From: Cognatundibacterium crateris
Lineage (GTDB): Bacteria > Pseudomonadota > Gammaproteobacteria > Burkholderiales > Burkholderiaceae_D
Direction of reading: 5' to 3'
Assembly: GCF_010078235.1 (NCBI RefSeq)
Contig: NZ_JAABOS010000001.1
Coordinates: 558,001 to 622,000, forward strand
DNA length: 64,000 nucleotides
Under the pieces are notes generated by a model that was given only the letters and a program-made list of their open reading frames with translations, was not told the origin of the DNA and did no database searches. How positions within the stretch are numbered: the stretch's first letter is position 1; every line of letters starts with the position of its first letter. Below are positions 1-64,000 of the stretch, one piece after another. The position numbers and the translations under genes are program-made.

Positions 1-1294
1 ACGCAGACTGATCACGGATTTTCCAGTCATTTCTGTCCCATTCCTTGCCGGGAAACTGATAATGATCGACGTAGACATGTTCATCCACATAATCCATCGC
101 TGCATGCGAGTCTACATTCAGCAGACCGCCATAATAGGCCTGGGTTCCAGCCACTGGCACCAGATTGCCGACCTCAGCCCGGATCGTTTTCTTCATCAAT
201 TCCAGATACTGCTTATCGCTCTCGGACAGAAAGCGCAGGAAATCGATAACGCGGCGTCCCAGACCACTGTCAGGCAACTGATGCTGACGTTGCAAGGCAG
301 TGGGCACCGTCCAGTGAAACTTCTCGAATACCCGCCTCAACATATCCTGCGCCCTGAGGGTCCAGTCGTCACCCTGCTCCAGTATCCGCCTGTCCTGCAG
401 TGTCACCAGTAAGCCGCCTTTCTTTGGCAAACTGCAGCTGCGCCAGACTGCACATGCCTGCTCTATGCTACCGTACTGATGCTGTATCCAGCGCTGCCAC
501 TGCAATTGCAAGATGCGCTGATACTCACCTTTGAGCTGATCGATTTGCTGCCTTTGCCAGGCACCGACCAGTGAGGATTCATTATTAATTTCGACCATCG
601 CGAGCACCGGGTCGTCATTCAATTGCAGGCGACGCAGTAATTGCTGAGCATATTCCACCTGTAAGGCCTGCATTCTGGGCTCAAACATATGCATAGGCTG
701 GCTGGCAAACGGCATACTTTCACCAGCAAACAAGGGCGTGACCTGATCCACCGCTGGCCTGAACGCGTAACCCACATGCAGATTTAAATTGACGTAAATC
801 CCCTCATTCTTACAGGCGTCAATCAACAGACGCAATCGTCTTAAGGCTTCGTGATTAAAACTGGGATAAGCACCTGTCGTAAGTATGCCCTGAGGTTTGT
901 CGGCATCATCGCTGAGCTTAGTATCAAGATGGTGCAACCTCACCGCGTTAAACCCAAGGCGGCGCAGGCGTTTTGCCAGCTTGACTGCGCCCTGCTCATC
1001 CGGAAAATTATCTGCCGCCGAGAGACTGATACCAAAAAACCGCAAGCGCTTATCGTCGCCGGTATTGGGCTTTTTGTCAGTACCGGCGGTATAAAAATGG
1101 GCCTGCTTGACGAAAACACGGTCGGCCGCTGTAATCGGCCGGTTCAGTCCGGAAAAATCCACTACAGGCTGCAACTGATCTTCATTCACAGAAAACCGGT
1201 ACCAATCGATTTGCTCGGCACACACTGTTTGTGACGCAAATCCTGCCAGTAAGATCAGGCAATACCAGCGTAGGGGGAAAGAAAATAATTTCAT
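1..1294 (-). CDS. Secreted glycoside hydrolase-like protein (partial, C-terminus beyond window)
   Basis: The reading frame opens at an ATG at 1294 and stays open for 431 codons to the left edge. The N-terminus is a signal peptide of about 26 residues ending VCA. The mature part has the look of a clan GH-A (GH5-like) TIM barrel: RFFGIS near residue 86, GFNAVRLHHLD near 114-124, and MVEINNES with Glu239 in the position of the acid/base of the Asn-Glu motif. The nucleophile region would lie beyond the edge. Its place beside an exopolysaccharide polymerase suggests a secreted or periplasmic enzyme trimming the polymer, as is common in such loci. The family is inferred from motifs only, and substrate cannot be told. 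It is divergent from the polymerase gene, with 66 bases between. Confidence 0.72.
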   Translation of the reverse strand, partial: MKLFSFPLRWYCLILLAGFASQTVCAEQIDWYRFSVNEDQLQPVVDFSGLNRPITAADRVFVKQAHFYTAGTDKKPNTGDDKRLRFFGISLSAADNFPDEQGAVKLAKRLRRLGFNAVRLHHLDTKLSDDADKPQGILTTGAYPSFNHEALRRLRLLIDACKNEGIYVNLNLHVGYAFRPAVDQVTPLFAGESMPFASQPMHMFEPRMQALQVEYAQQLLRRLQLNDDPVLAMVEINNESSLVGAWQRQQIDQLKGEYQRILQLQWQRWIQHQYGSIEQACAVWRSCSLPKKGGLLVTLQDRRILEQGDDWTLRAQDMLRRVFEKFHWTVPTALQRQHQLPDSGLGRRVIDFLRFLSESDKQYLELMKKTIRAEVGNLVPVAGTQAYYGGLLNVDSHAAMDYVDEHVYVDHYQFPGKEWDRNDWKIRDQSA

Positions 1295-1360
1295 GAATAA
1301 AATCGCATCCAACTGACTAGCCTATAAAATACCAGCTATGCCATTAAAAAGACCGCCCGA

Positions 1361-2677
1361 ATGACGCCTGGTACGCAAAAAAATTTTCCAACTGAGATGC
1401 ATCCTGTAGAAATCGGGATTTTGCGTATCATTGTTGTGCTATTCGTTGTTTTTTCCCTGCTGCCTTACGGTATTTCCTGGGATTACTCGGGCAAGTCAGA
1501 AGTCACGATGGAAGGTTCCCTGACCACTAAACTGGAATGGGGCAGCCTGTTCCTGATCTCAGGCATTTTGCTGTATCGCCATCTTGAAACCGCATTGAAG
1601 TATCTGCGAGCACTCAATCCGTTTCTGATCATGGTGCTGGTCTGGTGTATCGCCTCCAGTCTGTGGTCGCCGATAGGTGGTGTGACCTTCAAGCGCGCGA
1701 TCCAGTTATACGGCATTGTAGTGATAGGCATCAGTCTGCAACTCTCGCCCAAACCCCTGCATCTGATGATCAATTCCTTGATCTACACCTTGATGGCGAT
1801 GCTGATGCTGTCATTTGTAATGGCACTCGCATTCCCCAGCATAGGCATAGACTATGAGTTAAAAGGAGCCTGGCGTGGCGCACTGTCACAAAAGAATGAA
1901 CTGGGCCAGGTTGCAGCGATGTCTATCCTGTTCTGGCAGGTAAAAGCCTGCCTGGAACAGGTCAGCTACAGAACCCTGCTGCTGGCGATTTTATTCAGCT
2001 TTTTCATGCTGGTGATGAGCAAAAGCTCAACCAGCATGATCATCACTTTGTCTACCAGCGCTATATTTCACTTACTGCGTAAGCGGCATCTGAGCTCGGA
2101 TTATCCGCTGATACGGATTTTCCTTAGCCTGCTATGTATGGCTTTACTCGCTGTCTACGCGTTCTATATGTTTGAATCGCGCATGCCAACCTGGGCTGAG
2201 ATTTCTTCCCCGATTGCAGGCATTTTTGGTAAAGGCTCAGATCTGACCGGTCGCACCGATATCTGGGAGCTGGTCTGGCTGGAAATTAATAAGCACTGGC
2301 TGCTCGGTCTGGGCTATGGCGCCTTCTGGTTAGGGCCGGACAGTCTGTCACAGTTTGTCATCGATGCTTTGCACTGGATTCCCCTGCAATCGCATAATGG
2401 CTATCTGGATATTCTGAATGAACAAGGCATCATAGGCCTGGCCCTGACCATATTGACCCTGCTGTCGCAAGCCTACTATCTGACCAGGCTCGCACAGCAC
2501 GATAAAATCCAAGCTGCGTTCTGGACCGCGATGCTGCTGGTGATCGTTGTGACCAATTTCACAGAAAGCAGCCTGTTTCGCGGCTTTGGCTTCCTGAACG
2601 TTTTCTTTATTTTCGCCCTGATTGCCGTGACCTCAGCCAATCAAAGAAACCAGGAACAGCTGCGTCTGCAGCGCTGA
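1361..2677 (+). CDS. O-antigen ligase / Wzy-type polysaccharide polymerase family protein
   Basis: A 438-residue inner-membrane protein with about ten hydrophobic segments and a large periplasmic loop near residues 270-345. The Wzy_C hallmark is present: GRTDIWE near 297-303, then a loop ending HNGYLD (His345) followed by a membrane helix starting GIIGLAL. Members polymerise lipid-linked repeat units (Wzy) or transfer glycan chains (WaaL); in a locus with EpsE/F/G and a priming transferase, polymerase is the likelier role. No strong ribosome-binding site precedes the ATG at 1361, and an ATG at 1397 is an alternative start. It converges on the acyltransferase gene with only 4 bases between stops, so no room for a separate terminator. 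Confidence 0.85.
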   Translation: MTPGTQKNFPTEMHPVEIGILRIIVVLFVVFSLLPYGISWDYSGKSEVTMEGSLTTKLEWGSLFLISGILLYRHLETALKYLRALNPFLIMVLVWCIASSLWSPIGGVTFKRAIQLYGIVVIGISLQLSPKPLHLMINSLIYTLMAMLMLSFVMALAFPSIGIDYELKGAWRGALSQKNELGQVAAMSILFWQVKACLEQVSYRTLLLAILFSFFMLVMSKSSTSMIITLSTSAIFHLLRKRHLSSDYPLIRIFLSLLCMALLAVYAFYMFESRMPTWAEISSPIAGIFGKGSDLTGRTDIWELVWLEINKHWLLGLGYGAFWLGPDSLSQFVIDALHWIPLQSHNGYLDILNEQGIIGLALTILTLLSQAYYLTRLAQHDKIQAAFWTAMLLVIVVTNFTESSLFRGFGFLNVFFIFALIAVTSANQRNQEQLRLQR

Positions 2678-2681
2678 AAAC

Positions 2682-3746
2682 TCAGTGCTTGATACCAGCG
2701 TGCAGATAGCGCTGTCCCAAGCGCAGGAATGGCGCTTCAATCAAGCGCTGCGAGCCATCGGCCAACGCCAGGGAAGCCACCATCATCAAACAGAATTTCA
2801 CAGGCAGGGACAGGTCTGGCAGCCAGAAGCTGATGATACCGAACACCAGCCAATGGTAGAGATACAGCGAATAGCTGATGCGTCCTATATACACCATAGC
2901 AGGAGACGCAAGCACACGGCTGGCCATATTGGATTCTGTAATCAGATGCGTAAACATCAAAGCCAGCGCAATCCCCTGTATCGAGTAGCGCCAGGATTCG
3001 CGGAAATTCTCATCACGTATCAACAAGGAAGCGAGCAATAGCAAGGCCCCTGCAATAAGCGCTTTACGCTGCGCAAAGCGAGCAGCCAGACCAGGGTAGC
3101 GCGCCTGTATCAATGCAAAGCAGGTGCCATACATAATTGAATCTGCGCGCGTATCGGTTGCCTTATAGATGCGGTAATGAACCAGTTGATCGAGCCCCAC
3201 TCCATAAACCAGATACAAACGCCACAACAGTATCCCTACGATAAATGTCAGCAAGCCCGCAAGAAAACGCCTGGGGAAAGCGATACACACTGAGAACACA
3301 AACGGAAACAGCATGTAGAAATGCTCTTCGACCGCGAGTGACCAGGTGATCGATAAAGGCGGCGGGAACAGGTCGCCACTGAAACCGACAAAAATCCCGA
3401 AGTAATTTGCAAAATAAAAAAACACCGACATCAGTTCTATCCACTGCCACTGCACGCCCGCCAGTTGCATCACTCCAAGTGAGATCAGAACAAACACGAT
3501 CAGCGCTGGCATCAGACGAAAAAAACGACGTAAGTAAAATTTAGAAATACTGACCTGCGCTGTCTTATCCCACTCCACTATCATCAGGCGGGTAATGATG
3601 TAGCCACTGATAAAAAAGAAGATCGTCACGCCTAAACCACCAGGCACCATATGCCCCAACCAGGCATGGGAGATCAGTACCAACAGGATGGAAACACCAC
3701 GTAGCCCATCCAGGGCTTGCAGGCGTGAATGCGAGGCAGGATTCAT
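2682..3746 (-). CDS. Acyltransferase 3 family membrane protein (OafA/YrhL-like)
   Basis: 354 residues, about ten membrane helices. The N-terminal signature LDGLRGVSILLVLISH (residues 12-27) carries the Arg and His expected of the family, followed by GGLGVTIFFFISGY and the conserved SITWSLAVEEHFY segment. These integral-membrane enzymes move acetyl or other acyl groups onto surface sugars. As the last gene of the leftward epsE-F-G-glycosyltransferase operon (18 bases after the glycosyltransferase), it probably decorates the exopolysaccharide with O-acyl groups. It lacks the C-terminal SGNH extension found in some relatives. The acyl donor and target sugar cannot be deduced. Confidence 0.88.
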   Translation of the reverse strand: MNPASHSRLQALDGLRGVSILLVLISHAWLGHMVPGGLGVTIFFFISGYIITRLMIVEWDKTAQVSISKFYLRRFFRLMPALIVFVLISLGVMQLAGVQWQWIELMSVFFYFANYFGIFVGFSGDLFPPPLSITWSLAVEEHFYMLFPFVFSVCIAFPRRFLAGLLTFIVGILLWRLYLVYGVGLDQLVHYRIYKATDTRADSIMYGTCFALIQARYPGLAARFAQRKALIAGALLLLASLLIRDENFRESWRYSIQGIALALMFTHLITESNMASRVLASPAMVYIGRISYSLYLYHWLVFGIISFWLPDLSLPVKFCLMMVASLALADGSQRLIEAPFLRLGQRYLHAGIKH

Positions 3747-3764
3747 GTTAACTTCATTAAAAAA

Positions 3765-4703
3765 TCAGGAGGATTCCGCACTGCCATAGGCTTCGGGAAC
3801 TTTACCGGCAAAATGATTGAGCTTGCCAAACTGCGAGGCCACTATTCTGGCCCAGCGAAACGCACGCTGAGGTGCAAATAAAATCAATAAGGCCGCGCAC
3901 AGCATGCCTATCAATGCCTGCACTATTGCGCGCAGCCCAAGCCAGCAAGCCCTTAGCGGACGCTGTGCTGCGGGCGTCATCAGTAACTCGGTACGCATAA
4001 ACAGTTGCCCGGTCCGAAACGAGCGCTGCAATAACCATTTCCGGGTCGCGCGCTCAGCGGGAACAGATTCAAACACGGGTGCATCATCGCACCAGATCAT
4101 TTTCGCGCCTGCCATGTCGAGACGGCGGAATAAGACAGAATCTTCGCCACCGGTACGCCCGAACGCAGGATCAAACACCGCACCATTCTGCGCCTGAGCC
4201 AGTAACACACTGCGCCTGACCAAGACATTACCGCTGCGTGCATCATGGTGGTCAATGACCGTCCCATTCGGCAAGCGCCGTCTCTCAAAATAGCCACCGC
4301 GCCTGACCCAGTCTGGCGTACTGGCATCATACTCAGGAACAACAGGCGCAAACACCACATCGGCCTGATAGTTGAATTGCGCATTTCTGAGCTGGCGTAA
4401 CCAGGAACTGTGCGGGTATTCATCATCATCAACCATGCATATCCACTCGCCTTGCGCAGCACGAATCGCTGCATTTCGGGCCAGTGAGATATTGGAGACG
4501 GGTAAATGGATAAACGTCAGCCGCTCACCGAACAAGGCTGCCTGTTTCTGCAATTCAGACTGGGCAGAGTGAGCAGGATCGTTGTCCACCACAACAAGCT
4601 GTAGCGTAACATCCTGAATATCCTGCATCCGTATTGCATTCAACAAGCGTGCCAGCAACTGCGGACGCTTGAATGTGCAGATACAAATGCTGATATCGAC
4701 CAT
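3765..4703 (-). CDS. Family 2 glycosyltransferase
   Basis: 312 residues with a GT-A fold start: DISICICTFKRPQLLARLLNAI, then VVVDNDPAHS, and the metal-binding cluster MVDDDEYPHSSW, giving the nucleotide-sugar/metal site. Later GNVLVRRSV and GGEDSVLFRRL match the acceptor-side GGED-type motif. A hydrophobic stretch near residues 255-280 may anchor the C-terminus in the membrane. It lies one base after epsG and 18 bases before the acyltransferase, so it is co-transcribed with the chain-length and export genes. It probably adds one sugar of the repeat unit at the cytoplasmic face. Donor and linkage are unknown. Confidence 0.88.
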   Translation of the reverse strand: MVDISICICTFKRPQLLARLLNAIRMQDIQDVTLQLVVVDNDPAHSAQSELQKQAALFGERLTFIHLPVSNISLARNAAIRAAQGEWICMVDDDEYPHSSWLRQLRNAQFNYQADVVFAPVVPEYDASTPDWVRRGGYFERRRLPNGTVIDHHDARSGNVLVRRSVLLAQAQNGAVFDPAFGRTGGEDSVLFRRLDMAGAKMIWCDDAPVFESVPAERATRKWLLQRSFRTGQLFMRTELLMTPAAQRPLRACWLGLRAIVQALIGMLCAALLILFAPQRAFRWARIVASQFGKLNHFAGKVPEAYGSAESS

Positions 4704-4704
4704 G

Positions 4705-5649
4705 TCAGTTCTTCTGCTTAGAGACTTTTTTACTACGCCCAGGCATCCATTTCAGTAAAGCCTGGTGCCAGCGGCCTTTTCGTACCGGCTGATACTCGTT
4801 GTAAATCGTTCCTGCAATATCGACACCCGCCGCCTGCATATCATTTTTAACCTGACGCAGATCGCTGATACGGGTCAGGTCCTTCTTAGCCACCAGCAAG
4901 GCCGCACCGACCTGATGTGCGAGCATTTGTGCATCGGAGGCGCTGCCTGACGCATGGGTATCAACCACAAATGCATCAAAGTCTGCATAGCAGCTGTCCA
5001 GCAAATCTTTGATACGCGGGACTTGCAATAACTCCAGGGGATTTGGTGGTCGTGGCCCCGATGGTAAAAGCTGTAACCCTGGTAATAAGGGAATCAATAC
5101 TTCGCCCAGCTGTTGACGCCCTGCCAGCACTGATGACAAGCCATCGGGCGAGCCCAGCGCAAAGAACTGATGCAGGCTGCCAGTACGCAAATCACCATCA
5201 ATTAACAGTGTACGCCGCCCTACCTGTGACAAGGCAATCGCAAGGCTGACTGCCATATAGCTTTTCCCCTCGCCACTCACGGAGCTGACGACCGCAATCC
5301 GGATTTTGTCTGCTGCATCAAATTTCAACAGCAGCTCACTGCGCAAACGCCGGATTTCTTCCGCCTCTTTTGAAAATGGCTGGTGAAAAAAACGCAGAGA
5401 CGGATCAGCCACACCGTTTAACAGATTCTTAGAATTGAAACCAAACTGCTGGCCCAAGGCCTGATCAATCTGCGCCTGCGTCAGCAAACCGAGACGCAAT
5501 GCCGCATCACCAAAACGCAGTTTGTGCTGTCTTTGCTCATGTGCGATCTGCTCAATCTGCGCTTCTGTCAGCAAACCTTGTTGCAGGAACAGTTCACCCA
5601 ACCTGCCAACCTGATGCCGCTCAGCCCGCATAATAATTGTCTCAGACAT
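4705..5649 (-). CDS. epsG: EpsG-type chain-length/tyrosine-kinase-like ATPase
   Basis: 314 residues from the ATG at 5649, chosen because AAAGGAG sits five bases upstream and because an upstream start would overlap epsF by over 100 bases. Residues about 12-75 hold two tandem LLT-AQI helical units resembling the MshEN/GspE N-terminal domain. Then comes a CpsD/CapB-type P-loop ATPase: SSVSGEGKS (Walker A), LLIDGDLR (Walker A') and FDAFVVDTH (Walker B). The usual C-terminal tyrosine cluster of BY-kinases is absent; the tail is basic (Arg/Lys-rich). Together with EpsF it should form the bipartite regulator of polymer length. It overlaps epsF by 8 bases. Symbol follows the Methylobacillus eps naming. 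Confidence 0.82.
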   Translation of the reverse strand: MSETIIMRAERHQVGRLGELFLQQGLLTEAQIEQIAHEQRQHKLRFGDAALRLGLLTQAQIDQALGQQFGFNSKNLLNGVADPSLRFFHQPFSKEAEEIRRLRSELLLKFDAADKIRIAVVSSVSGEGKSYMAVSLAIALSQVGRRTLLIDGDLRTGSLHQFFALGSPDGLSSVLAGRQQLGEVLIPLLPGLQLLPSGPRPPNPLELLQVPRIKDLLDSCYADFDAFVVDTHASGSASDAQMLAHQVGAALLVAKKDLTRISDLRQVKNDMQAAGVDIAGTIYNEYQPVRKGRWHQALLKWMPGRSKKVSKQKN

Positions 5650-7084
5650 GCTTGCTCCTTTGAGCAGCGCCGAACTGCGACCTGTCTTCACCTTCAGCAC
5701 GTTCGCAAAATCCGATTTGCGCCAACACCGGCACTTCAAACTCGCGCTCCAGATCTTCAACACAGCGTACTTTGCGCTGCATCAGTTCCAGCAGGAATGC
5801 AAGGCTGAAGCCGAACATCAATCCTGCAATCAGGCCAAACACGAGGTTATTACGCAGCAAGGGCTTGGCATGCTTTTCGGGCAATTCAGCCCAGCGCATT
5901 ACAGATGCATTGGAAATCGCGACATTACTGGTCATAAGTAACTCATCAAATTTTTGTATCGCGGCGTTATACACTTTTTGCACGCTATCGAGCTGACGTT
6001 GATACGAACTGATCACATCGCGGTGGCGCTTGTTTTCAAAGGTTTTTTTCTGATAGCCAGCCAATTCAGTTTCCATCACCTTTTCCTGCTGACGCAAACG
6101 CGCCTCAGCAGAATTGACCGAATCGACTGCCGTCGTTGACTCACGCTTTAATTTCTCTATCAGCGACTGACGCTCATCCTGAATCGCGATGTATTTCGGA
6201 TGACGTGGTCCCAGCGTCGTTTTTGCATTGGCAAGCTGGGTGTCGAGTGCCACCAAGGCCGCCTTCAAGCCTGAGATATGGCCTATACCTGCGATTTCAG
6301 GTAAGTCGGAATTGGTGTTGCCTTGTCTGAGCATATTGTCCAAGGCCTGCCTTTTGGCCTGCGCCTCGACACGCTGCAACTGGGTTTCAATCAGGCGGTT
6401 ACTGAGCACGCCCATCTGCCGCGATTCCACATCAGCGCGCTCATCGACATCGACAATCTGATGCTCTTGCTGATAAGCCGTGAGTTTCTTCTGAATCTCA
6501 TCCATCTGACGGCTAAGGGTTTCAAGCTGGACATTGTATTGATCACGGCGGGCACGGGCCGGTGCATTTGCCATTTCCAGCGACAGATCGATATATGCCT
6601 TAATGACCGCATTCACCACATCCCTGGCATGTGCCGGGTCATGAGAAGAATATTGAATTTCGATGACACGGCTGTTTTTATGTGGCGCGACTTCGATTTT
6701 ATCGGCGATCGTTTCTGCCAGATGCCGCAAACCACGCTGTTCACCGTAGCGCGCAATCAGCTTACGTGCCTCTTCCGTATCATGCAGCCCCAGGGCGGCA
6801 ATCACATGTTCCGCGGCTTTGACGCTTTTCATCACATCATATTGAGTTTGCAGATAGCTTTCATCCTGCAGCGGATGAAACTGACGCCCCGCAATCGGGT
6901 CATTCATTTTGTAGTCGATGAATACATCAGCATTCGCAACATAGGTCTTGGGTACGACCAGGCTGGCAATCGCCGCCACGACCACCGCAATCACAGTCAC
7001 GACAGCAATCAGATTGCGGCGCGCATTGAGCATTGCGCCTATCTGGGTAAAAGATAAAATCAGGTCAGCTGAGGGAGAGCGCAT
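5642..7084 (-). CDS. epsF: EpsF-type chain-length determinant protein (Wzz/PCP family)
   Basis: 480 residues. A first membrane helix lies near residues 22-47, then a long periplasmic region starting with the Wzz-type motif KTYVANADVFIDYKM, a coiled coil (about residues 170-390, rich in Glu, Gln, Lys, Arg), and a second membrane helix near 415-440 followed by a short cytoplasmic tail. This two-helix layout is that of polysaccharide co-polymerases that set chain length and contact the ATPase partner. The gene begins 8 bases after epsE and overlaps epsG by 8 bases, indicating coupled translation of an export complex. RRAR-type basic patches face the cytoplasm. Confidence 0.88.
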   Translation of the reverse strand: MRSPSADLILSFTQIGAMLNARRNLIAVVTVIAVVVAAIASLVVPKTYVANADVFIDYKMNDPIAGRQFHPLQDESYLQTQYDVMKSVKAAEHVIAALGLHDTEEARKLIARYGEQRGLRHLAETIADKIEVAPHKNSRVIEIQYSSHDPAHARDVVNAVIKAYIDLSLEMANAPARARRDQYNVQLETLSRQMDEIQKKLTAYQQEHQIVDVDERADVESRQMGVLSNRLIETQLQRVEAQAKRQALDNMLRQGNTNSDLPEIAGIGHISGLKAALVALDTQLANAKTTLGPRHPKYIAIQDERQSLIEKLKRESTTAVDSVNSAEARLRQQEKVMETELAGYQKKTFENKRHRDVISSYQRQLDSVQKVYNAAIQKFDELLMTSNVAISNASVMRWAELPEKHAKPLLRNNLVFGLIAGLMFGFSLAFLLELMQRKVRCVEDLEREFEVPVLAQIGFCERAEGEDRSQFGAAQRSKHV

Positions 7085-7092
7085 CGACTACC

Positions 7093-8022
7093 TTAAAAAA
7101 TACGTTCATTAACCACTACCACATCGCCTGGCAGCACAACATCTTTAATATTGGCAGGCATTTCTATCAGCTCACCATGCTTGTCTTTACGATGAATCAC
7201 AATGCGCGACGACGAACCACGCTCAGAAACACCGCCACCCACTGCGAGTACCCGCATCACATTCATGGCCTCTTCCATAGGATAGCTACCGGGGCGGCGT
7301 ACTTCTCCATACACATAGAAAGTCTTTTGCTGACCAACGACCAACACATCATTGGGTAGAATTTTCTGCATCAGTTTTTCATTGTTTTTGTTATTATCAA
7401 ACTCGATTTGCATGGTATCGACTTCTGCAGATTCCTGATCCGCAGCTGCATTTTTACGCAATAATTTGACTGATTTGTCCGCACGTGTCGTCAGGCCGCC
7501 GGCCAGACTCAGGGCATCCAGCACATTCAATTGTCCCTGCATAGGAAAACGACCCGGCCGCACCACTTCACCAAAGACCGAGAAATTACGGCTTATCTGC
7601 TGGCCGATACGCACAGCCACCTTAGGATTGATCAGATACTGACCTTGCTCTAATTTATTGGCAAACTGAATTGCCACGTCCATGGTCGATTTGCCTTTGA
7701 CTTCCATCGCACCAACCAAAGGTAAGGTGATAATTCCCATTGAACCCACCACCACATCTGCGCTCAAATCAGGCTGTCCAAACACAGTAATAATCAGCTG
7801 ATCCCCCTCACCCACGACATCAGCACGTGTTTCCATCATTCCGGAATCGGCGCTGTTTTCAAGTATCGGTGCTGCTTTCTTAGCCGGCGGATTAACTACT
7901 GGCTGATAGGAGAGATTGAAATCCAGTTTTAAACGCAATCCGGGCAGTTGAGATGACTCTTCGGCTTGAGCAAGCGAAAAAAATGAAGAGATCAATATTC
8001 CGCAATAACAAACGCGGAGCAT
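7093..8022 (-). CDS. epsE: EpsE-type outer-membrane polysaccharide export protein
   Basis: 309 residues from the ATG at 8022, chosen because it places a signal peptide (MLRVCYCG, hydrophobic core, cleavage after LAQA) at the N-terminus. A GTG at 8109 would bury the signal peptide behind 29 polar residues. The mature protein has the Poly_export domain (GEGDQLIITVFGQPDLS, then GMITLPLVG-like and GQYLINPKVAVRI), followed by two SLBB segments, VFGEVVRPGRFPMQG and VYGEVRRPGSYPM. Wza-family proteins form the outer-membrane channel for the polymer. No lipobox cysteine follows the cleavage site, so it differs from lipoprotein Wza. It is the first gene of the leftward operon. Confidence 0.85.
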   Translation of the reverse strand: MLRVCYCGILISSFFSLAQAEESSQLPGLRLKLDFNLSYQPVVNPPAKKAAPILENSADSGMMETRADVVGEGDQLIITVFGQPDLSADVVVGSMGIITLPLVGAMEVKGKSTMDVAIQFANKLEQGQYLINPKVAVRIGQQISRNFSVFGEVVRPGRFPMQGQLNVLDALSLAGGLTTRADKSVKLLRKNAAADQESAEVDTMQIEFDNNKNNEKLMQKILPNDVLVVGQQKTFYVYGEVRRPGSYPMEEAMNVMRVLAVGGGVSERGSSSRIVIHRKDKHGELIEMPANIKDVVLPGDVVVVNERIF

Positions 8023-8549
8023 GTCATTCTTCAAATTTACAATTGGTGAAAAAATCATTGAAAACCGATTATTGGGATGGAATTTACTTATTTTATCGCG
8101 CTGCCGCACTTATGATTGCATATTTTTGTCAGAGAAACAAAATCACTAGGCGGCTCGGTTAAATTAATTTTCCTGAAAGTAACTATTCGCAGCCGACTCT
8201 CCGCGACAAACTCAATTTTAAATTGCTTGCATAGAAAAGCATCATGCCTGCTGTGTTTATTTTCACAACAGCTTAAACCAGAGATCCACTTTTTGGTATT
8301 TTTAAGTGCACATATTCAATAATTTCTGCAATTGAAAAATAGTGCAAAAAAATACAACCCCTATTGGTCACCATGTTAGTTTAACTCTGCCGGACTATTC
8401 TTCTGCGATGAGCAGAGTTTGACATCGATTCCAGCAAAACCAGATAGCCAAGCACAGAACTAATAAAACCCGAGCAAATAAAAAACTCTTGAATCGGGTG
8501 AAGTCAGAATGCCTGCCCCTATTTTTGTTGCGACATTTTTCTTAGGAAA
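8023..8549 (+). other. 527-base divergent intergenic region between epsE and a lipoprotein gene
   Basis: AT-rich, non-coding stretch that must carry promoters for the leftward eps operon and for the lipoprotein gene. No convincing open frame, classic sigma-70 pair or sigma-54 GG-N10-GC site was found by eye. A GTG-initiated extension of epsE reaches 8109 but is judged untranslated. Its length suggests regulated transcription. Confidence 0.4.
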
Positions 8550-10388
8550 ATGATGAAAAATCGATTTGCAGTAAATATTAAAAAGCTACTTCCCTCAGCA
8601 CTACTGTCACTTTGTGCCTTGCCTGGCTGTGGTGGAAACAAGGAGACTGCGACTGGCTTACCTGGAACAGCAGGAGCTCAAACGAATGCGTCACAACACC
8701 TGAGCGCTAAAGTTCAATTCAGCACCTTGGATCAATTGCCGCCGATTACCGGAGCCGCACCTGATTATCACAGCCTGATACAACAGGCACCTGCTGGTAA
8801 ACAAGCGGGTTTGCTTGCCACTGCCTTGGGCAAGCCTAATCAGATGTTGCTTGGCCTGGGTACCCAATTCCTGTTGGATAGTGCGAGTGATGCCTCCATG
8901 ATGCCATCCTATGGAGTGACTAAAATCGATATTTATGACCAGTATCTGAATGGCATAGATCCACAAACTTCCTGGGTTGCATGGAATAGCCCGACTGGCG
9001 CATATGCGAGTAAAGTCGCCAGTGATGCCGAGAGTGTCGGGGCTGTTCCCATGTACACCTTGTATCAGATGGCCTCGCAAGGAGATGGCAACACCACATG
9101 GCAGACCAATACCGCCCTAATGACTCAGTACTGGAATAATGTACGTACATTGTTTCAAAAGATACAGGCGACCGGTAAGCCAGCCTTAGTCAACGTAGAG
9201 CCGGATTTTTGGGGGTATATCCAGCGCATTTACAATGAATCTGGAGCTATCACAGGCTACCAGACTGCCCCGGGCAAGGTAGTAATTTCAGTAGCGTCTG
9301 CAAATAGTAGCGATTGTTACGACCAGCCCAATACCGCCGTTGGCATGGTGTCTTGCATGATTTCGATGGCACGTAAATATGCACCCGGCGCCTATCTTGG
9401 CATACCACCTTCAGGGTTTCCGGATCTGCTGGCGCAAGAACCTGCCTTTATGCAGCAATTAGGGGCTGGCAAAGCTGACTTTGTGGTGATGCAAACATCT
9501 GATCGTGATGCAGGCTGCTATCTGACGAATGCTCCGAATTGTCGCTATGCAGGCGGCAGAGGTGATGTGAGTCAAACTTACTGGAATACTTCGAATTTCT
9601 TGAGGGCCTTTTCACAAGCTGCGCATTACACTACCGGTAGCTACGATGCAGCAGGTGTCTATACCCCCCCCGTCTACTCACTGCCGCTCATTTGGTGGCA
9701 GACCCCCATGGGGACACCAGCCAGCGCCAACGGTACCGGATCGGCCACTCCAACTTCCTCTCCCTGGCGTGACAACCGCATGGATTATTTCCTCAACAAT
9801 CCAGCACAATTAACAGCCATTAATACTGTTGCTGTGGTGTTCGGCTCAGGCGCCTCTTCACAATCGAATTTGAGCAATGATTTCACCAGCGCTGGTCTGC
9901 ATCAGTTTGTGACCCTGCAAACCGCTTATAACAAGATTCCCGCAAATTTACCCACGGCCGTCGCAGTGTATACGGATAATTTAGCCAGTGGCTGGCTGGG
10001 AGACTGGGGATGGAATGCAAACGTCGACTTCTCCAGTACCGCCACAGTATGGTCGGGGAGCAATGCAATGAACATCAGTACGACCAGTGCCTATGGTGCT
10101 GTCGGACTAAGCAGTGCAACACCGATTGCATTCAATAGTCCGAACGCAGCCATTCAGTTCTGGGCTTATTCAGCCAGGGCCTTGCCGATCGTGCTCATTC
10201 CGTGCCCAACTGAAAATTTTTGCAATCCAAATGTGACGCTGAATTTACCCGCAGCCAAGTGGACTTACTTCAGCATCCCGGCTTCCAAGTTTGGCAATCT
10301 TGGTGCTATCAAACGTATCAATATTCAATCCAATTCATCGAATGAAGTGGTCTCTTTTGCGATAGACCAGTTATTTATCGTGAACTAA
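8550..10388 (+). CDS. Unrecognised secreted lipoprotein with barrel-like N-terminal and lectin-like C-terminal region
   Basis: 612 residues; AGGAAA precedes a double ATG (8550 and 8553). A basic start, a hydrophobic run and ALPGC (Cys27) make a probable lipobox, with an unusual Pro at -2. Residues about 95-410 alternate strands and helices as in a glycosidase TIM barrel, with the acid-bearing segment VNVEPDFWGYI near 217 and NSPTGAYASKVASDA earlier. Cysteines pair plausibly in loops (SSDCYD with VSCMIS, AGCYLTNAPNC). From about 470 a beta-rich domain starting VAVYTDNLASGW ends at the C-terminus and resembles a carbohydrate-binding jelly roll. I do not recognise a family. Its setting between export and sugar-transfer genes suggests an exopolysaccharide-binding or -processing surface protein. 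Confidence 0.7.
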   Translation: MMKNRFAVNIKKLLPSALLSLCALPGCGGNKETATGLPGTAGAQTNASQHLSAKVQFSTLDQLPPITGAAPDYHSLIQQAPAGKQAGLLATALGKPNQMLLGLGTQFLLDSASDASMMPSYGVTKIDIYDQYLNGIDPQTSWVAWNSPTGAYASKVASDAESVGAVPMYTLYQMASQGDGNTTWQTNTALMTQYWNNVRTLFQKIQATGKPALVNVEPDFWGYIQRIYNESGAITGYQTAPGKVVISVASANSSDCYDQPNTAVGMVSCMISMARKYAPGAYLGIPPSGFPDLLAQEPAFMQQLGAGKADFVVMQTSDRDAGCYLTNAPNCRYAGGRGDVSQTYWNTSNFLRAFSQAAHYTTGSYDAAGVYTPPVYSLPLIWWQTPMGTPASANGTGSATPTSSPWRDNRMDYFLNNPAQLTAINTVAVVFGSGASSQSNLSNDFTSAGLHQFVTLQTAYNKIPANLPTAVAVYTDNLASGWLGDWGWNANVDFSSTATVWSGSNAMNISTTSAYGAVGLSSATPIAFNSPNAAIQFWAYSARALPIVLIPCPTENFCNPNVTLNLPAAKWTYFSIPASKFGNLGAIKRINIQSNSSNEVVSFAIDQLFIVN

Positions 10389-10754
10389 GTAGCTGTCTAT
10401 GGAATTTAATATTTACTGAAACAACCGGCTCAGTTCCTGCAGTTTCCCGCGCAAGCAACTTGCGCAAAATGCAGTCGGTTTCAATCATCGGAAATAATTG
10501 GCAAGAAAATCCTGGCAAACTGATGATGGCATGAATCTTCGCGGACTAATTGCCACTAGGCACTTATTCTCACACGCACAATTATTATCAAAGCAATATT
10601 CCAAGGCGGTTTCCTTGAAATAATTTCCCTGATAACAATTGTTCACTTTCATTAATTGTCCTCAGCGCTGAGCTGAGCTACCATTGCACAAAAGGAATGA
10701 CGCAAACATCATGCGGCAGTTCTGCCCAACTCATCTTCCACCCCATCATTTGCT
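10389..10754 (+). other. 366-base intergenic region upstream of glycosyltransferase gene
   Basis: No gene seen. It holds a perfect 7-bp hairpin at 10449-10465 (GCGCAAG, loop CAA, CTTGCGC) without a T tract, which may partly end the lipoprotein transcript, and a palindrome CAGCGCTG near 10663. A promoter for the glycosyltransferase is expected here, but none stands out. Confidence 0.4.
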
Positions 10755-11648
10755 ATGCAAAATATAAAAACTGTTCCTTTGGTCATCATCGCTCCTGTCC
10801 GCGACGAAGCAGATCTGATACGACTGACCCTGGATTCAATGGTGGCGCAAACTGTGAGGCCGGTAGAATGGATCATCGTTGACGACGGCTCCAAAGACAA
10901 TACCGCTGAAATTGTTAATGAATACGCACAAAAATATCCGTTTATCCGCCTGGTGCAAAGACCTGACCGAGGCTTCCGTAAGGTGGGCGGCGGTGTAGTC
11001 GCCGCGTTTAAATTCGGTATCACCCAAATTCTGCATCAGGACTATCAATACATCGCCAAGCTCGATGGTGATATGTCTTTTGGCCCGCGCTACCTGGAAA
11101 AAATGTTTGCTGAGTTCGAACGTGATCCCAAGCTGGCGGCCGTATCAGGAAAAGTTTTTCGCACCGAACAGCAAAAACGCGTAGAAGAAATCATTATCGA
11201 CGAACATGTCGCTGGACAGTTTAAATTGTACCGACGTACCGCTTTTGAAGAAATCGGTGGCTTTGTCGAAGAAGTATTATGGGATGGTATCGACGTCCAC
11301 ACTGCCCGTATGAAGGGCTGGAATACCAAGAGCTTTTATGATGAAGATGCCGTATTGATGCATCACCGTCTGATGGGCTCGTCCGATAAAAATGTCTATC
11401 GTGGCCGTCTGCGCTGGGGACGTGGCATCTGGTTCATGGGCTACCACCCTTTATATGCGCTGGCATCCGGCGTATTCAGAATGCGTGAGAAACCCTTTGT
11501 GATTGGTGGCATCCTGATCATTGCAGGTTATCTCGGCGCAGCGTTGCGAGGTGCTCCGCGTTACGAAAATCCTGAATTCCGCCGCCATTTGCATCAGTGG
11601 CAGCTGGCTCAAATCAAGAATTTATTGTTCAAATTCAAAGCAAAATAA
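10755..11648 (+). CDS. Family 2 glycosyltransferase
   Basis: 297 residues. The N-terminal GT-A fold is clear: PLVIIAPVRDEADLIRLTLDSM, then WIIVDDGSKDNT and the metal-binding AKLDGDMSFGP. The later LWDGIDVHTARMKGW and MHHRLMGSSDKN match the acceptor region of exopolysaccharide glycosyltransferases. A single hydrophobic segment near residues 250-270 may associate with the membrane. It lies 11 bases before the priming sugar transferase, so the two are very likely co-transcribed and act at successive steps of repeat-unit synthesis. Donor sugar not deducible. No clear ribosome-binding site is seen before the ATG. Confidence 0.87.
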   Translation: MQNIKTVPLVIIAPVRDEADLIRLTLDSMVAQTVRPVEWIIVDDGSKDNTAEIVNEYAQKYPFIRLVQRPDRGFRKVGGGVVAAFKFGITQILHQDYQYIAKLDGDMSFGPRYLEKMFAEFERDPKLAAVSGKVFRTEQQKRVEEIIIDEHVAGQFKLYRRTAFEEIGGFVEEVLWDGIDVHTARMKGWNTKSFYDEDAVLMHHRLMGSSDKNVYRGRLRWGRGIWFMGYHPLYALASGVFRMREKPFVIGGILIIAGYLGAALRGAPRYENPEFRRHLHQWQLAQIKNLLFKFKAK

Positions 11649-11659
11649 TAACGGACACT

Positions 11660-13078
11660 ATGTTCAGCCACTCATCCTCTGCCCATCACGCTCAGAATGC
11701 TCATTTACTGTCTGTCCTGACCGGCATTGCGTTCAGCAGCGTGATTTGTATCACGCTGTTCTGTATTATTTTCAATGTCGAAACTGCCGAAGTAGAAGTA
11801 TTTGGGGTACGTATACTGATCGCCGCACTCAGCAGCATTATCGTGTTCTCCAGCCATAGCCTGCTCAACTCACTGCAGGACAGACGCGCGTATACCTTAT
11901 TCCCCAAGCTGACCTGGCGCTGGTTTATCGTATTTATGGTGGTGCTACTGACGGCTTATGTAGAAAAATCCTCAGAACAGCTATCACGCAAGGTGATGTT
12001 ACTGTGGTTATGCATTACGCCATTTGTTCTGATGGCGACCGCTCTATTGATACGCACTACCGCAGCTTTGTATTATTCCAATCCATCCCGGCGACGCAAA
12101 GCAGTATTGATCTGGTCAAATTCAGCTTGCGCCGATCTGGTCGACTCACTCAAGCATTCACCGCTGGCCGCAGTGGACATCGTGGGCTTCTTTGACAATC
12201 GCAGCGAATCCCGTCCTCCTAGCGACATAGAAAGGCTGGGCGATCTCGAAGATGCGATTGAATGGATAGTCGATCCTGAAACCGGCAAGGTCAAGGTCGA
12301 TGTGGTCTTTATCGGCATGAATACCAAGGAGCCACCGGAACTGGCTGAAGTTATAGAAATACTGTTTGACAGCACGGCCACCACCTATTTTGTGCCGGAA
12401 TCCCTGATCTTTGGCATGCCGGGCATACAGTTACGCGAACTGGCTGGCAAGCCGGTACTCGCATCCGTGGAAACTCCATTTATCGGCGTCACTGCTTTAC
12501 CTAAACGTCTGGTTGACTTCTTCGGCGCTTTGATTGGACTGATTTTGTTGTCACCGGTTCTGCTGTGCGTGGCACTCTGCGTCAAACTGAGTTCGCCTGG
12601 CCCTGTCTTGTTTAAACAAAAGCGCTATGGCATCGCCGGTAAAGCGATCAGTGTTTACAAGTTCCGTTCTATGCGTATGACGAGTAAAGATGCTCCAGTC
12701 ATTCAGGCAACCGTAGGCGATCCGCGTGTCACCCGCTTCGGCAGTTTTATACGTAAAACTTCAATCGATGAATTGCCGCAGCTGTTCAATGTTCTCAAAG
12801 GTGATATGAGTCTGGTCGGTCCACGCCCACACGCGGTCGCACACAATGAGTTATATCGCAAGCTGGTGACTGGCTATATGTTCCGGCACAAGGTCAAACC
12901 CGGTATTACCGGATGGGCACAGGTCAATGGCTTGCGCGGTGAGACAGATACGCTGGAAAAAATGCAGGCCAGGGTCGACTATGATCTCTACTACCTGCAG
13001 CACTGGTCGATCTGGCTGGATTTTGTGATTATCTGGCGTACCGTTAAAGTGCTGTTCGGCGACAAAAACGCTTATTAA
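11660..13078 (+). CDS. Undecaprenyl-phosphate glucose/galactose phosphotransferase (WcaJ/EpsB-like)
   Basis: 472 residues from the ATG at 11660, 11 bases after the glycosyltransferase stop. Four N-terminal membrane helices are followed by a CoA-binding-like Rossmann region ([18 protein letters not shown]) and the C-terminal Bac_transf catalytic domain: [36 protein letters not shown], the [21 protein letters not shown] core and [13 protein letters not shown]. The enzyme loads the first sugar-1-phosphate on undecaprenyl phosphate and starts the repeat unit. Its presence with a Wzy-like protein and EpsE/F/G supports a Wzx/Wzy-dependent pathway. No Wzx flippase is inside the window. Confidence 0.93.
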
Positions 13079-13082
13079 TTTG

Positions 13083-13109
13083 CACTACACTGAATTTCAC
13101 TACACTGAA
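13083..13109 (+). repeat. 12-bp direct repeat
   Basis: CACTACACTGAA occurs at 13083-13094 and 13098-13109, period 15, just after the sugar-transferase stop and before the convergent acyltransferase gene end. Probably slippage; no function assigned. Confidence 0.7.
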
Positions 13110-13131
13110 CCCTGCAAAATGTCTGCCGGGT

Positions 13132-14181
13132 TCAGGATTTGCGCCAGGCTTTCAGCTTCACGCCCAAAGCGGAATCACGCAGATAGCGCTTACCACGCCA
13201 CAAGCCGCCATGTACTTTTGCCAGCAAGGCCGGGCGCGAAACAGCACCTTCACACAATTCAGTAAAGCCGGTTGCAAAGCGCTGCTTATAGGCTTGCTCA
13301 CCGCGCCCCAGATCGATCAGTGTAATGCCCTCCGCAGCACCGTATTCTGCACAACGGGCGAGCAGTATTAAGCCAGGTGAATACTCGCCAAAATGCGTGT
13401 CATACCAAGGGAACCAGTAATGCAGCGTGTTGGCGCTACGCATACCAAAATGCGCGGCCACCAGTTTGTCACCCGCATACAGTACAGACAGCACACCCGC
13501 AAAGTCACTGCCGTGCTGGGCTTGTATCCCTTCCATCAATTGCCGTATCCAGGCGACGGCAAATACGTCCGCCTGCGGCCCCAGGGTGCGCACGAATTGT
13601 TGCGACTTCCCATCCAGCAGCGCCTGAAAATCCGCTGCGTCCACAGAACTGAATTCAAAGCGCACATCACCCACACGCCGCCCTAATTTGCGGGCATTGG
13701 TTTCTACTTTTTTTAACAGACCGGCTTCACGAGTTGCTGCCAACTTAGCACCATAAGCCGCGTAGCCGCCCTCCAAATTCAGGCATAGCGAACGGCTGCC
13801 GGTCCAGGCATGGCTGGCAAACTCCTGCATCACGGCGGGTACGTGATTGAACGCCAGGTAGGACTTCCCCATGGCTCTGAGCAGGTCGGACATAGGGAAA
13901 ATCATATCTGGCGCATGTAACACCCCCTGATAATCACTGAGGCCTTCGCCGATAAAATTTAGCGCTAGACCTGCGAGCTGATGGTAGGGAAACAGGCCTG
14001 TGACCTGCCCTGCCTCTTCCATCACCAGCAAGCGCGCATCGGCACGCTGCTGCGCCACCAGCTGAGAAAAACGCGGATGAAAATAAGGACTGTCATAGAC
14101 GGTTGCTGTCTGCTGCAGACGATGCCAGCTTGAAATTAAGCCGGCATCCAGTTCGGAAAAACTAATTATGCTGAATTTCAT
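13132..14181 (-). CDS. GNAT-type acyltransferase of the CelD/BcsL/FemAB group
   Basis: 349 residues. The C-terminal half matches the Acetyltransf_6 (CelD-like) domain: LVAAHFGMRSANTLHYW, then YDTHFGEYSPGLILL and the helix-strand LIDLGRGEQAYKQRF. Relatives in polysaccharide loci add acyl or aminoacyl groups to polymer precursors. The ATG at 14181 lies inside the 3' end of the yihY-like gene (20-base overlap), so it may be translationally coupled to that gene although its job probably belongs to the exopolysaccharide locus. It converges with the priming transferase gene. No signal peptide, so it acts in the cytoplasm. Substrate unknown. Confidence 0.82.
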   Translation of the reverse strand: MKFSIISFSELDAGLISSWHRLQQTATVYDSPYFHPRFSQLVAQQRADARLLVMEEAGQVTGLFPYHQLAGLALNFIGEGLSDYQGVLHAPDMIFPMSDLLRAMGKSYLAFNHVPAVMQEFASHAWTGSRSLCLNLEGGYAAYGAKLAATREAGLLKKVETNARKLGRRVGDVRFEFSSVDAADFQALLDGKSQQFVRTLGPQADVFAVAWIRQLMEGIQAQHGSDFAGVLSVLYAGDKLVAAHFGMRSANTLHYWFPWYDTHFGEYSPGLILLARCAEYGAAEGITLIDLGRGEQAYKQRFATGFTELCEGAVSRPALLAKVHGGLWRGKRYLRDSALGVKLKAWRKS

Positions 14182-15445
14182 TGCCGTTTTCGCTGCTGTC
14201 TTCGTTATTCAGGAAATACTGCTGCAAGCTCGTTTGCAAGCCTGCTTCTATCTGGCTCTCGACCAGGGCAGACAAGCGGCTACCCTGCAGCGGTGCATAC
14301 ACAAATACGCGATACACATCGGCAATACGCAATTCAGCCGGGTTCATGGTCAGTACCCAGTACTCTTGCTGATTCCGTTCAGATCGCCAGCGCCGCTTAG
14401 CCGGTTCAGCAACTTGCTCAGGCATGACTTTAGCCACCCAGTTAAGCTCAGCCATGCTCTGTAGTAAATCCTCGATTTCATCGAGCCCAAACCAGGTAAA
14501 GGTGCGAATCTGGGCAATGCTGACGCTGGCTAAACGCCCTTCTTGTCTGGCGCGAACCAGGACGCCGAGTATGCGTACTGCATCATCGAAACGGCTGCCC
14601 GGGGTAGGCACATGCCACCAGCGCTCAAAGCGCACCACGGGCAAAGCCGCAGTGATCACTGCCCCGACCAGCGTAATCAGCCAGGATAAATAAATCCAGA
14701 CCAGAAAAATCGGTATCGCTGCCAAAGCGCCATACACAATGGTATAAGTTGGAAAATGCGTGACAAACTGGGCAAAGCCGCGTTTAGCGACTTCAAATGC
14801 AAGCGCTGCCACCAAGCCACCCCAGGCTGCATCCTGCCACGCCACCGGGCGGTTAGGCACAGTGGTATAGAGCAAAGTATAAGCGCCGGTCGTAAACAAA
14901 ATCGACACCAGGGTATAAAAAATGGCACCGATCAGTGGCACTGCATTCACCACTCCGCTGGTGGCGGTGAACAAATACGAGGTGGCAGAAATCGATATAC
15001 CGATCAGCAAAGGCCCCAGCGTGACTATCGCCCAATACACCAATACCCTTTGCACCAATGGTCGCGAGCGCTTGACTTGCCAGATCTGATTAAATGCGCG
15101 GTCTATCATCGCCATCGTCGCGAACGCAGTCAGCATCAGCGCCACGCCGCCCACCGCAGACAGGCGCGTGGCCTTGGTCGCAAACTGGGTCAGATAACCA
15201 AGTATGGTGTTGGCTATCCCCTTAGGCATCAGGTTTTGCACAAAATACGCTTCCAGCGAAGTACGGAAGGTATTAAACAAGGGGAAAGCGGTGAAAATCG
15301 CGAGTGCCACCGTCAGGATAGGTACCAGCGCCAGTACCGTGGTGAATGTGAGACTGCCCGCGACTTGCGGAAGTCGCCCTTCCTGCAACCTGCGTAATGC
15401 GAATTGAATGAGATTACGGATGTGTTGCCAGGTCATACCACGCAT
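14162..15445 (-). CDS. YihY/BrkB family inner-membrane protein
   Basis: 427 residues. The N-terminal 290 residues form the six-helix YihY core with its signatures: QVAGSLTFTTVLALVPILTV, RAFNQIWQVKRSRPLVQRVLVYW and YGALAAIPIFLVWIYLSW. The last 130 residues are soluble, with a winged-helix-like region (RLASVSIAQIRTFTWFGLDEIEDLL), as in many betaproteobacterial members. Formerly misnamed RNase BN; true function is unsettled. The start at 15445 has AGG five bases upstream. It is divergent from the WrbA-like gene, with a 194-base gap. Confidence 0.9.
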   Translation of the reverse strand: MRGMTWQHIRNLIQFALRRLQEGRLPQVAGSLTFTTVLALVPILTVALAIFTAFPLFNTFRTSLEAYFVQNLMPKGIANTILGYLTQFATKATRLSAVGGVALMLTAFATMAMIDRAFNQIWQVKRSRPLVQRVLVYWAIVTLGPLLIGISISATSYLFTATSGVVNAVPLIGAIFYTLVSILFTTGAYTLLYTTVPNRPVAWQDAAWGGLVAALAFEVAKRGFAQFVTHFPTYTIVYGALAAIPIFLVWIYLSWLITLVGAVITAALPVVRFERWWHVPTPGSRFDDAVRILGVLVRARQEGRLASVSIAQIRTFTWFGLDEIEDLLQSMAELNWVAKVMPEQVAEPAKRRWRSERNQQEYWVLTMNPAELRIADVYRVFVYAPLQGSRLSALVESQIEAGLQTSLQQYFLNNEDSSENGNEIQHN

Positions 15446-15603
15446 AACTGCCTAATTAAATTTCAACAGACTCTATTTTAATGAGTTTAATGAGATTACA
15501 AGCATAAAGCTTCATAATATAGGCTCTATGCGAAACGGAAACCACGGTATGCCGCATGTTCAGCATGCTCGGTATGCAGACGCTGTTTCGCAGCGTGTTC
15601 TGA

Positions 15604-16653
<1,050 letters not shown>

Positions 16654-16661
<8 letters not shown>

Positions 16662-18057
16662 TTTTCTAGCAGCCTGTTGCCTGTGCGTGGGCCACGCGAA
16701 TGTGCTGACCGCAGAGCAGGACAAGACGCCTTACGAAACTGAGTGGCGACGCCGGGTACAAGGCAAGGCATTGGCTGTCATCCGGCCCGGCAATACCGAC
16801 GAAGTCGCGGCCATCGTCGCGCTGTGTCATACGCATCAGGTGCCTGTCGTGCCGCAAGGTGGGAATACCGGACTGGTGATCGGCTCCATCCCTGATCAGC
16901 AAGGACGTGCCATCATTTTATCTTTGCGACGTATGACGCAGATACGCGCTGTCGATGCCGGTAATTTCACACTGATTGCGGAAGCAGGCTGCACACTGGC
17001 GCAGGTACAACAGGCGGCTGACGCGGCCGGTCTGTTATTTCCGCTGTCGCTGGCTTCCGAAGGCAGTTGCACCATAGGCGGCAACCTGGCCTCGAATGCA
17101 GGCGGCACCGCCGTGCTTCGATATGGTAATACACGTGAACTCTGTCTGGGCCTGGAAGTGGTCAGCCCCGCCGGGCAAATCTGGCATGGACTCAGCGGTC
17201 TCAGGAAAGACAATACCGGCTACGATTTGCGTCAGCTGTATATAGGCTCGGAGGGAACGCTGGGCATCATCACCGCCGCCGTACTGAAGCTCTACCCCAA
17301 ACCGGCAGCGCAAAAAACAGCCTGGCTCGCGCTGGAATCCCCGCAGCAAGCCTTGCAGATCTTGCGTGCGGCAAGTCAGGCGCTGGGCGCCATGCTGACC
17401 ACCTTTGAACTGATGGCGCACATCTGCCTCAAGTTAGTGCTGAAACATCTGCCGGGCAGTACGGCACCGCTGGCAACGGCTGCGCCCTACTATATTTTGC
17501 TGGAATTATCGGATCAGGAATCCGAACAGCATGCCAATGCAGCGATGGAACAGCTGTTACAACACTTGCTGGAAGCCGGGCTGATCAGCGATGCCGCCAT
17601 TGCAGGATCATTGCAACAGGCGCGCCAGTTGTGGGCCTTGCGTGAAAACATCTCGATGGCGCAAGCCGCTGAGGGTAAAAATCTCAAGCATGATATTTCC
17701 GTCCCTATTTCTGCCATCCCGGCTTTTATAGCTCAAACTGATGCTTTGCTACAGCAGCACTTTCCAGCCTGCCAGGTAGTGTGCTTCGGGCATATGGGCG
17801 ACGGCAATTTGCATTACAACGTGTCACCGCCAAGCGACAACAAAGAGGCTTTTTTTTCCGCAGAAAAACAAATCACGACGCTGGTGCACGATCAGGTGCA
17901 GTTATTCCACGGTTCCATCTCTGCTGAGCACGGTATCGGTGCCATGAAGCGCGCTGATCTGGCAAAATATACCAGTCCCACCGAAATGCTTTTAATGCGT
18001 ACGATCAAGCAAGCACTCGACCCGCTCAATCTTATGAATCCGGGCAAAATACTGTAA
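16654..18057 (+). CDS. FAD-binding oxidase / 2-hydroxyacid dehydrogenase (GlcD/D2HGDH-like)
   Basis: 467 residues from the ATG at 16654, which overlaps the preceding stop by 8 bases; a longer upstream frame is a shadow of the DUF2069 gene. The N-terminal FAD_binding_4 domain has RPGNTDEVAAIV, VPQGGNTGLVIGSIP and the flavin-contacting GSCTIGGNLASNAGG, then IGSEGTLGIITAAVLKLYP. The C-terminal FAD-oxidase_C domain shows CFGHMGDGNLHYN (metal/substrate His) and SAEHGIGAMKR. Relatives oxidise D-2-hydroxyglutarate, D-lactate or glycolate with electrons going to the quinone pool or ETF. Single-chain soluble form, no iron-sulfur domain. Exact substrate is uncertain. Confidence 0.9.
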
Positions 18058-18092
18058 CAGCGTTGCGGGCTTGCAGAACAGGGAGTCAACTC

Positions 18093-18557
18093 ATGCACAC
18101 CATCTGCGCTATCCACGCCACTACGCTAGTCAGTTTGATGCTGCTGTTAAACGCAGCCACTGTCCGTGCCGAGACTTATCGCTGCATCAGTCAGGGACAA
18201 ACCGTGTATCAGGAAACACCCTGTCGCCCAGACCAGCAGGCAGCCGGAACGGTGCAGCCTGCGTCCCAGCCCACGGCTCAGGATAGCGCCGCAGCACGCA
18301 CCCGGCTCAAACAGCAACAGGAAGAATTGCGCCGTATCGATCAGCAGCGCCAACACGAAACCGAACTGGCGGCAAAACAACAGCGCAGCATAGCCGCAAA
18401 AACGGAACGACAAAAACTAGCCTGTGATAAAGCCAGCCTGCAACTGCGCTGGGCGAAAGAAGACTTGCGTCAGGCAACGCCTGCTAAAGAAGCGAAGGCC
18501 AGACAAAAACTCAAACGTCAGCAGGAAAAGACCAGCCTGGCTTGCGCTCAGCGCTAA
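18093..18557 (+). CDS. DUF4124-domain periplasmic protein with coiled coil
   Basis: 154 residues from the ATG at 18093, with GGGAG seven bases upstream. A signal peptide ends near VRAE; the short DUF4124 domain follows (TYRCISQGQTVYQETPC, with its Cys pair likely disulfide-bonded), then a long Gln/Arg/Glu-rich coiled coil (about residues 65-150), holding two more cysteines at the end. Such proteins are common and uncharacterised in Burkholderiales. It sits alone between the FAD oxidase (35 bases) and the flavin reductase gene and may be read through from upstream. Confidence 0.78.
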   Translation: MHTICAIHATTLVSLMLLLNAATVRAETYRCISQGQTVYQETPCRPDQQAAGTVQPASQPTAQDSAAARTRLKQQQEELRRIDQQRQHETELAAKQQRSIAAKTERQKLACDKASLQLRWAKEDLRQATPAKEAKARQKLKRQQEKTSLACAQR

Positions 18558-18653
18558 ACTGCATGCACTCAGCAAGGCGGCCGCAGTTTCGGCATAATAG
18601 CTGGCCGTAAAGAGCACCCCGCTCTCGCTACTCAAGAAAGAAAGCCCCTGCCC

Positions 18654-19769
18654 ATGAGTCTGCTTTTCACCCCAACCCAGTTAGGAACACTCAAACTCAA
18701 CAACCGCATCGTGATTGCGCCTATGTGCCAGTATTCAGCGCAGGACGGTATCGTCAGTGACTGGCATCTGATGCACTTAGGCAGTCTCGCGCTGTCCGGT
18801 GCAGGCTTGCTGATTATCGAGGCGACTGCCGTAGAGCCGGATGGGCGGATTTCGCCGGCCGATGTGGGTTTATGGTCAGATGAAACCGAAGCAGCCTTAT
18901 GCAAAGTATTACAAGCTGTGCGCCGCTATTCCAACATGCCGCTTGCAATTCAGCTGGCGCACGCGGGACGCAAAGCTTCGAGCCAAGTTCCGTGGGAAGG
19001 CGGTCAGTTACTACAAGCGCAAAATGGCGGCTGGTCAACCTGGTCAGCCTCTGCCATTCCACATGGCGCGACTGAAACCCCACCGCTTGCGCTCGATCAG
19101 GCTGGCATCGCACGCGTTAAACGCGCCTTTGTCGATGCTGCAGTACGCGCCCATCGTCTGGGCATAGACAGCATAGAGCTGCATGCAGCCCACGGTTATC
19201 TGATGCATCAGTTTTTATCGCCCTTATCCAATCAGCGCGAAGATGCATACGGCGGCAGTCTGGAAAACCGCATGCGCTTGCCTTTGGAAATCGTCGATGC
19301 GGTCAAGGCTGCGCTGCCAGCAGATTATCCGGTCGGCGTCAGGATTTCCGCCAGCGACTGGGTGGAAGGCGGCTGGGATCTGGCGCAAAGTATCGTTTTG
19401 GCGCAAGCCCTGGAACAACGCGGCTGCGCGTTTATTCATGTGTCCAGCGGTGGTTTATCACCACGCCAGCAAATCCCGCTGGAGCCCGGCTATCAGGTGC
19501 ATTTTGCCGCGGCAATCAAAGCTGCGGTCAGCCACTTACCTGTGATTGCGGTTGGGCTGATTACTGAGCCTGAACATGCGGAACAAATCCTGCAAGATCA
19601 ACAGGCCGACCTGATCGCGATCGCACGTGGCATTCTGTATGACCCGCACTGGCCCTGGCATGCCGCCGCCAAACTGGGCGGAACCGTTGAGGCCCCGCCA
19701 CAATACTGGCGCTCTCAGCCGCGTGATCAGAAAGCCTTGTTTGGTGAGACCCGCATCGGTAGCCGTTGA
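18654..19769 (+). CDS. NADH:flavin oxidoreductase of the old yellow enzyme family (YqjM/XenA-like)
   Basis: 371 residues, a TIM-barrel FMN enzyme. Key segments: RIVIAPMCQYSAQDG with the regulatory Cys of the YqjM class, DWHLMHLGSLALSGAGL, IELHAAHGYLMHQFLSP with the active-site His, NQREDAYGGSLENR, and the phosphate-binding end IAVGLITEPEHAEQIL and IAIARGILYDPHWPW. The Cys and the HAAHGYL motif place it in the thermophilic-like class that reduces alpha,beta-unsaturated carbonyls. It stands as the last gene before a strong bidirectional terminator. Physiological substrate unknown; xenobiotic or oxidative-stress detoxification is typical. Confidence 0.92.
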   Translation: MSLLFTPTQLGTLKLNNRIVIAPMCQYSAQDGIVSDWHLMHLGSLALSGAGLLIIEATAVEPDGRISPADVGLWSDETEAALCKVLQAVRRYSNMPLAIQLAHAGRKASSQVPWEGGQLLQAQNGGWSTWSASAIPHGATETPPLALDQAGIARVKRAFVDAAVRAHRLGIDSIELHAAHGYLMHQFLSPLSNQREDAYGGSLENRMRLPLEIVDAVKAALPADYPVGVRISASDWVEGGWDLAQSIVLAQALEQRGCAFIHVSSGGLSPRQQIPLEPGYQVHFAAAIKAAVSHLPVIAVGLITEPEHAEQILQDQQADLIAIARGILYDPHWPWHAAAKLGGTVEAPPQYWRSQPRDQKALFGETRIGSR

Positions 19770-19810
19770 GCCTGTCCATCAAAGGCCCAGCGCGGCTAAG
19801 CAGCTAAAAC

Positions 19811-19840
19811 AAAAGCGGACACCAACTGGTGTCCGCTTTT
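19811..19840 (+). terminator. Bidirectional intrinsic terminator
   Basis: Perfect 13-bp stem AAAAGCGGACACC / GGTGTCCGCTTTT with a 4-base loop, T tract on both strands. Serves the flavin reductase gene (+) and the convergent deacetylase-caspase gene (-). Confidence 0.93.
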
Positions 19841-19915
19841 GTTTTGTGCCTGATATCTTTAATTTGAAAGACCGTGATTGCTGGCCTGAATACAGACAAA
19901 TCAGCAGCTACTGTA

Positions 19916-22558
19916 TTAATCCAGCTTTTTCAGCGCCTCGCGCACATAACTGACATTACTGCTGTTCGGCGCCAGCTCCAGATAGCTTTGATAGGCTTTT
20001 CTGGCCTTCTCTTTGTCAGCGCTACGCGCCAGCGCATCGCCCAGGTTCATATAGGCGATGGCCCGTGAAGGATCCATGCTGATGGTGTTTTCAAACCAGC
20101 GTGCCGCCTCAGGATATTTCTGCTGTTTAAAATAAACAAAGCCCAGATTATTGGCCGCCAGTGCAAAGTCAGGACGATATTTGAGCGCCTCGGTGAAGGC
20201 CGCTTCCGCCTCGGCATATTGCTTCTCTTTGTAGAATTGCAGACCCTGATCATTCGCTCTTTGTGCCAATTGACGTGAGGAGCCCTGCACCAGCTTAGGG
20301 GCGGAAATTTTCTGTTCACCGCCATTGAGGTTCTTAATCACTATCGGCGCCTCACTGCCCGGCTTGGCGGCCACCACACTGAGTTTATTATTCAGTGCGA
20401 TTTCTTCAGAAGACAGTTGGTTGGTTTTGGCACTTAAATATTCAGTTTCGGCACGCAGTTCAAATACAAATTCGCCACCCTCTGAGCCTGGCAAGCTGCC
20501 AAAGGCAGGCGTCTGCGCTGACATGCCTGCGACCGCCGGTGCTGTATACGCGGCCAGCTCCGTGGCGGTAATGATGCCATCCCCATTCAGATCCGCCTTA
20601 CCGTTCAGAGCCTGCAGCAAAGTCCAGGTAAACACGGAATGCCCATTCGGGCCACCATCTGCCACTAACTGATCGGCACCACCGGCAGTCAGCATCTGAC
20701 GCCCCAGGCGTTTCGCATTATCTTTCAGGAAGGCGGCATTACCGCCACGCGTGAGTCCCAGCCCGCTATAACAGGCATCCATGACAAAGAACACATGCTT
20801 AGCCTGCAGGTTTTCTGCAATATTCTGCAAATCCGTCATCGGAATTGCATCAACCGACAACTGCGCCGGATCAGAATCGACCGGAATGATATACCCCAGG
20901 TTACGTCCCGAACTCAGCTGACGGGTGGCACCATGCCCTGCGAAAAAGATAAAGACGCGATCATCTTTTTTCAGTTTTCCATGACCTAACTGATCATGAA
21001 ATGCGGCCAGTATATGATTGCGCGTGGCTTCCGCATTACTCAGCGTAATCACCTTTTCTCTGGCAAAACCAAAGCGGTTAATCAGGGTGTCGCGAATCGC
21101 ATTGGCATCCTGTACTGCATATTGCAGCTTAGGCCATTTCTGATAATCGTTAATGCCGATCACCACGGCCCAGCTATCCTGATACTCGCTGCCCAGACTG
21201 ACTTTTTCCGGTGCGGCCTGACGCTCCTTACCGACCTTGAATTCGCTGCCATCCCAGGCCGCAAAGCGATAACCATCCGCAATCAGTTTATCCAGCACCA
21301 GCGGCAAGGCCTTGACGGTACGTTCATGGATATCATGGAACAGGATGATGCCGCGCTGCTCTTTTTCGACTGAGGACAGCACACGTTCTACGATAGAATT
21401 CGGTACCGGGTCGGCCCAGTCCAGCGAATCGATATTCCACATCACCGAGCGCAGACCCAGCTTGCTCAGTAATTCCATACCCTCTTTGTTCTTCGCACCG
21501 TAAGGAAAGCGGAATAAGGGCGAGCGGCCGGGATCTATCGCTTTGAGTAACTGATCGGTCTGTCCGATTTCAGCGCGCAGATTGTCGCCACTTTCTTTCG
21601 ACAATAAGGCGTGACTGTAGCTGTGATTCGCCAGGGCATGGCCTGCTGCTTTCAGACTTTTGCTGATCTCCGCATTTTTATTTAGCTTTTCCTTGCCCTG
21701 AGCATCAATGCTGCCAACGTTACGACCGACTTCAAAAAAGACCGCAGGCACATTGTATTGCTTCAGTATCGCGGCGATCTCCTGGGTATAACTGGCATGC
21801 GGACCATCATCGAAACTCAGCACCACGGTTTTTGGCGGCAAACCACGGCCGAATATCTCTTTTTCAGCACTCGCATCCGGAATGTCCGGATAAGGCAGAA
21901 TCACGCCGTAATCTTTCAGTATCTGCTCGCGCTGATAAATTTTCCTGAGCTTGGCGAGATAGTCATCCCACTTCTCACGTTTAAGCTCAATAGCGCGGGT
22001 TTCAAAACGCGCGAAAATCGCCTTGAGTTCCTGGTCATAGTTTTGCTCTATGTCTGCCAGCGCACTCAAATCTTCCGAGATGCGCTTATGCTGCTTGACT
22101 GCTGGCAGGGTCTGTTCTTTCGCCACCAGCCGCTGCAAATACGTGAGCACCTCGCGGAAGGCAAGGCGGTCGGCATCGTATAAGTTGTCGCCCGATTCTA
22201 TGTAATTGAGTATGCCATCCACATAACTGAGGCGCTGGCTGGCGACCTGGCTGGATGTTTGCTCCAGCCTTGCCTCCAGCTTTTTCAAACGCGCCAGATT
22301 ATCGTGAAACAAGGCGCTGCCTACCCGTATCGCTTCTTTGCGTTCTTTCTCATTCAAGGTTTTTTCATCCGCCAGCAAGACGATGGTCTGGCGGTAGGCC
22401 TTGAGCAAGGCGGGTAATTCTTCCGGCAATTCCGCCTGAGCAGTGGCCGATTCGGCAAGCACCTGAGCCTCACTGTGCGAAGGGGATTGGTAGAGATAAG
22501 CTGCGCCAGCAATGCCGCTCAGACTTAACGCGGCGGCAATCAGATATTTGAATTTCAT
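19916..22558 (-). CDS. Polysaccharide deacetylase - caspase-like peptidase - TPR fusion protein
   Basis: 880 residues. A signal peptide or anchor (residues 1-22) is followed by a helical region to about 235 with coiled-coil character. Residues 240-440 are a complete NodB deacetylase domain: SFDDGP (Asp250, Asp251), HSYSH (His312, His316), RFPYGA (Arg350), DSLDW (Asp380) and LFHDI (His408). Residues 460-700 are a C14 caspase/metacaspase-like domain: WAVVIGINDY, then FAGHGA (His542) and DACYSG (Cys596) as catalytic dyad. A canonical EF-hand loop, DLNGDGIITATE (656-667), lies in it. TPR units fill about 765-870. One polypeptide thus combines a cell-wall or glycan deacetylase with a peptidase and a protein-binding scaffold. 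Export to the periplasm is likely. It is monocistronic. Confidence 0.9.
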   Translation of the reverse strand: MKFKYLIAAALSLSGIAGAAYLYQSPSHSEAQVLAESATAQAELPEELPALLKAYRQTIVLLADEKTLNEKERKEAIRVGSALFHDNLARLKKLEARLEQTSSQVASQRLSYVDGILNYIESGDNLYDADRLAFREVLTYLQRLVAKEQTLPAVKQHKRISEDLSALADIEQNYDQELKAIFARFETRAIELKREKWDDYLAKLRKIYQREQILKDYGVILPYPDIPDASAEKEIFGRGLPPKTVVLSFDDGPHASYTQEIAAILKQYNVPAVFFEVGRNVGSIDAQGKEKLNKNAEISKSLKAAGHALANHSYSHALLSKESGDNLRAEIGQTDQLLKAIDPGRSPLFRFPYGAKNKEGMELLSKLGLRSVMWNIDSLDWADPVPNSIVERVLSSVEKEQRGIILFHDIHERTVKALPLVLDKLIADGYRFAAWDGSEFKVGKERQAAPEKVSLGSEYQDSWAVVIGINDYQKWPKLQYAVQDANAIRDTLINRFGFAREKVITLSNAEATRNHILAAFHDQLGHGKLKKDDRVFIFFAGHGATRQLSSGRNLGYIIPVDSDPAQLSVDAIPMTDLQNIAENLQAKHVFFVMDACYSGLGLTRGGNAAFLKDNAKRLGRQMLTAGGADQLVADGGPNGHSVFTWTLLQALNGKADLNGDGIITATELAAYTAPAVAGMSAQTPAFGSLPGSEGGEFVFELRAETEYLSAKTNQLSSEEIALNNKLSVVAAKPGSEAPIVIKNLNGGEQKISAPKLVQGSSRQLAQRANDQGLQFYKEKQYAEAEAAFTEALKYRPDFALAANNLGFVYFKQQKYPEAARWFENTISMDPSRAIAYMNLGDALARSADKEKARKAYQSYLELAPNSSNVSYVREALKKLD

Positions 22559-22849
22559 GGGTAAAAAAATAGCAGGGAGCGAGGATACGGCTTAGACCAT
22601 ATGGTAGGTGAATCCTGCGCTTCTGTGGGGAACAGTCAGGATGAAAAATGTAAAAATTTAGAAACTTTTCCTGACATGCCTGGTTTTAACAACATATACA
22701 ACGCTGTACGGCGACAAGAGGCGCGAACAATGTAGGCGCTGCTGCTAAACCGAATGTTGCCCCCTGCCAGCCGGTATGCACTGCGTTTGTGCTTACCGGT
22801 TGCCGCCCTGGTCTAAGTACAAGAAAATCTGGCCGTTCGCACGCCTTAA

Positions 22850-23797
22850 CTAAACAACAGGTGCAAGCGGCAATTGCAAGCTAAAGCAACTGCCCTGACC
22901 AAGCTGACTTTGCACGCTCAGGCTGCCCCCATGTTTGATTGCAATGCTGTAACTCATCGACAAACCAAGCCCGGTTCCGTGTCCTACATCCTTGGTTGAA
23001 AAAAAAGGATCAAATATCCTTTGCAGATTTTCGGCGGCGATGCCACAGCCTGAGTCGATGACTTCAATGATGGCCCATTCCCTGTCCTGTTCAGTATGTG
23101 ACCTGAGCACCAGCCGTATCAATCCCTTTCCATGACAGGCATCAACGGCATTATTGAGTAAATGGCTGAGTATCAGTTGAACTTCCAGCTCATTGCCAAT
23201 CACAACAATATCGGACCCGAGGATTTTTTCAATATGGCATTGCTGCTTATGCTCACCAAGTGTCGCCAGCGCCATCGCAATGCTGCTGTGCAGACTGATG
23301 CTCTGCTCTTGCTGCTGCCCAAGTTCCGTGTATTGCTGCAGCTTACTGATCAGATCGCGTACCCGTGACAGGCCATGCTCGGTCTCATCCAGTAAAATGG
23401 GCAATTCCTCCTGCAGGTAAGGCAAGTCCAGCTGTTCCAAGGTAGTCCGCAAATTGCTGAGCTGGGCAGCAGTCGGGGTGTTGTCCAGTGCCTCAGCATG
23501 CTGAGCCAGTGCTATCAATTGCGCTGACCATTCACGCAGACACTTGACGTTACTAATACAAAAGCCAATCGGATTATTGATTTCATGGGCTAGTCCCGAA
23601 GTGAGCTGGCCCATGGCAGCCAGCTTTTCTGTCTGCAGCAACTGGTTACGGGTATGCTGCAAATTGCCCAGTGTCTCGTTTAACTCCAGTACTTTGTCGT
23701 ACAAAACCCTGGTTTTTTCATCCAGCAGTTTTTCAGCCAATAACCTGGCCTGGCGCTCGCGCTGATAGGCACGCAGATATGCATCAGCTTCGCTCAT
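22850..23797 (-). CDS. Histidine kinase partner of H-NOX (HnoK-like)
   Basis: 315 residues, soluble, no membrane helix or PAS domain. An N-terminal coiled coil (residues 1-55) leads to the H box TSGLAHEINNPIGF (His71) and a HATPase_c domain: LSHLLNNAVDAC (N box), VIDSGCGIAAENL (G1), FDPFFSTK and GTGLGLSMSYSI (G2). The start codon overlaps the H-NOX stop (ATGA), so the pair is translationally coupled. In characterised systems, nitric-oxide-bound H-NOX inhibits such a kinase, feeding a phosphorelay that often ends in cyclic-di-GMP and biofilm control. No response regulator is adjacent, so its partner lies elsewhere. Confidence 0.87.
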   Translation of the reverse strand: MSEADAYLRAYQRERQARLLAEKLLDEKTRVLYDKVLELNETLGNLQHTRNQLLQTEKLAAMGQLTSGLAHEINNPIGFCISNVKCLREWSAQLIALAQHAEALDNTPTAAQLSNLRTTLEQLDLPYLQEELPILLDETEHGLSRVRDLISKLQQYTELGQQQEQSISLHSSIAMALATLGEHKQQCHIEKILGSDIVVIGNELEVQLILSHLLNNAVDACHGKGLIRLVLRSHTEQDREWAIIEVIDSGCGIAAENLQRIFDPFFSTKDVGHGTGLGLSMSYSIAIKHGGSLSVQSQLGQGSCFSLQLPLAPVV

Positions 23798-24342
23798 GGC
23801 TGATGGAAATGTATGTGTAAGCGGCAGCGTTCCGCGCCATCATGCATACACTCGGGGTGTTCTATCTGCACTTGCTGCGAAAACTGCGCTGCCGCCCCTT
23901 TTATCAAACCTACCGCAGCATGACACAGCTTACGTTTGGACTGGTAATACATCACCAGCATTTGCTCATTGCTATTGTCATAGTCGAAGCTGGGCAAATA
24001 GGCATCCGGATACAAGCGCCGTACTTCCTTATGAATCACTTTATCAACCGACAGCAAAAAAGGACGTAAATCATTTAGCTGACGTAATTCCGGCGGAAGC
24101 GAGTTGTAAAGACGGGAAAACAAAAATTCACCGAAGGCCTCAACTAACTGCGTGGCTGGCAAATTTGTTTTTTGAGACAGCAAAGCCACCAAGGCCAACA
24201 ACTCTGCATCCTCATATTGCTGCCCTGACGTATAAATCCCACCTGAAGCGGGATTAAGTTCAGTCAGCACTTCGTCCCACATAGGCATGCCCAGTTTTTC
24301 GATGACCATATCGGACAGCGCGGTAAAAATTGATCCTTGCAT
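23794..24342 (-). CDS. H-NOX heme nitric-oxide-binding sensor
   Basis: 182 residues from the ATG at 24342, chosen for GGAAGG eight bases upstream and because family members begin M-G-(I/L)F here (MQGSIFTALSDMVIEKLG). The proximal heme ligand is His104 in VIHKEVRRLYPDAYLPSF, and the propionate-clamping YxSxR motif is Tyr133-Ser135-Arg137. Both are decisive for H-NOX. The distal pocket around residues 1-80 shows no obvious distal tyrosine by eye, as expected for an NO-selective member. It forms a two-gene operon with the kinase. Cytoplasmic. Confidence 0.92.
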   Translation of the reverse strand: MQGSIFTALSDMVIEKLGMPMWDEVLTELNPASGGIYTSGQQYEDAELLALVALLSQKTNLPATQLVEAFGEFLFSRLYNSLPPELRQLNDLRPFLLSVDKVIHKEVRRLYPDAYLPSFDYDNSNEQMLVMYYQSKRKLCHAAVGLIKGAAAQFSQQVQIEHPECMHDGAERCRLHIHFHQP

Positions 24343-24530
24343 ACATGAGCCTTCCACAAAGTGAATGAGCAAAACACAGATGCTGCCTGCGTACATTCAG
24401 CACCTGATGGCTAGTTCAGCTTATGTGAAAAGTTTCCGAACCACAAATTTCTTTTTTGAAATTTCCAGAACTTTTGCAGTGATTAACATTAACGCACTTG
24501 AGGCGGCAGCATCTGGCTGCTGAATTGAAA

Positions 24531-24570
24531 ACAGCCATGGCGAGCTTGATATCTGGCTCTTCATGGCTGT
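24531..24570. repeat. Inverted repeat, 9-bp perfect arms
   Basis: ACAGCCATG at 24531-24539 and CATGGCTGT at 24562-24570, 22-base loop, without a T tract. It lies between the paraslipin 3' end and the H-NOX gene. Confidence 0.7.
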
Positions 24571-24600
24571 CGGACAGGGAATTGGAAAAGCGCCTTGCAT

Positions 24601-24638
24601 CTGAAATCGTTTTGTAGCGCGCTGTTGAACGATTTCAG
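24601..24638. repeat. Inverted repeat, 11-bp perfect arms
   Basis: CTGAAATCGTT at 24601-24611 and AACGATTTCAG at 24628-24638 with a 16-base GC-rich loop. It lies 38 bases after the paraslipin stop and may form the end of that leftward transcript, although no T tract follows directly. Confidence 0.7.
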
Positions 24639-24675
24639 AGACTTCCAGAGCTATTCAGAAAGTACGCATAGCTGC

Positions 24676-25647
24676 TCAGACACCGCCACGAGTTTGATTC
24701 GCAACGACTTTAGCCGTACCAGGACTGGCAGCAGGCTGGGTTTTGATCACTTGCATCGCGGTCGCAATCAAGCCGCTCATATCGCCGAGGTTAGCCGGTA
24801 CGATAATCGAATTGTTGGTCTTCGCCAGATTGCCAAACGCACCTACATACTGCTCTGCTACCTTCAAGTTGACCGCATCGGCTCCGCCCGGTGACTGGAT
24901 CGCCGCTGCAGTCTTACGTATCGCTTCAGCACTCGCTTCAGCAATCGATAAAATCGCAGCTGCCTGACCTTCGGCACGGTTAATCGATGCCTGTTTTTCG
25001 CCCTCAGAGCGGGCAATAGCTGCTTCGCGTTCACCGTTAGCGATATTAATCTGTTCCTGCTTACGGCCTTCGGAAGCGGCGATCAGTGCACGCTTTTCAC
25101 GCTCGGCTGTAATCTGTGCCTGCATCGCATGTAAAATTTCTTTAGGTGGCGTTAAGTCCTTGATTTCATAGCGTAAAACCTTGACGCCCCAGTTAGCTGC
25201 AGACTCATCGATCGCACTCACGATTGTGGTATTGATGTGATCGCGCTCTTCAAAGGTTTTGTCCAGTTCCATCTTACCGATCACAGAACGCAAGGTGGTT
25301 TGCGCGAGCTGAGTAATCGCCGCAATGTAATTTGATGAGCCATACGAGGCGCGCATTGCATCAGTAATCTGAAAATATAAAATCCCATCGACCTGCAATT
25401 GCGTATTGTCTCTGGTAATACAGACTTGTGGCGGTACATCCAGCGGGATTTCTTTGAGGCTGTGTTTGTAAGCAATGCGGTCTATGAAAGGAACCACAAT
25501 ATTCAAACCTGGTCCTAAAGTTGCATGATATTTCCCCAGACGTTCTACCACCCAGGCATGCTGTTGAGGCACGACGTTAATCGTTTTGATGACGAACACC
25601 AGAGCCATGATGAACAGTATCAGAGCCACTCCACCGATATTTTCCAT
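24676..25647 (-). CDS. SPFH/Band 7 paraslipin (QmcA-like membrane protease regulator)
   Basis: 323 residues from the ATG at 25647. A single N-terminal membrane helix (residues 4-22) is followed by the Band 7 domain: VVPQQHAWVVERLGKYHATL, PGLNIVVPFIDRIAYKHSL and LDKTFEERDHINTTIVSAID. A coiled coil rich in Glu/Ala/Arg (EREAAIARSEGEKQASINRAEGQ) drives oligomerisation, and the C-terminus is Pro/Thr-rich. Such proteins form membrane microdomain scaffolds. The gene follows an NfeD gene in the same direction (gap 106), the standard paraslipin/NfeD pairing. Confidence 0.92.
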   Translation of the reverse strand: MENIGGVALILFIMALVFVIKTINVVPQQHAWVVERLGKYHATLGPGLNIVVPFIDRIAYKHSLKEIPLDVPPQVCITRDNTQLQVDGILYFQITDAMRASYGSSNYIAAITQLAQTTLRSVIGKMELDKTFEERDHINTTIVSAIDESAANWGVKVLRYEIKDLTPPKEILHAMQAQITAEREKRALIAASEGRKQEQINIANGEREAAIARSEGEKQASINRAEGQAAAILSIAEASAEAIRKTAAAIQSPGGADAVNLKVAEQYVGAFGNLAKTNNSIIVPANLGDMSGLIATAMQVIKTQPAASPGTAKVVANQTRGGV

Positions 25648-25753
25648 GTTATTACCTTTATTGTTATTGAGAGAAAAAGTCGAAACGATGTATCTGTGAT
25701 CGTTTCGCATTCAGCTACTACATGCAAACCACTGCTGCCAGTATTCAGCAAAC

Positions 25754-26188
25754 TCAGACTGGTCTGACAATCAGACGACTACCCTGTACTTCCTGTATCT
25801 GATACGAGCCAGGCAATCCTGCGCCGTGATGCAGCTCGACATCCCACATCGCGCCGCGATACATTGTTCTGGCCTGAAAGCTGCCGTCACCCAGGTCACG
25901 CCACTGCTCAACCTGCAAGCGCTGGCCGACATCCATATTCACATTCGGATCACGGGCCGCTTGCTGACCTGGTTTCCAGCCATAAGGGCTTTTATGCAGT
26001 ATCAGTGTGGCCAGACCACCTACCAAACCCGCCACGATCAGTTGCGTACCGCTGGCTGCGCCCAAAAAAGCGACCACAGCAGCAGCGGCTAAACCCAGCG
26101 CTATCATTAATAAATAAAAAGTACCGGTAAGCAGTTCCAGACTCACTACCACACCTGCTGCGATACACCATAGGGTCCAAGCACTCAT
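25754..26188 (-). CDS. NfeD family membrane protein
   Basis: 144 residues from the ATG at 26188, with AGGAGA eight bases upstream; a longer frame to 26215 lacks such a site. Two to three membrane helices occupy residues 3-75 (SLELLTGTFYLLMIALGLAAAAVVAFLG). The C-terminal OB-fold domain (residues 95-144) has GRRL-like GQRLQVEQW and GSYQIQEVQGSRLIVRPV. It is the short NfeD1b type lacking the ClpP-like protease domain. It pairs with the paraslipin downstream in membrane-domain organisation. Confidence 0.88.
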   Translation of the reverse strand: MSAWTLWCIAAGVVVSLELLTGTFYLLMIALGLAAAAVVAFLGAASGTQLIVAGLVGGLATLILHKSPYGWKPGQQAARDPNVNMDVGQRLQVEQWRDLGDGSFQARTMYRGAMWDVELHHGAGLPGSYQIQEVQGSRLIVRPV

Positions 26189-26343
26189 GTTTCTGTCTCC
26201 TGTTCTTATTGGCATTGCAATTAGTATTGCAATACGTAATGCATTTTGGTGAATAAAACGACAAAAATCAGCGGTAATCGCTGCCTAATGTATACACCGT
26301 TTTTATGAAAGTTGCATGACTGCCAGTCAGCGTGACAGCAATA

Positions 26344-26380
26344 AAAAACGCGGACTGAACAAGGTTCAGCCCGCGTTTTT
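26344..26380. terminator. Bidirectional intrinsic terminator
   Basis: 17-bp stem AAAAACGCGGACTGAAC / GTTCAGCCCGCGTTTTT with one A-C mismatch and a 3-base loop, followed by T tracts on either strand. It ends ppsA (-) and insulates the NfeD gene promoter. Confidence 0.9.
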
Positions 26381-26433
26381 CAGTCATGGCGACAAATTAT
26401 TACTTCTGTTTGCCAATTAGCTCAGGTACCTGC

Positions 26434-28851
26434 TTATTTAGCGACCTTTGCCAGCTTTTGCCAGGTATCGACCACAGAGTCAGGATTCAGCGAAATCGAC
26501 TCTATGCCCTCCTGCATCAGCCACTCGGCAAAATCCGGATGATCGGATGGACCCTGACCGCAAATACCCACATATTTATTGAGTTTACGGCAGGCAGCGA
26601 TAGCGCGTGACAGCAAAGCACGCACCGCAGGATCACGTTCATCGAAGTCAGCTGCCAGTAACTCCATACCGGAATCACGGTCCAGACCCAGAGTGAGCTG
26701 AGTCAGGTCATTGGAACCGATAGAGAAACCATCGAAGTGTTGCAGGAAGTCTTCTGCCAGGATCGCATTGGATGGAACTTCGCACATCATGATCAGACGC
26801 AAGCCATTTTCGCCGCGTTTCAGACCATACTGCGCGAGCAGGTTGACCACTTTTTCAGCCTGACCCAAAGTACGTACGAAAGGCACCATGATTTCTACGT
26901 TGGTCAGCCCCATGTCATTGCGTACGCGCTTCATTGCCTGACATTCCATTTCGAAGGATTCTGCAAAATCCGATGCCAGGTAACGCGCTGCTCCGCGGAA
27001 GCCCAGCATAGGATTTTCTTCATCCGGTTCGTAGCGTGAACCGCCTATCAGTTTTTTATACTCATTGGATTTAAAGTCAGACAAACGCACGATGACTTTC
27101 TTAGGCCAGAATGCGGCTGCAATCGTCGCCACACCTTCAGCCAGTTTATCGACATAAAAGGCTTTAGGCGAAGCATGGCCACGCGCAACCGATTCAACTG
27201 CTTTCTTGAGTGCCGGATCGATGTTCGGATATTCAAGAATAGCCTTAGGATGCACGCCAATATTGTTATTGATGATGAATTCCAGACGAGCCAGACCCAC
27301 ACCTTCGTTAGGGACGGACTGGAAATCAAACGCCAGTTGTGGGTTACCCACGTTCAACATGATTTTCAAAGGCAGCTTCGGCAACTCACCGCGGACTTCT
27401 TCGGTTACTTCGGTTTCCAGCAAACCATCGTAAATCTTACCTTCGTCACCTTCGGCGCAAGATACGGTCACCAGGGTGCCATCTTTCAGCATATCGGTTG
27501 CATCGCCGCAGCCAACCACCGCTGGCACACCCAGTTCACGCGCGATAATCGCAGCGTGGCAAGTGCGGCCACCACGGTTAGTCACAATCGCGGATGCGCG
27601 CTTCATCACAGGTTCCCAGTTTGGGTCTGTCATGTCGGCTACCAGCACGTCGCCCGGCTGCACACGTTCCATTTCAGATGGGTCGTGAATCACACGTACG
27701 CGGCCAGCACCGATCTTCTGGCCAATGGCGCGACCGGAAGCGAGCACAGTGCCACTGCCTTTGAGTTTGAAGCGTTGCTGCGCGTCAGTCGCTTTTTCCT
27801 GCGATTTGACTGTTTCAGGACGTGCCTGCAGGATGTACAGCTTACCGTCGCGACCGTCTTTACCCCATTCGATATCCATAGGGCGACCATAGTGCTTCTC
27901 AATGATGACGGCATACTTGGCCAGCTCAACCACTTCGTTGTCGTCCAGCGAGTAGCGGTTACGCATTTCAACTGGTACGTCCACTGTTTTGACGGAGCGG
28001 CCAGCCTTGGCTTCACCAGTGAATTCCATCTTGATCAGTTTAGAACCGATATTGCGGCGGATAACCGGCAATTTGCCTTGTTCCAGCATAGGCTTATGCA
28101 CATAGAATTCATCCGGATTCACTGCGCCCTGCACCACGGTTTCACCCAGACCATAGCTGGAGGTGATAAACACCACATCCTTAAAGCCGGATTCGGTATC
28201 TATCGTGAACATCACACCGGCCGCGCCCAGGTCGGAGCGCACCATGCGCTGCACACCGGCAGACAAGGCGACTTCAGCATGGGTAAAGCCTTTGTGAACG
28301 CGGTAAGAAATTGCGCGGTCATTGTAGAGAGAAGCAAACACGTGCTTCATGGCTTCCAATACGTTTTCTATGCCGACCACATTCAGGAAGGTTTCCTGCT
28401 GACCGGCAAAGGACGCATCTGGCAAATCTTCTGCGGTAGCGGAAGAACGTACCGCAAACGAGACTTCACCGACAGAATCAGCCACCAGCTTGTTATAAAA
28501 CGCTTCAATTTCCTGTTGCAGACGCGGCTGGAATGGGGTGTCGATTATCCATTGACGGATTTCAGCACCGGCTTTCGCCAATTCCTTGACGTCTTCGATA
28601 TCCAGTGTTTCCAGACGGTCAGCGATACGTTTAGCCAGTGGCAAGCCGCCGTTTTCGCTATGCGACAAAAAGTCACGGAAAGCCTGTGCCGTGGTCGCGA
28701 AACCACCTGGTACGCGCACACCGGCCGTGGCCAGCTGGCTGATCATTTCGCCTAGAGATGCATTTTTACCGCCGACAGATTCAACATCTGTCATCCGTAA
28801 ATGCTCAAATGAGGCAACATAAGTTGCTTCAGTATTTGCTGCGTTGGACAT
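26434..28851 (-). CDS. ppsA: Phosphoenolpyruvate synthase
   Basis: 805 residues from the ATG at 28851, where the family N-terminus begins (ahead of [15 protein letters not shown]) and GAGG lies five bases upstream. Domains: ATP-grasp-like PPDK_N (1-350; [22 protein letters not shown]), the phosphohistidine swivel domain with [21 protein letters not shown] (phosphorylated His within TCHA), and the PEP/pyruvate barrel ending [18 protein letters not shown] and [11 protein letters not shown]. It converts pyruvate, ATP and water to PEP, AMP and phosphate for gluconeogenesis. The divergent neighbour ppsR encodes its kinase/phosphorylase, which acts on the Thr next to the catalytic His. Ends in the terminator at 26344-26380. 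Confidence 0.97.
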
Positions 28852-29062
28852 AACAACCTCTTTTTGATGGTAAGAAATCTGTACTGCTTCGTGTCTGGCC
28901 TGATTTTTGTTATTCTGGTCGCCAGTCACGAACCACATGCTATTTCAGCATTTTACATGCTGTGCTGCAAAATGGATCGCTGCTGCACAATATATTGGAA
29001 TGATATATTGACGCGCAAGCAGAAATTTTTTTCACCTTTGGCATTCTTAATGCATAGAGCTC

Positions 29063-29911
29063 ATGAGCGAATCCACCACCAATAATAATCCTATCGCCAA
29101 CCGCACCGTTTTCTTTGTCTCAGATGGAACTGGTATTACCGCTGAGACCTTTGGCCACTCCGTACTGACGCAGTTTGACCTCAAGTTCAGACAAATCCGG
29201 CTGCCTTTTGTGGATACCCTGGATAAAGCCCATGAGGCCTTACGCCGCATCAATGATGCCTACACCACCGAAGGCAATCGTCCTATCGTGTTCTCTACCC
29301 TGGTTAAGACTGAACTGGCGAATGTTGTTTTTCAATCCAAGGGTTTGCACATGGATCTGATCCAGACTTTCGTGTCTCCGCTGGAGCAGGAGTTGGGCAT
29401 CAAATCCACCCACACCATAGGCCGCAGTCACAATATCGCTGACACGGAAGAATATAAGAACCGTATCGAGGCGATCAATTTCTCGCTCGCGCATGATGAT
29501 GGTCAGTCGAATAAGAACCTGTCTACCGCTGATGTGATATTGGTCGGCGTTTCGCGTTCAGGAAAAACACCGACCAGTCTGTATCTGGCGATGCAATATG
29601 GGATTAAGGCAGCCAATTACCCGCTGATCCCGGATGACTTTGAACGCGGCAAGCTGCCTTCGGTGCTGCCTGAATTTAAGGCCAAGATGTTTGGATTAAG
29701 TATTGCGCCGGAACGTCTGAGCGAAATCCGCAATGAGCGTCGGCCAGGCAGTAAATATGCGTCGCTGGAAAACTGCCGCTACGAAGTGAATGAAGCAGAA
29801 GCGATGATGAAGCGTGAAGGCATACGCTGGCTGTCCTCAACTGCCAAGTCGATTGAGGAAATTTCCACCACCATCCTGCAGGAAATCAAAGCCGATGTGC
29901 GTGTCTATTAA
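29063..29911 (+). CDS. ppsR: PEP synthase regulatory kinase/pyrophosphorylase
   Basis: 282 residues, DUF299 family. The N-terminus has [21 protein letters not shown]; the P-loop is [15 protein letters not shown] near residue 160; YPLIPDD and the C-terminal RPGSKYAS...VNEAEAMM are typical. It uses ADP to phosphorylate a threonine of PpsA and reverses this by phosphate-dependent pyrophosphorolysis. Divergent arrangement with ppsA (211 bases between) implies joint control; the spacer has two direct ATATATTG repeats 13 bases apart. No strong ribosome-binding site precedes the ATG. Confidence 0.96.
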
Positions 29912-29936
29912 CTGAGTGCAGACTTAAAAACACTAA

Positions 29937-30201
29937 GGGCCTGTTAACATTAAATTGCGAGATGCGTTCAAGCCAAAACGTGGGCTGGCAAGGCGTGTGT
30001 CGCCGTCAGGGCTGGTGCCCCTGACAAGACACGCAACGCAGTCTAGCACGCGTTTTGGCTTGAACCCGGAGGGAAAGGGTTAAAACAGCCGCATGGCGTT
30101 GTTGCATCCCGCTGACAGTGATCACACTGTTACGCGGGCTGCGCCTAGCCCTGCACCTGTTTTACCCCTTTCGCACACGTAATTTAAATGTTAACAGGCC
30201 C
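29937..30201. mobile_element. 265-bp MITE-like inverted-repeat element with 3-bp target duplication
   Basis: Ends are GGGCCTGTTAACATT (left, 29937-29951) and its exact complement (right, 30187-30201), continuing with AAATT after one indel. Flanks are TAA on both sides (29934-29936; 30202-30204). No open reading frame. The inside forms two large hairpins: TTCAAGCCAAAACG / CGTTTTGGCTTGAA (14 bp perfect) enclosing GTCAGGG/CCCTGAC, and AAAGGG..AAAACAG / CTGTTTT..CCCTTT enclosing a palindrome around ACAGTG-ATC-ACACTGT. It has landed in the left arm of a terminator between ppsR and the methyltransferase gene. A TAA target and 3-bp duplication would fit mobilisation by an IS5/IS1031-type transposase (inference). 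Confidence 0.75.
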
Positions 30202-30243
30202 TAAGGGCTGAACGCAATGCGGGTTCAGCCCTTAGTGTTTTTT
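30201..30243 (+). terminator. Rightward terminator retained beside the inserted element
   Basis: CTAAGGGCTGAAC / GTTCAGCCCTTAG (13-bp perfect stem, 9-base loop) followed by TGTTTTTT. It ends transcription arriving from ppsR through the inserted element. The leftward T tract (29926-29930) that should serve the convergent methyltransferase gene is now 265 bases away. Confidence 0.85.
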
Positions 30244-30268
30244 GAGCGTCTTTTTTTTCAACGCATTT

Positions 30269-31054
30269 TTAAGTTAACTGCTGCCTGACCTGCTCAAAAA
30301 AGCAAATCGCAGCACTCGCAGCCACATTCAGGGATTCTATCGCAGCCTGTTGTGGGATGGTCACAGCCTGGGTGGCCTTCGCCATCAGCGCCGCAGACAC
30401 GCCCTGCCCTTCATGGCCGAACATCCAGACCACAGGCTGGTTTAAAGCGGATTGGTAAATAGTGGTCTTGGTATGGGAACTGGTGGCCAGCACCGGGATC
30501 TGGCTGCGGTTCAGAACCTCGCCCAGATCGCAATTCTCATAGATATGCAGTAAAAAATGTGCGCCCATGCCAGCCCGCATCACCTTAGGCGACCAGGCTG
30601 ACACCGTACCGCTACTGCAAAATACATGGCGGATACCGGCTGCGGCCGCACTGCGCAGTATCGAGCCCAGATTGCCCGGATCTTGCAGACCATCGAGTAC
30701 TACTGCCGTTTCTGTGAGTGCAGCAGGCAAGGCACGAGCCGGTGTCGGCACCACGAACAAGATGCCAACGCCGTGTTCAACCTGACTGAGCGTTTCATAC
30801 AAGGCATCCGGCAGACATATTTTCTGCGCAGCATCGAGCAGGCTGGCGCTGACCAGCTGATTGACTTCCGTGTTCGCCAAAGCCGATTCAGACACCACGC
30901 ACAGCTCAGGCGCGCCCAGCTGCTGGCCATAGGCCTGGCACAAATGCACACCATCGAGCAAGGTCTTGCCCGCTTTACGGCGTGCCTGCGCCTGCGTCGC
31001 CAGTTGTCTGAGTTCTTTGAAAAGCGGATTGTCCCGCGAAGTAATATGTTTCAT
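30269..31054 (-). CDS. TrmH/SpoU family RNA 2'-O-methyltransferase
   Basis: 261 residues. An N-terminal substrate-binding domain ([19 protein letters not shown]) is followed by the knotted SPOUT domain: [24 protein letters not shown] (motif 1 with catalytic Arg), [16 protein letters not shown] (motif 2) and [22 protein letters not shown] (motif 3). It methylates a ribose in tRNA or 23S rRNA; the layout resembles RlmB/TsnR relatives but the site is not known. Its start overlaps the rnhB stop by 4 bases (ATGA), so it is coupled to rnhB. Its leftward terminator is disrupted by the inserted element. Confidence 0.92.
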
Positions 31055-31695
31055 GCCAACAAAGCCTTAACTGGCCCAAATGATTTTCTATGTACCGGTG
31101 TGACACCATGCTGTTGCAGGCGTGCCAGGTGCAATGCGGTCGGATAGCCCTTGTGTTGATCGAAGGCGTAATCCGGATACAGCTGATGCAGGTCCAGCAA
31201 GGCGTGATCTCTGGCGGTTTTAGCCAGGATAGACGCGGCCGATATCGCCGGGACTTTATCGTCGCCCTTGACGATAGCTTCAGAACGTACCGCCATCACC
31301 GGACAGCGATTGCCATCGATCAGTGCCAACTCAGGGGTAATGCTGAGTTGTTCGACCGCACGGCGCATCGCCAGCATGGTCGCCTGCAAAATATTGAACT
31401 GGTCGATTTCCTCGACTGAACTTTCAGCAATCGCCCACGCCAGTGCTTTTTCCTTGATTTCCACCGCCAGCGCATCCCTTTGCGCTTCGCTGAGTTTTTT
31501 GGAATCGCGCAATCCGTTAATTGGCCGCGCCGGATCCAGTATCACCGCTGCCGCCACCACACTGCCAGCCAATGGCCCGCGACCAGCTTCATCCACGCCA
31601 CAAATCAGTAAATCATCATGACTGAACAATGCCAGCGTTTGCTGTAGCACTGCATCGCCCTGTACGTCCTGTGGCGTCTGCTTCTTTTTGACCAT
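31051..31695 (-). CDS. rnhB: Ribonuclease HII
   Basis: 214 residues from the ATG at 31695, with AAAGG six bases upstream; a TTG-led extension to 31710 overlaps the glutaredoxin gene and is less likely. Active-site segments are [19 protein letters not shown] (Asp, Glu), LIDGNRCP (Asp) and [22 protein letters not shown] (Asp). It removes single ribonucleotides and RNA from RNA:DNA hybrids. It follows the glutaredoxin gene with the frames abutting and overlaps the methyltransferase gene downstream, so the three form an operon. Confidence 0.96.
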
Positions 31696-31696
31696 C

Positions 31697-31951
31697 TTAA
31701 ACCTTTGCAAAAAACTGTCTGAGCGCTACTTCATCGAGGTGGTAATGACAGATGCGCTGTGCGTCTCCACCCGGATGACGGCCGACCAGTACGGGCACCA
31801 GTTCGTCGTACAGACTCAACAGTTCTTCATCGGCGTCAACATCCAGCACATCCACGGTAAATGGATATTGCTGGGAGTAGCTGTTCAATTGGGTCAGCAT
31901 GTCGTCACACAAATGACAATAGCTGCGTGAATAGAGGGTGAATGCGATCAT
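31697..31951 (-). CDS. Glutaredoxin family protein (DUF836-like)
   Basis: 84 residues, single thioredoxin fold: [18 protein letters not shown] with a CHLC redox pair (Cys at residues about 11 and 14), [14 protein letters not shown], and a cis-Pro loop VPVLVGRH. The CHLC spacing is the type usual in the short glutaredoxin-like proteins beside mucD/lepA in Burkholderiales. Likely a cytoplasmic thiol-disulfide oxidoreductase with unknown client. It is the first gene of the leftward grx-rnhB-methyltransferase operon. Confidence 0.88.
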
Positions 31952-31984
31952 ATCGCGCTGCCTGCAGTCAGATTGCTAAAGACT

Positions 31985-31999
31985 GGCATTATAAATGCC
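31985..31999 (-). promoter_or_regulatory. Operator-like palindrome overlapping a TATAAT upstream of the glutaredoxin gene
   Basis: GGCATT-ATA-AATGCC, a perfect 6-bp inverted repeat with a 3-base centre, 34 bases before the start codon. Read leftward it contains TATAAT. No good -35 is visible, so both promoter and operator readings are tentative. Confidence 0.35.
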
Positions 32000-32154
32000 G
32001 ATCAGCAAAATACTGGTATATTTTGTGCCCCGGAGCGCAGTCAAAACTTCTTACACTGAGGATTGATGCGGCTCCCAGGCCAAAAAACGGCCAGCAGGCG
32101 CATCAAATCTGGGACATTAGAAAAATAAGCTGCTCAAAATGGAAAATTCAAACT

Positions 32155-32185
32155 GCAATAAAAAAGCTGCCCACTCAGGGGCAGC
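32155..32185 (-). terminator. Intrinsic terminator of the rpoE-degP operon
   Basis: Leftward hairpin GCTGCCC / GGGCAGC (arms 32166-32172 and 32179-32185, 6-base loop) followed on the minus strand by a T-rich tract, 36 bases after the degP stop. Confidence 0.88.
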
Positions 32186-32221
32186 TCAGGATGCGGCTTA
32201 AGACCTTGCTTACAGTTGGCC

Positions 32222-33679
32222 TTACTGCGCTTGCGGACGTATCAGTACAAACTGTGATGCATTTTCGCGTTTTACCAATAACACCGCTGGTTTTTTAGGC
32301 TCCAGCTTACTCAACATGGCGTTGAATTGCTTGGCATCTTTCACATCGACCTGGTTCAGCGACAGGATCAGATCACCCGGACGCAGACCTACGGCTGCTG
32401 CCGCACCATCAACGGACTCGATCACCACACCACCGCCAGGCAAGGCTTTCTTTTGTGCTTCATTCAGATCCGTTACATACACGCCGAGTAAATTGCTCAG
32501 CTCTTTCTTTTGCTTTTTATCGGCTTTCTGCGCGACCTTGTCAGCATCACGTTCAGCGACTACCAGCGTTAATTCTTTGATCGCATTTTTACGCCAGACA
32601 CTCATGCTGACTTTGCTGCCAGGACGGGTAGCGCCTACGGCTCTGAGCAATTCGGCACGGGTCTCAATATTCTGACCATTGAATTTCAATACCACGTCAC
32701 CATCCTGCACACCGGCTTTTTCAGCTGGCGAACCTGGTTCAACCGCAGCAATCGGTACGCCCTGTGCTTTTGGCAAGCCTAAGCTTTCTGCGATTTCCTT
32801 AGACATTTCACCCATCTGCACGCCGATACGGCCGCGCGATACACGGCCATGCTGCTTGAGCTGCTCAGCCACACGCATCGCTTCATCAATTGGGATGGCG
32901 AAGGAAATTCCCATGTAACCACCGGAGCGGCTGTAAATCTGGGAGTTAATACCAATGACTTCACCACGCATATTGATCAGCGGGCCACCGGAATTACCGG
33001 GATTCACAGCCACGTCAGTCTGTATCAGCGGCACGTAATCGCCTGTATCACGCGCCTTGGCAGAAATGATGCCTGCTGTGACGGTATTTTCCAGATCGAA
33101 TGGGGAACCAATCGCGATCACCCATTCACCTGCCTTGATTTTGTCCGAATCACCGATGGTGATCTTAGGCAGCTTACTCGCCTCAATTTTCAGCACCGCG
33201 ACATCGGTACCTTTATCACTGCCGACTACCTTGGCTTTGAATTCGCGTTTATCAGTGAGTTTGACATACACTTCCGATGCGCCGTCCACCACGTGTGCGT
33301 TGGTCAGTACATAGCCATCGGCAGAGACAATGAAACCTGAGCCTACGCCGCGCGGCACTTCTTCTTCCTGTGGCGCTTGCTTACCTTTGCGAGGTGCTTG
33401 ATTCTGCTTAGGAATCGGCATGCCAAAGAAGCGGCGGAAAAATTCCAGCTGCTCGTCATCCGCACCTTGTTGCTGACTGATTTTCTCTGTGGTGCGGATA
33501 TTCACGACTGCCGGCCCCGATTTCTCGACCAGCTCAGTAAAATCCGGCAAACCCACGGGTGCGGCAGCCACTGCGACTGGTGTCAGCTGCATGACGGCCG
33601 GAGCAACGAAGCCCACACAGGCACTCACTACTAAAGTGGACACCATTTTTTTTACTGGAGACAGTGTTTGTGCTTTCAT
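32222..33679 (-). CDS. degP: Periplasmic serine protease/chaperone DegP (MucD-type HtrA)
   Basis: 485 residues. A signal peptide (residues 1-39) precedes a trypsin-like domain with the triad His129 (TNAHVVDG), Asp159 (GTDVAVLKI) and Ser230 (NPGNSGGPL). Two PDZ domains follow (about 285-365: RIGVQMGEMSKEIAESL, and 395-480: LRPGDLILSLNQVDV). It degrades or refolds misfolded envelope proteins and is the effector of the sigma-E response. It lies last in rpoE-rseA-rseB-degP, 37 bases after rseB, with AAGGAAG upstream of the ATG. Confidence 0.95.
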   Translation of the reverse strand: MKAQTLSPVKKMVSTLVVSACVGFVAPAVMQLTPVAVAAAPVGLPDFTELVEKSGPAVVNIRTTEKISQQQGADDEQLEFFRRFFGMPIPKQNQAPRKGKQAPQEEEVPRGVGSGFIVSADGYVLTNAHVVDGASEVYVKLTDKREFKAKVVGSDKGTDVAVLKIEASKLPKITIGDSDKIKAGEWVIAIGSPFDLENTVTAGIISAKARDTGDYVPLIQTDVAVNPGNSGGPLINMRGEVIGINSQIYSRSGGYMGISFAIPIDEAMRVAEQLKQHGRVSRGRIGVQMGEMSKEIAESLGLPKAQGVPIAAVEPGSPAEKAGVQDGDVVLKFNGQNIETRAELLRAVGATRPGSKVSMSVWRKNAIKELTLVVAERDADKVAQKADKKQKKELSNLLGVYVTDLNEAQKKALPGGGVVIESVDGAAAAVGLRPGDLILSLNQVDVKDAKQFNAMLSKLEPKKPAVLLVKRENASQFVLIRPQAQ

Positions 33680-33716
33680 AGTTAGTCAACTTCCTTTACT
33701 TTTTACTTATTACTGA

Positions 33717-34760
33717 TCACTTATTTGTTTTCAGCTCGATCGAATTCATGACCTGACGGATCGCACTGACCGGCACTTCACCGACCACGGTCAGCCAGTA
33801 TTCGCCCTGACGTTTTCCCATGATAGTCATGGCGCCCTGCTGCAGACTGCCTTCCGTTCTTCCCTCGCTATATGGCTCGATAAAAACGGACATGGCAGCC
33901 AGCCCATCAGAAAACATCATCTGTATCACCTGATGCGATTTTGCTGTTTTGTTAGCTGCTGCATTGGACGCGTTGTTAGTGCTGGCGGAGCTGGCTGGAC
34001 TGGCGGGAGATGGAATCACCCGTTTCAGTTCCTTGGTTTTGGTAAAGCCGGCAGGCAAAGCCTTAACGACCCAGCCAGAATGTATATTGGATTGCACCGT
34101 CAGATTTTCAATACGCCACTGACTCACATGTGGAAAACTGGGCTTGAGTTTATTCTTGTCGATATCATTGACTTGCAATTGCGTGAATGCGATTTGCTCT
34201 ATGACTTCGTTTTTAGGATTGACGGTCTGTGCACGCAACATCAGACCAGAAGATTTTTCTGCACACAGCCGATAGCCATAGCGGAATCCATCCTTGGGTT
34301 CCAGCGAATAAGTCTGACATTCCAGACCAGCCACACGGCTCATCTCACCTTTACGGATGGTATAAAAATCAGGCAAATACTGGGCATTCTGGGTCAGCAA
34401 GGCAGGAAAAGACTCCTGACTGACATCTTTTTCCACCTGTATGGTTTTGCTGTCCGGCAGATAGCAGGAGACTTCGTCATTTCTGCGTATGTATTCGCGT
34501 GGTTTACCGTCGAGTATCTCCAGTTTTTCAGTCTCACCAGCACTATCAAGATAGTGCGTGATCCTGGAAGTACGGATCTGACTCGCCTGCTGATAGACAA
34601 AGGTGCCGGAATAATTCATTTTTTGCGCAGAGGCTTGTATCTTGCGCAGCACTTGCTGAATCTCGCGCTTATCTTCCGCATTCTCTGCAGCGAACACCGG
34701 GCTGCTCAGTGTGCACAGTAATACCAGGTTCGCTGCGGTATAGAGACGACGACCAGACAT
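33717..34760 (-). CDS. rseB: RseB/MucB, periplasmic sigma-E regulatory protein
   Basis: 347 residues from the ATG at 34760, which puts the signal peptide (RRLYTAANLVLLCTLSSPVFA) at the N-terminus; the longer frame would overlap rseA. The mature protein has the two MucB_RseB lobes: IQASAQKMNYSGTFVYQQ near the start, then VSCYLPDSKTIQ, and a C-terminal domain with GWVVKALPAGFTKTKELKR, plus an Ala/Ser/Asn-rich linker around residues 265-285. It binds RseA and shields it from DegS cleavage; lipoprotein or LPS signals release it. Confidence 0.93.
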   Translation of the reverse strand: MSGRRLYTAANLVLLCTLSSPVFAAENAEDKREIQQVLRKIQASAQKMNYSGTFVYQQASQIRTSRITHYLDSAGETEKLEILDGKPREYIRRNDEVSCYLPDSKTIQVEKDVSQESFPALLTQNAQYLPDFYTIRKGEMSRVAGLECQTYSLEPKDGFRYGYRLCAEKSSGLMLRAQTVNPKNEVIEQIAFTQLQVNDIDKNKLKPSFPHVSQWRIENLTVQSNIHSGWVVKALPAGFTKTKELKRVIPSPASPASSASTNNASNAAANKTAKSHQVIQMMFSDGLAAMSVFIEPYSEGRTEGSLQQGAMTIMGKRQGEYWLTVVGEVPVSAIRQVMNSIELKTNK

Positions 34761-34764
34761 CTTG

Positions 34765-35418
34765 TTATTTCTCCGCAGCCGGCGTAACAACGTTGGCGCG
34801 CGTCACATACTGCGCACCGCTACTGATGGCGGGTGAAAAGCGCTGATGCGCAATCAGGTAGCTGTCTATACGCGGATCGCGCAGCATTTCCATTTGATTG
34901 CCATTAGCTGTTTTTGCTGTCTGCTCTGCGCTGTCACTCGCCGCCACCTGTGGCGTCACAGGTGTGCGCACGCGCGCTGAGGCCAGTTGCAACTCAGGCG
35001 AGGCATTCCTTGCCAATGGTGCCTGCTCAGTGACCGCCGCAGGTTGTAATAGTTTAGGTGCGATGACCAATGCCAGCATGGCTGCCGCAGCGATACCAGC
35101 CACGCCAGCGTAAGAGCGCAGCAGCGACTGCCGCAGTCCGGGTTTAGCTGCATCTGCCTGACGCTGATGCAGCGCTGGCACCAGCAACACCGGCTCAGAC
35201 TCAAAGCGTGCGGCAAAACGTGCCGTAAAATCTGCACTCATAGGCTGCGCCAGGTCATCAGACCGCAGCACATCGCCGATCTGATGATAAATATCCCAGT
35301 TCGTCTTATCGTCAGACGCGATCAGTTCAGCGATAGCCGCCTCGAGCCGGGCATCATCGATTTCACCATCCATCAATGCGGATAAGTTTTCTTGTTGAGT
35401 CGTATTTTTCATCATCAT
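34765..35418 (-). CDS. rseA: RseA/MucA, anti-sigma-E factor
   Basis: 217 residues from the ATG at 35418, eight bases after AGGA; an ATG at 35424 is only two bases from it and less likely. The N-terminal cytoplasmic sigma-binding domain is recognisable from ENLSALMDGEIDDARLEAAIAEL and TNWDIYHQIGDVLR. One membrane helix follows near residues 110-130 (SYAGVAGIAAAAMLALVIAPKLL), then a periplasmic tail rich in Ala, Ser and Thr ending IDSYLIAHQRFSPAIS. It sequesters sigma-E until proteolysis. It sits between rpoE and rseB as expected. Confidence 0.93.
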   Translation of the reverse strand: MMMKNTTQQENLSALMDGEIDDARLEAAIAELIASDDKTNWDIYHQIGDVLRSDDLAQPMSADFTARFAARFESEPVLLVPALHQRQADAAKPGLRQSLLRSYAGVAGIAAAAMLALVIAPKLLQPAAVTEQAPLARNASPELQLASARVRTPVTPQVAASDSAEQTAKTANGNQMEMLRDPRIDSYLIAHQRFSPAISSGAQYVTRANVVTPAAEK

Positions 35419-35456
35419 ATTCATGGTCCTGCAAAGTGTTTCTATCACTGCCAGAG

Positions 35457-36059
35457 TTACCAGCGCTGGTCCAGATTGGTTCCCAACATGGGCCGTAAAC
35501 GCTCAGCAATCGCTTCCCGGGCCCGGAAAATACGGCTTCTGACCGTACCGATCGGGCACAACATGACTTCGGCGATCTCGTCGTAACTCAATCCCTCAAT
35601 CTCACGCAGGGTAATTGCATTCCTTAATTCTTCCGGCAATGCCGCCATCGCGGCATTGACCGTTTGTGCAATCTGCTTACTCGCCAGCAAAGACTCTGGC
35701 GTATTAATGTCGCGTAAGCCTTCTGCATCGGCAAAACCTTCCGCCTCTTCCACATCCGCGTCAGTCGAGGTCGGTGCCCGGCGGCCCTGCGTCACCAAGT
35801 GGTTTTTCGCCGTATTAATGCCGATCCGGTACAGCCAGGTATAAAACGCTGACTCACCGCGAAAATTCGGCAACGCACGATACGCCTTGATGAATGCCTC
35901 CTGCACCACATCCTCTGCTTCCGCCTGATCATAGACGAGCCGGGACACGAGCCGCATCAGTTTCCTTTGGTATTTGGAAACCAGAAGCTCAAATGCCTTT
36001 TTATCTCCACGCTGCACGCGCTCGACCAGCAATTGGTCTATCTCGCGCTCTGTCGTCAC
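35457..36059 (-). CDS. rpoE: Extracytoplasmic-stress sigma factor sigma-E
   Basis: 200 residues, start codon GTG at 36059 with AGGG eight bases upstream. Region 2: RKLMRLVSRLVYDQAEAEDVVQEAFIKAYRAL and FYTWLYRIGINTAKN; region 4: LPEELRNAITLREIEGLSYDEIAEVM and GTVRSRIFRAREAI. The acidic linker (DADVEEAEGFADAEG) between them is usual in Burkholderiales. It directs RNA polymerase to envelope-stress promoters and is held by RseA. The promoter at 36146-36175 fits self-activation. Confidence 0.96.
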   Translation of the reverse strand: MTTEREIDQLLVERVQRGDKKAFELLVSKYQRKLMRLVSRLVYDQAEAEDVVQEAFIKAYRALPNFRGESAFYTWLYRIGINTAKNHLVTQGRRAPTSTDADVEEAEGFADAEGLRDINTPESLLASKQIAQTVNAAMAALPEELRNAITLREIEGLSYDEIAEVMLCPIGTVRSRIFRAREAIAERLRPMLGTNLDQRW

Positions 36060-36145
36060 TCAATCATCCCTATTCTTCTTCTGAACAACTGGTATTTATC
36101 CCGGTCTCTTGCCGTATGCACGGAATTTTTCCCGCTTTATGCCCC

Positions 36146-36175
36146 AATAGAGTCTCTTTCATTCAGGGAAGTTCC
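36146..36175 (-). promoter_or_regulatory. Sigma-E-type promoter of rpoE-rseA-rseB-degP
   Basis: Read leftward: GGAACTT (36169-36175) at -35, a 17-base spacer, and TCTATT (36146-36151) at -10. GGAACTT is the sigma-E consensus -35. The site lies across the stop codon region of the preceding membrane-protein gene and 86 bases before the rpoE start. The -10 match is partial. Confidence 0.65.
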
Positions 36176-36650
36176 CGGGTTTCATGACTTTCCTGCTTTC
36201 TTTTTGCTGAAACTGCTGCAAACTGATCAGCGCACGTCTCAGGTCACGCCTGACAGCGACAGGCGCAGAGTCCGGCAGCAGCAAGAAAGAAAGTGCAGAA
36301 CCATCCTCACCCACAAATTCCAGCGCCGCCAGATGACTCCAGAACAGAGATGCAGGCCCCAGCGTGCAGACCTGAGCAGACGACCAGGCTGGCGCGCACC
36401 AGACATGCAGCAGGCAAAGTCCATCGCTGCTTACGACGACGCGCAAAGTTCGCTGGGTCCGCCACCAATACCAGACTTGCCGAGCGAGCAAGATACCTGA
36501 AATCATAGTCAGTGCAATCAGCCACGGGCGCGGACAGTCAATAATTAACAATGAATAACAAACACTGAAGCAAGCACAGACTGCCATTGCCAGCACCAAT
36601 GCCAGCAAAGTGCGCGACGGTCTCAGATCAGCAAGGATGGATGGCTGCAT
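36159..36650 (-). CDS. YgfX/CptA-like membrane protein
   Basis: 163 residues: a short basic N-terminus (LRPSRTLLALVL), two membrane helices (about 14-55, with LIIDCPRPWLIALTMISGILLARQVWYWWR) and a soluble C-terminal domain (about 65-155, LRVVVSSDGLCLLHV, SSAQVCTLGPASLFWSH, LLLPDSAPVAVRRDLRRAL). This is the layout of the YgfX family, often found beside rpoE and nadB in betaproteobacteria. YgfX has been linked to cytoskeletal interaction and a toxin role in E. coli, but no antitoxin SdhE gene is adjacent here. Assignment is by architecture. Confidence 0.65.
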   Translation of the reverse strand: MQPSILADLRPSRTLLALVLAMAVCACFSVCYSLLIIDCPRPWLIALTMISGILLARQVWYWWRTQRTLRVVVSSDGLCLLHVWCAPAWSSAQVCTLGPASLFWSHLAALEFVGEDGSALSFLLLPDSAPVAVRRDLRRALISLQQFQQKESRKVMKPGNFPE

Positions 36651-36671
36651 CAGCCTGGCCCCTGAATGAAA

Positions 36672-36707
36672 AAAAGCACCTCATTTCCGAAGAAATGAAG
36701 TGCTTTT
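36672..36707 (-). terminator. Intrinsic terminator after fabF
   Basis: AAAAGCAC-C-TCATTTC / GAAATGA-A-GTGCTTTT, a 15-bp stem with one mismatch and T tracts on both strands, between fabF and the YgfX-like gene. It separates the fatty-acid cluster from the sigma-E operon. Confidence 0.88.
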
Positions 36708-36744
36708 ATGTAGATGCTATGCATCAGTCAGATGTATCAGGCGA

Positions 36745-37986
36745 TCAGACTTTTGCAAAGATCAAGGTGCCGTTCGTTCCACCAAAACCAAACGAATTTT
36801 TCATCGCATAATCGATCTTGACGTCTCTCGCTACATTGGCACAGTAGTCGAGATCACATTCAGGATCCTGATTAAAGATGTTGATCGTTGGCGGTGAAAG
36901 CTGATGATGCACAGCCAATACCGTGAAAACAGATTCCAGACCACCCGCACCACCGAGCAAATGCCCGGTCATGGATTTGGTGGAATTGACTGTCAGCTTG
37001 TAGGCATGATCACCATAAGCAGCTTTGATCGCATCCGTTTCGTTTTTATCACCCAGAGGCGTCGATGTACCATGCGCATTCAGATATTGAATCTGATCCG
37101 CATTCAGGCCGGCATTTTTCAATGCATTGACCATACTGCGGCGCGGACCATCCATGCTAGGGGAAGTGATATGGTAGGCATCGCCACTCATGCCGAAGCC
37201 AACGACTTCTGCATAAATTTTGGCACCGCGTGCTTTCGCATGCTCATACTCTTCCAGCATCATGACACCGGCACCTTCACCGAGCACAAAGCCATCGCGG
37301 TCTTTGTCCCACGGACGCGATGCCGTTGCCGGATCATCGTTACGTGAAGACAAGGCACGCGCTGACGCAAATCCACCCAGTCCCAGCGGGGAAATCGTGG
37401 ATTCCGCACCACCGGCTATCATTGCGTCTGCATCACCGTATTCAATCATACGGGCAGCAGAACCTATGCAATGCAGACCTGTGGTACAGGCTGTGACGAT
37501 CGCGAGATTAGGGCCCTTCAGGCCATACTTGATCGACAAATGGCCGGAAATCATGTTGATAATCGACGCTGGCACAAAGAAAGGACTGATGCGGCGTGGG
37601 CCACGTTCGATCAGCGTTTCCTTGGTTTCTTCTATCATAGGCAAGCCGCCGATACCAGAACCAACGATCACGCCGACGCGATCAGCATTTTCTTCTGTGA
37701 CAGTGAAACCACTATCCTGAAACGCCTGCATCCCGGCAGCAATGCCGAAATGGATGAAGGTATCCATGTTACGGGCTTCTTTTGCCGGCAGATATTCCTC
37801 GACATTGAAGCCTTTCACTTCTCCCGCGAAATGCGTGGAAAAGGGAGTTGCATCAAATTTGGTGATCGTGGCAATACCTGACTGGCCAGCCTTGACAGCA
37901 TCCCAGGCACTGGAAATTGTATTGCCTACTGGCGAAATACAACCCAGACCGGTTACCACGACACGACGTTTAAGCGTACGACTCAA
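36745..37986 (-). CDS. fabF: 3-oxoacyl-ACP synthase II
   Basis: 413 residues. The start codon is TTG at 37986: AGGAG sits six bases upstream and no ATG occurs before residue 74, deep inside the conserved fold. Catalytic residues: Cys167 in [12 protein letters not shown], His in [11 protein letters not shown] and His in [13 protein letters not shown], plus the C-terminal [14 protein letters not shown]. It condenses malonyl-ACP with acyl-ACP in chain elongation. It follows acpP by 34 bases and is the last gene of the leftward fatty-acid cluster. Confidence 0.97.
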
Positions 37987-38020
37987 GCGCTTCTCCTGGA
38001 TTTAAAAACGGGGTAATGAA

Positions 38021-38260
38021 TTACGCCTTGAGGTGTGCAGTTGCGTAATCAATCGCTTGTTGCACTGTTGTGATTTTTTCAGCTTGCTCGTCAGGGATTT
38101 CCATTTCGAATTCGTCTTCGAGCGCCATCACCAGTTCAACTGTATCCAGGGAATCAGCACCCAGATCATCAACGAAAGAGGATTCGTTTTTGATGTCAGC
38201 TTCAGCGACGCCCAGTTGTTCAGCGACGATTTTCTTAACGCGTTGTTCGATATCGGACAT
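38021..38260 (-). CDS. acpP: Acyl carrier protein
   Basis: 79 residues from the ATG at 38260 with GGAGA eight bases upstream. The phosphopantetheine attachment site is Ser37 in [15 protein letters not shown], and the acidic helix II ([15 protein letters not shown]) is characteristic. It carries growing acyl chains to FabD, FabH, FabF, FabG and PlsX, all encoded beside it. A 234-base gap upstream suggests its own promoter in addition to read-through from fabG. Confidence 0.98.
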
Positions 38261-38311
38261 GTGTATCTCCAGTGAAAAAATCAAAAATAAGGGCCTACAG
38301 AAAGTGCGCGC

Positions 38312-38342
38312 ATTTTAGCAGGTTTGTAGACAAAAAATGCAA
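38312..38342 (-). promoter_or_regulatory. Candidate acpP promoter
   Basis: Read leftward: TTGCAT (38337-38342), 19-base spacer, TAAAAT (38312-38317), 52 bases before the acpP start. The long spacer weakens it; a separate acpP promoter is known in other proteobacteria. Confidence 0.4.
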
Positions 38343-38494
38343 GACCCAATTTATTTAGTCATAACTCCGCTTAAAATCGGCGAAATGTCTAATTTTTACC
38401 AACAAACTACCAGATACCTGCACAAAACCGTTCCAAGCTGAAATGACAGTAAACAATCAAGTCAGCGGAATCCGGCTATGCCGGCATCCTATTT

Positions 38495-39247
38495 TTAAGC
38501 CAGGTACATCCCGCCATTCACATGCAGGGTGGTACCGGTAATATATCCGGCATCGGGTGAAGCCAGGAATACTGTCGCGGCAGCGATATCTTCGGGACGA
38601 CCGAGTTTCGCCATCGGAATCTGCACCAAAATTGCCGCTTTTTGCTCATCGCTGAGCGCCTTAGTCATATCGGTATCAATGAAACCGGGCGCAATACAGT
38701 TAACAGTGATATTCCGGCTACCTATCTCACGCGCTAATGCACGACTCATGCCAGCCACACCGGCTTTGGCCGCCGCATAGTTCATCTGACCAGGATTACC
38801 GGAAGAGCCGACAACGGAAGTAATATTAATAATGCGGCCATGCTTAGCTTTCATCATGCCACGCAATACTGCACGCGACAGGCGCGCGACTGAATTCAGA
38901 TTGGTGGTAATCACATTATCCCAATCCTCTTCCTTCATGCGCATTGCCAGCTGATCTTGAGTAATCCCCGCATTATTGACGAGTATGGACAGGCTGCCGA
39001 ATTCTTTTTGAATTTCATCAACCAGGCCAGAGCAGCGCTCTACGTCGTTCACATTAAAAGCGACGCCCTTACCCGCTTCCGGACTGATTTCAGCGAGGTA
39101 GGCCGAAATTGCCTGCGCGCCGGATTCTGTGGTTGCAGTACCAATCACTTTGGCACCAGCCTGAGCCAGCGCAACAGCAATCGCCTTACCTATGCCGCGT
39201 GAAGCGCCGGTAACCAGCGCTACTTGATTTGCTAATGGTTGAGTCAT
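38495..39247 (-). CDS. fabG: 3-oxoacyl-ACP reductase
   Basis: 250 residues, short-chain dehydrogenase. NADPH-binding VTGASRGIGKAIAVALAQAG, the NNAGI motif, and the catalytic Ser-Tyr-Lys (ITSVVGSSGNPGQMNYAAAKAG) are all present; the C-terminus TGTTLHVNGGMYLA is typical of FabG. It reduces 3-oxoacyl-ACP. The start overlaps the fabD stop by 4 bases (ATGA), indicating translational coupling. Confidence 0.97.
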   Translation of the reverse strand: MTQPLANQVALVTGASRGIGKAIAVALAQAGAKVIGTATTESGAQAISAYLAEISPEAGKGVAFNVNDVERCSGLVDEIQKEFGSLSILVNNAGITQDQLAMRMKEEDWDNVITTNLNSVARLSRAVLRGMMKAKHGRIINITSVVGSSGNPGQMNYAAAKAGVAGMSRALAREIGSRNITVNCIAPGFIDTDMTKALSDEQKAAILVQIPMAKLGRPEDIAAATVFLASPDAGYITGTTLHVNGGMYLA

Positions 39248-40176
39248 TTCAATAATTCCAAGACTTTTTCTAAACTTGCCTGATCAAAAATAGTTTCGCC
39301 GACCAATTCGCCTTGTATGCGCTTAGTCAAACCGCTCAATACTTTACCCGGACCACATTCAATCACATGGCTGATACCAGCCTGATGCATAGCCTCTATG
39401 GTTTCCACCCAGCGCACCGGACTCGCAGCCTGACGCACCAGCGCATCCTTGATCGCTACCGTATCATTGACTATCGCCACATCGACATTATTAATCAGCG
39501 CGATTTGTGGTGCAGAAAAATTCAGTTCTGCCATATAAGCCTGCAAACGATCTGAGGCTGGTTTCAGCAACGAGGAATGGAATGGTGCAGACACTGGCAA
39601 AGGCAATGCGCGCTTGGCACCTTTGGCCTTAGCGATTTCACAGGCGCGCTCAACGGCAGCCTTGGAACCCGCAATCACCACCTGCGCCGGCGCATTGAAG
39701 TTAACCGCCTCAACCACTTCACCCTGCGCCGCTTCGGCACAAGCTGCTTTCACATCTTCATCACTCAGACCCAGTATCGCTGCCATACCGCCTTGACCAA
39801 CCGGCACCGCCTCTTGCATCGCCTGAGCACGGAAACGCACCAGCGGCACAGCATCTTTAAAGGCGATCACACCGGCTGCTACCAGCGCGGAATATTCGCC
39901 CAGACTATGACCGGCAACCAGGCGCGGTACCGCACCACCTGCAGCGATCCAGGCGCGATAGCAGGCTACCGCCGCAGTCAGCATCACGGGTTGTGTATTG
40001 GTCGTCAGGTCCAGCGCTTCTTTCGGGCCCTCTGCGATCAATTTACCCAGATCAAATCCCAGTGCATCAGAGGCTTCCGCAACGGTTGCCTGCACCACCG
40101 GATTATCAGCAAAGCCATTCAGCATGCCGATAGCCTGAGAACCCTGACCGGGAAAAACAAATGCAAATTGGGTCAT
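39244..40176 (-). CDS. fabD: Malonyl-CoA:ACP transacylase
   Basis: 310 residues. Opens FVFPGQGSQAIGML; nucleophile Ser in GHSLGEYSALVAAG; catalytic His in PVSAPFHSSLLKPA; Arg in VRFRAQAMQEAVP; Gln11-type contact in GQGSQ. It moves malonyl groups from CoA to ACP. It lies 105 bases after fabH, whose 3' end and this gap contain no terminator, and overlaps fabG by 4 bases. Confidence 0.97.
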   Translation of the reverse strand: MTQFAFVFPGQGSQAIGMLNGFADNPVVQATVAEASDALGFDLGKLIAEGPKEALDLTTNTQPVMLTAAVACYRAWIAAGGAVPRLVAGHSLGEYSALVAAGVIAFKDAVPLVRFRAQAMQEAVPVGQGGMAAILGLSDEDVKAACAEAAQGEVVEAVNFNAPAQVVIAGSKAAVERACEIAKAKGAKRALPLPVSAPFHSSLLKPASDRLQAYMAELNFSAPQIALINNVDVAIVNDTVAIKDALVRQAASPVRWVETIEAMHQAGISHVIECGPGKVLSGLTKRIQGELVGETIFDQASLEKVLELLK

Positions 40177-40281
40177 TTTTCTAAGTCTCTCTTTATAGAA
40201 TAATAGAAATAAATTTCTTTTTCTTTAACACTTCATCATGCCGCAACGCTTGCGCAAACCAAGGCAGCAAGCGCTTCAACA

Positions 40282-41268
40282 TTACATTTGGACGATCGCT
40301 GCACCCCAGGTAAAGCCGCCACCTACACCTTCCAGCAAGACTTTATGTCCGGGCTGCACACGTCCATCACGCACGGCCAGATCCAGTGCTAGTGGAATCG
40401 ACGCAGCAGAGGTATTACCATGCTGATCTACCGTGACCACCAGCTTCTCCAGCGGCAAACGCATTTTCTTTGCTGTGCTCTGCATAATACGGATATTGGC
40501 CTGATGCGGGATCAGCCAGTCGATATCACTGGCTTGCAGTCCAGCCAGTTCCAATGCCTCATTCGCCACCTTTTCCAGCACCGTCACCGCCAGCTTGAAC
40601 ACCGCCTGACCATCCATGTGCAGATAGGCACTGCCCGCTACCACACCCTGCTCTACATTCCCTGGCACACACAGAATATCCTGATAGCTGCCATCGGCAT
40701 GCAGCTTGGTCGCCAGCACGCCCGGCGTTTCCGAACGTGACATCACCACTGCACCGGCACCGTCACCAAACAACACACAAGTGGTACGGTCTTCAAAATT
40801 CAAAATTCGCGAAAATACTTCAGCACCAATGACCAGTACGTTTTTGTGGGCACCGGATTTAATCATGCTGTCGGCTACCGCCATCGCATACATAAATCCA
40901 CTGCACACCGCCTGCACGTCCATCGCCGCTGCACCATTCTGAATTCCCAGCTTGTTCTGCACCACACAGGCCGTACTTGGGAATCCACCGAGAAAATCCG
41001 GTGTCGAGGTCGCGAGGATAATCATGTCGATATCAGAAGCAGTCATGTGTGCTGCTTCCAGCGCACGTTTTGCAGCTTCTGTACCCAGATCACTGGCTTT
41101 TACACCAGGTTCTGCGTAATGACGGGACGCGATACCGCTGCGGGAAAAAATCCAGTCGTGCGAGGTTTCTATCCCTTTAGCGGCAAGCTGCTCCGTCAAC
41201 TCATGATTACTGACTGCTTTAGGCGGCAGATAACTGCCAGTACCGATAATTTTGCTGAAAAAAGTCAT
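40282..41268 (-). CDS. fabH: 3-oxoacyl-ACP synthase III
   Basis: 328 residues. Catalytic triad Cys ([14 protein letters not shown]), His ([11 protein letters not shown]) and Asn ([11 protein letters not shown]) with the end motif [13 protein letters not shown]. It starts fatty-acid synthesis from acetyl-CoA and malonyl-ACP. The start overlaps the plsX stop by 4 bases (ATGA). Opening [12 protein letters not shown] matches the family. Confidence 0.97.
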
Positions 41269-42341
41269 GCGGTTTTTTGTACCAGTGGTTCGTTATATTC
41301 AGGCGCAGCCGGGTCTGCCACCGGCATCAGTTTCGCCATCGAAGTCGAGATACGGGTGAGCACATCATTTTTTGCAGCGTCAAACGCCCGCTGTATCGCC
41401 CACTCGTAACTGTATTTATCCGCACTGCCATGACTCTTAAATACCAAACCGCGCAGACCCAGCAGGCTGCCGCCGTTGTAATTAGAGGGGTTCATGGTAC
41501 GTGAGATAGATTTCAATGCGCCACGTGCAATCAATGCACCCAGCATATTGAGGGGATTACTCTTAAATGCGTCGGTCAGGGTGGTTTTTACAAAACGCCC
41601 CATGCCTTCCGCTGCTTTCGTGGTCACATTACCGACGAAGCCATCGCAAACCACGATATCGGTAGTACCCTTGAATATGTCATTGCCCTCTACGTTGCCA
41701 TAGAAGTTAAGCAGGCCGCGCTCATGGTCGGCACGCAGCAAGACAGCGGTTTTCTTGACCACGTCATTGCCTTTAATATCTTCCTCACCCACGTTCAGCA
41801 AGCCTATGGTCGGACGCTCATTGCCTTCCAGCGCAGAAACCAGGGCTGATCCCATAATCGCGAACTGATGCAAGTGCAAAGGTTCGCAATCGACGTTCGC
41901 GCCGAGATCCAGCATATAAGTGGGACGGTTTTTTTGATTCGGTAACATGCTGCAGATAGCGGGGCGATCCACGCCCTGCATCGTCTTAAGTACATAGCGC
42001 GATACTGCCATCAGGGCACCGGTATTTCCGGCCGATACGCAAGCCTGTGCTGCGCCTTCTTTCACCTGGGTCAGCGCTACGCGCATGGAGGAATCTTTTT
42101 TCCGGCGCAATGCAATCTCGACCGGGTCATCCATGGCAACCACTTCGGACGCATGGATTACCTTCAGACGTGGATGATTGCTTGCATGGTTTTTTTTCAG
42201 CTCTTCCTGAACTTCAGATTCCAGGCCAACCAGCAGGAACTCGACATCCGGTTCGCGATTGGCAAAGGCAACAGCTGCTGCCACAGTAACCGCAGGCCCA
42301 TGATCCCCGCCCATGCAGTCAATAGAAATTTTTATTGTCAT
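41265..42341 (-). CDS. plsX: Phosphate acyltransferase PlsX
   Basis: 358 residues: [19 protein letters not shown] at the start, [17 protein letters not shown], then [15 protein letters not shown] and [17 protein letters not shown], all family signatures. It forms acyl-phosphate from acyl-ACP for PlsY in membrane phospholipid synthesis. First gene of plsX-fabH-fabD-fabG; a strong terminator at 42531-42575 separates it from rpmF upstream, so a promoter must lie in 42342-42530. Confidence 0.97.
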
Positions 42342-42530
42342 GTAGTATTACGCAACTTCAAGCCGAAACGCCTAGTGTATCAAATTAGAGGACTATTTCA
42401 GTTATTTTCATTGCCATTTTGCAAGTATTTAATAAAAAAACCGGCAAAACAAGATTTTTACCGGCACCGGTGCTGCAAAATTTTCAAGAAAACCTGTTCA
42501 TCAGCATGAATCCCAGAAAAATTTGCCCAT

Positions 42531-42575
42531 AAAAAAAGCGGCGCCAAGTTCTAGACTTGTCACGCCGCTCTTTTT
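42531..42575 (-). terminator. Intrinsic terminator after rpmF
   Basis: Leftward hairpin with arms AGCGGCG (42537-42543) and CGCCGCT (42563-42569), inner CAAG/CTTG pairing around TTCTAGA, and an AAAAAAA/T tract on the left side. It lies between rpmF and plsX. Confidence 0.85.
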
Positions 42576-42589
42576 ACCAAGAAAACGAA

Positions 42590-42772
42590 TTATTCGTCGT
42601 TCTTAGTTTTCAATACTTTACGACCACGGTAAAAGCCGTTAGGGCTGATGTGGTGACGCAGATGTGTCTCACCAGTTGTTGGCTCGATACCTAACTGTGG
42701 TGCAGTCAGGAAATCGTGGGAACGGTGCATGCCACGCTTGGATGGGGACTTTTTATTTTGCTGAACTGCCAT
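42590..42772 (-). CDS. rpmF: 50S ribosomal protein L32
   Basis: 60 residues from the ATG at 42772, with AGGAG five bases upstream. Matches L32 end to end: [33 protein letters not shown] and GFYRGRKVL. The zinc-binding Cys ribbon is absent (a Cys-minus L32), as usual in Betaproteobacteria. It follows yceD by 138 bases, the conserved yceD-rpmF pair. Confidence 0.97.
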
Positions 42773-42910
42773 GATAACTCCTAATACTTCAAAAAATGTT
42801 TCTAAAAATTTACACACCTGGCTAAAGAATGCACACATCGCAATGCGAACATCGCCAACCAAGAATCCCTAACAATACTTCGACCTGAGTGTTTTTTCAG
42901 AATAATGCCA

Positions 42911-43435
42911 CTAGGTACGCCCATTTATTGTCTTCAGCACGGCAAACGGCGATTCTTTTTTACCGACTTCTGCGTCAATCCCTGCAGTAGATTTTGCTGA
43001 AGCCAACGATACATCCGGGCATACTGCATGTTTGGGCGATTGGGGTATTGCCAGCAGCGCCTCATCCTCTATCAAATCCATGATATTGAACGCTTTACTG
43101 CCCACTACAACATCGACCTCGTCATCTTCAAGCAATGCCTCAATTTCATCAGCATTTTCTTCGTTTTTGGCGAGTATCAATACAGACTCTGAGTCTATCT
43201 CATATGCAAATGGAGCCAGACAACGCTGGCAATTCAGATTCACACTACCAGTCACACTCAGTATCAGGCGGGGATGCCCCAGCTGATCTTTTCCGCCAGT
43301 CAGAGACCAATTCAGACTCCCTTCGGTGCCTGCACATTCCTCAGCCAGACGGGGTAAATCTGCGACCAGTATGCTTCCAGAACGCTGCTCTTCGAGCCGG
43401 CAAAACGTGAAAGCGTCAATCACAAAAGCTTGCAT
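42911..43435 (-). CDS. yceD: YceD/DUF177 family protein
   Basis: 174 residues. The DUF177 signature is a Cys pair in NLNCQRCLAPF around residue 70 and a second Cys in HAVCPDVS near 140, a possible zinc site. It has been linked to 23S rRNA accumulation (plant homologue) and always sits upstream of rpmF. The promoter at 43464-43493 serves it. It is divergent from maf. Confidence 0.93.
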   Translation of the reverse strand: MQAFVIDAFTFCRLEEQRSGSILVADLPRLAEECAGTEGSLNWSLTGGKDQLGHPRLILSVTGSVNLNCQRCLAPFAYEIDSESVLILAKNEENADEIEALLEDDEVDVVVGSKAFNIMDLIEDEALLAIPQSPKHAVCPDVSLASAKSTAGIDAEVGKKESPFAVLKTINGRT

Positions 43436-43463
43436 AGGATTATTTGAACCCAGAAAACCTGCG

Positions 43464-43493
43464 ATAATAACAGCACTTGCGCTTCTTAGTCAA
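43464..43493 (-). promoter_or_regulatory. Sigma-70 promoter of yceD-rpmF
   Basis: Read leftward: TTGACT (43488-43493), 18-base spacer, TATTAT (43464-43469), 28 bases before the yceD start. One of the better sigma-70 matches in the window. Confidence 0.65.
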
Positions 43494-43619
43494 AGGTCAC
43501 AATGGTTTTTTCAGAAAAATCATATGCTTGCAGTGCTTTTTTACTGTTCGGCACGCAAGCAAAGCCTGACCCGGCATCAGCGCAGCATCTCTGACACTTT
43601 CCAACGCCAGCCAACAACG

Positions 43620-44216
43620 ATGATAAACCCGACAATTATACTGGCTTCCAGCTCTGCTTACCGCAAAGAATTACTATCCAGACTGCAACTACCATTTCTG
43701 AGTATCGCGCCTGACATCGATGAGTCGCCCAGGCCCGGGGAAGGTCCGGCCGATACCGCCTTGCGCCTGGCGCAACAAAAAGCCCAGGCCATCGCCCGCC
43801 TTCACCCTGAGGCCTTAGTAATCGGCTCAGATCAGGTTGCCACGCTGGACGACTTGCAAATTGGGAAACCGGGCAATCATGCCAATGCGCTCAAGCAATT
43901 GCAGTTAATGCGAGGGCGTGAAGTGATTTTCCACACCGCGCTATGCCTGCTCGACAGCAGACAGGATGCACCCCAGCCTTTACAATTACGCAATGTGCAA
44001 ACCAGAGTGCAATTCCGTGATCTCAGTGACGCAGAACTGGATGCCTATCTGCACCTGGAACAGCCTTACGACTGCGCAGGCAGCGCTAAGAATGAAGCCT
44101 TGGGCATCAGTATCCTGTCTGCGATCCATAGTGATGATCCGACTGCACTGACCGGCCTGCCGCTGATCGCCCTGACGGATATGCTGCGGCATGCCGGCGT
44201 GCGCTTCTTTCGCTGA
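43620..44216 (+). CDS. Maf-family nucleotide pyrophosphatase (YceF-like)
   Basis: 198 residues from the ATG at 43620; the longer frame upstream is a shadow antisense to yceD. SSSAYRKELLSRL (phosphate-binding loop), DIDESPRPGEGPADTALRLA, and IGSDQVATLDD with catalytic Asp identify the family. The YceF subgroup hydrolyses m7GTP. No Shine-Dalgarno sequence is seen. Its position beside yceD-rpmF is conserved in Gram-negatives. Confidence 0.95.
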   Translation: MINPTIILASSSAYRKELLSRLQLPFLSIAPDIDESPRPGEGPADTALRLAQQKAQAIARLHPEALVIGSDQVATLDDLQIGKPGNHANALKQLQLMRGREVIFHTALCLLDSRQDAPQPLQLRNVQTRVQFRDLSDAELDAYLHLEQPYDCAGSAKNEALGISILSAIHSDDPTALTGLPLIALTDMLRHAGVRFFR

Positions 44217-44278
44217 ACTCTGCCAGCTGCAAACCAGCCGCTCCCGAATACCTAAATATCCAAAGAATACTCATCCCT

Positions 44279-45037
44279 ATGACGAAAACCGGCACCTTAT
44301 TTTTGATTCCCAACACCCTGGGCCTGTGCGAGACACAACAATCCAGCCTGCTGAGCAATATTATTCCCGAAGCGGTGCAGCAGATGTCTTCGCAACTCGG
44401 CTATCTGGTCGCAGAAAATGCCAAGACCACGCGCGCCTACCTGAAATTCCTGGCGCAGCAACATCCTTTGCGACTGGCCATGCAGGAAATTCAGATTCAG
44501 GAATTGAATATCAATACCCCGTCGCAGGCATTAGAAGGCTTATTGCAACCCCTGTTGCAAGGGCATGATGTGGGCCTGATTTCTGAGGCTGGTGTGCCTG
44601 CCGTGGCCGATCCGGGCGCCAATCTGGTCAGACTGGCGCATAGTAAGGGCATTGCGGTACGCCCGCTGGTCGGCCCGTCTTCGCTATTGCTGGCACTGAT
44701 GGGCAGCGGCCTTAACGGACAGAGTTTTGCATTCCATGGTTATCTGCCGACTGACGCCGCATTGCGTGCCAAACGCATCAAAGAATTGGAAGACCGTTCA
44801 CGCAAGGAAAAACAAACGCAGTTGCTGATAGAAACGCCTTACCGCAATGCTGCCATGCTGGAAGCACTGGCAACGCAATGCCAGCCGTCGACGCTGATCT
44901 GTGTCGCTACCGATCTGACACTGGCCAGCGAAGCTATACGCACGCTGACTGCTGCGGAATGGAAGAAGAAATTATCAGCCAACCAGGCGCCGGACTTTCA
45001 TAAAAAACCGACGGTATTCCTGTTCCTCGCCGCATAA
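44279..45037 (+). CDS. RsmI-like tetrapyrrole-methylase-fold SAM methyltransferase
   Basis: 252 residues. The TP_methylase fold is seen in GTLFLIPNTLG at the start, GLISEAGVPAVADPGANLVRLAHSKGI (SAM site) and RPLVGPSSLLLALMGSGLNGQSFAFHGYLP, then LLIETPYRNAAMLEAL. This is the shorter RsmI paralogue found with maf in Burkholderiales. RsmI proper 2'-O-methylates C1402 of 16S rRNA; substrate of this paralogue is unknown. It follows maf by 62 bases in the same direction. Confidence 0.9.
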   Translation: MTKTGTLFLIPNTLGLCETQQSSLLSNIIPEAVQQMSSQLGYLVAENAKTTRAYLKFLAQQHPLRLAMQEIQIQELNINTPSQALEGLLQPLLQGHDVGLISEAGVPAVADPGANLVRLAHSKGIAVRPLVGPSSLLLALMGSGLNGQSFAFHGYLPTDAALRAKRIKELEDRSRKEKQTQLLIETPYRNAAMLEALATQCQPSTLICVATDLTLASEAIRTLTAAEWKKKLSANQAPDFHKKPTVFLFLAA

Positions 45038-45174
45038 AAACGCACGACCGGTTGATTTTTCTAATTTCAGCTAAGATGGATGTTTTTAGGAAATGACGTA
45101 AAACAAGTCCGGTGCATCCCGGCATCACCTGTTTTACGCCCTCCCCTTACACGCAATTTCTACCGGAGCCACCC

Positions 45175-46335
45175 ATGCTGAATTTTGACTTTTACAATCC
45201 CACCCAGATCCTCTTCGGTCAAGGCAAGATTGCCGACCTCGACAAAGTCGTTCCCAAGGAAGCCAAGGTATTAGTGCTGTATGGCGGTGGCAGCATCAAA
45301 AAAAACGGTGTGTTTGACGAAGTCATGCAAGCCTTAGGACAGCGCAGCGTCACAGAGTTTGCTGGCATAGAACCCAATCCCAGCTATGAAACACTGATGA
45401 AAGCTGTCGCCGTGGTGCGCGAACATGGCATCGACTTTCTGCTCGCGGTTGGCGGCGGCTCAGTCATCGATGGTACAAAATTCGTCGCAGCTGCCGCGCT
45501 GTTTGAAGGCGATGATCCATGGGCAATACTGGAAAAGCGCGGCAACAATATCACCCGCGCCCTGCCCTTCGGCAGCGTACTGACCCTGCCCGCTACCGGC
45601 TCGGAAATGAATGCCGGTGCGGTCGTCACGCGCCTGTCCCTGCACGCCAAAATGGCGTTTTCCAGCCGCCACTGCTTTCCGCAGTTTTCTGTGCTGGACC
45701 CGGGCAAAACCTTTAGCTTGCCGGTACGCCAGGTTGGCAATGGTGCCGTCGATGCTTTTGTGCACGTGATGGAACAGTATCTGACTTACCCGGTCAATTC
45801 ACCGGTGCAGGATCGCTTTGCAGAAGGCCTGCTGCAGACCCTGATAGAAGAAGGCCCGAAAGCACTCGCCAATCCGGAGGATTATGAAGTACGCGCCAAT
45901 CTGATGTGGTGTGCCACCATGGCACTGAACGGCGTGATTTCCACCGGCGTGCCGCAAGACTGGGCGACTCACATGATAGGCCACGAACTGACGGCATTAC
46001 ATGGCCTGGATCATGCGCAAACACTGGCCATTGTGCTGCCATCCATGCTCAGGATACGCAAAGACGCCAAACGCGCCAAACTGCTGCAATTTGCTGACAG
46101 AGTCTGGGGTCTGCGTGAAGGCGATGAAGATGCACGCATAGAGCAGGCGATCAGCCGCATGCAAGCCTATTTCGAACAAATGGGCGTCAAAACCCGCCTG
46201 AGCGACTATGGCTTAAGTGCCGCCGATATTCCAGCCATCATCAGCGCACTGGAATCACACCGCATGATCGCGCTGGGTGAAAAACGCGAAGTCACACCCG
46301 ACATCAGCCGCCAGGTGCTGGAGCTGAGCGTATAA
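45175..46335 (+). CDS. Iron-containing alcohol dehydrogenase (YqhD/BDH-like)
   Basis: 386 residues from the ATG at 45175, with GGAG six bases upstream and the family N-terminus FDFYNPTQILFGQGKI. The NAD(P)H-binding LVLYGGGSIKKNGVFDEV and AVGGGSVIDGTKFVAAA are typical, and the metal site lies in VDAFVHVMEQYLT, and IGHELTALHGLDHAQTLAIVLP (His residues). YqhD-type enzymes reduce aldehydes with NADPH and guard against lipid-derived aldehydes. Ends in a strong terminator. Confidence 0.93.
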   Translation: MLNFDFYNPTQILFGQGKIADLDKVVPKEAKVLVLYGGGSIKKNGVFDEVMQALGQRSVTEFAGIEPNPSYETLMKAVAVVREHGIDFLLAVGGGSVIDGTKFVAAAALFEGDDPWAILEKRGNNITRALPFGSVLTLPATGSEMNAGAVVTRLSLHAKMAFSSRHCFPQFSVLDPGKTFSLPVRQVGNGAVDAFVHVMEQYLTYPVNSPVQDRFAEGLLQTLIEEGPKALANPEDYEVRANLMWCATMALNGVISTGVPQDWATHMIGHELTALHGLDHAQTLAIVLPSMLRIRKDAKRAKLLQFADRVWGLREGDEDARIEQAISRMQAYFEQMGVKTRLSDYGLSAADIPAIISALESHRMIALGEKREVTPDISRQVLELSV

Positions 46336-46357
46336 GCTTAAGCCCGCCGCCAGAAAT

Positions 46358-46391
46358 AAAAACGCCCGCTGCATGACACAGCGGGCGTTTT
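46358..46391 (+). terminator. Bidirectional intrinsic terminator
   Basis: AAAACGCCCGCTG / CAGCGGGCGTTTT, 13-bp perfect stem, with T tracts on both strands. It ends the alcohol dehydrogenase gene and the convergent lipoprotein gene. Confidence 0.93.
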
Positions 46392-46412
46392 GTTTCGAAT
46401 AAACTTCTTTGT

Positions 46413-47138
46413 TTATCTAAACACCATATCTAAATTCATCACTTGCTTGCCTTGATCATAAGACTTATTGTTGATCGCAACAAATTTAGAATTTCCTAGC
46501 TTATCCACTCTATAAATAGTTGAAAACTCCTCAATTAACATGCCAGCAGATGACTTGGTGGTCCAATTCACCGTCGCTAGTAACGATGAACTGGTATCTG
46601 GTGCGATAGAATAACTTTGCGTGATTATCTGAGTAAGCGGTTGATCTGATGCACTTCCCAGCGAGCCAGACGCTCCAGCCTGAACTAAAGCCGGATTACT
46701 ATAAGGCGTAAAATAATAATTTTTACTCAAATCAATCAGTGCTATTTGCGCATAATTAGCGGCGCTGAAATAATAATCTGATGTGCCAGAAAGCGGATAA
46801 GTAGCTCCGCCCATCACCCCTGAGCCCTTAATGGTCAAAGTTTGTTTAAGCAAACTTTGAAGGCCAGTTGGGGTATTCAGTGATGCGCTAGCAGCAGCAC
46901 TTCGACTATAAACACCATCTATGGTCAGAGGTATTTTCACTCCAGCAGTAATCACCCAGCCAGAAGCAGTAAAGTCCCCTGAAATTCCTTTGTTAACGAT
47001 GTTAGCCATCGCAGTATGGAATGGAATTGTCAAAGTTAAATCCGTTTGCCCACCAGTTGATCCCGAACTTCCACCGCCACCACACGCAGATAGAAAAATG
47101 CTTGTGGAAACAAAAGCAAAGAGTAAGAATTTTTTCAT
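46413..47138 (-). CDS. Unrecognised AT-rich orphan lipoprotein
   Basis: 241 residues. A lipoprotein signal peptide (KKFLLFAFVSTSIFLSAC, Cys19) is followed by a Gly/Ser linker (GGGGSSGSTGG) and a beta-rich mature domain without known motif. Base composition is clearly lower in GC than the neighbours. It sits between two terminators and alone on its transcript. I recognise no family. The layout suggests a recently acquired or fast-evolving surface lipoprotein; the linker would hold the domain off the outer membrane. Confidence 0.7.
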   Translation of the reverse strand: MKKFLLFAFVSTSIFLSACGGGGSSGSTGGQTDLTLTIPFHTAMANIVNKGISGDFTASGWVITAGVKIPLTIDGVYSRSAAASASLNTPTGLQSLLKQTLTIKGSGVMGGATYPLSGTSDYYFSAANYAQIALIDLSKNYYFTPYSNPALVQAGASGSLGSASDQPLTQIITQSYSIAPDTSSSLLATVNWTTKSSAGMLIEEFSTIYRVDKLGNSKFVAINNKSYDQGKQVMNLDMVFR

Positions 47139-47273
47139 AAGAAAGTCGCAAATAAGCTTATTAGGGTTTTAATTTATCAAATTATACACCACAGAAAAAT
47201 TACAAACAAAACAACATTCATCAAACTAATAACTTAACCAACATTGTTTAATGTAAAAATCCTCAATGTAAAC

Positions 47274-47305
47274 AAAAAGGCTGCGCAACCAGCGCAGCCT
47301 TTTTT
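47274..47305 (-). terminator. Bidirectional intrinsic terminator
   Basis: AAAAAGGCTGCGC / GCGCAGCCTTTTTT, stem of 13 bp, loop AACCA. Leftward it ends the J-domain operon (stop at 47329); it separates that operon from the orphan lipoprotein. Confidence 0.93.
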
Positions 47306-47328
47306 GACGATGTTACAAGCAATGCAAA

Positions 47329-48555
47329 TTAACGCACTGCCCTTTCGATATGACAGTGCAGACTCAGGAAGCGCAATGCACCGCTGTAATTGCTGTCCCA
47401 GTCATCCATCAGATAATTATTGGCTTCCTCGATAAAATTATTCCAGTCTTCGAGCAAGCCTTCCTGCTTTTCATGTGGTGCTGCCGTATTAATCCACTGG
47501 GTAGCCAGCTCATGCGTAAAACCCTGTTCGCGGAATTTTTTCACGATGCTTTTCGCGCTCTTTTCCGGCAGGCTGGTTTTAGGCGCGACACCTGCTGCGA
47601 TGCAGACAAACAAAGTCATGAGCGAGTCCACATCGGTTTTACCCTTGGTCAGACGGGTCCATTCCTTAGACACCAGCGCATCATAAGCCGAGGTATCCTC
47701 GATTTCATGATCTCGCAGGTAATAGCGATCCTTGAGTGAAAACACCAGCTTATCCAGCGATGTTTTTTTATCTTTAAACAGTGGCAGATCGTGCTCACAG
47801 ATTTCCTGCACGATACGATTTACGAGCGGATGAAACTGCTGCGGCACCTCCGAGATATCCAGCATTTCCATCGCCTGCACGCGTTCTGCCGGTGTCAGGC
47901 TGCGAATGGCATCAACCAGAGTAGCAAATTCCACCTGATTTTCCAGACTGCCATCCTCACCGCCAAACACCGTCACCAGCAAAGCGCTGCGCACGATACC
48001 GACCGCCTCGGCATCTTCATCCTGCAGATAGCTGCGCGACAAACCCAGCACTTCACCAAACCAGAAACCGGCTTCGATTTCCAATGCATTTTGCTGGCGA
48101 TGTTCCAAAGCCTGACGGTAATCGGCTGGCTTTTCACGCAAGGACCAGGCTTCCAGAAAATCCTCGACCTTGCCCTTGACTTCGCGTCCCAGCAAGGCGT
48201 ATTCCGGCATCGCAAACAAGGCCTTGAGCAAACCTGAACCACCACGCGATAAAGTCAGGAAAGTATTATCCCGCATCAGTTTGGCCGCAATCTCCAGATC
48301 ACCGCCTGAAGTTTCCAGCAGATACAAACTCGCCAGATTGACGATACGCTTACGCGCAAGTTCAATTTCAGGGCGCAGATATTTACTGCCAAACGCTTCA
48401 GCGATCTGCACCATGCCCTTGGGCGCCTCAGTTTCAATCGCCGCGATCTTACTGCTGGTCAGGATGGCGCGTTGCACGCCATAGCGCAAGGCGGTTTCAA
48501 AAAACGGACGCTGATCGAGTACCGCAAGCTCAAAATTGCTGCTTATTTCGCTCAT
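47329..48555 (-). CDS. Unrecognised 408-residue protein of the J-domain operon
   Basis: 408 residues from the ATG at 48555, with AAGGAA nine bases upstream. No signal peptide or membrane helix; almost wholly alpha-helical by residue pattern. Segments that stand out: GGSGLLKALFAMPEYALLGREVKGKVEDFLEAW, REKPADYRQALEHRQQNALEIE, and SLTPAERVQAMEMLDISEVPQQFHPLVNRIVQEICEHDLPLF. No motif for nucleotide binding, metal or catalysis was found. Last gene of the leftward operon after the 251-residue protein (162-base gap), ending at a terminator. Probably a soluble client or partner of the J-domain protein; function not assigned. Confidence 0.72.
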   Translation of the reverse strand: MSEISSNFELAVLDQRPFFETALRYGVQRAILTSSKIAAIETEAPKGMVQIAEAFGSKYLRPEIELARKRIVNLASLYLLETSGGDLEIAAKLMRDNTFLTLSRGGSGLLKALFAMPEYALLGREVKGKVEDFLEAWSLREKPADYRQALEHRQQNALEIEAGFWFGEVLGLSRSYLQDEDAEAVGIVRSALLVTVFGGEDGSLENQVEFATLVDAIRSLTPAERVQAMEMLDISEVPQQFHPLVNRIVQEICEHDLPLFKDKKTSLDKLVFSLKDRYYLRDHEIEDTSAYDALVSKEWTRLTKGKTDVDSLMTLFVCIAAGVAPKTSLPEKSAKSIVKKFREQGFTHELATQWINTAAPHEKQEGLLEDWNNFIEEANNYLMDDWDSNYSGALRFLSLHCHIERAVR

Positions 48556-48717
48556 GTGGCTTATTTCCTTCAATTCCAGAGATAACATCAAAAGCCGCAC
48601 ACAGACTAGCTACGCCGTGCACGACTGATGGGCCCATAAAAAATGCAGAAGACGTCATCCGCGCTCTGCATTTCAGGGAGCGGGCCCGCCAGGCGAGCCC
48701 TGTCTGCGATCCGCCTG

Positions 48718-49473
48718 TTACAGTGCGGATTCCTCATCGTCATCATCACCGTCATCATTGTTTTTCGGTGCTTCTTCAGGCTCACCCTCAGCGGCCGCTG
48801 CTTCCGGATCATCGCTTTGCAAATTCGCCAGATAAGTCTTATAACGTGCACGCAGTTTCATCAGCACTTCACGGAAAATTTCTGGCAATTCGTAGCGCAG
48901 GATATAGGTCACCTGCATCCAGTCATGATCTTCCAGGTTCGCCATATCCAAAGGCGATGCCAGACCCTCGTTATCATGATCGAGATTCATCAGATCGTCT
49001 TCACGTGCGGCAGTACGCTCACCGTCACCGTATTCGTACAGATCAAAGGTCGCATACTTGTAGAAATGTTCGACCATCTGGGTACGGTCGAGCAGGTAAT
49101 CCACCAGCGCGTCGTAGCCGCCGTCAACTTCTGCGATTTCATACAAAAATTCCGCCGGATCGGCACCATCACGGAAAATGACGGAGTTGATCATGCCGCG
49201 CAATTGCTCATGGGTCTGATCGCCATAACGACGCTCCAGTACCACTGCCTGAGCGAATTGTTCAGGCGTGACCACCAGATTCACCAGCGACTCTTTGGAT
49301 GCATCGTATTCACGTATCACTGCCAGCAAATCCTTGGCAGGCAAATCGTCCAGCGCCGCGACCAAAGCCTTGTCGCCATGGGTTTCCGCGATATTCGCCA
49401 ACGCGAATTCGGCACCGGCAATGTCGCCGGCCAAAATCAAACTCTGCGCTTCAATAACTGCAGGTAAAGTCAT
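48718..49473 (-). CDS. Unrecognised acidic protein of the J-domain operon (251 residues)
   Basis: 251 residues, AAGGA nine bases before the ATG. Helical repeats in the first 210 residues (IEAQSLILAGDIAGAEFALANIAETHG, ALDDLPAKDLLAVIREYDASKESLVNLV, VDYLLDRTQMVEHFYKYATFDLYEY) resemble HEAT/TPR-like solenoids, without a clear consensus. The tail (about residues 218-251) is strongly acidic: DDPEAAAAEGEPEE and DDGDDDDEESAL. No membrane segment. It starts 12 bases after the GTG-started 198-residue gene, so translation is probably coupled. Acidic tails like this occur in chaperone-bound or nucleic-acid-mimicking proteins; no function can be assigned. Confidence 0.72.
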   Translation of the reverse strand: MTLPAVIEAQSLILAGDIAGAEFALANIAETHGDKALVAALDDLPAKDLLAVIREYDASKESLVNLVVTPEQFAQAVVLERRYGDQTHEQLRGMINSVIFRDGADPAEFLYEIAEVDGGYDALVDYLLDRTQMVEHFYKYATFDLYEYGDGERTAAREDDLMNLDHDNEGLASPLDMANLEDHDWMQVTYILRYELPEIFREVLMKLRARYKTYLANLQSDDPEAAAAEGEPEEAPKNNDDGDDDDEESAL

Positions 49474-49485
49474 ACTCAGTTTTCC

Positions 49486-50082
49486 TTAATCTTTACGGTC
49501 AAAGCCTTGTTCGGCCAGCCAGTCAGCCCCTGCCTCACCCAGATCATAATCATCGCCATCATCGCCATCGTCGCGGCCGTGACGTCCGTACTGACCATCG
49601 AGGTCGCCGTTTTCGCGGTCGTCAGATTCCTCATCGTGCTCATCATTATCCGCATCATCATTCGCATCTGCAGCGCTGCCTGCGCGTCGGCTCTGGGCAC
49701 CACGCAGCAAGTACTCCAGCACCGCGGCAGTCACCAGAAAGCGGTCACCGGCAGCTTCGGTCTGCACGACTTTCGCCAATGGCTCGGCCCAAGGCTCTAA
49801 TCTGACCGCAGCGATCAGTGTTTTCCAGGCCGGCAAACTGGCCTGCTCTTTGGCAGTCAGCGCTTCCAGTGCGAGCGGATTGAGAAAAATAAAACCCTGA
49901 TGGAAGGCCGAGGCCAGCATTTCGGGATTGCTTTCCATCATAGGCAACAGCAAAGGCAGTTGTTCCGCCTTTTCGCGCAAACGTGCCTTCAGAATATTTT
50001 TGCCTTCGGAATCAGATTTCAGATCGTCGATTTCAGCCTTATAGACTGCCATCAAATCCTCAAAAAAACGGGACAATTTCAC
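49486..50082 (-). CDS. Unrecognised protein with acidic low-complexity tail (198 residues)
   Basis: 198 residues, start codon GTG at 50082 with AGGAG seven bases upstream; it overlaps the J-domain gene stop by 4 bases (GTGA). Residues 1-125 are helical ([68 protein letters not shown]). Residues about 133-185 are low complexity and mostly Asp, Glu, Gly, Asn and Arg ([33 protein letters not shown]), ending in a conserved-looking [13 protein letters not shown]. No known family. Coupling to a J-domain protein suggests a co-chaperone or chaperone client. Confidence 0.72.
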
Positions 50083-50357
50083 TGCAATACTCCTGATAAA
50101 TAAGCTTTCCAGATTTCGCTGGCGGTTTCCAGCGGCGAATCCAGCAAATTACGGCGCCGGTTCTCATCATAGGCCGCGCGCTTGCTGTCGTCGGTCAGCA
50201 CATCATAGGCTTCTTTCACCGCATGAAATTTAGCGGGCGCCAGTTCAGAGTCATTGCGGTCGGGATGGAATTCCGCCGCTTTCTGGCGGTAAGCTTTTTT
50301 GATATCTGCCAGCGTCGCATTCGGCGCGACACCGAGAACAAGGTAATGGTCTGTCAT
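50079..50357 (-). CDS. Minimal J-domain (DnaJ-like) protein
   Basis: 92 residues from the ATG at 50357; the longer frame adds 28 unaligned residues. The whole J domain is present: [33 protein letters not shown] with the HPD loop that stimulates Hsp70, then [24 protein letters not shown]. No zinc finger, Gly/Phe region or client-binding domain; only a 20-residue tail ([15 protein letters not shown]). It must recruit DnaK to something else, very likely the products of the three genes downstream, the first of which overlaps its stop codon. Confidence 0.9.
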
Positions 50358-50531
50358 CTGCTCTCTGAGATCGGTATAAAAACAGAGCGGCTGCAGGATT
50401 GCAGCCGGTCTAAGTCTTGCTAAATAGTGGCGACCAAACACCGGTCAGCCTAAGTATGGCCTGGGTTCAGTTCACAGTCAGCCTGCCATCAGTGGCACGG
50501 CCTGACTGTGCTGCACGCCATCATACGCTTA

Positions 50532-51011
50532 TCAGTGGTGGTGGCCACCAACGCCATGCGCATGGCCATGTACCACTTCTTCATCGGTGGCGGCACGCAC
50601 TTCCAGCACTTCGGTATCAAAACGTATGGTCATGCCAGCCAGCGGATGATTACCATCGAGCTTGACCACGCCCGCATCGATGCTCAGCACACGGAACTGC
50701 ATGGTTTCTTCCGTTTCCGGGTCACGGGTTTCAAACATCATGCCGACTTCGATATCCGGCGGGAAGGCACTGATGTCTTCTTCACGTACAAATTCAGGAA
50801 TTACATCACCGAAACCATCTTCCGGCTGCAACAGCACGGACACTTTATCACCGGCCTGCTTACCTTCTAAGGAAGCTTCCACAGCAGGTAAAATATTATC
50901 GTAATCACCATGCAAATACACGATAGGTTCACGATTCTGATCGATCAGCTGACCTTCCATATTGAACATAGAGTAATTCAGGCTGACGACGGTATTGGCT
51001 TTGATTTGCAT
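50532..51011 (-). CDS. slyD: FKBP-type peptidyl-prolyl isomerase SlyD
   Basis: 159 residues. N-terminal FKBP half (VVSLNYSMFNMEGQLIDQ), an inserted IF chaperone flap (LLQPEDGFGDVIPEF, ISAFPPDIEVGMMF), then a return to the FKBP core (GNHPLAGMTIRFDTEVLEV). The tail HGHAHGVGGHHH is a short His-rich metal-binding end, less long than in E. coli. It catalyses proline isomerisation and binds nickel. No Shine-Dalgarno sequence is seen before the ATG. It lies 174 bases upstream of the J-domain gene in the same direction, a second folding factor next to it. Confidence 0.93.
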   Translation of the reverse strand: MQIKANTVVSLNYSMFNMEGQLIDQNREPIVYLHGDYDNILPAVEASLEGKQAGDKVSVLLQPEDGFGDVIPEFVREEDISAFPPDIEVGMMFETRDPETEETMQFRVLSIDAGVVKLDGNHPLAGMTIRFDTEVLEVRAATDEEVVHGHAHGVGGHHH

Positions 51012-51217
51012 GGCTAAAAAAAGGAAATGAGGGGAAGAACCAGATCCGGTCAGCATTGTGGACATTGCCAGCAAGCTGCCAGATCGGCACGGGATTGCCA
51101 AATTCGTATTGAGTCTGACAATTACCGGTTAACTGACCCGCTATTGTACCAGAGCCAGCCGCTCAGCTGCAGCCTGTCAATCCGCCAACCCACTCTTGAA
51201 GCGCAGCGGATCAAGGC

Positions 51218-51490
51218 TTATACGCCTATTTTCTCCAGCATAGAGCCAATTTCACGCAGGGCGGGTTCCAGCTTGGGGTGCTGGGCAGCGAATTTGGCAG
51301 ATAGGGCCAGCGAACGTTCGCTCAGTGCGGCAAACACCGGGTCATCATGCTGACGATCTGCCTCCAACACCTGATCTATATCCTGATTCAGATCTTCCAG
51401 CATGGATTTCAACTCATCATCCAGCGGTGCCTGCCCGGATAATTCAGTATGCAACTGGCTCAATAACTGTTTTAACTGTTCTCGTTTCAT
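51218..51490 (-). CDS. DUF4404 family protein
   Basis: 90 residues from the ATG at 51490, preceded by a near-perfect GGAGGTGATC. Helical throughout: REQLKQLLSQLHTELSGQAPLDDELKSMLEDLNQDIDQVL, then ALSAKFAAQHPKLEPALREIGSMLEKIGV, the DUF4404 pattern. Role unknown. The strong ribosome-binding site suggests good expression. It sits alone between slyD and ispF with no visible terminator. Confidence 0.85.
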   Translation of the reverse strand: MKREQLKQLLSQLHTELSGQAPLDDELKSMLEDLNQDIDQVLEADRQHDDPVFAALSERSLALSAKFAAQHPKLEPALREIGSMLEKIGV

Positions 51491-51555
51491 GATCACCTCC
51501 GGATTAGTATGTTCGGTCCCGTGCTGAGCACAAGACCGCCTTGCGTCGTTTTAGT

Positions 51556-52059
51556 CTAGCTGGCTTCCAGCGGATATACCAGCACCACCGCTTCTGCTGC
51601 GATGCCCTCTTCCCGTCCCAGATAGCCCAGCTTCTCATTAGTTTTGGCTTTGATATTGACCTGAGAAACAGCCACCTGCAAATCTTCAGCCACATGCGCA
51701 ATCATCAGCGGAATATGCGGCGCCATCTTAGGTGTCTGTGCAATGATAGTCGCATCCAGATTACCAACCGCGTAGCCCGCTTCATGCAGACGCTTAACGG
51801 CTTCGCGCAATAAGACCCTGGAATCAGCGCCCTTAAAGCGCGCATCGGTATCGGGAAAATGACGGCCTATATCACCCATGGCCGCTGCACCAAACAGCGC
51901 ATCAGTAATCGCATGCAGCAATACATCGGCATCGGAATGGCCGAGCAAACCCAGCGTATGCGGGATATCAACGCCACCTATGATCAGTTTGCGATCCTGT
52001 ACCAGCGCGTGGCAGTCATAACCTTGCCCGATACGGAAAGGAGGGAGTTTATTCTTCAT
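51556..52059 (-). CDS. ispF: 2-C-methyl-D-erythritol 2,4-cyclodiphosphate synthase
   Basis: 167 residues from the ATG at 52059, with AGGTGAT upstream; a TTG one codon earlier is less likely. [11 protein letters not shown] (Asp, His zinc ligands), [34 protein letters not shown] and the [13 protein letters not shown] loop are diagnostic. It cyclises CDP-ME 2-phosphate in the MEP isoprenoid pathway. It follows ispD by 73 bases, the usual ispDF pair. Confidence 0.97.
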
Positions 52060-52132
52060 CAAATCACCTGTACTTTTTTTAAGACTTAATTGAAATCAGC
52101 TGATATTCAGCTGAATTTCAGCGTTAGCGGGC

Positions 52133-52861
52133 TCAGCCCGGCAGCAGATTCATAAAACGCGCCACCTGCTCCAGATCGGCAGGCTGCGTCACCTTCAGAT
52201 TACAGATATCACCAGCCACCAGCAGCGGCGTATAGCCAGCGGCTTCCACCGCACTGGATTCATCCGTCACTTGTGCCGCCTGATCCAGTGCATCACATAG
52301 CAGAGCATAACGGAACATCTGCGGGGTTTGCGCCAGCCAGACCTGTTCGCGCGGGATGGTTTCCACCCTGCCCTGCTGATCAGCATGCACCCGCTTGACC
52401 GTATCCACCACCGGTAATGCCAGCAAACCGCCCACAGCATGCGCACCGACCTGCGTCAGCAGCGCCTGCAACAAAGACTGCGTCAGGCCGGGACGCGCGG
52501 CATCATGCACCAGCACCCAGTCCTGCGCCTGAACCGCTGCGTTCGCAGCCAGCGCTGCCAGCCCCTGACGCACAGTGTCGCGCCGGGTGGCACCACCACA
52601 GCGCAGCACGGTCAGCTTGTCATGCGCCGCCAAAGCCTGATCGACATACGCATCTTCCGGGCTCACCACCACATAGATATGGCTGACTGGCGAAAAATCC
52701 AGGAAGGCATTGACGGTATGCTGTAACAAGCTGGCAGCGCCAAGTTGCAGATATTGCTTAGGGATGTTGCTACCCATGCGTGCACCTACGCCGGCGGCAG
52801 GAATCAGGGCGATATAGTTCGGTGAAGAGGATTTGTCGGTGTGTGAACTGGTTTGCTGCAT
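52133..52861 (-). CDS. ispD: 2-C-methyl-D-erythritol 4-phosphate cytidylyltransferase
   Basis: 242 residues. IALIPAAGVGARMGSNIPKQYLQL (CTP loop), VLRCGGATRRDTVRQGLAAL, VLVHDAARPGLTQSLLQALL and the C-terminal KVTQPADLEQVARFM identify IspD. It attaches CMP to MEP. A 10-residue Ser/Thr-rich leader precedes the fold. Divergent from mfd; the 216-base spacer holds a CGTCCG-GCAG-CGGACG hairpin (about 52875-52890) and a TATAAT (52901-52906). Confidence 0.97.
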   Translation of the reverse strand: MQQTSSHTDKSSSPNYIALIPAAGVGARMGSNIPKQYLQLGAASLLQHTVNAFLDFSPVSHIYVVVSPEDAYVDQALAAHDKLTVLRCGGATRRDTVRQGLAALAANAAVQAQDWVLVHDAARPGLTQSLLQALLTQVGAHAVGGLLALPVVDTVKRVHADQQGRVETIPREQVWLAQTPQMFRYALLCDALDQAAQVTDESSAVEAAGYTPLLVAGDICNLKVTQPADLEQVARFMNLLPG

Positions 52862-53077
52862 AAAGTCAACTGGCCGTCCGCTGCCGGACGGGCCTTCGTT
52901 TATAATTAGGCGCTCATTTTAACCGTGTATGTCTGCCGTGAGACTGGTGTAGCCAGACTTTAATTTCGGTCTGGCCTGACAGCCGCAGACGAAAAGCGGA
53001 GCAGCCTGACCGACCGTTGTGACGGCCTGGTGTTTCACCTCACTGTTTATTCATCTAATCAGCCCAATTCAGCCGCA

Positions 53078-56000
53078 ATGTCATTTGATTTCAGCAAATC
53101 CTTAGCAAAACCCGGCCACCGCTTCAGCTTACCAGCGCTGCATGGCTCCTCTGACGCCTATGCACTGGCGCAGGCCGCAAGCACATTGAAGGCGGAGCAG
53201 CGCATGCTGACAGTGTTTGTGGCCCATGCCGGTGATGCACAACGCCTGCTGGACGAGATCCCGTGGTTCAATCCGGATTTACGCTGCCACCTGCTGCCCG
53301 ACTGGGAAACCCTGCCGTATGACGCATTTTCGCCGCATCAGGATCTGGTATCTGAAAGGCTGGCCAGTCTGCATGAAATCCAGAATGGCCGCTGTGACGT
53401 GCTGCTGGCCCCCGCCAGCACCGCCTTGCTGCGCATGGCGCCACCGTCTTTTCTGGCTGCCTATACCTTTTTCTTTAAAAAAGGCGATACGCTGGATGAA
53501 GCCAAACTCAAAACCCAGCTCACGCTGGCAGGCTACAACCATGTGAATCAGGTCATGTCACCCGGCGAATACTCGGTACGCGGCGGGCTGTTCGATTTAT
53601 TCCCCATGGGTTCCGCTCTGCCCTACCGGCTGGATTTGTTTGGCGACAGCATAGAAAGCATCAAAACCTTTGATGCCGACACTCAGCGCTCTATCTTCCC
53701 GGTGCCTGAAGTGCGCTTGCTGCCAGGGCGCGAATTCCCTATGGATGAACCGGCACGTGCCGCTTTCCGCAGCCGCTGGCGCGAACAGTTTGAAGGCGAT
53801 CCTTCACGCAGCGCGATTTACAAAGACATAGGCAATGGCATCGCATCAGCCGGTATTGAATACTATCTGCCGCTGTTTTTTGAAGAAACGGCCACGCTGT
53901 TTGATTACCTGCCAGCCCAACCGTATTTCGCTTTACTGGGCGATATCGACGAAGCGATTAAACGCTTCTGGACCGATACCCGCTCACGCTACCAGTTCCT
54001 GAAAGCGGACCGCGAGCGTCCGGTCTTGCCGCCGGAAAGCGTCTTCCTGCGCGATGAAGATTTTTTCAGCCAGCTAAAAACACAGGCGCGCTGGGTGTTG
54101 CCAGCGACGGACAAGGCCATGCCTGCCTCCGAAATCAGCGCCTTCCTGCCGGATATCGCAGTTAATCGCCGTGCGGATGATCCGCTGACCAATCTGCGTG
54201 CATTTTTACTGCAAACCGATAAGCGGGTCATGATTTGTGCTGAAACCGCAGGCCGACGCGAGACCCTGCAACAGTATTTCAACGAATTTGAAATCGCACT
54301 GACTTTGTGTGATGGCTATACCGATTTCATCACCGGCAGCGCCCGCCTGATGCTGGGCATCGCCCCTTTGCATGCCGGCTTTATGCTGGCCGAAGGGCTC
54401 GCCTTTATCACTGAGGCCGAGCTGTATGCAGGCAGCGGCAAACGCATAGGCAGAAAAAAACAGGAAGCAGTGACCCAGGTCGAGCACATGGTGCGCGATC
54501 TGTCCGAGCTCAAAATCGGCGATCCTGTGGTACACAGCAACCATGGTATCGGGCGCTACATGGGCCTGATCAGCATGGATCTGGGGGAAGGTGAAACTGA
54601 ATTCCTGCATCTGGAATATGCCAAGGAAACCAAGCTGTATGTGCCGGTCGCGCAATTGCATGTGATTTCGCGCTATTCCGGCGCTTCGCCGGAAGACGCA
54701 CCACTGCATAGCCTGGGTTCCGGGCAGTGGGAAAAAGCCAAACGCAAAGCAGCCCAGCAAATCCGCGACACCGCAGCAGAATTGCTGAACCTGTATGCGC
54801 GCAGAGCCACCCGTCAGGGACATGCATTTGAATTCTCGGCCAGAGATTATGAAAGCTTTGCAGAGAGTTTCGGCTTTGAAGAAACACCGGATCAGGCGGC
54901 CGCGATCAATGCGGTGATTGCGGATATGACCTCAGGCAAACCGATGGACAGGCTGATCTGCGGCGATGTGGGCTTCGGTAAAACGGAAGTCGCACTGCGT
55001 GCCGCCTTTGTTGCCGTGATGGGTGGCAAGCAGGTCGCAATCCTGGCACCGACTACCCTGCTGGCGGAACAACATGCACAGACTTTCGCCGACCGCTTTG
55101 CCAACTGGCCGGTGCGTATCGCCGAATTATCGCGCTTCCGTACCGGCAAAGAAGTCAGTCTGGCCATCAAGGGCATGGGTGACGGCACTGTCGATATCGT
55201 GATCGGCACCCATAAACTGTTATCTGACGATGTGAAGTTTTCACGGCTGGGACTGGTCATCATCGACGAAGAACACCGCTTTGGCGTGCGTCAGAAAGAA
55301 GCGCTGAAAGCCTTGCGCGCCGAGGTTGATGTACTCACCCTGACAGCCACACCTATCCCACGTACGCTGGGCATGGCACTGGAAGGCTTGCGTGACTTTT
55401 CGATTATCGCCACAGCGCCGCAAAAACGGCTGGCCATCAAAACCTTTGTGCGCAGTGAAGACGATTCTGTGATCCGGGAAGCCTGTCTGCGCGAACTCAA
55501 GCGCGGTGGCCAGGTGTATTTCCTGCACAATGAAGTGGAAACCATACAAAACCGCAAAGCTATGCTGGAAGCCTTACTACCGGAAGCGCGTGTGGTGATT
55601 GCGCACGGTCAGATGCATGAACGCGATCTGGAAAAAGTGATGCGCGATTTTGTGGCACAGCGCTTTAATATTCTGCTGTGTACCACGATTATTGAAACCG
55701 GTATCGACGTCCCAAGTGCGAATACTATCCTCATGCATCGCGCCGATAAATTCGGTCTGGCCCAGTTACATCAGCTGCGCGGACGGGTTGGCCGTTCACA
55801 CCATCAGGCCTATGCCTATTTGCTGGTACATGATGTACAGGGTTTGACCAAACAGGCTAATCGCAGGCTGGAAGCGATCCAGCAAATGGAAGAACTGGGC
55901 AGCGGCTTCTATCTCGCGATGCATGATCTGGAAATCCGTGGTGCCGGTGAAGTGCTGGGTGATAACCAGTCTGGTGAAATGCATGAAATCGGCTTCCAGA

Positions 56001-56509
56001 TGTACTCAGACATGCTCAATGAAGCCGTACGTTCACTGAAAAACGGCAAAGAACCCGATCTGGCTGCGCCTTTGCAAAGCACCACAGAAATCAATCTGCA
56101 TATACCGGCGCTGTTACCGAATGAATTCTGCGGCGATGTACATGAGCGTCTGTCTATCTACAAGCGCCTGGCCAATTGCAGCAAACCGGCTGCGATTGAT
56201 GATCTGCAAGAAGAATTAATCGACCGCTTTGGCAAATTGCCGGAGCAGGTCAAATCCCTGCTGGAAACCCATCGTTTACGCGTTGCTGCCAAGCCGCTGG
56301 GCATTATCAAAATTGATGCCCACAGCGAAGCCGCCACTTTGCAATTTGAGCCGCAGCCGCCAATAGACGGCATGCGCATCATCGAACTGGTACAAAAGAA
56401 CAAGCACATCCGCTTGAATGGACAGGATAAATTGCGCATTACCGCCAACATGCCTGATCTTGCCAGCCGCGTGAATCATATTAAACAGACTTTGAAAGCC
56501 CTGCATTAA
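53078..56509 (+). CDS. mfd: Transcription-repair coupling factor Mfd
   Basis: 1143 residues from the ATG at 53078, matching usual length (about 1150); the frame upstream to 53030 is unlikely to be coding. UvrB-like N-terminal region (WETLPYDAFSPHQDLVSERL, SPGEYSVRGGLFDLFPMG), RNA-polymerase-interacting domain (VVHSNHGIGRYMGL), translocase: GDVGFGKTEVALRAAF (Walker A), IIDEEHRFGV (DEEH), TATPIPRTLGMALEGL, IIETGIDVPSANTI and QLHQLRGRVGRSHHQ. The C-terminal TRCF domain (ERLSIYKRLA) ends it. It removes stalled polymerase and recruits UvrA. The serB start follows in 1 base. Confidence 0.97.
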   Translation: MSFDFSKSLAKPGHRFSLPALHGSSDAYALAQAASTLKAEQRMLTVFVAHAGDAQRLLDEIPWFNPDLRCHLLPDWETLPYDAFSPHQDLVSERLASLHEIQNGRCDVLLAPASTALLRMAPPSFLAAYTFFFKKGDTLDEAKLKTQLTLAGYNHVNQVMSPGEYSVRGGLFDLFPMGSALPYRLDLFGDSIESIKTFDADTQRSIFPVPEVRLLPGREFPMDEPARAAFRSRWREQFEGDPSRSAIYKDIGNGIASAGIEYYLPLFFEETATLFDYLPAQPYFALLGDIDEAIKRFWTDTRSRYQFLKADRERPVLPPESVFLRDEDFFSQLKTQARWVLPATDKAMPASEISAFLPDIAVNRRADDPLTNLRAFLLQTDKRVMICAETAGRRETLQQYFNEFEIALTLCDGYTDFITGSARLMLGIAPLHAGFMLAEGLAFITEAELYAGSGKRIGRKKQEAVTQVEHMVRDLSELKIGDPVVHSNHGIGRYMGLISMDLGEGETEFLHLEYAKETKLYVPVAQLHVISRYSGASPEDAPLHSLGSGQWEKAKRKAAQQIRDTAAELLNLYARRATRQGHAFEFSARDYESFAESFGFEETPDQAAAINAVIADMTSGKPMDRLICGDVGFGKTEVALRAAFVAVMGGKQVAILAPTTLLAEQHAQTFADRFANWPVRIAELSRFRTGKEVSLAIKGMGDGTVDIVIGTHKLLSDDVKFSRLGLVIIDEEHRFGVRQKEALKALRAEVDVLTLTATPIPRTLGMALEGLRDFSIIATAPQKRLAIKTFVRSEDDSVIREACLRELKRGGQVYFLHNEVETIQNRKAMLEALLPEARVVIAHGQMHERDLEKVMRDFVAQRFNILLCTTIIETGIDVPSANTILMHRADKFGLAQLHQLRGRVGRSHHQAYAYLLVHDVQGLTKQANRRLEAIQQMEELGSGFYLAMHDLEIRGAGEVLGDNQSGEMHEIGFQMYSDMLNEAVRSLKNGKEPDLAAPLQSTTEINLHIPALLPNEFCGDVHERLSIYKRLANCSKPAAIDDLQEELIDRFGKLPEQVKSLLETHRLRVAAKPLGIIKIDAHSEAATLQFEPQPPIDGMRIIELVQKNKHIRLNGQDKLRITANMPDLASRVNHIKQTLKALH

Positions 56510-56510
56510 G

Positions 56511-57398
56511 ATGACGCAATCCATGACACCTGCTTTTCTGACCTTACACAGTCCGGCCGCATTCAATGAAGCGCAACTGGCATTTCTCCACACCCTGAGC
56601 ACGCACTTGGCGAGCGAAGCCAGCCTGCTGAACGCACAAGTCGCCCGTTACACCCTGCCCGCTGCCAGCGATAATCCGGAGCAGGCAAGTGAGATTACCG
56701 CCTGGCGCGAACAGGCCGATCAGCTGGGTCTGGACAGCGCCTTGCTGCCAGTTCAGCGTAGTCTGAGCGAATTTGGCTTACTCGCGATGGACATGGATTC
56801 CACCCTGATCACGATAGAGTGCATCGATGAAATCGCTGACATGCAAGGGCTAAAGCCGCAGGTATCTGCCATCACCGAAGCCGCCATGCGGGGTGAACTC
56901 GATTTTCAGGAAAGCCTGAAGCGCCGGGTCGCGCTGCTGCAAGGGCTGGATGCCAGCGCCTTGGAGCGTGTATATCAGGAGCGCTTACAACTCTCGCCCG
57001 GCGCTGAGCGCCTGATTGCGGCGGCACAGGCGGCAGGCCTGAAAACCTTGCTGGTATCGGGTGGCTTCACCTATTTCACTGAGCGTGTGAGCGAAGCTCT
57101 AAAACTCAGTTTCCACCATTCCAATGTGCTGGAAATCATCGATGGCAAACTGACCGGCCGCGTCACTGGTACGATCGTCGATGCCGAAGAAAAACGCCGT
57201 ACCGTGGCTGCTACCTGCGCGCAGCTGGGCATCCCTAGCAGTGCCGCTATTGTCATGGGCGATGGCGCCAATGACTTGCGCATGATGGAGATTGCCGGCC
57301 TGTCGGTCGCCTTCCGCGCCAAGCCGGTGGTACGCGCTCAGGCCAGTATCGCGCTCAATCATTGCGGGCTGGATGGCGTATTGAATGTGTTGATGTGA
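56511..57398 (+). CDS. serB: Phosphoserine phosphatase
   Basis: 295 residues. HAD motif I DMDSTLITIECIDEIAD (Asp nucleophile), motif II LLVSGGFTYFTERV, motif III/IV IVMGDGANDLRMM and KPVVRAQASIALNHCGL. The N-terminal 80 residues are a regulatory region typical of SerB. It hydrolyses phosphoserine in serine synthesis. It starts one base after mfd, so the two are co-transcribed, a common Burkholderiales arrangement. Confidence 0.97.
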   Translation: MTQSMTPAFLTLHSPAAFNEAQLAFLHTLSTHLASEASLLNAQVARYTLPAASDNPEQASEITAWREQADQLGLDSALLPVQRSLSEFGLLAMDMDSTLITIECIDEIADMQGLKPQVSAITEAAMRGELDFQESLKRRVALLQGLDASALERVYQERLQLSPGAERLIAAAQAAGLKTLLVSGGFTYFTERVSEALKLSFHHSNVLEIIDGKLTGRVTGTIVDAEEKRRTVAATCAQLGIPSSAAIVMGDGANDLRMMEIAGLSVAFRAKPVVRAQASIALNHCGLDGVLNVLM

Positions 57399-57400
57399 AC

Positions 57401-57422
57401 GTGTTGTGATCGTGTTGTGATC
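57401..57422 (+). repeat. 11-bp tandem repeat, two copies
   Basis: GTGTTGTGATC twice, immediately after the serB stop. A hairpin GAGAGCAA / TTGCTCTC (57441-57463) follows without a T tract and may be the 3' end of the mfd-serB transcript. Confidence 0.7.
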
Positions 57423-57654
57423 GTGAAGGTGAACCCAAGCGAGAGCAACGCGCGCTTGCTCTCAGTTGATCTCACCTGCAGCAATTCAAACTCCAATTTC
57501 AAACTCAAATAAATAGCACGACCGTATTTTTTAGCTTACACTCATGCAAGTTTCATCAATGACAGACTGCCCTGCCAGAGCCAGCTAAGCTGATGCAAAG
57601 CTGGCCGCCGCACGGGTGAGGATGTCCTGAACAGAACAACACAGGAGACCAGCA

Positions 57655-58722
57655 ATGTTTGAAGACTTCATGGGTACCATGCCCGTCGCCGCGCGCCAGC
57701 AATTTGATCATGCGGCGCTGGCTGATTATTTGCGTCAGCATGTCCCCGATTTTACTGCTGCGATGGCAGATCAGCTGCAAGTAGAGCAATTCAAAGGCGG
57801 GCAATCCAATCCTACCTTCAAACTCAGCGCGGGCCAGCAACGCTATGTGATGCGCGCCAAACCCGGCCCGGCGGCCAAACTCCTGCCATCGGCGCATGCG
57901 ATAGAACGTGAATTCAAAGTCATGGATGCCTTGCAAAAAGCCGGCTTCCCGGCTGCACGCCAGTATGCGCTGTGTACCGATGAAGACGTGATAGGTCGCG
58001 CCTTTTACATCATGGAATACGTTGATGGCAGAGTATTGTGGGATCAGTCGCTGCCTGGCATGACGCCGGTGCAAAGAGCAGAAATCTATGATGAGCTCAA
58101 CCGTGTGATCGCACAATTGCACAGCCTGGACTATGCCGCGATTGGCCTGGCAGATTACGGCAAACCCGGCAATTACTTTGCACGTCAGATCGATCGCTGG
58201 ACCAAACAATACCGCGCCTCAGAAACAGAAACCATAGAGGCAATGGACAGACTGATAGAATGGCTGCCGCATCACATCCCTGCCGGCGACGACACCAGTA
58301 TCGTGCATGGCGACTACCGGCTCGACAACATGATGTTCCACCCAACTGAACCGCGCATCATGGCGGTACTGGACTGGGAACTGTCCACGCTAGGCCATCC
58401 GCTGGCCGATTTTTCTTATCACTGCATGAGCTGGCATGTATTGCCCGGTCAGTTCCGAGGTATCAAGGGGCTGGATCTGAAAACGCTGGGGATTCCGGAT
58501 GAGCAGTCGTATATCGCAAAATACTGTGAACGGACCGGCAAGCAAATTCGCGCTGAAGACTTTAATTTCTACCTCGCCTATAACCTGTTCCGCATGGCTG
58601 GCATTTTACAAGGCATCATGAAGCGCTATGTCGATGGTACTGCATCCAGCGCGCAGGCCAAGGCCTCGGGTGAAGCAGCGCGTCCTATGGCGGAACTGGG
58701 CTGGACTTATGCGCAGCGCTGA
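57655..58722 (+). CDS. Phosphotransferase family protein (ACAD10/11-like)
   Basis: 355 residues; AGGAG lies seven bases before the ATG. Aminoglycoside-phosphotransferase (APH) fold: QFKGGQSNPTFKLSAG (ATP loop), IMEYVDGRVLW (hinge), SIVHGDYRLDNMMFHP (catalytic HGDxxxxN) and VLDWELSTLGHPLADF (Asp). Homologues accompany acyl-CoA dehydrogenases and act on 4-hydroxyacyl-CoA or similar lipid catabolites; two such dehydrogenases lie 2.5 kb downstream. Cytoplasmic. Confidence 0.9.
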   Translation: MFEDFMGTMPVAARQQFDHAALADYLRQHVPDFTAAMADQLQVEQFKGGQSNPTFKLSAGQQRYVMRAKPGPAAKLLPSAHAIEREFKVMDALQKAGFPAARQYALCTDEDVIGRAFYIMEYVDGRVLWDQSLPGMTPVQRAEIYDELNRVIAQLHSLDYAAIGLADYGKPGNYFARQIDRWTKQYRASETETIEAMDRLIEWLPHHIPAGDDTSIVHGDYRLDNMMFHPTEPRIMAVLDWELSTLGHPLADFSYHCMSWHVLPGQFRGIKGLDLKTLGIPDEQSYIAKYCERTGKQIRAEDFNFYLAYNLFRMAGILQGIMKRYVDGTASSAQAKASGEAARPMAELGWTYAQR

Positions 58723-58912
58723 ACGTCTTTGCCGAATAGATGAAAAGTCTTCAGTGCATAGAATGCAATTCCCTGAGCAGAACTGCTAAAACATCTGCAT
58801 AATGGTGGGCGCTCATTTCTGAGGGCTGAAGCAAGATCGTCGTTGCGGCGATCAGCTTGCAGTCCCTTTCCCAGTCACGCCCACACTCTGCTAACAAAGA
58901 CAAAGGAAGATC

Positions 58913-59605
58913 ATGATCGACGTTTACTCCTGGCCTACCCCGAATGGTCACAAAGTGCATATCATGCTGGAAGAATGCGGCCTGGCATACCGGGCAATTC
59001 CCATCGATATCGGTGCGGGCGACCAGTTCACACCGGATTTTCTGGCGATCTCCCCGAACAATAAAATCCCTGCCATCGTCGATGCCGACGGGCCGGATGG
59101 CAAGCCGATTTCCCTGTTTGAATCAGGTGCGATTCTGGTGTATCTGGCGGGTAAAACCGGTCAATTTCTCGGCAATACTGACCGTGAGCGCTATCAGACT
59201 CTGCAATGGCTGATGTTCCAGATGGGTGGTTTCGGCCCTATGCTGGGACAGGCGCACCATTTCCGTATTTATGCACCGGAAAAAATTCAATACGCCATTG
59301 ACCGCTACACCAATGAAGCGCAGCGTCTGTATGGCGTCATCGATCAGCAATTATCAAAAACGGAATTCCTGGCTGGCGACCACTACACTATTGCCGATAT
59401 CGCGGCATTTCCATGGACCAGATCGTTTGCCAATCAGGGCATAGACTGGGCCGACTTTCCGCATGCCAAGCGCTGGTTCGATCAAATCAGCGAGCGGCCT
59501 GCAGTACAACGCGGCGTACAGGTACTCGCCGATTTACGCAAACCGCTGACCAACGACAAAGCCAAAGAAGCTTTGTTCGGAAAAACACAGTACGCAAAAA
59601 AATAA
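58913..59605 (+). CDS. Glutathione S-transferase (YfcG/YghU-like)
   Basis: 230 residues with AAAGGAAG before the ATG. The N-terminal thioredoxin fold (MIDVYSWPTPNGHKVHIML) has the Pro-Asn-Gly reaction site of the Nu class, then NNKIPAIV and LFESGAILVYLA (glutathione cis-Pro and Ser). The C-terminal helical domain has YTIADIAAFPWTRS. Nu-class members act as disulfide reductases using two glutathione molecules. It lies in the acyl-CoA group and has no obvious partner. Confidence 0.92.
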   Translation: MIDVYSWPTPNGHKVHIMLEECGLAYRAIPIDIGAGDQFTPDFLAISPNNKIPAIVDADGPDGKPISLFESGAILVYLAGKTGQFLGNTDRERYQTLQWLMFQMGGFGPMLGQAHHFRIYAPEKIQYAIDRYTNEAQRLYGVIDQQLSKTEFLAGDHYTIADIAAFPWTRSFANQGIDWADFPHAKRWFDQISERPAVQRGVQVLADLRKPLTNDKAKEALFGKTQYAKK

Positions 59606-59694
59606 GCCGTGCCACGGCATTTGCGCCAAATTATGCTGACTATGGAGTGAGCTCATTGCTACAATGAAATCACTCCAATTTTACAGAGTGACGT

Positions 59695-60921
59695 ATGCGC
59701 CGGATAATCAAAAAAAACAGGCTGAAATTAGCCGCGGAAAGCCAACGTCTCGTCAATCTCGCGTTGGCTGTCGCCCAATCCGCAAGCCGGATTGAAGATA
59801 ATGCCTGGCAAGCCAGGCTAGATACCTATGTTCGCAAAAACCTCAGGCTACAGCATCAGGATCAGCTTGATGCTGCGGCCGAGCATGTATTCCATAGCCA
59901 TCCACATGGCTATGAAGTGCTGGTAGAAACGCTGGAAACCGTCAGCACCTCCTGCACCCTGACCCATCAGGGACAAGACTGGCAATGCCTGCTGGTGGCG
60001 GCGCCCGTGCTGGCCTGGACCCGCTACGATATTGCGTCCGGTGCCCTGCCCGCTACCATACTCAGTCACCTGCATCAGCAAATGCAGGCGCATTTACTGG
60101 CCCCGGCCACGCGCTTACAGTTATTGCCCAATCTGTATTCGATAGATCAGTTACCGCGCAATCACTGCGAGACCTTCAGCCTGCTGGAAAAACAGGCGCA
60201 GGCCTTGGTCGCGCAAACACAGACAGCGGGCGAAGCGCAAAAAGAAAAAACCGTGCCCTTCCTGGCGGATATACGCTTTTTACTCGGCGTGATTGTCGCC
60301 CCTGCAGGTGAGAACCTGTTCCGCTGGCAGCAGCTGGATGCGCCCTATGACAGCGAAGCGGCCAAAGCCCTGTGCCTGGAGGCCTGGAAAGCCGGAACCG
60401 AAGAGCAATTCAAACACGTATTGCCTGGATGCGGCATCGACTTGTTGCTGCCGGAAGCCTATTTCAGCGCTTGCCGCGACGCCGACGTGGCAATCCGCCC
60501 GGCCTCGATACTGGCTGCGGTGTATTACCTGACGCAGACTTTGGAGAAAGACAGCAGCCATTTCCGTGTCGTGATCGGCGCCTGCACCAACGCGGATAAC
60601 CCCGGTCAGATCGACGAATTACGCATGAGCTTCCTGCTCAACGATACGCCGGAGGTGATCTATGGCGTGATTTGGCCTCTGTATCAGGCAGAAGATCAGC
60701 AAACCGCCATTGGCCTTGATGATCAGGAAGACTTACAAGGCGACATTCCTGAAATCCTGCGTCAGGCTGGCATCACAGACATCGTACTGCTGGAAGAAGT
60801 TTTCTCTATGGAATTCTGCGATGACTGTGGCACGCCACTGTTTCCGGATCACGCAGGCGATCTGGTGCACCCGGAAATGCCGGATGACATACCCGCACCA
60901 GGCACTGCGCATTTCCATTGA
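59695..60921 (+). CDS. DUF2863 family protein
   Basis: 408 residues. Opening MRRIIKKNRLKLAAESQRLVNLALAVAQSASRIED and the block HSHPHGYEVLVETLETVS, then CLLVAAPVLAWTRYDI, IRPASILAAVYYL, and a C-terminal Cys-rich end FCDDCGTPLFPDHAGDLVHPEMP, are the Burkholderiales-specific DUF2863 pattern. The CDDC pair with nearby His residues may bind zinc. No function is known. Single gene ending at the terminator 60934-60959. Confidence 0.85.
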   Translation: MRRIIKKNRLKLAAESQRLVNLALAVAQSASRIEDNAWQARLDTYVRKNLRLQHQDQLDAAAEHVFHSHPHGYEVLVETLETVSTSCTLTHQGQDWQCLLVAAPVLAWTRYDIASGALPATILSHLHQQMQAHLLAPATRLQLLPNLYSIDQLPRNHCETFSLLEKQAQALVAQTQTAGEAQKEKTVPFLADIRFLLGVIVAPAGENLFRWQQLDAPYDSEAAKALCLEAWKAGTEEQFKHVLPGCGIDLLLPEAYFSACRDADVAIRPASILAAVYYLTQTLEKDSSHFRVVIGACTNADNPGQIDELRMSFLLNDTPEVIYGVIWPLYQAEDQQTAIGLDDQEDLQGDIPEILRQAGITDIVLLEEVFSMEFCDDCGTPLFPDHAGDLVHPEMPDDIPAPGTAHFH

Positions 60922-60933
60922 TGTGAGTTCTAT

Positions 60934-60959
60934 GCCCCGTCTTGTGCGGGGCTTTTTTT
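60934..60959 (+). terminator. Intrinsic terminator after DUF2863 gene
   Basis: GCCCCG / CGGGGC stem (60934-60939, 60947-60952), loop of 7, followed by seven T. Confidence 0.93.
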
Positions 60960-60960
60960 C

Positions 60961-60987
60961 ATCTGCTTTATCTGCTTTATCTGCTTT
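60961..60987 (+). repeat. 9-bp tandem repeat, three copies
   Basis: ATCTGCTTT three times, directly after the terminator T tract. Confidence 0.85.
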
Positions 60988-61125
60988 CAATTGCGTTCAT
61001 ATGCTGTGTAGCTTTTTCCATGCTCCGCAACAGCAGAAAAATTCTTGCACCAGATCGCGTAAACCGATGTAGAATCAATCCGAACGATCGTGCTATTCTT
61101 TTTCTTGCAGCATTATTTTATCTTA

Positions 61126-61224
61126 GGACTTACGCAAAATTGTCCCGGCAAGGCATGGCGACACAGGCAGTACGAGCGTACGACAAGGAGCCATAACGCC
61201 GCAGGGGCGGTTTTTCGTAAGTCC
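61126..61224. mobile_element. 99-bp MITE-like inverted-repeat element flanked by TA
   Basis: Left end TAGGACTTACG (61124-61134) and right end CGTAAGTCCTA (61216-61226) are exact complements, including a TA on either side that may be the target duplication. A further run of A/T pairs follows the ends. Too short for a transposase. It lies in the leader of the acyl-CoA dehydrogenase gene, 64 bases before its start. Ends unlike those of the 265-bp element, so a different parent. Confidence 0.7.
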
Positions 61225-61288
61225 TATATCTATAACCACAATGCGGCAACCGACACGTCGGTCAGCCCAGTCCCCTACAGGAGACAGT

Positions 61289-62479
61289 ATGGATTTGAAT
61301 TACAGCGCGGAAGACCTCGCCTTCCGTGATCAGGTCAGAGCTTATCTGGACACCCACCTCCCGCCCGATTTGCAGCATAAAGTGCTCAATCATTTACGCT
61401 TATCCAAAGAAGACTATGTGCGCTGGCATCGCATACTGGCCAAACAAGGCTGGGTTGCGCCCGGCTGGCCGGTGGAATACGGCGGTCCGGGCTGGAGTGC
61501 GACCCAACGTCATATTTTTGAAGAGGAATGTGCGCGTGCCGGCACCCCTGCCATCTTGCCGTTCGGTGTGAATATGGTGGCGCCGGTACTGATGGCCTTC
61601 GGTAATGAAGAACAAAAAGCCCATTACCTGCCACGCATTTTGAGCTGCGAAGACTGGTGGTGTCAGGGCTATTCTGAGCCTGGCTCAGGCTCAGACCTGG
61701 CCTCGCTGAAAACCCGCGCCGAACGTCAGGGCGATCACTACATCGTGAACGGCCAGAAAACCTGGACCACGCTGGCTCAGCATGCCGATATGATTTTCTG
61801 CCTGGTGCGCACCGATCCGGATGCGCGCAAACAGGAAGGCATATCCTTCCTGCTCATCGACATGAAAACGCCGGGTATCACGGTAAGACCTATCATCATG
61901 CTGGATGAAGACCATGAAGTGAATGAGGTGTTCTTCGATAATGTCAAGGTACCGGTCAGTAATCTGATCGGCGCTGAAAACAAGGGTTGGACCTATGCGA
62001 AATATCTGCTGGGCCATGAAAGAACCAATATCGCAGCTGTCGGCCGCGCCAAACGGGAATTACAATTCCTGAAGCGCATCGCTGGCAAGCAGCAAAAACG
62101 CGGTCAGTCACTGCTGGCTGACCCGGTCTTTGCGCACAAAGTCGCGGCGCTGGAGATAGAAATTATGGCGCTGGAAATCACGGTCTTACGTGTAATTTCT
62201 CAGGACAGCGGCAAGCCAGGCCCGGAAGCATCTCTGCTCAAAATCAAGGGTACAGAAATCCAGCAACGCTTAACCGAACTGATGGTAGAAGCCGTTGGCC
62301 CCTATGCGCTGCCGTTTGACCCGGCTTATCTGGAGGGCGAACACGCGCATAGCGTGACTGAACAGGATGATGCGGCGCCGCTGGCTTCGTATTACTTCAA
62401 TTTCCGCAAGACCTCGATCTATGGCGGTTCTAACGAAATTCAAAAGAACATCATCACCCAGATGATACTGGGACTGTAA
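61289..62479 (+). CDS. Acyl-CoA dehydrogenase
   Basis: 396 residues from the ATG at 61289, with AGGAGA before it. FAD and acyl-CoA segments: WCQGYSEPGSGSDLASLKT (flavin contact), WTTLAQHADMIFCLVRT, NVKVPVSNLIGAENKGWTYAKYLL and the C-terminal YGGSNEIQKNIITQMILGL. An FGNEEQKAHYLPRI block is typical. The catalytic Glu may be near GGSNE or in the HERTN helix; the chain class is not set. First gene of a group with the second dehydrogenase and the MaoC hydratase. Confidence 0.93.
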   Translation: MDLNYSAEDLAFRDQVRAYLDTHLPPDLQHKVLNHLRLSKEDYVRWHRILAKQGWVAPGWPVEYGGPGWSATQRHIFEEECARAGTPAILPFGVNMVAPVLMAFGNEEQKAHYLPRILSCEDWWCQGYSEPGSGSDLASLKTRAERQGDHYIVNGQKTWTTLAQHADMIFCLVRTDPDARKQEGISFLLIDMKTPGITVRPIIMLDEDHEVNEVFFDNVKVPVSNLIGAENKGWTYAKYLLGHERTNIAAVGRAKRELQFLKRIAGKQQKRGQSLLADPVFAHKVAALEIEIMALEITVLRVISQDSGKPGPEASLLKIKGTEIQQRLTELMVEAVGPYALPFDPAYLEGEHAHSVTEQDDAAPLASYYFNFRKTSIYGGSNEIQKNIITQMILGL

Positions 62480-62490
62480 AGGAGCGCGCC

Positions 62491-63627
62491 ATGAATTTTG
62501 ATTTCAGTCAGGAACAGATTCAGTTTGCCGATGCACTCCGTCGCTGGGCAGATAAGGATTATCAGTTCGAACAACGCAAACACATTATTCAGTCTGCCAG
62601 CGGCACTTCTGACGCCGCCTGGACAGCACTGTCCGAGCTCGGCGCGCTGGCGCTGCCTGTACCCGAAGATCAGGGTGGTTTTAACGGCAGTGCCGTGGAT
62701 ATGCTGGTGCTGATGCAGGAACTGGGACGGGCGCTGGTGGTGGAGCCCTACTTCGCCACGGTATTTGCGGCCGAATTCCTGAAGCTGGCCAAAGCCCATT
62801 TTGATATTCTGGAACAGGTGGCAGCAGGCCAGACTAAACTCGCAGCCGCGCTGTATGAAGCGCAATCACGCCATGAGGCTTACGATATCAAAACTACCGT
62901 CACGCCCAGCGCGGATGGCTATGTGCTGAATGGAAAAAAGACGGTCGTGATTCATGGTACGCAGGCAGATCATCTGATCGTCTCCGCCAGATCGGGCGGT
63001 GATCAGTTTGCAGCCAAAGGCATCATGCTCTTCCTGGTCAATGCACGCAGCCCGGGTGTCAGCCGTCGCGACTACCGTACCCTGGATGGCATGCGCGCTG
63101 CCGATATCAGCTTCGACCAGGTGCAGTTACCCGCTATCGCCTTGCTAGGCCGTGAAGATGGCGGAGCAGACTTACTGGACGCGGCGCTGGACTACGGCAC
63201 CACTTTGCTGTGCGCTGAAGCCGTCGGCATCATGGAAGCCACCATTGCCGCCACATTGGAATACCTGAAAACCCGTCAGCAATTCGGCGTGCCTATCGGT
63301 AAATTCCAGGTATTGCAGCACAGGATGGCGGACATGTATATGGAGATGGAACAGGCACGTTCTATGGCGACGCTGGCGGCAGTCAAGCAAAGCAGCGCTG
63401 ATGCGCAGGAGAGAAAACGCACTGTCTCGGCAGCCAAAGCACGGGTTGGTCAGGCTGCACGCCTGATTGGCCAGCAGGCAGTCCAGCTGCATGGCGGCAT
63501 GGGTGTCACCAATGAACTGCCAGTGGCGCACATGTTTAAACGGCTCACCATGATAGAACTGAGCCTGGGTGATACCGATCACCATCTGGCCCGGTTTATC
63601 GCGCAATCAGATTTTGCTGCTGTCTGA
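62491..63627 (+). CDS. Acyl-CoA dehydrogenase (second subunit/paralogue)
   Basis: 378 residues, AAAGGAGC before the ATG, 11 bases after the first dehydrogenase. It shares the fold ([82 protein letters not shown]) but is shorter and lacks the YGGSNEI end of the first. Pairs like this often form heterodimers or tetramers for sterol or branched acyl-CoA. A terminator-like hairpin separates it from the MaoC gene. Confidence 0.92.
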
Positions 63628-63640
63628 GTCCCCCCCCCGG

Positions 63641-63670
63641 AAAAATCCCAGCCCCCGCGCTGGGATTTTT
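63641..63670 (+). terminator. Intrinsic terminator between acyl-CoA dehydrogenase and MaoC genes
   Basis: AAAAATCCCAGC / GCTGGGATTTTTT, 12-bp stem, 6-base loop, preceded by nine C (63630-63638). It may attenuate read-through into the MaoC gene. Confidence 0.88.
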
Positions 63671-63718
63671 TCTATCCACATCTTGCAGTTTCTGGCTTTG
63701 CAAAGAAGAAAGGAAGAC

Positions 63719-64000
63719 ATGATGTCCGAGCAAACAAGTTGGTGGTACTTTGAAGATTTCATCCCCGGTGCAGTTATCCAACTGGGGCAACGCAGCGTCA
63801 CCGAAGCAGAGATACTGCGCTTTGCGACAGAATTTGATCCACAATCCTTTCATATCGATCATGAGCGGGCGAAGGACTCTATCTTTGGCGGCGTGATCGC
63901 CAGTGGCTGGCATACCTGCAGCATGATCATGCGCATGGTGGTGGATGGCTTTCTGGCGCGCTCCTCCAGCATGGGTTCACCCGGTGTGGATGAAATACGC
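63719..64000 (+). CDS. MaoC-like (R)-enoyl-CoA hydratase (partial, C-terminus beyond window)
   Basis: 94 codons to the right edge from an ATG at 63719 (a second ATG at 63722 is equally possible; AGGAAG lies 2-5 bases before). The hot-dog fold with [36 protein letters not shown] (catalytic Asp and His) and [18 protein letters not shown] is diagnostic of MaoC dehydratases. Its order after two acyl-CoA dehydrogenases suggests hydration of the enoyl-CoA they make. Confidence 0.9.

Follow-up and report, generated by a model that had tools for sequence, protein, structure and literature searches.

A betaproteobacterial protein of the Xanthomonas metacaspase type with a predicted CE4 deacetylase domain and an EF-type calcium loop

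A gene of Cognatundibacterium crateris raises the question of what a caspase-like peptidase might do in one chain with a polysaccharide deacetylase, a calcium-type loop and tetratricopeptide repeats (TPRs), and whether such a protein is new. Analysis of the window (the whole 64,000-nucleotide stretch, positions 558,001–622,000 of contig NZ_JAABOS010000001.1) revealed one minus-strand ORF (ATG at 22558, TAA at 19916–19918) encoding 880 amino acids with a predicted mass of 97.2 kDa, at the coordinates given in an earlier note made from the letters alone. Every residue named there (Asp250/251, His312/316, Arg350, Asp380, His408, His542, Cys596 and the loop at 656–667) was in place, and the presence of the four elements in a single chain was backed by sequence, conservation and models (Table 1). 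The Pfam search that the note proposed placed Polysacc_deac_1 (240–371, E 1.4e-27), Peptidase_C14 (463–655, E 6.7e-19) and TPR (TPR_2, three stretches, best 799–831) above their cut-offs, but EF-hand_5 below its own; structure prediction, which it also proposed, found both a deacetylase (CE4 barrel) and a caspase fold, and Pfam and the model together predicted a TPR solenoid at 760–880. The full-length model had a pTM of 0.38, so the domain arrangement cannot be read from it; since it was poor at 595–639 and 653–716, a separate caspase model was made. The alignments fed to structure prediction comprised 51 of 59 non-redundant rows (A2) and 51 rows from 59 stretches less near-copies (A4); a row is one aligned sequence, and labels of the form Lnnn denote one relative's locus or sequence.

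Table 1. Positions of the gene and its predicted features in the window.
Feature	Position	Strand	Basis
Whole gene, 880 aa, 97.2 kDa	19916..22558	-	ORF, relatives
Hydrophobic leader, presumed inner-membrane anchor, residues 4-23	22490..22549	-	Hydropathy, model helix 4-23; lipobox here in L101/L102, TauE exporter fused here in L008
All-helical region, residues 47-236, also in caspase-free relatives	21851..22420	-	Model, blastp
CE4/NodB de-N-acetylase domain, residues 240-440	21239..21841	-	Pfam, NCBIfam, fold comparison
Motif 1 SFDDGP: Asp250 (base), Asp251 (metal)	21806..21811	-	Alignment; roles as in CE4 enzymes
Motif 2: His312-x3-His316, metal ligands	21611..21625	-	Alignment; roles as in CE4 enzymes
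Motif 3 RFPYG: Arg350	21509..21511	-	Alignment
Motif 4 DSLDW: Asp380	21419..21421	-	Alignment
Motif 5 LFHD: His408	21335..21337	-	Alignment
NodB-caspase linker, residues 441-458, candidate processing site	21185..21238	-	pLDDT <50 at 447-456; cleavage inferred
C14 caspase fold, both halves, residues 459-705	20444..21184	-	Pfam, separate caspase model
Catalytic His542	20933..20935	-	Alignment
Catalytic Cys596, sole cysteine of protein	20771..20773	-	Alignment, residue count
EF-hand-type calcium loop, residues 656-667, between two helices in second half of caspase fold	20558..20593	-	Alignment, model, pattern
TPR solenoid, residues 760-880	19919..20281	-	Pfam, model

The earlier note stated that it knew no characterised protein in which the domains follow one another in this way; exactly the order NodB-C14-TPR was, however, described in 2012 (PMC3501461), and a novel architecture is thereby ruled out. 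This Xanthomonas-type metacaspase of Asplund-Samuelsson et al. (PF01522-C14-TPR) comprised 17 sequences from Xanthomonas, Xylella, Stenotrophomonas and two Acidobacteria, with trmE in the same operon, as reported for three genera, and yidC and rnpA nearby (PMC3501461). The window protein shares with it the order of deacetylase, C14 domain and one to three TPRs, the catalytic dyad, and the size (97–100 kDa in the published type); its host is a betaproteobacterium, whereas Betaproteobacteria are not named in section 10 of PMC3501461. A tree of C14 domains, built by a quick method and with long branches elsewhere, united the fusion domains in one clade (27 of 51 rows, SH-aLRT 96); it joins the window's kind with rows L138 and L141, which we take as xanthomonad from their yidC/mnmE setting, and this supports common descent. 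On the grounds of sequence and models, we assign the window protein to the Xanthomonas-type (NodB-C14-TPR) metacaspases as a betaproteobacterial member.

Comparison of gene neighbourhoods revealed a difference within this type. Orthologues from a second family of the class, 58–61% identical to the window protein from residue 33–55 to 879 and retaining the loop, the dyad and one Cys in the aligned part, lay between yidC and mnmE (= trmE) at all 12 loci fetched (L169–L180) of the 16 genomes matched, which is the published arrangement (PMC3501461). For the window's kind, neither gene turned up at any of the 89 loci within the flanks covered (1.5 kb for L001–L009, up to 10 kb for L021–L100). An operon with mnmE, which accompanies but does not define the published type, was thus absent from these stretches, and the window protein belongs to the same kind while its gene has different neighbours.

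The nearest named copies were those of U. curvum (97% identical) and U. rugosum (96%). Across the 25 genomes of the genus, its own included, there were nine complete or almost complete copies and one piece cut off at a contig edge; at E 1e-60, 58 of 245 genomes of the bacterial family gave a match, a count that takes in four genomes carrying just the NodB-only form, along with a few disrupted or incomplete copies. Counts were 16 of 149 genomes in the second family of the class (one copy with an inner stop) and 3 of 369 in a class sample that included the window's genome. Among named genomes, the best 80 of 248 relative-encoding stretches (327 pattern matches; one of the 80 a fragment) included environmental Betaproteobacteria such as Undibacterium, Janthinobacterium, Massilia and Duganella. 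L096, from a Fluviicoccus (Moraxellaceae) MAG, grouped among betaproteobacterial sequences, through either horizontal transfer or a binning error. Note that the 90-row alignment used below holds three genomes twice (L003/L026, L004/L024, L006/L025) and one fragment, L067, that covers the key columns. Pairwise dN/dS against L002 (97% identical) was 0.018 for NodB, 0.006 for C14, 0.042 for the TPRs, 0.089 for the helical region, 0.219 for residues 1–46 and 0 for the two short linkers; the corresponding values against L022 were 0.007, 0.009, 0.030, 0.075, 0.251, and 0.133 and 0.032.

The five NodB motifs and the metal triad are intact, and the NodB residues were invariant in 90 of 90 rows; by sequence and model this is an intact, metal-dependent deacetylase domain, in which Asp250 is presumably the base and Asp251, His312 and His316 the metal ligands, as in CE4 enzymes. 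None of the NCBIfam deacetylase models scanned against the product reached its cut-off: PgdA (1.1e-32) and the chitooligosaccharide deacetylase NodB (1.3e-30) both stayed below their own, and the exopolysaccharide enzyme PgaB gave a weak partial match (1.6e-8, best stretch 237–281). The nearest folds include the peptidoglycan deacetylases Bc1960, PgdA and Bd3279, from which we infer that the domain may act on GlcNAc acetyl groups of peptidoglycan or a similar polymer, although folds with other substrates scored nearly as high (acetylxylan esterase 23.9, A. nidulans chitin deacetylase 22.8). None of these three peptidoglycan enzymes is known to be fused to a protease or TPRs. A Bd3279-like helical cap is not claimed: the Foldseek alignment to 5jp6 spanned 363 columns but at an rmsd of 23.6, and VIA-align covered 230–439 only, with the helical domain of Bd3279 outside the match.

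In the caspase domain, the modelled fold is complete and the His542/Cys596 dyad is intact and invariant in all 90 rows. Asp484 and Asp594 each fall opposite an Asp of MALT1 in the alignment, and the two acidic residues were invariant or nearly so across the 51 C14 rows. Cys596 is the sole cysteine of the window protein and of 80 of 90 rows, the remaining 10 having an extra one at or before leader position 18 (nine rows, a count that depends partly on the choice of start codon) or at 489 (L064). The specificity-pocket Cys of metacaspases is therefore absent; MALT1 also lacks a Cys at what we take to be the aligned place. Compared with metacaspases, orthocaspases and MALT1 (family C14), the window protein is alike in the full caspase fold, the dyad and the aligned acidic residues, but differs in its EF-type loop in the second half, the missing pocket Cys, the CE4 fusion and its probable export. 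Another contig of the same genome encodes a second C14 protein (G000:C23:360334-360780, L106; 389-aa open frame) with His/Cys motifs and no EF-type loop. Matches to the caspase part were found in 147 plasmid records, none with at least 60% identity, and the best (L167) lacked the loop ligands.

Residues 4–23 are hydrophobic and helical in the model, and the protein is, judging from this leader, probably exported. The leader is plain in the window protein, whereas the class-level orthologues L101 and L102 have a lipobox there. In L008 (1498–4755, genome G013), one 1086-aa frame carries a TauE/SafE exporter in place of the leader of a NodB-C14-TPR protein, which may be a genuine fusion that arose by deletion. 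From the lone Cys, the hydrophobic N-terminus, the two lipoboxes and this fusion, we argue for a membrane-tethered, exported thiol enzyme. Four of the five caspase-free forms found (L181–L184), all from the same bacterial family, share the leader, the helical region and NodB with the window protein (35–38% identity within residues 13–449) but stop after NodB at 476–515 aa; Pfam, run on one of them, found a deacetylase only. An MraW/RsmH-family gene lies within a few kb in L181, and homologous ORFs do so in L182 and L183. MraW/RsmH is usually found in the division and cell-wall cluster, and this proximity hints weakly at a function in peptidoglycan.

The loop, DLNGDGIITATE, is flanked by helices in the caspase model, giving a 12-residue loop in helix-loop-helix geometry within the p10-like second half, with ligands at positions 1, 3, 5 and 12 that were invariant in 90 of 90 rows; position 6 (Gly661) was Ser in seven. 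A PROSITE-style EF-loop pattern matched the protein once, 83 of 90 rows, and 58 of 20,000 shuffles of the protein, so that the loop is more than a chance match. No Pfam EF-hand model reached its cut-off against the product, and EF-hand_5 at 654–669 scored 14.0 bits (E 0.036) against 25.9; we therefore speak of an EF-type loop, not of an EF-hand family member. The loop occurred in six of six NodB forms of a phylum sample, the window included. Since five of the 24 closest C14 proteins without NodB that were examined also carried its pattern, and three more (L157, L159, L161) a longer, looser version, it is not peculiar to the NodB fusion; one of the five, L143, consists of a short open frame adjacent to frame breaks and could represent a piece of a NodB form. 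The loop as a general C14 trait was rejected, being found in 0 of 33 other proteins of an earlier sample, which is biased to one C14 type because 30 were top PF00656 hits from the phylum search. The loop being real, invariant and of the right geometry, Ca2+ binding is likely on sequence and model evidence. Periplasmic Ca2+ tracks the medium, and a structural role for the ion is for that reason at least as likely as that of a switch. The words calcium and EF-hand do not occur in the main text of PMC3501461, and a literature search that paired bacterial caspases with calcium or EF-hands, with most subscription papers outside its reach, yielded no description of the loop in the Xanthomonas type; among the literature searched, EF-hand and orthocaspase were joined in PMC6426788 only, for seven archaeal proteins. 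The loop, which none of the aligned close relatives has lost, thus appears to be a new detail of a published protein type.

The neighbourhood offered no operon partner for the window's kind: in the best 80 of 248 loci, with flanks of up to 10 kb and many contigs shorter, each of the top 45 neighbour clusters had at most 5 of 19 genus labels, and no neighbour tied the protein to wall or polysaccharide synthesis. The widest cluster across genera reached 15 of these 80 loci, and a cluster of 17 loci had two genus labels. The window neighbours OYE, NfeD and SPFH each recurred at 7 of the 80. A weak NfeD-like gene and an SPFH/band-7 gene stand upstream at 24676–26215 (minus strand), shared by L021–L027, all Undibacterium. 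Upstream on the same strand, across a 291-bp gap, 22850–24396 holds a haem-NO-binding (H-NOX) gene and, after it, one for a histidine kinase; the H-NOX gene is probably unrelated, since it was near the caspase gene at only one of the 80 other loci (L021).

Taken as a whole, these data would fit an anchored periplasmic CE4 enzyme regulated by its own caspase domain and TPRs, not a death device, a reading to which we give an even chance. The leader would anchor the protein in the inner membrane with the remainder in the periplasm, where the CE4 domain would deacetylate GlcNAc in peptidoglycan or a comparable polymer and Ca2+ in the EF-type loop would hold the caspase domain in shape. From the alignment of Asp484 and Asp594 with the MALT1 residues, the caspase domain may cut after basic residues; its target may be its own 441–458 linker, which would free or retune the deacetylase half, or an envelope protein bound to the TPRs, so that protease and TPRs would regulate an envelope-modifying enzyme. 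A cut in the linker would give computed masses of about 50 and 47 kDa. The Xanthomonas caspase was reported at 55 kDa for a gene product of 97–100 kDa, and the authors of the 2012 paper suggest processing (PMC3501461); the predicted halves are not far from this, which is suggestive only.

Several other readings draw on the same evidence. The earlier note proposed that the loop may be a switch, with Ca2+ binding there as the signal that toggles the protease, and the invariant ligands and helix-loop-helix geometry speak for this; EF-hands usually occur in pairs, however, whereas this loop is single, its pattern recurs in C14 proteins without NodB, and the behaviour of periplasmic Ca2+ favours a structural role. 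Its argument from metacaspases is doubtful: types I–III do depend on Ca2+, but their known sites, in p20 and in a p10 loop, are described as lying elsewhere, and the single characterised orthocaspase processed itself with no additional activating step, its calcium-independence being ascribed to a missing p10 domain (PMC5756287). We consider such a switch quite improbable. Alternatively, the C14 domain may keep fold and dyad yet serve chiefly in binding or as a scaffold. This accords with the absent pocket Cys, whose replacement by Ala in AtMC9 cut activity by 90%, and with the caution that a complete dyad is no proof of activity (PMC5756287), but the invariant dyad, the conserved acidic residues, the very low dN/dS of C14 and the retention of the lone Cys where other cysteines are rare all oppose it, and we regard it as rather unlikely.

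Concerning the deacetylase, CE4 domains act on many polymers, and the NodB model scored close to PgdA, both under their cut-offs, so a biofilm or capsule exopolysaccharide with the protease as regulator deserves weighing; the partial PgaB match set against that of PgdA, the ten scanned window neighbours without a polysaccharide gene and the narrow spread across genera of each of the 45 neighbour clusters make this unlikely. A cell-death executioner, in which stress would activate the protease, the cell would be killed and the deacetylase would help to dismantle the wall, has a precedent in the Xanthomonas form, which PMC3501461, citing older work, links to the death of X. campestris pv. glycines after exponential growth, caspase-deficient mutants being spared. 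Against this, prokaryotic orthocaspases refuse Asp at P1 (PMC5756287), so that caspase (Asp) substrates are unsuitable, and the 55-kDa Xanthomonas enzyme differs from its gene product of 97–100 kDa (PMC3501461). Coupling to cell death, as the earlier note suggested, found no support in the sequence or in the ten scanned neighbours, among which no death-related gene was present, and we hold it to be highly improbable.

Returning to the regulated envelope enzyme, a more specific and very doubtful version holds that Ca2+ in the loop of the p10-like half licenses a lone-Cys periplasmic caspase, whose cut in the linker or in a TPR partner sets the activity or place of a peptidoglycan deacetylase; if true, this would be a bacterial caspase coupled to cell-wall chemistry and calcium-gated at a site that differs from the eukaryotic metacaspase sites. 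For the question of what bacterial caspase homologues do, this type has the advantage of carrying, in the same chain, a second enzyme that can be assayed. With both active sites, the calcium-type loop and the single Cys conserved across environmental Betaproteobacteria, culturable hosts would be at hand in which the 2012 death proposal may be weighed against an envelope role.
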